From the NCBI GenBank assembly GCA_016210495.1, contig JACQUC010000167.1, positions 1-12,277 on the forward strand: a DNA stretch of 12,277 nucleotides, in the 5' to 3' direction. The notes under the pieces are model-generated. The model had not been told where the DNA came from. It worked only from the letters and a program-made list of their open reading frames with translations, and searched no databases. A program made the translations under genes and the position numbers. Position 1 is the stretch's first letter, and every line of letters begins with the position of its first letter. The stretch comes from Chloroflexota bacterium (lineage in GTDB: Bacteria; Chloroflexota; FW602-bin22; JACPRP01). Positions 1 to 12,277 of the stretch are shown here, one piece after another.

Positions 1-60
1 GGATAATACAAGATGCCTTTGGATGCACCTTTTGCTGCCGGTGGTAAGATTGGGCAGGCA

Positions 61-144
61 TCGCGGCGCTAAAGCAACCGCTTCAGGCCGCTAACGGCCA
101 TATAACCAGCCCAGCGGCCTGAATCGGTTGCGTTATCGCCGCGA
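61..144. repeat. Long inverted repeat / hairpin, 32-bp arms
   Basis: Arms 61-92 and 113-144 are reverse complements over 32 bp with three mismatches, around a 20-nt loop. No T-run follows, so it is not a classic intrinsic terminator for an upstream gene, although it could act as one or as an mRNA 3'-end stabiliser. It resembles the palindromic elements in the other gaps of this window in layout but not in sequence. The rest of 1-232 shows no supported gene. Short open frames at the left edge end within the first 100 bases and could be the tail of an upstream gene, but nothing identifies one. Confidence 0.75.
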
Positions 145-205
145 CGCCAGTGCTCATGAGGCGCTTCCCAACCGCACAATTCAGTGCGCACCCACACACA
201 ATCGG

Positions 206-211
206 TATAGT
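206..211 (+). promoter_or_regulatory. Possible -10 box (TATAGT) for the ligase operon
   Basis: TATAGT matches five of six bases of the bacterial sigma-70 -10 consensus and lies just before the ribosome-binding site at 221-226. The best upstream -35-like hexamer (TTCAGT, 180-185) is weak and its spacing of 20 nt is long. If used, the leader would be only about 15 nt. This is a tentative call based on consensus matching alone. Confidence 0.2.
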
Positions 212-232
212 GGCCGCATAAGGAGGAGACCT

Positions 233-1573
233 ATGTTGCAGAAGAAACCCGTGGGCTACTGGAATCCCCACACGGAGCTGATGCCGCGCGAGAAGCTTGA
301 AGACCTTCAGGTGAGAAGGCTGCGGGTGATGGTCGCCTGGGCGCTGGAGCGAAGCCCGTTCTGGCAAAGAAAACTGGGGGCAGCGGGCGTGAAGGCCGAG
401 GACATCCGCACCCTGGAGGACATCCAGATTATCCCCTTCGTGACCAAGAACGAGATTCTCGATTCTCAGGAGGAGCATCCACTTTACGGCGATATCTTCA
501 CGGGTCCGTGTTCTGAGCTGGGTATTGCCTTCCATCAGACCAGTGGCACCTCGGGCCGGACGCCCCTGCGGGTGTTCGAAACGGCGCGCGGCTGGAACTG
601 GGGTGCTGATACCTGGGCCAACGGCCTCTACGCCTTCGGCGTTCGTCGCCAGGACAATGTCTATTTTGCTTTCGGCTACGGGCCGTTCCAGGGATTCTGG
701 GGAACGCATTACGGCATCCAAAAGATCGGGGCGATGACTATTCCGGGAGGCGCGCAGACCAGCGAGAGCCGCGTTCGCCAGATTGTCGAGCTGGGGGCGA
801 CGGTCGTCGTGGCCACGCCGAGCTATGCCATCCGACTATCTCAGATCGCCGCCGAGATGGGTATCAACCTCGCCACGGACAGCAAGGTAGAGATCCTGGT
901 CATGGCGGGTGAGCCCGGCGCCAACGTCCCGGCGACCAAGGCCATGATCGAGAAGGCGTGGGGCGCCCACGCGGGCGACTTCGCCGGCATGACCGAGAGT
1001 TCGGGTCTGACCACCTTCGAGTGCAGCGAGAAGCCGGGCGGCATGCACATCAACGACGCCAACTTCATCGAGGAGGTCGTTGATCCAGTCACCGGCAAGT
1101 GGGTGGAGTACGGCCAGCGCGGGGAGCGTATCTCGACCTCCTTTGGCAAAGGCGTGATCCCACTTCTGCGCTACCGGTCCGGCGATCTGGTGGAGAAGAT
1201 ACCCGGCAGTTGCTGCACCTGTGGCCGAACCTGGGACATTTACAACGGCGGTATTATCGGCCGGGTGGACGATATGAAGCTAATCCGGGGCACGAACGTC
1301 TTCCCCTCGGCCATCGAGGGCGTCGTCAGGAAGCACGACGAAATCCGGGAGTTCCAGATCGTGCTGCACAAAGTCAATTTCATCGACGAGGTAACGGTGC
1401 GCCTGGAGGCGAAGCCCAAGGTTGCGACCGGCGAATGGCCGGCGCTCGGCCAGGTGATCGGGAAAGAGTTGGCCGAGGCGCACGAGGGCCTGCGTTTCAA
1501 CATCGAGATGGTGACGCCCGGCGAGCTGCCAACCTTTGAACTCAAATCCAAGAGATTGGTGGACAGAAGATGA
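233..1573 (+). CDS. Phenylacetate-CoA ligase family (PaaK-like) adenylate-forming enzyme
   Basis: The 446-aa product has the length and signatures of the PaaK branch of the ANL superfamily, which activates carboxylic acids to acyl-CoA through an acyl-adenylate. Visible motifs are the Ser/Thr/Gly-rich ATP loop HQTSGTSGRTPL (about 101-112), YRSGDL (314-319), the PaaK-type CTCGRTW segment (328-334), the GRVDD hinge with the following KLIRGTNVFPSAIE (343-361), and a C-terminal Lys-containing segment ELKSKR (436-441) likely to hold the adenylation lysine. The frame is open from an ATG at 128, but that extension crosses a hairpin arm. The ATG at 233 is preceded by a strong AGGAGGAG (221-228), so I chose it. 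The stop overlaps the next ATG by 4 bp, indicating coupling. The substrate cannot be told: phenylacetate, another aryl or an aliphatic acid are all possible. A link to the sulfur genes is only by position. No signal peptide or membrane segment is seen, so a cytoplasmic location is expected. Confidence 0.9.
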   Translation: MLQKKPVGYWNPHTELMPREKLEDLQVRRLRVMVAWALERSPFWQRKLGAAGVKAEDIRTLEDIQIIPFVTKNEILDSQEEHPLYGDIFTGPCSELGIAFHQTSGTSGRTPLRVFETARGWNWGADTWANGLYAFGVRRQDNVYFAFGYGPFQGFWGTHYGIQKIGAMTIPGGAQTSESRVRQIVELGATVVVATPSYAIRLSQIAAEMGINLATDSKVEILVMAGEPGANVPATKAMIEKAWGAHAGDFAGMTESSGLTTFECSEKPGGMHINDANFIEEVVDPVTGKWVEYGQRGERISTSFGKGVIPLLRYRSGDLVEKIPGSCCTCGRTWDIYNGGIIGRVDDMKLIRGTNVFPSAIEGVVRKHDEIREFQIVLHKVNFIDEVTVRLEAKPKVATGEWPALGQVIGKELAEAHEGLRFNIEMVTPGELPTFELKSKRLVDRR

Positions 1574-1782
1574 GCGAGACGGTTAGAGAACCTGTGTATG
1601 ATACGGACGCGCAAGTCGAGGAAAAGGTGCGTTGCGCCTACGAAGACCTGAAGGCCATACTGAGCGAGAAAGAGCTTCCCCCCAGCGTACGCGCGAACTC
1701 GATCCAGGCCATCTCCTGCATCTGGCAGGTGATGAACGATCTCGATCTGGAGTACGAGATGCTGTACGACTACGGTGCTTAG
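1570..1782 (+). CDS. Small acidic hypothetical protein coupled to the ligase
   Basis: This 70-aa protein starts in an ATGA overlap with the PaaK-like gene and so is probably translated by coupling. I do not recognise the family. It is acidic, predicted mostly helical from its composition, and has no membrane segment or signal peptide. It contains two cysteines (C22, C50) that do not form a metal motif. The C-terminal half (LPPSVRANSIQAISCIWQ followed by a DLDLEYE acidic stretch) looks like a compact, conserved-type helical region rather than random translation. Codon use resembles that of its neighbours. The context suggests a partner or regulator of the ligase. It does not resemble the small dsr protein DsrD. 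No promoter or strong independent Shine-Dalgarno site is seen before it. Confidence 0.75.
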   Translation: MSETVREPVYDTDAQVEEKVRCAYEDLKAILSEKELPPSVRANSIQAISCIWQVMNDLDLEYEMLYDYGA

Positions 1783-1862
1783 CGCGAACTGAGCATCTCG
1801 AGGTAACCGGGCTCTGACGCAAAGTTCAGATCCATAAGGCCAGACGCCTCGCTCCGACTGGG

Positions 1863-1890
1863 CTAGGGCGTCGCGGTCCTTCTGCCCTAG
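1863..1890. terminator. Weak hairpin after the ligase operon
   Basis: CTAGGGC at 1863-1869 pairs with GCCCTAG at 1884-1890 around a 14-nt loop. It lies 80 nt after the stop of the small protein and before the dsrC promoter candidate. No U-tract follows, so termination is only a possibility. Confidence 0.25.
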
Positions 1891-1935
1891 GAACGGACCA
1901 GGACATACATGCTAGCTACAACAAGTGCATCAATC

Positions 1936-1965
1936 TTGACGCAACCAGGAGATTCGTGTTAGCAT
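1936..1965 (+). promoter_or_regulatory. Putative sigma-70-type promoter of dsrC
   Basis: TTGACG (1936-1941, five of six to the -35 consensus) is followed after 18 nt by TAGCAT (1960-1965, four of six to the -10 consensus). This predicts a transcript starting near 1972 with a leader of about 25 nt. That leader holds the strong ribosome-binding site AGGGAGGT at 1983-1990, 6 nt before the dsrC ATG. It is the most convincing promoter in the window by eye. It suggests that dsrC is transcribed separately from the ligase operon. Confidence 0.5.
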
Positions 1966-1996
1966 ATCAACCGAATCAAAGAAGGGAGGTCTAGTT

Positions 1997-2314
1997 ATGC
2001 CGATAGCCACCATCGCCGGAGTTGAGATTGAGGTCGACGAGGAAGGCTTCATTCTCGAGCCTGACAAATGGACCCCAGAGATCGGTGAAGAGCTAGCCAA
2101 GGAGGTAGGCTCCTCGCCGATGGACGAGGAGCGGTGGAAGGTGGTCCACGCGCTTAGGAGCTACTATCAAGAGTATGGGATGGTGCCTCCACTGCGCCAG
2201 ATCACCAAAGTCACCGGTGTCGACATGAAGCGCCTTTATGAGCTCTTCCCATACGGTCCGGGCAAAGGGCCTGCCAAGATCGGTGGCCTCACCAAACCCG
2301 CTGGATGTGTGTGA
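1997..2314 (+). CDS. dsrC: DsrC/TusE-family sulfur-carrier protein lacking the second Cys
   Basis: The 105-aa protein is a clear DsrC/TusE/DsvC family member. It has an N-terminal VDEEGFI (13-19) with W25 in a DKWTPE context, a central W47..LRSYYQEYG..PPLRQITK helix region (47-71), the LYELFPYGPGKG segment (80-91), and the family C-terminus GLTKPAGCV with penultimate C104. In true DsrC, C104 is the redox or persulfide-carrying CysA, and a second Cys (CysB) sits 11 residues upstream. Here that position is A93, read from the codon GCC, in KGPAKIGG where the Desulfovibrio protein, as I recall it, has KGACKMAG. No other Cys exists in the protein. Established work on the family (DsrC trisulfide as DsrMK substrate) needs both cysteines, while TusE-type members keep only CysA. 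I keep the symbol because of the family and the dsr neighbourhood, but function may be TusE-like sulfur transfer. The start is set by a strong SD 6 nt upstream. It appears to be monocistronic, with a 433-bp gap after it. Confidence 0.88.
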   Translation: MPIATIAGVEIEVDEEGFILEPDKWTPEIGEELAKEVGSSPMDEERWKVVHALRSYYQEYGMVPPLRQITKVTGVDMKRLYELFPYGPGKGPAKIGGLTKPAGCV

Positions 2315-2486
2315 CGAGTTGGAGCGGAATGGGGTCTTTCCAGTTGGATGGAGGCCCTTGCCGTTTCACCTTTTGACCTCTTTAATCATGGTCACGTAAA
2401 GGCTCCCCCGGCATTTGGTATGTATGTGAGCGTAGGAAGGAGTTGGCAGTCTATTTTGCGCTCGAAATGCGGCGGCTCCTCATCGT

Positions 2487-2517
2487 CTAGATCAGATTAA
2501 GGGAGTGAATCAGTGGC
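2487..2517. repeat. Direct repeat copy 1 of the rhodanese translation-start segment
   Basis: Positions 2487-2517 match 2722-2752 over 31 bp with four mismatches, including 19 identical bases (2492-2510 and 2727-2745). The downstream copy contains the Shine-Dalgarno AAGGGAG and the ATG of the rhodanese gene. The upstream copy carries the same SD with a GTG (2513) instead, opening a 31-codon frame that stops inside the palindromic element. The two copies bracket that element closely. They look like a duplication made with its insertion or by recombination around it. Confidence 0.8.
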
Positions 2518-2524
2518 GAACTTG

Positions 2525-2712
2525 GTAGGGGCCGTTCGCGAACCGCCCCATAGGCATCAAGCTAAGGCGAATGCTGATTTCAGAGCCATCGGCCGGGGAC
2601 GTCGTTAACGTAGGGGCGAACGCATTTCGCCCATACGTTAAGACCGTACGTCTACCGGCCTTACGGCTGCTTAGCTTAATGCGCATGGGGCCGTTCGCGA
2701 ACCGGCCCCTAC
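2525..2712. mobile_element. Nested palindromic (MITE/REP-like) element
   Basis: Outer arms 2525-2567 and 2669-2712 are imperfect inverted repeats of about 43 bp. Each contains the perfect 10-bp palindrome GTTCGCGAAC (2534-2543; 2693-2702). Inside, 2591-2602 pairs with 2648-2660. At the centre, 2605-2620 pairs with 2626-2641 (16 bp, one mismatch) around a 5-nt loop. The central stem begins with the same GTAGGGGC-type end as the outer arm, as if one small palindrome lay inside another. No transposase frame is present, so it would be non-autonomous. The rest of the 433-bp gap (2315-2747) has no supported gene. Between 2315 and 2486 I see only a weak possible hairpin near 2332-2357 and no convincing promoter. 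Confidence 0.75.
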
Positions 2713-2721
2713 CAGCCCTGT

Positions 2722-2752
2722 CCAGGTCAGATTAAGGGAGTGAATGAATGGC
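2722..2752 (+). repeat. Direct repeat copy 2, containing rhodanese RBS and start
   Basis: This is the partner of 2487-2517. It contains AAGGGAG (2734-2740) placed 7 nt before the ATG at 2748, so this copy is the working translation-initiation region of the rhodanese gene. Confidence 0.8.
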
Positions 2753-3578
2753 CGAGGTCAAGTTTCGTAATCCTCACCTTCTTGTGGAAACTGAATGGCT
2801 GAGCCTGCACCTCTATGATCCTGATGTGCGCGTTGTGGATTTGCGTCTTCCCAGGGAATACGACAAAGGTCATATCCCCAATTCCGTAAACCTACCTGTA
2901 GATCGCCTTAACACCCCCGACAACCCGCGGCTGGTCCTGCCACAGGAACAGATGGAGACTCTAATGGAGGAATTGGGCATAGGAAATGACACGCTCGTCG
3001 TGGCCGTGGACGAAATGGGCGGCGCCACAGCATCCCGCCTCCTCTGGACCCTGGAGCTTTATGGTCACGCGAGAGCCTGCCTCCTCAATGGCGGTCATCT
3101 TAGGTGGTCCAAAACGGTGCGAGAGCTCAGTGATACCTCCCTCGGCATACCCCCGGCGAGCTTCGCGGCTGCCTTTGACCCTTCCCGCTTGGCCACCAAG
3201 GCCCAAATCCTGGAGAAACTAGGCCAGCCAGGGATCGTCATCGTCGATGCTCGTAATGAACTTGAATACGGCGGGGCAGTTGGAGAAGCTGCCAGATTCG
3301 GACGCATCCCAGGAGCAGTGAATGTAAACTGGGAAGAACATCTCACCCTGGACGCAATCCCGGTGTTTATGTCGGCGGGGGAGCTACAATCACTTTATGA
3401 AACCGCCGGGGTCACGAAGGACAGGGAGGTTATTGCCTACTGTGAGAGAGGTCGGAGGGCCAGTCATACCTACCTGGTCCTGCGCCTCCTCGGCTACGAG
3501 AGGGTCAGAAACTACTTCGGCTCCTGGCTGGAATGGGGCAACGACCCCCAAACTCCTATCGAGGGCGAACAGAAATGA
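2748..3578 (+). CDS. Two-domain rhodanese / thiosulfate sulfurtransferase
   Basis: The 276-aa product has the size and layout of SseA/TST-type sulfurtransferases, which move sulfane sulfur from thiosulfate or mercaptopyruvate to a thiol acceptor. The N-terminal rhodanese domain (about 10-125) has the VVDLR..REYDKGHIPNSVNL signature, and its active-site position has Asp in VAVDEMGG (85-92) in place of Cys, so it is the usual inactive domain. The C-terminal domain (about 145-270) has the IVDARNELEYGG signature and the catalytic loop C232-ERGRR. It ends with the family-typical GSWLEWGND (258-266). No signal peptide is seen, so it acts in the cytoplasm. It begins 7 nt after AAGGGAG and overlaps dsrM by ATGA, which places it in the dsrMK operon. 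There it may load sulfur onto, or unload it from, the DsrC-like protein or another carrier. That role is inferred from position. Loop composition (CERGRR rather than the CG[ST]GVT type of mercaptopyruvate enzymes) favours a thiosulfate-type substrate. Confidence 0.92.
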   Translation: MAEVKFRNPHLLVETEWLSLHLYDPDVRVVDLRLPREYDKGHIPNSVNLPVDRLNTPDNPRLVLPQEQMETLMEELGIGNDTLVVAVDEMGGATASRLLWTLELYGHARACLLNGGHLRWSKTVRELSDTSLGIPPASFAAAFDPSRLATKAQILEKLGQPGIVIVDARNELEYGGAVGEAARFGRIPGAVNVNWEEHLTLDAIPVFMSAGELQSLYETAGVTKDREVIAYCERGRRASHTYLVLRLLGYERVRNYFGSWLEWGNDPQTPIEGEQK

Positions 3579-4618
3579 AGGTATTGTACGCACTCCTGGC
3601 GGTGATCATCCTGGCCCTCGTCCCCATTGTGGGGGTAGGGGAGCTTGGGTTGCGTTACCTTTTCGGGGTCATCATTCCGTACGCGGCTTTCGCCATCTTC
3701 GTCGTCGGACTTGCCTATCGCATCGTGAGATGGGCGCGGACGCCGGTCCCCTTCAACATACCCACAACCGCCGGACAGCAAAAATCACTCCCCTGGATCA
3801 AGGCCAGCAACGTCGAGAGCCCCAACAGCACCCTAGGCGTGATCGCCCGCATGGCACTGGAAATACTCTTCTTCCGCTCTCTGTTGCGGCAGGTAAAGGG
3901 CGAGCTGAGAGGGGGCGAGCTAGTCTATGAGGGCAGGCCGTATCTTTGGGTGGGTGGGCTGCTGTTTCACTGGGCGATGTTGTTTATCGTCGTCAGACAC
4001 CTGTTAGTCTTCCTTAGAACTCCGCCGGATTGGGTAACCAGCGCTTATATCGTCGATGCCTTTCTCCGCAGGGTGATCCCGACAGCGCTCCAGATCAGCA
4101 CCGTCATCGTTCTGGTGGCCGTGGCCTACCTCTTTCTGAGGAGGGTCGTCTCGCCGCAGCTACGCTACATCTCGCTGCCTTCCGATTACTTCGCGGTTTT
4201 GTTGTTCGTCGCCATTTTTGTTACCGGGGCTCTGATGCAACAGGTTTTCGTGGTGCCCTTCACGCCGGTCAGGTCGCTCCTGGCGGGGCTCATTACTCTT
4301 AGCCCCCGTGTCCCTGAGATCCATCCCTTCTTCTTTGTCCATTTCTTCCTTTTCAACGTCCTGCTGGCCTACTTTCCCTTTAGCAAGCTGATGCACGCTC
4401 CCGGGGTCTTCTTCAGTCCCACCAGAAACATGCGAAATGATAGTCGCGCGCGGCGCTACATCAACCCGTGGAACTATCCTGTCAAAGTTGCCACCTATGA
4501 AGATTACGAAAACAGATTCAGGAAGGAACTCAAGGTTGCCGGTCTGCCTCTGGAGTCTGAAGGAGGAGAAGCGATGAAAACGCCCGTGAAAATATCGCTA
4601 CGAGGGGAGGGGGGATGA
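3575..4618 (+). CDS. dsrM: DsrM, membrane cytochrome b subunit of the DsrMK complex
   Basis: The 347-aa protein is a NarI-like di-heme cytochrome b that exchanges electrons between menaquinol and the DsrK subunit. Hydrophobic segments are at about 3-23, 29-50, 125-147, 166-190, 204-228 and 250-269. Candidate heme-b histidines are H132 and H142 in the third segment, H250 and H256 in the last, and H274 just after it. The HPFFFVHFFLFNVLLAYFPF segment followed by SKLMHAPG is typical of the family. The soluble C-terminal tail (RNMRNDSRARRYINPWN onward) lies next to the start of dsrK, as usual for DsrM. The frame is open from an ATG at 3533. I chose 3575 because it gives the ATGA overlap with the rhodanese stop, a GAGGG 9 nt upstream, and a sensible membrane N-terminus. 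Its own stop overlaps the dsrK ATG by 4 bp. Confidence 0.9.
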   Translation: MKVLYALLAVIILALVPIVGVGELGLRYLFGVIIPYAAFAIFVVGLAYRIVRWARTPVPFNIPTTAGQQKSLPWIKASNVESPNSTLGVIARMALEILFFRSLLRQVKGELRGGELVYEGRPYLWVGGLLFHWAMLFIVVRHLLVFLRTPPDWVTSAYIVDAFLRRVIPTALQISTVIVLVAVAYLFLRRVVSPQLRYISLPSDYFAVLLFVAIFVTGALMQQVFVVPFTPVRSLLAGLITLSPRVPEIHPFFFVHFFLFNVLLAYFPFSKLMHAPGVFFSPTRNMRNDSRARRYINPWNYPVKVATYEDYENRFRKELKVAGLPLESEGGEAMKTPVKISLRGEGG

Positions 4619-6282
4619 ATACGTCAGCCAAAATACCACCACAAATTAATCAGAAGCCCGAGGAACTATTAGATACCATCGATTACACTCCTCCCAAAAA
4701 GGACTGGCTGGATGCAAAGGTTGAGTTTAGGAAGGGTACTTACTGCTACGGCGCCACACCTCAGCTCCTAGAAGAGCTAGGGCTCCCGAACCCCAGGCAA
4801 TGGCAGCCTTATGAGGAGGACTGGAAGCTGCCGGAGAACTGGAAGGAGACAATTCTGGCGGGAATGAAGGAGCGCTTGACACGGTACCGCTCCTTCAAGA
4901 CCTTTATGGATACTTGCGTACGATGTGGCGCCTGCGCAGACAAATGCCACTTTTACCTGGGCTCCGGAGACCCCAAGAACATGCCGGTCTTACGGGCAGA
5001 GCTGATGAGATCGGTTTATCGAAAACACTTCACCCTCGCGGGAAAGCTGCTGGGAAGGCTCGTCGGCGCTAGAGAGCTCACCGAAGATGTATTGAAAGAG
5101 TGGTACTACTACTACCATCAATGCACCGAATGCCGCCGTTGCTCACTTTTCTGCCCCTTCGGGATTGATACCGCGGAAATAACGCTGATGGCTAGGGAGT
5201 TGCTCGCCTCAGTTGGTTGCAGCTCAAAATGGATTTTGGAATCGGCACGCAACAGCTATCGCGCCGGTTCCCATATTGGCATTCCTCCCCATGCCATGGC
5301 AAATATTATGGAGACAATCAAAGACGACATAGAGGCGGTAACTGGCAAGAGGGTGGAGGTGCCTATCAACAAGAAAGGCGCTGAGGTGCTCTTTATCACC
5401 CCATCCGCCGACTTCTTTGCCATGCCCGGCTGGTACACCTTCATGGGCTATGCCATGCTTTTCCACGAGATCGGACTTGACTGGACCATCAGCTCCTTTG
5501 CCGCCGAGGGCGGCAATATGGGCTTTTTCCATTCGATGGATATGGCCAAGAAGATATGCGGCAAGTGGTATACCGAGGCTAAGCGCCTGGGGGTGAAATG
5601 GATCATCGGAGGGGAATGCGGCCATCAGTGGCGGCTCGTCCACCAGTATCTAGACACCCTTACCGGCCCCGCCGATTTCCTGGAGGAGCCGGTATCCCCC
5701 GTGACCGGCACCAAGTTCGAGAATGCCAGGTCCGCCAAGATGGTCCACATCTGCGAGTTTACGGCTGACCTCATCCAGAATAAGAAGATAAAGTTGGACC
5801 CAAGCCGAAATGATAAGTGGAAATTAACCTTCCACGACTCCTGTAACGTGGCCAGAGGGATGGGTATGTTTGAGGAGCCACGGTACATCATCAAAAACAC
5901 GTGCAACTATTTCTATGAAATGCCGAGGAACACCATTAGGGAGCAGACCCTGTGCTGCGGGAGCGGGTCCGGCCTGAACCCCGATGAGAATATGGAAGTA
6001 AGGCTGAGGGGAGGATTGCCTAGAGCTAACGCGGTAAAGCAAGTCCACAAGGAACACGGGGTGAATCTGCTAACCGCTATTTGCGCTATTGACAGAGCGG
6101 CTTTTCCAACCCTTCTCGGATACTGGGTTCCCGGGGTGGAGGTATCCGGCCTCCACGAGCTGGTGGGGAATGCACTGGTAATGGAGGGTGAGAAAGAGAG
6201 GACCACCGACCTCCGTGGTGAACCGCTACACGATGCTGGTGAACCACTGCGAGACGGTGAACAGGAAGTCGTTCACCCGTAG
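4615..6282 (+). CDS. dsrK: DsrK, iron-sulfur heterodisulfide-reductase-like subunit
   Basis: The 555-aa product is the HdrD-like catalytic subunit of DsrMK, thought to reduce (or oxidise) the DsrC disulfide/trisulfide at the cytoplasmic face. Two [4Fe-4S] motifs are present: C101-VRC-GAC-ADKC111 and C170-TEC-RRC-SLFC180 followed by P. The C-terminal half carries CCG-type signatures for the special cubane cluster: GGEC335GHQWR, FHDSC410NVARG and LCC448GSGSG. Translation is coupled to dsrM by ATGA, with a purine-rich GAGGGGAGG just before the start. The last 25-30 residues are hydrophilic and contain a short imperfect repeat (GEPLHDA/GEPLRDG). The TAG stop (6280-6282) falls in the first bases of the left arm of a palindromic element, so the tail may have been altered by that insertion. 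No DsrJOP genes accompany it here, matching the two-subunit DsrMK form. Confidence 0.93.
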   Translation: MNTSAKIPPQINQKPEELLDTIDYTPPKKDWLDAKVEFRKGTYCYGATPQLLEELGLPNPRQWQPYEEDWKLPENWKETILAGMKERLTRYRSFKTFMDTCVRCGACADKCHFYLGSGDPKNMPVLRAELMRSVYRKHFTLAGKLLGRLVGARELTEDVLKEWYYYYHQCTECRRCSLFCPFGIDTAEITLMARELLASVGCSSKWILESARNSYRAGSHIGIPPHAMANIMETIKDDIEAVTGKRVEVPINKKGAEVLFITPSADFFAMPGWYTFMGYAMLFHEIGLDWTISSFAAEGGNMGFFHSMDMAKKICGKWYTEAKRLGVKWIIGGECGHQWRLVHQYLDTLTGPADFLEEPVSPVTGTKFENARSAKMVHICEFTADLIQNKKIKLDPSRNDKWKLTFHDSCNVARGMGMFEEPRYIIKNTCNYFYEMPRNTIREQTLCCGSGSGLNPDENMEVRLRGGLPRANAVKQVHKEHGVNLLTAICAIDRAAFPTLLGYWVPGVEVSGLHELVGNALVMEGEKERTTDLRGEPLHDAGEPLRDGEQEVVHP

Positions 6283-6416
6283 CCGCACCCTTCAGGGTGC
6301 GCGTGCCTGTTCGTGTGGCGAGACGTCTGAGCCATGGCGGGCGCGGGCTGTGGTGAGGCCATCTTCGTGCCAGTCTGGCACAGCAAGGGCGCGCACAGGC
6401 TGAAGCCTGTGGCTAC
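6279..6416. mobile_element. Palindromic MITE/REP-like element between dsrK and dsrA
   Basis: Ends 6279-6307 and 6387-6416 form an imperfect terminal inverted repeat of about 29 bp, beginning GTAGCC and ending GGCTAC. Each end is also a hairpin on its own: CGCACCC/GGGTGCG (6284-6290/6295-6301, loop TTCA) and CACAGGC/GCCTGTG (6394-6400/6405-6411, loop TGAA). The two stems differ in sequence but each pairs perfectly, which looks like compensated divergence. The element overlaps the dsrK stop codon and fills most of the 167-bp gap before dsrA. No transposase frame is seen. It could weaken or process the transcript between dsrMK and dsrABL. Confidence 0.75.
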
Positions 6417-6449
6417 AAGTAGGACATACGTACAAGGAGGGATACATAA

Positions 6450-7634
6450 GTGGCTGATGAGACTAACGTGCTTGATGAATTGGAAAAAGGTCCGTGGCCG
6501 AGCTTCGTCACGCAGATCAAGGAGGCAGGGAGGAAGAGTCCCATCGCCAGGGATCTGCTGAGACAACTTGAGCAATCCTACAGGGATAAGAAGCTGTATT
6601 GGCGACACGGCGGCGTGGTCGGCGTGTGGGGATACGGTGGGGGTATGATCGGGCGATACTCGGCCAGGCCGGATCTTTTTCCGGGCGTGGCCGAATTTCA
6701 CACGGTTAGGCTAAACAACCCTAGCGGCTGGTTCTACAGCACGAAGGCTCTGCGCCAGGTGTGCGATATCTGGGAGAAATACGGCAGCGGTCTCGTCTAC
6801 GCCCACGGCATGACCGGTGACCTGATGCTTCTAGGAACCACAACCAACAATTTACAGCCCTGTTTTGACGAGCTGAGCGGCGAAGCCGACTTCGACCTGG
6901 GTGGCTCAGGACCGGGCTTCAGGACGGTAAGCTGCTGTGTGGGACCGGCGCGTTGCGAATTCGCCTGTTACGATACCCTGGATGTTACCTACGACCTGAC
7001 CATGACGTTTCAGAGCGAGCTGCACCGCCCTTCCCTGCCCCACAAGTTCAAGGTCAAATGCTCCGGTTGCCCGAATGACTGCGTTGGGGCCATCCTCCGC
7101 TCCGACATGCCGATTATCGGGACGTGGCGGGACACGATCCAGATCGACCAGGCGGCGGTGAGGGAGTACATCGACGGCGGCCTGGACATCGTGTCCGACG
7201 TGATCAGTAAGTGTCCCACAAAGTGCCTTTGGCTCGCCGAAAAGCAGTTGGGCATCGAGGATCGCGAGTGCAATCGCTGTATGCACTGTATCAACGTCAT
7301 GCCCAAGGCGCTCCGTCCGGGCAAAGAGCGCGGGGCCACTATCCTCATCGGTGGCAAGACACTGCTGGTCGAGGGGGCTCTGATCTCCTCGGTGCTAATT
7401 CCCTTCATCAAGCTGACACCCCCCTACCAGGAAATCAAAGATCTGATGACCAAGATCTGGGATTTCTGGGGAGACAATGCACGTGGCCGCGAGCGGGTAG
7501 GCGAGTTCATCGAGCGAATAGGGCTGGGCAACTTCTTGGAAGGGATAGGGATTGAGCCCAACCCCTACGTGATCGCCCACCCCAGAGAAAATCCTTTCAT
7601 CAAATTTGAAGAGTACTATAGGGAAGGAGATTAA
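6450..7634 (+). CDS. dsrA: DsrA, dissimilatory sulfite reductase alpha subunit
   Basis: The 394-aa product is the alpha chain of the alpha2beta2 siroheme enzyme that reduces sulfite by six electrons, or runs in reverse in sulfur oxidisers. The siroheme-[4Fe-4S] motif is complete: C163-x5-C169 in CCVGPARC and C207-x3-C211 in CSGCPNDC. An inserted ferredoxin domain has C255/C259 (CPTKC) and C274-NRC-MHC280. The basic and aromatic residues expected around substrate appear in GGVVGVWGYGGGMIGRYSA (54-72), including R69. A GTG start at 6450 is supported by AAGGAGG at 6434-6440, 9 nt upstream. dsrB follows after 2 nt, so the two are co-translated. Length is at the short end for DsrA, which is often slightly over 400 aa. 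I cannot decide from the sequence alone between the reductive and oxidative type. Confidence 0.96.
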   Translation: MADETNVLDELEKGPWPSFVTQIKEAGRKSPIARDLLRQLEQSYRDKKLYWRHGGVVGVWGYGGGMIGRYSARPDLFPGVAEFHTVRLNNPSGWFYSTKALRQVCDIWEKYGSGLVYAHGMTGDLMLLGTTTNNLQPCFDELSGEADFDLGGSGPGFRTVSCCVGPARCEFACYDTLDVTYDLTMTFQSELHRPSLPHKFKVKCSGCPNDCVGAILRSDMPIIGTWRDTIQIDQAAVREYIDGGLDIVSDVISKCPTKCLWLAEKQLGIEDRECNRCMHCINVMPKALRPGKERGATILIGGKTLLVEGALISSVLIPFIKLTPPYQEIKDLMTKIWDFWGDNARGRERVGEFIERIGLGNFLEGIGIEPNPYVIAHPRENPFIKFEEYYREGD

Positions 7635-7636
7635 GC

Positions 7637-8722
7637 GTGGAGGCTTCACCCAAAGCGAGGAAGCTCGATATCGGACCACCGGATTACCGACAGTTTCTAC
7701 CGCCTGTCGTCAAGGAAAACTATGGCCAGTGGAAATACCATGAAATGCTAAGGCATGGGGTGCTGGTCCACGTGTCGGAAACGGGAACGGCGCTCTACAC
7801 GGTGCGCGCCGGCTCACCCCGGCTAGTGAATATCGATTTCATTCGCCGCATCTGCGACCTTGCCGACCGATACGCCGAGGGCTATCTGCGATTTACCAGC
7901 CGCAACAACGTCGAGTTTATGCTGCCCAACAAGGATAATATCGATCCTCTGATCGCCGAGCTGGAGGGGATGGGCATTCCGGTGGGGGGAACCGGCAGGG
8001 TAGTACACAACATGCTGCACTCACAGGGCTGGATGCACTGCCACACCCCGGCCAGCGCGGATGCGTCCGGGATCACCAAGGCTGTGATGGACGAACTCTA
8101 CGAGTACTTCAAGGCCGGAGATCTGCCCCACCGAGTGAAAATCGCCTTCGCCTGCTGTACGGCAAGCTGCGGGGGAATCTACTGGTCGGACATCGCCATT
8201 CTGGCGCTGCATCGACGGCCTCCTAAGGTGAACCACGAGTACGTGTGGCGTGTTTGCGAGATTCCAACCACATTAGCCAGTTGCCCCGTGGCGGCCATAA
8301 AGCCGACGTATGTGAACGGCAAATCCTCGGTGACGATAGACGAAGACAAATGTGTGTACTGTGGCAACTGCTACTCGATCTGCTCCGCCTGCGAAATCAT
8401 CGACCCCGTCAATGACGTCCTCTCCATCTGGGCTGGCGGCAAGCTTGCGAACGCTCGCAGCGAGCCAATGCTGGGCAAACTGGTAGTGCCAGCGCTCCCC
8501 TCGAACCCGCCGCGCTGGCCCGAGGTCGTGGCGGCGGTGAAAAAGATCGTCGAGGTCTATGCGCAGAACGCGAGGAAGTACGAGCGGGTAGGGGAATGGA
8601 TCAATAGAATTGGCTGGCCCAGGTTCTTTGAGCTCACCGGCTTCGAGTTCACGAAGTATCACATCGACGATCACAAGCACGCTGGGCAGACCTACAAGAA
8701 GTCGGTCCAGCTCAAGTTCTAA
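7637..8722 (+). CDS. dsrB: DsrB, dissimilatory sulfite reductase beta subunit
   Basis: The 361-aa product is the beta chain paired with DsrA. Siroheme-cluster ligands match the DsrB pattern: C135 in SQGWMHCHTP and C173, C174, C178 in ACCTASCGG. A ferredoxin domain follows with C216 (ASCPVAAIKP) and C239-VYC-GNC245, plus nearby C249 and C252. DsrB carries the catalytically active siroheme in characterised enzymes. The typical SDIAILALHRRPPKV stretch (184-198) and the ITKAVMDELYEYF helix (146-158) are present. The start is GTG at 7637, 7 nt after GGAAGGAG (7622-7629). It is separated from dsrA by 2 nt and from the next gene by 15 nt. Reductive and oxidative forms share all these residues, so the direction is not settled here. 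Confidence 0.96.
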   Translation: MEASPKARKLDIGPPDYRQFLPPVVKENYGQWKYHEMLRHGVLVHVSETGTALYTVRAGSPRLVNIDFIRRICDLADRYAEGYLRFTSRNNVEFMLPNKDNIDPLIAELEGMGIPVGGTGRVVHNMLHSQGWMHCHTPASADASGITKAVMDELYEYFKAGDLPHRVKIAFACCTASCGGIYWSDIAILALHRRPPKVNHEYVWRVCEIPTTLASCPVAAIKPTYVNGKSSVTIDEDKCVYCGNCYSICSACEIIDPVNDVLSIWAGGKLANARSEPMLGKLVVPALPSNPPRWPEVVAAVKKIVEVYAQNARKYERVGEWINRIGWPRFFELTGFEFTKYHIDDHKHAGQTYKKSVQLKF

Positions 8723-8737
8723 CAGCAAGGAGACAAG

Positions 8738-10411
8738 ATGTCGGTAGTTCTTGAACGAAGACAGAGGGCGCTGGGAGCGAACGCCAGACTCGGCGCGAGA
8801 ACGGCCGTCGAGCTGACAAGGCCGTATTGGGCGCAGAAAAGGCCTTCTTGCAACAACGCCTGCCCCAACGCCAACGATATGCGAGCGTGCCTCACGACCA
8901 TTGCCCAACACAAATCTCTGGGGCTGACTCCCGAAGCGGCGATGGAAAAGGCATGGGATACGCTGACAGGTACCAACCCATTCCCTAGCGTCTGCGGTCG
9001 GGTGTGCCCCGCCATGTGCAGGGCGGAATGCAACCGCAAGGAGAGGGACGAGGCGGTTAATATCCCGGCCATTGAGCGGGCAATTGGCGATTACGGGATC
9101 GAGAACGGCTTGCGCCACAAGAGGTTAACGGAGGAATGCTACACGGAAAAGGTGGCCGTCATTGGCTCCGGACCTTCCGGCCTTTCCTGCGCGTTTCAGA
9201 TGGCCAGGAGGGGTTACCTGACGACGGTGTTCGAGGCCTCTGCCAAGGCCGGTGGGATGCTGCGCTACGGGGTGCCGGACTATCGATTGCCACCGGGGCC
9301 TCTGGACGCCGAGATCGAGGCCATTCTGAACCTCGGCGTGGAGATGAGATACAATACCAGGGTTGGCGTCGAGGTCTCCCTGGAGGAACTGCAAAGGGAG
9401 TATCGGGCGGTCTACGTGGCCATCGGTGCGGGTGTGGGCACGAGATTGAACATCGCCGGCGAAGGAATGCCTAATGTGCTCACCGGGGCAGCTTTTCTCA
9501 ACGGCGTGAACTCTGGCCAGAAGATCGACGTCGGCCACAGGGTAGTCGTTATCGGGGGCGGAAACAGCGCCATCGACGCCGCCAGGGTGGCACGCCGGTT
9601 GAGAGCCGACGTCACCGTTTACTATCGTCGCACGAGACAGGAGATGCCGGCCATTGCGGAGGGTATCGCCGAAGCGGAGGAGGAAGGCATCCACTTTGAG
9701 CACCTCACTGCCCCGATCGAGATCTTGCACAACGGGGCCAGGGCGACCGGGGTGAGGCTCATTCGGACGAAATTGGTCGAGGCGGACGCCAGCGGCCGGG
9801 CCAGACCCGAACCGATCCGCGGCTCCGAGCACGAGGCGCAGGCCGACACTGTGATCTCCGCTATCGGTCAGCAGCCTGACTTCGCGGGGCTGGAGCAGCT
9901 AAGGAATAAGGAAGGCTGGATTTCGGTCGATCGGAAGAGCCAGAGTGCGCTGCCCGGAGTGTTCGCCGGTGGTGATGTCACGAACAGGCTCGGGCTGGTC
10001 GTCGAAGCCATCGCGCTGGGCAGGCGTGCCGCCCAATCGATCGATGATTACTTGCGGCAGCTGGAGACGAAGGAAGCCAAACCGGCTCCGGTAATCCGGC
10101 CTGCCAAAATGAAGCTGGGGTATTACCAGGCGCTGCCGCAAAACACGGAGCCGATGCTTTCCGCTGGCGAGCGGGCAAATAACTTCGACGTTGTCACCCA
10201 GCCGCTGGAGAGTCCCCGGGTGGTCGACGAAGCGAAGAGATGCATGAGCTGTGGCCTGTGCTTTGGCTGCGATATGTGCTTTCGGTCCTGCCCGTATCGG
10301 GCCATTGCCCGGGCGCCGAAGGGGGGCATCAAGTACCAGTTCGGTAGCTATTGCGTAGGCTGTGGGATCTGCGCCGAAGCGTGCCCCTGTGGCTTTGTTG
10401 ATACGATGTGA
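8738..10411 (+). CDS. dsrL: DsrL-type iron-sulfur flavoprotein NAD(P)H oxidoreductase
   Basis: The 557-aa protein has the plan of the glutamate-synthase small-subunit family (GltD-like) and of DsrL, which passes electrons between NAD(P)H and DsrAB. An N-terminal Fe-S region holds C38/C42 (CNNACPNAND) and C86, C90, C94, C98 (CGRVC..MCRAEC). The FAD-binding loop is VAVIGSGPSGLS (139-150), and the NAD(P)-binding loop VVVIGGGNSAIDAA (269-282) is followed by YYRRTRQEMPA (295-305). A second FAD contact GVFAGGDV sits at 407-414. The C-terminus (500-557) has two ferredoxin motifs, C502-xx-C505-xx-C508..C511-xx-C514-xxx-C518P and C539-xx-C542-xx-C545..C549..C551. The two arginines after the second nucleotide loop would favour NADPH, by analogy with relatives. 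Allochromatium DsrL, as I recall it, is about 100 residues longer. Position directly after dsrB with AAGGAG (8727-8732) supports DsrL over a general GltD. Its presence in a locus is known for oxidisers and also for some sulfite reducers. Confidence 0.85.
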   Translation: MSVVLERRQRALGANARLGARTAVELTRPYWAQKRPSCNNACPNANDMRACLTTIAQHKSLGLTPEAAMEKAWDTLTGTNPFPSVCGRVCPAMCRAECNRKERDEAVNIPAIERAIGDYGIENGLRHKRLTEECYTEKVAVIGSGPSGLSCAFQMARRGYLTTVFEASAKAGGMLRYGVPDYRLPPGPLDAEIEAILNLGVEMRYNTRVGVEVSLEELQREYRAVYVAIGAGVGTRLNIAGEGMPNVLTGAAFLNGVNSGQKIDVGHRVVVIGGGNSAIDAARVARRLRADVTVYYRRTRQEMPAIAEGIAEAEEEGIHFEHLTAPIEILHNGARATGVRLIRTKLVEADASGRARPEPIRGSEHEAQADTVISAIGQQPDFAGLEQLRNKEGWISVDRKSQSALPGVFAGGDVTNRLGLVVEAIALGRRAAQSIDDYLRQLETKEAKPAPVIRPAKMKLGYYQALPQNTEPMLSAGERANNFDVVTQPLESPRVVDEAKRCMSCGLCFGCDMCFRSCPYRAIARAPKGGIKYQFGSYCVGCGICAEACPCGFVDTM

Positions 10412-10430
10412 GTGTGTCAGCCGTAGAGGG

Positions 10431-10530
10431 TCTGAACCGCAGATTCAACAGATTATAGGATTTCACAGATTAGAATCTCGTCATTTGGTAAACTGAGAAA
10501 TCCCGTAATGTACTCAATCTGCGGTTCAGA
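10431..10530. mobile_element. Palindromic element between dsrL and dsrN
   Basis: A perfect 15-bp inverted repeat (10431-10445 TCTGAACCGCAGATT and 10516-10530) encloses 70 nt. Nested inside, GGATTTC (10458-10464) pairs with GAAATCC (10497-10503), and AGATT/AATCT (10467-10471/10474-10478) form a small hairpin. It is clearly AT-richer than the flanking genes. It could fold in RNA between dsrL and dsrN and act as an attenuator, or be a non-autonomous insertion. The remaining bases of 10412-10556 hold only a weak promoter-like pair (TTGGTA at 10485, TGTACT at 10509, spacer 18). Confidence 0.7.
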
Positions 10531-10556
10531 CAACTCGTTGGCGCTGTATCAAGGGT

Positions 10557-11975
10557 ATGGTAAACCAAATGGCTCTTTCCGTAACGATTGCGGCCCCTCA
10601 GGGGCGCTCTGGGAAAACAACCGTCAGCCTGGGGTTGTGCGCTGCGCTGAGGCGGTGTGGCCTGGTGGTGCAGCCGTTCAAGAAGGGGCCGGATTATATC
10701 GACCCCTCGTGGCTTACGGCAACGGGCAGAAGTTGTCGCAATCTGGATGCCGTGTTGATGTCGGAGGGGACGCTACTGGCTTCCTTTCAACATGCCTGCG
10801 AGGGGGCAAGCTTTGCCCTTATCGAGGGAGCCATGGGACTGTACGACGGCTTTGATTCCGGCGGATGGGGAAGCACCTCCCACATAGCAAAACTTGTGGG
10901 CAGCCCGATCATTCTGGTGGTCAACGCGGCGCGGATGACCCGCAGCGTGGCGGCGATGGTAAGCGGCTACCAGCATTTTGAGCCCGACAGCAACATCAGA
11001 GGCGTGGTTCTAAATAATGTAGCGAGCAGCCAGCACAAGCAAAAGCTGGTGAGAGCAATTGAGCAATATTGCCAGATTCCCGTCGTCGGCTGCATCCCCC
11101 GCGACCCTACCCTGAGCATCACTGAACGCCACCTGGGCCTCACCCCCTTCCGTGAAATTGGGAAGGAAGAGAGCATTGACCGTATTGCGCATCAATTTGA
11201 ATCTTACCTTGACACGGATACCGTTTTAGCCATTGCTAGCGAGGCCCAAACCAGCCACACGCCTGATATTGCACCTATGGAAGGGAAGCCGGTTGTGGGC
11301 GGGGTACCGTCCGTACTCGGCCGACGTGCCAGGGTGGGGGTGATGCTTGACCGTGCATTCACCTTTTACTACCCGGAAAACCTTGAGGCCCTGACCCAGG
11401 CTGGCGCCGAACTGGTGCTCATTGATTCCATGCACCACCAGACCTTGCCTGATATTGATGGGCTTTATATTGGTGGCGGCTTCCCCGAGGTGTTTGCCGA
11501 AGAGCTAGAAGCCAATAGCCGACTCCGACAGGATATTCGTCGGGCTATCGAAGACGATCTGCCAGTGTATGCCGAGTGCGCCGGTCTAATGTACCTGTGC
11601 CGGGCCATCCAGTGGCACGACAGATGGTATGAGATGGTCGGCGCAATCCCGGCCGAGGTTGAAATGCGCCCGAAAATACAAGGGCACGGCTATACACGTG
11701 TTGAAGTTGCCCGGCAGAATCCATTCTTCTCCGTCGGCCAAAGCTTCTGGGGCCATGAGTTCCATCATTCCACGATATCGCCCTCAGGCACCCTTAACTT
11801 TGCCTATCGGATGCTGCGGGGTAGGGGAATTGATGGCAAGGCCGATGGCATCGTGTACAAGAACGTGCTGGCTTGCTACACCCACCTGCACGCCCTAGGC
11901 GTGCCTCAGTGGGCGGAAGCGTTCGTCGCTCTTGCAGCGAAGAAACAGCATTCTTTAGTTACATTGCCAACCTAG
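10557..11975 (+). CDS. dsrN: DsrN, CobB/CbiA-type siroheme amidase
   Basis: The 472-aa product belongs to the cobyrinic/hydrogenobyrinic acid a,c-diamide synthase family: an ATP-dependent DTBS-like domain followed by a class I glutamine amidotransferase (GATase-3) domain. Visible are the P-loop APQGRSGKTT (13-22), KKGPDYIDPSW (42-52), the GAMGLYDGFD loop (91-100), the GLYIGGGFPEVFAEEL segment (302-317), the glutaminase nucleophile C341 in YAECAGLMYL, and the terminal catalytic His in YTHLHALG (H443 or H445). In dsr loci this family member, DsrN, is thought to amidate the siroheme of DsrAB using glutamine. A cobalamin-pathway CbiA is the alternative, but no other cobalamin gene is near. The start is uncertain: ATG 10557 has AAGGG only 1 nt upstream, while the in-frame ATG at 10569 (residue 5) is 13 nt from it and gives a more usual N-terminus. 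The gene lies 145 nt after dsrL across a palindromic element. Confidence 0.88.
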   Translation: MVNQMALSVTIAAPQGRSGKTTVSLGLCAALRRCGLVVQPFKKGPDYIDPSWLTATGRSCRNLDAVLMSEGTLLASFQHACEGASFALIEGAMGLYDGFDSGGWGSTSHIAKLVGSPIILVVNAARMTRSVAAMVSGYQHFEPDSNIRGVVLNNVASSQHKQKLVRAIEQYCQIPVVGCIPRDPTLSITERHLGLTPFREIGKEESIDRIAHQFESYLDTDTVLAIASEAQTSHTPDIAPMEGKPVVGGVPSVLGRRARVGVMLDRAFTFYYPENLEALTQAGAELVLIDSMHHQTLPDIDGLYIGGGFPEVFAEELEANSRLRQDIRRAIEDDLPVYAECAGLMYLCRAIQWHDRWYEMVGAIPAEVEMRPKIQGHGYTRVEVARQNPFFSVGQSFWGHEFHHSTISPSGTLNFAYRMLRGRGIDGKADGIVYKNVLACYTHLHALGVPQWAEAFVALAAKKQHSLVTLPT

Positions 11976-12017
11976 CACAGAGCGGAGTCTGTGGCGCTGG
12001 GCCGTCCCATCGAGACT

Positions 12018-12077
12018 GTAGTGCAGGGGCTCGTCCCCTGCTCGGGCAGGGAAGCGGGGGACAAGCCCCCGCACTAC
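12018..12077. repeat. Inverted repeat with 24-bp arms after dsrN (possible terminator or MITE)
   Basis: Arms 12018-12041 (starting GTAGTGCAGGGG) and 12054-12077 (ending CGCACTAC) are imperfect reverse complements over 24 bp, around a 12-nt loop. Each arm can also fold on itself (for example AGGGG with CCCCT). A strong RNA hairpin 43 nt after the dsrN stop could end that transcript, but no T-run follows. The GTAGTGC..GCACTAC ends resemble those of palindromic intergenic repeats rather than a plain terminator. Confidence 0.7.
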
Positions 12078-12092
12078 ACGCTAAAAACTATA

Positions 12093-12121
12093 TGGAACTC
12101 AAGCGCGAGATGCTGTATAAT
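12093..12121 (+). promoter_or_regulatory. Possible promoter for the gene at the right edge
   Basis: A perfect TATAAT at 12116-12121 is preceded after 17 nt by a poor -35 match, TGGAAC (12093-12098). A start near 12128 would give a leader of about 113 nt. The -10 match is good for this fairly GC-rich DNA, but the weak -35 leaves this tentative. Confidence 0.25.
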
Positions 12122-12241
12122 CCCGCCGACTGGCTGGAAGCCATGTTGGTCATTATTTAGGTGACCGCGCCATAGGACGTTGTGATGGAGCGGGGGAACG
12201 GGGTGACCCGCGGTCGCCGAGAGTAAAGAAAAGGGGCTAAC

Positions 12242-12277
12242 GTGAGCGTCGACTTCGATCCTATTCGGCTCGAGATA
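12242..12277 (+). CDS. Start of an unidentified gene, cut by the window edge
   Basis: A GTG at 12242 follows AAGGGG (12231-12236) by 5 nt and opens a frame that runs to the window end. Only 12 residues are visible (VSVDFDPIRLEI if GTG is counted as V). The IRLEI ending resembles the N-terminus of enoyl-CoA hydratase/isomerase proteins, in which a similar strand precedes the VA.ITLNRP motif. Twelve residues are far too few to assign a family, so that is only a hint. If right, it would flank the dsr genes with acyl-CoA metabolism on both sides, together with the PaaK-like gene. Confidence 0.4.
   Translation, partial: MSVDFDPIRLEI

Follow-up and report, generated by a model that had tools for sequence, protein, structure and literature searches.

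In the accepted view, the trisulfide of DsrC links sulfite reduction to energy conservation. In this scheme its formation (reductive direction), or the release of sulfite (oxidative direction), needs a second cysteine, CysB, whose assigned role is to resolve the adduct carried by the penultimate cysteine, CysA. The locus analysed here, a stretch of 12,277 nucleotides from a Chloroflexota bacterium (contig JACQUC010000167.1; hereafter the window), raises the question of how a dsr operon might work with a DsrC that has no CysB. The explanation we favour, with a probability of about one half, is that the protein is the operon's own DsrC, that it has lost the resolving CysB, and that it would still serve DsrAB and DsrMK as a one-cysteine persulfide carrier.

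Translation of the window dsrC gave a chain with one cysteine, C104 (TGT, 2306-2308), at the penultimate position, and with alanine (A93; GCC, 2273-2275) at the CysB position 11 residues before it. Both features had been claimed in an earlier note made from the sequence alone, and a gap-free alignment of residues 4-105 with D. vulgaris DsrC (2v4j_C) agreed with them, placing A93 on C93 and C104 on C104. Within the arm, the two proteins also differ at positions 92 (P92 for Ala92), 96 (G96 for Ala96), 99 (T99 for Pro99) and 102 (A102 for Thr102). An equivalent of CysB was sought elsewhere in the chain and there is none; with one cysteine per chain, neither a disulfide nor a trisulfide between CysA and CysB can form within it, as the same note had reasoned. 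The protein scored well above the cut-offs of Pfam DsrC PF04358 (101.8 vs 24.9 bits) and TIGR03342 (88.2 vs 53.5 bits). Its score with the TusE equivalog NF008562 was low (54.1 vs a cut-off of 191 bits), a weak argument against TusE because P0121, an undoubted one-Cys protein of Chloroflexota, also reached just 62.7 bits. The AlphaFold2 model (mean pLDDT 93; mean 64 for residues 101-105) predicts a DsrC fold including the C-terminal arm, and all eight structure matches of this model with E <= 0.001 were DsrC-family chains. The RspA group is defined by the absence of the penultimate CysA, which is present here as C104.

Table 1. Genes of the dsr locus in the window, with the evidence for each assignment.
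Feature	Coordinates	Strand	Evidence and remarks
dsrC variant	1997..2314	+	105 aa; CysA = C104, CysB position = A93; Pfam, TIGR, alignment, model
Two-domain rhodanese (thiosulfate/3-mercaptopyruvate sulfurtransferase type)	2748..3578	+	PF00581, 126 bits vs 22.2
dsrM	3575..4618	+	NF038037, 410 bits vs cut-off 300
dsrK	4615..6282	+	NF045796, 700 bits vs 400; CCG-domain motif ends CAID, not CxxC
dsrA	6450..7634	+	TIGR02064, 545 bits vs 392.85; aligned to 3mm5_A
dsrB	7637..8722	+	TIGR02066, 473 bits vs 341.5
dsrL-type flavoprotein, type 2 (YRR motif, residue 296)	8738..10411	+	PRK12771, 564 bits vs 516; pyridine nucleotide and Fer4 domains
dsrN-type a,c-diamide synthase (CobB family)	10557..11975	+	TIGR00379, 465 bits vs 261

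The dsrMKABLN locus and the adjacent rhodanese, both recognised in the earlier note, held up on scanning (Table 1). The genes dsrM, dsrK, dsrA and dsrB were above their NCBIfam cut-offs and the rhodanese above that of Pfam; the names dsrL and dsrN rest on family, motif and position, as the matches listed included no NCBIfam entry called DsrL or DsrN. The start of dsrM (ATG 3575) was chosen by homology, the ORF scanned being a longer one from 3533. The rhodanese, which fell under the cut-off of NF008557 (119.8 vs 250 bits), resembles thiosulfate sulfurtransferases (1uar_A, E 6e-46) and bears a cysteine in the loop CERGRRA of its second domain.

When a database of 5.8 billion proteins was searched with the window DsrC, 236 matches were obtained, of which 120 were listed. 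A single one of these 120 relatives was more than 60% identical to the query: P0002 (85%), from the Chloroflexi MAG NC_groundwater_682 (L001, genome G001; hereafter the sister genome), a draft on which all figures given for G001 depend. Among the 120 listed relatives, the window protein included, the CysB position is occupied by Cys in 117 and by Ala in two, namely the window protein and its sister; in P0072 there is no C-terminal Cys from which to count. The codon for Ala93 is GCC in both genomes, and residues 81-105 are identical, with six of their codons differing silently. The dN/dS ratio between the two genomes (Nei-Gojobori style count) was 0.113 for dsrC and 0.053-0.226 for the neighbouring genes; the one-cysteine DsrC is thus under purifying selection in two genomes. 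The order dsrC-rhodanese-dsrM-dsrK, where the sister contig ends, is that of the window, and a second contig of the sister genome begins inside dsrK and continues with dsrA-dsrB-dsrL-dsrN. A sequencing error at 2273-2275, or decay of the gene, would fit with just two such sequences having been found. It is, however, contradicted by the same codon in two independent assemblies, by the unchanged C-terminal arm, by the shared gene order and by the low dN/dS, and is very improbable; A93 looks like a real variant.

The surroundings of the two operons differ in several respects. Upstream of dsrC (233-1782), the window holds a gene for a PaaK-like CoA ligase (ATG 233), which scored below its curated cut-offs, and a 70-aa ORF that weakly matched the SRE stationary-phase-response family; according to the ORF list, neither adjoins dsrC in the sister genome. 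The spacer between dsrC and the rhodanese gene measures 433 bases in the window and 169 in the sister. In the window (2485-2752) it contains a palindromic repeat element with inverted arms at 2528-2566 and 2670-2708. Direct repeats of 33 nt (88%) flank this element and hold a copy of the start region of the rhodanese gene; the arrangement resembles a MITE-type insertion accompanied by a long target duplication.

The relation between CysB and DsrAB was surveyed in an even sample of 400 Chloroflexota genomes out of a larger group; a DsrC-family match at E <= 1e-4 was obtained in 29 of them. With the window DsrA as query, six of the 29 were DsrA-positive (G001, G005, G009, G020, G055 and G179) and 23 were negative (22 at E <= 1e-20 and G034 at E <= 0.001); a class-wide DsrA search detected four positive genomes out of 29, none of them new. 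There were 34 DsrC-family matches, of which 33 were examined, the 34th (G283:C21) being an N-terminal fragment; a C-terminal CysA from which to count is missing in three of the 33, namely a second protein in each of G009, G020 and G170. A two-Cys DsrC was present in five of the six DsrA-positive genomes, the exception being the sister genome, and in none of the 23 DsrA-negative ones, where the CysB position held Ala (19 genomes) or Arg (four). The association was significant (Fisher's exact test, p = 5e-5) with the exception included, with the relatedness of genomes uncorrected and with complete and incomplete genomes taken together. The view that a one-Cys DsrC beside dsrMKAB is unexpected was supported, and the pair formed by the window and its sister is the exception, in which DsrAB is present and CysB absent. 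CysB has been described as strictly conserved in organisms with a sulfur-based energy metabolism in the available sections of the 2012 paper of Stockdreher et al. (PMC3397948), and the portions of the open-access PMC literature that were retrieved yielded no report of a CysB-less DsrC in an organism bearing DsrAB.

An alternative would be that a second, two-Cys DsrC encoded elsewhere in the genome does the respiratory work, leaving the window copy as an accessory sulfur carrier. The sister MAG may be incomplete, and two of the six DsrA-positive genomes (G009 and G020) do have extra family members, one of those in G020 with Arg at the CysB position. In both, however, CysB is present in the copy of the dsr cluster and missing from the extra members, which lie on other contigs; the one-Cys copy is the operon copy in both the window and its sister. 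Moreover, the sister draft genome yielded no further PF04358 match over the cut-off, the next scoring 15.4 vs 24.9 bits. A second DsrC is accordingly unlikely, if the least so of the alternatives considered here.

Two of these genomes also encode a different kind of DsrC-related protein. At L017:7623-9332 (G020) and L018:8281-10062 (G009), proteins of 569-594 aa have 4Fe-4S and CCG domains fused to a DsrC domain at the C-terminus (63 and 47 bits, respectively, vs 24.9) whose arm is without the DsrC cysteines. The G020 fusion was closest to the HmcF/TmcB/DsrK models, under their cut-offs.

Whether the protein is a true DsrC that lost CysB or an imported TusE was examined in trees of 71-76 sequences and 82-105 columns, with rows thinned at 82% identity so that 35 two-Cys relatives and six of the 120 one-Cys relatives were kept. 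Neither of the two DsrK-DsrC fusions was included, and three rows were dropped from the tree without the arm and five from that without the CysB column. With all columns, the window/G001 pair lay inside a 15-row clade with two-Cys DsrC proteins (support 99/100), and it did so again when the CysB column was removed (100/97). Removal of the whole arm gave a one-Cys group that excluded the pair (99/96), which then lay at the boundary of the two-Cys group (51/91). These placements come from few columns, with the pair on a long branch, with long branches meeting in the all-column and CysB-less trees, and with unsettled bootstraps in the arm-less and CysB-less ones. Since an AU test of the pair grouped with one-Cys proteins gave p = 0.214, secondary loss of CysB within true DsrC is favoured, not shown, over the import of a TusE.

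TusE takes part in sulfur transfer from TusBCD/DsrEFH to MnmA, and a relay of this type could have been recruited into the operon to send sulfur to biosynthesis (e.g. tRNA thiolation) and not to serve DsrAB. The Ala at the CysB position, as in most of the DsrA-negative genomes, the DsrEFH/TusA-like genes of the sister genome and the boundary position left open by the AU test all speak for such a relay. Against it stand the placement of the pair with two-Cys DsrC, the prevalence of two-Cys DsrC among the listed relatives, and the fact that the gene heads a dsr operon. We consider this relay improbable; the suggestion of a TusE-like paralogue in the earlier note is likewise less supported, given these trees (with their AU value) and the lack of another DsrC over the cut-off in the sister draft.

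How a one-Cys DsrC might be loaded and unloaded can be considered in the light of A. vinosum DsrC, in which sulfur and sulfite bind to CysA alone, and DsrEFH passes sulfur to CysA in a step where CysB is dispensable (available sections of PMC3397948). Because CysA alone binds and CysB resolves, a natural CysB-less DsrC could load but would need another thiol, or DsrK, to unload. In the window operon, the siroheme of DsrAB would pass zero-valent sulfur to C104 on the flexible arm while sulfite is reduced; alternatively, this sulfur may be supplied by the neighbouring rhodanese and a DsrEFH/TusA relay. The C104 persulfide would then be resolved by a thiol outside the chain (the rhodanese cysteine or a small thiol), or the DsrK cluster might act on it directly. 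The rhodanese is the leading candidate for the thiol that would replace CysB, the others being small thiols and a C104-C104' bridge. A related and more tentative proposal, which we regard as somewhat doubtful, is that DsrAB-DsrMK runs without a DsrC trisulfide, sulfite reduction being coupled with the membrane complex through a one-Cys persulfide and the rhodanese thiol acting in trans.

The earlier note had envisaged intermolecular or small-thiol disulfides, a reading close to ours. In its intermolecular form, two DsrC chains would be joined by a disulfide or trisulfide, C104-S(n)-C104', and DsrMK would reduce this bridge like the normal intrachain bond. This would keep the accepted trisulfide chemistry and agree with an intact arm and C104 and with a DsrK of the usual family, but no sequence feature pointing to dimerisation was seen, and we think it quite unlikely.

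The preferred explanation, an operon DsrC acting as a one-cysteine persulfide carrier, is supported by several lines of evidence: the conservation of A93 and of residues 81-105, the gene order, the lack of another PF04358 match over the cut-off in the sister genome and the trees; the loading of A. vinosum CysA without CysB, together with a DsrEFH-like trio and TusA in the sister genome; and the rhodanese next to dsrC, the DsrL type 2 motif, the DsrA identities, and in the sister genome the lack of a Sat match and of an AprA match over the cut-off and an SsuA-type gene. It is weakened by the need for CysB in the accepted scheme, by the AU test, with which a position of the pair at the boundary with TusE-like proteins is compatible, and by pathway absences and DsrE-family matches that are not special to this lineage. 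Further points against it are a DsrK in which no adaptation to a one-Cys partner is visible, DsrEFH-like genes that could indicate oxidation, and a sister MAG from which a second DsrC may be missing.

The rhodanese gene, which the earlier note had linked to DsrC, adjoins dsrC in two of the seven dsrC-dsrAB loci compared, those of the window and the sister genome, so that CysB loss together with an adjacent rhodanese gene is seen in a single lineage. In the ORF lists and scans of the five two-Cys DsrA-positive loci, the neighbours of dsrC were dsr genes, an RsbRD-type protein (G009) and an NrfD-type protein (G020). The closest homologue of the window rhodanese in G005 lies on another contig, and none was found at E <= 1e-20 in G009, G020, G055 or G179; G009 does encode, ~4.3 kb from dsrC, a pyridine-nucleotide-disulfide oxidoreductase that carries a rhodanese domain at its C-terminus.

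DsrK was also considered as a site of adaptation to a one-Cys partner. Its CCG motif ends in CAID, with Asp in place of the last Cys that the other DsrK-like rows of the alignment show, and this ending is common to the window, its sister and G009. A co-adaptation of DsrK was dropped as a candidate, since the DsrK of G009, 67% identical to that of the window, serves a genome whose dsr-operon DsrC has both cysteines; no adaptation of DsrK to the one-Cys DsrC is therefore visible.

As to the direction of the pathway, a YRR motif in the NAD(P)-binding domain marks the NADP(H)-linked type 2 of DsrL, according to the sections available of Loeffler et al. 2020 (PMC7596348). The motif lies at the same residue in the sister DsrL as in that of the window, which by this rule is predicted to be of type 2 and NADP(H)-linked. 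The window DsrA is 58% identical to that of A. fulgidus, 51% to 2xsj_A and 44% to an oxidative-type rDsrA, values that are suggestive only of its type, as they come from a comparison of ten sequences in which the oxidative reference was a phage-borne gene labelled rdsrA and no cellular one was included. A search for an oxidative-type DsrA reference gave two weak matches in plasmids and none in viral_contigs. In the sister genome, DsrD and Sat gave no match and AprA none over the cut-off (best 93.9 vs 641.75 bits), absences that would fit sulfite or thiosulfate, not sulfate, as substrate. They are not special to this lineage, since most of the other DsrA-positive genomes also lack these genes: among the six, Sat was found in two, AprA over its cut-off in one and DsrD in two, none of them the sister genome. 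Directly upstream of dsrC in the sister genome, and not in the window, lies a gene for an SsuA-type sulfonate-binding protein (94.9 vs a curated cut-off of 163.5 bits). The balance leans towards NADPH-driven reduction of sulfite derived from thiosulfate or sulfonates as the likely direction.

Contig C75 of the sister genome carries the DsrE-, DsrF- and DsrH-like trio and TusA-like genes. All three members of the trio passed their Pfam cut-offs, the NCBIfam cut-off being reached by DsrH alone (51.1 vs 49.2 bits), and the DsrE-like protein aligned with A. vinosum DsrE (2hy5_A, E 9e-9). Matches to the DsrE family occurred in seven of the eight genomes searched, two-Cys ones included. A second type of DsrEFH is typically found with reductive DsrAB and has been read as a capacity for sulfur oxidation in the text available of PMC13293266; the sister genes could thus mean oxidation, not reduction. 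At L080:7575-11137, on this same contig, the DsrE/F/H-like and TusA genes directly precede those for a nitrate-reductase-gamma-like membrane subunit and a CCG-domain iron-sulfur protein, possibly a second membrane complex for sulfane sulfur. The Chloroflexota of one survey had DsrD but lacked dsrL (sections available of PMC10591310), whereas here the window operon has dsrL and the sister MAG gave no match for DsrD.

Compared with known systems, the window protein differs from the dissimilatory DsrC of D. vulgaris (2v4j_C), D. norvegicum (2xsj_C) and A. fulgidus (1sau) in its Ala at the CysB position and in the rhodanese gene next to its own. The A. vinosum variant Cys100Ser resembles it in keeping CysA without CysB, binds sulfur and accepts it from DsrEFH; it is, however, an engineered laboratory variant, unlike the natural protein described here, and support of the whole pathway is not among the results reported in the available sections (PMC3397948). 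Phage TusE-like DsrC proteins, 112 of 141 of which have the second cysteine motif alone, are alike in this respect, but come from phage genes outside a cellular dsr operon (portions available of PMC8190135). Two cysteines have been taken as the mark of respiratory DsrC in phage genes (PMC8190135), in a Chloroflexi single cell (PMC4959651) and in Acidobacteriota (PMC8528874), as far as the available text of these papers goes. That a DsrC variant under selection breaks this rule is real; the mechanism described above is a proposal. With a dsr operon whose own CysB-less DsrC is maintained by purifying selection, the need for CysB can be tested on a natural set of proteins; such an operon also warns that two-Cys rules can misfile a respiratory DsrC as TusE. 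Were the DsrAB-DsrMK pathway to run free of the trisulfide, an intrachain CysB would be an optimisation and not a requirement.

The TusE of E. coli and the single-Cys TusE/DsrC proteins of Chloroflexota likewise have CysA alone, and Ala occupies the CysB position in all 120 of the Anaerolineales-type one-Cys proteins listed (of 3596 matches), as it does in the window. The Chloroflexota proteins are the sole kind in the 23 DsrA-negative genomes and, unlike the window protein, form a separate group in the trees; one example adjoins a type III SQR. A further Chloroflexota group of the DsrC family (L008, L049, L050, L051 and L052) has Arg at the CysB position, and four of its five members end in CysA-Leu-Asp. 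The Arg-type gene of G020 lies between those for a molybdopterin xanthine-dehydrogenase-type protein and a class-V aminotransferase.
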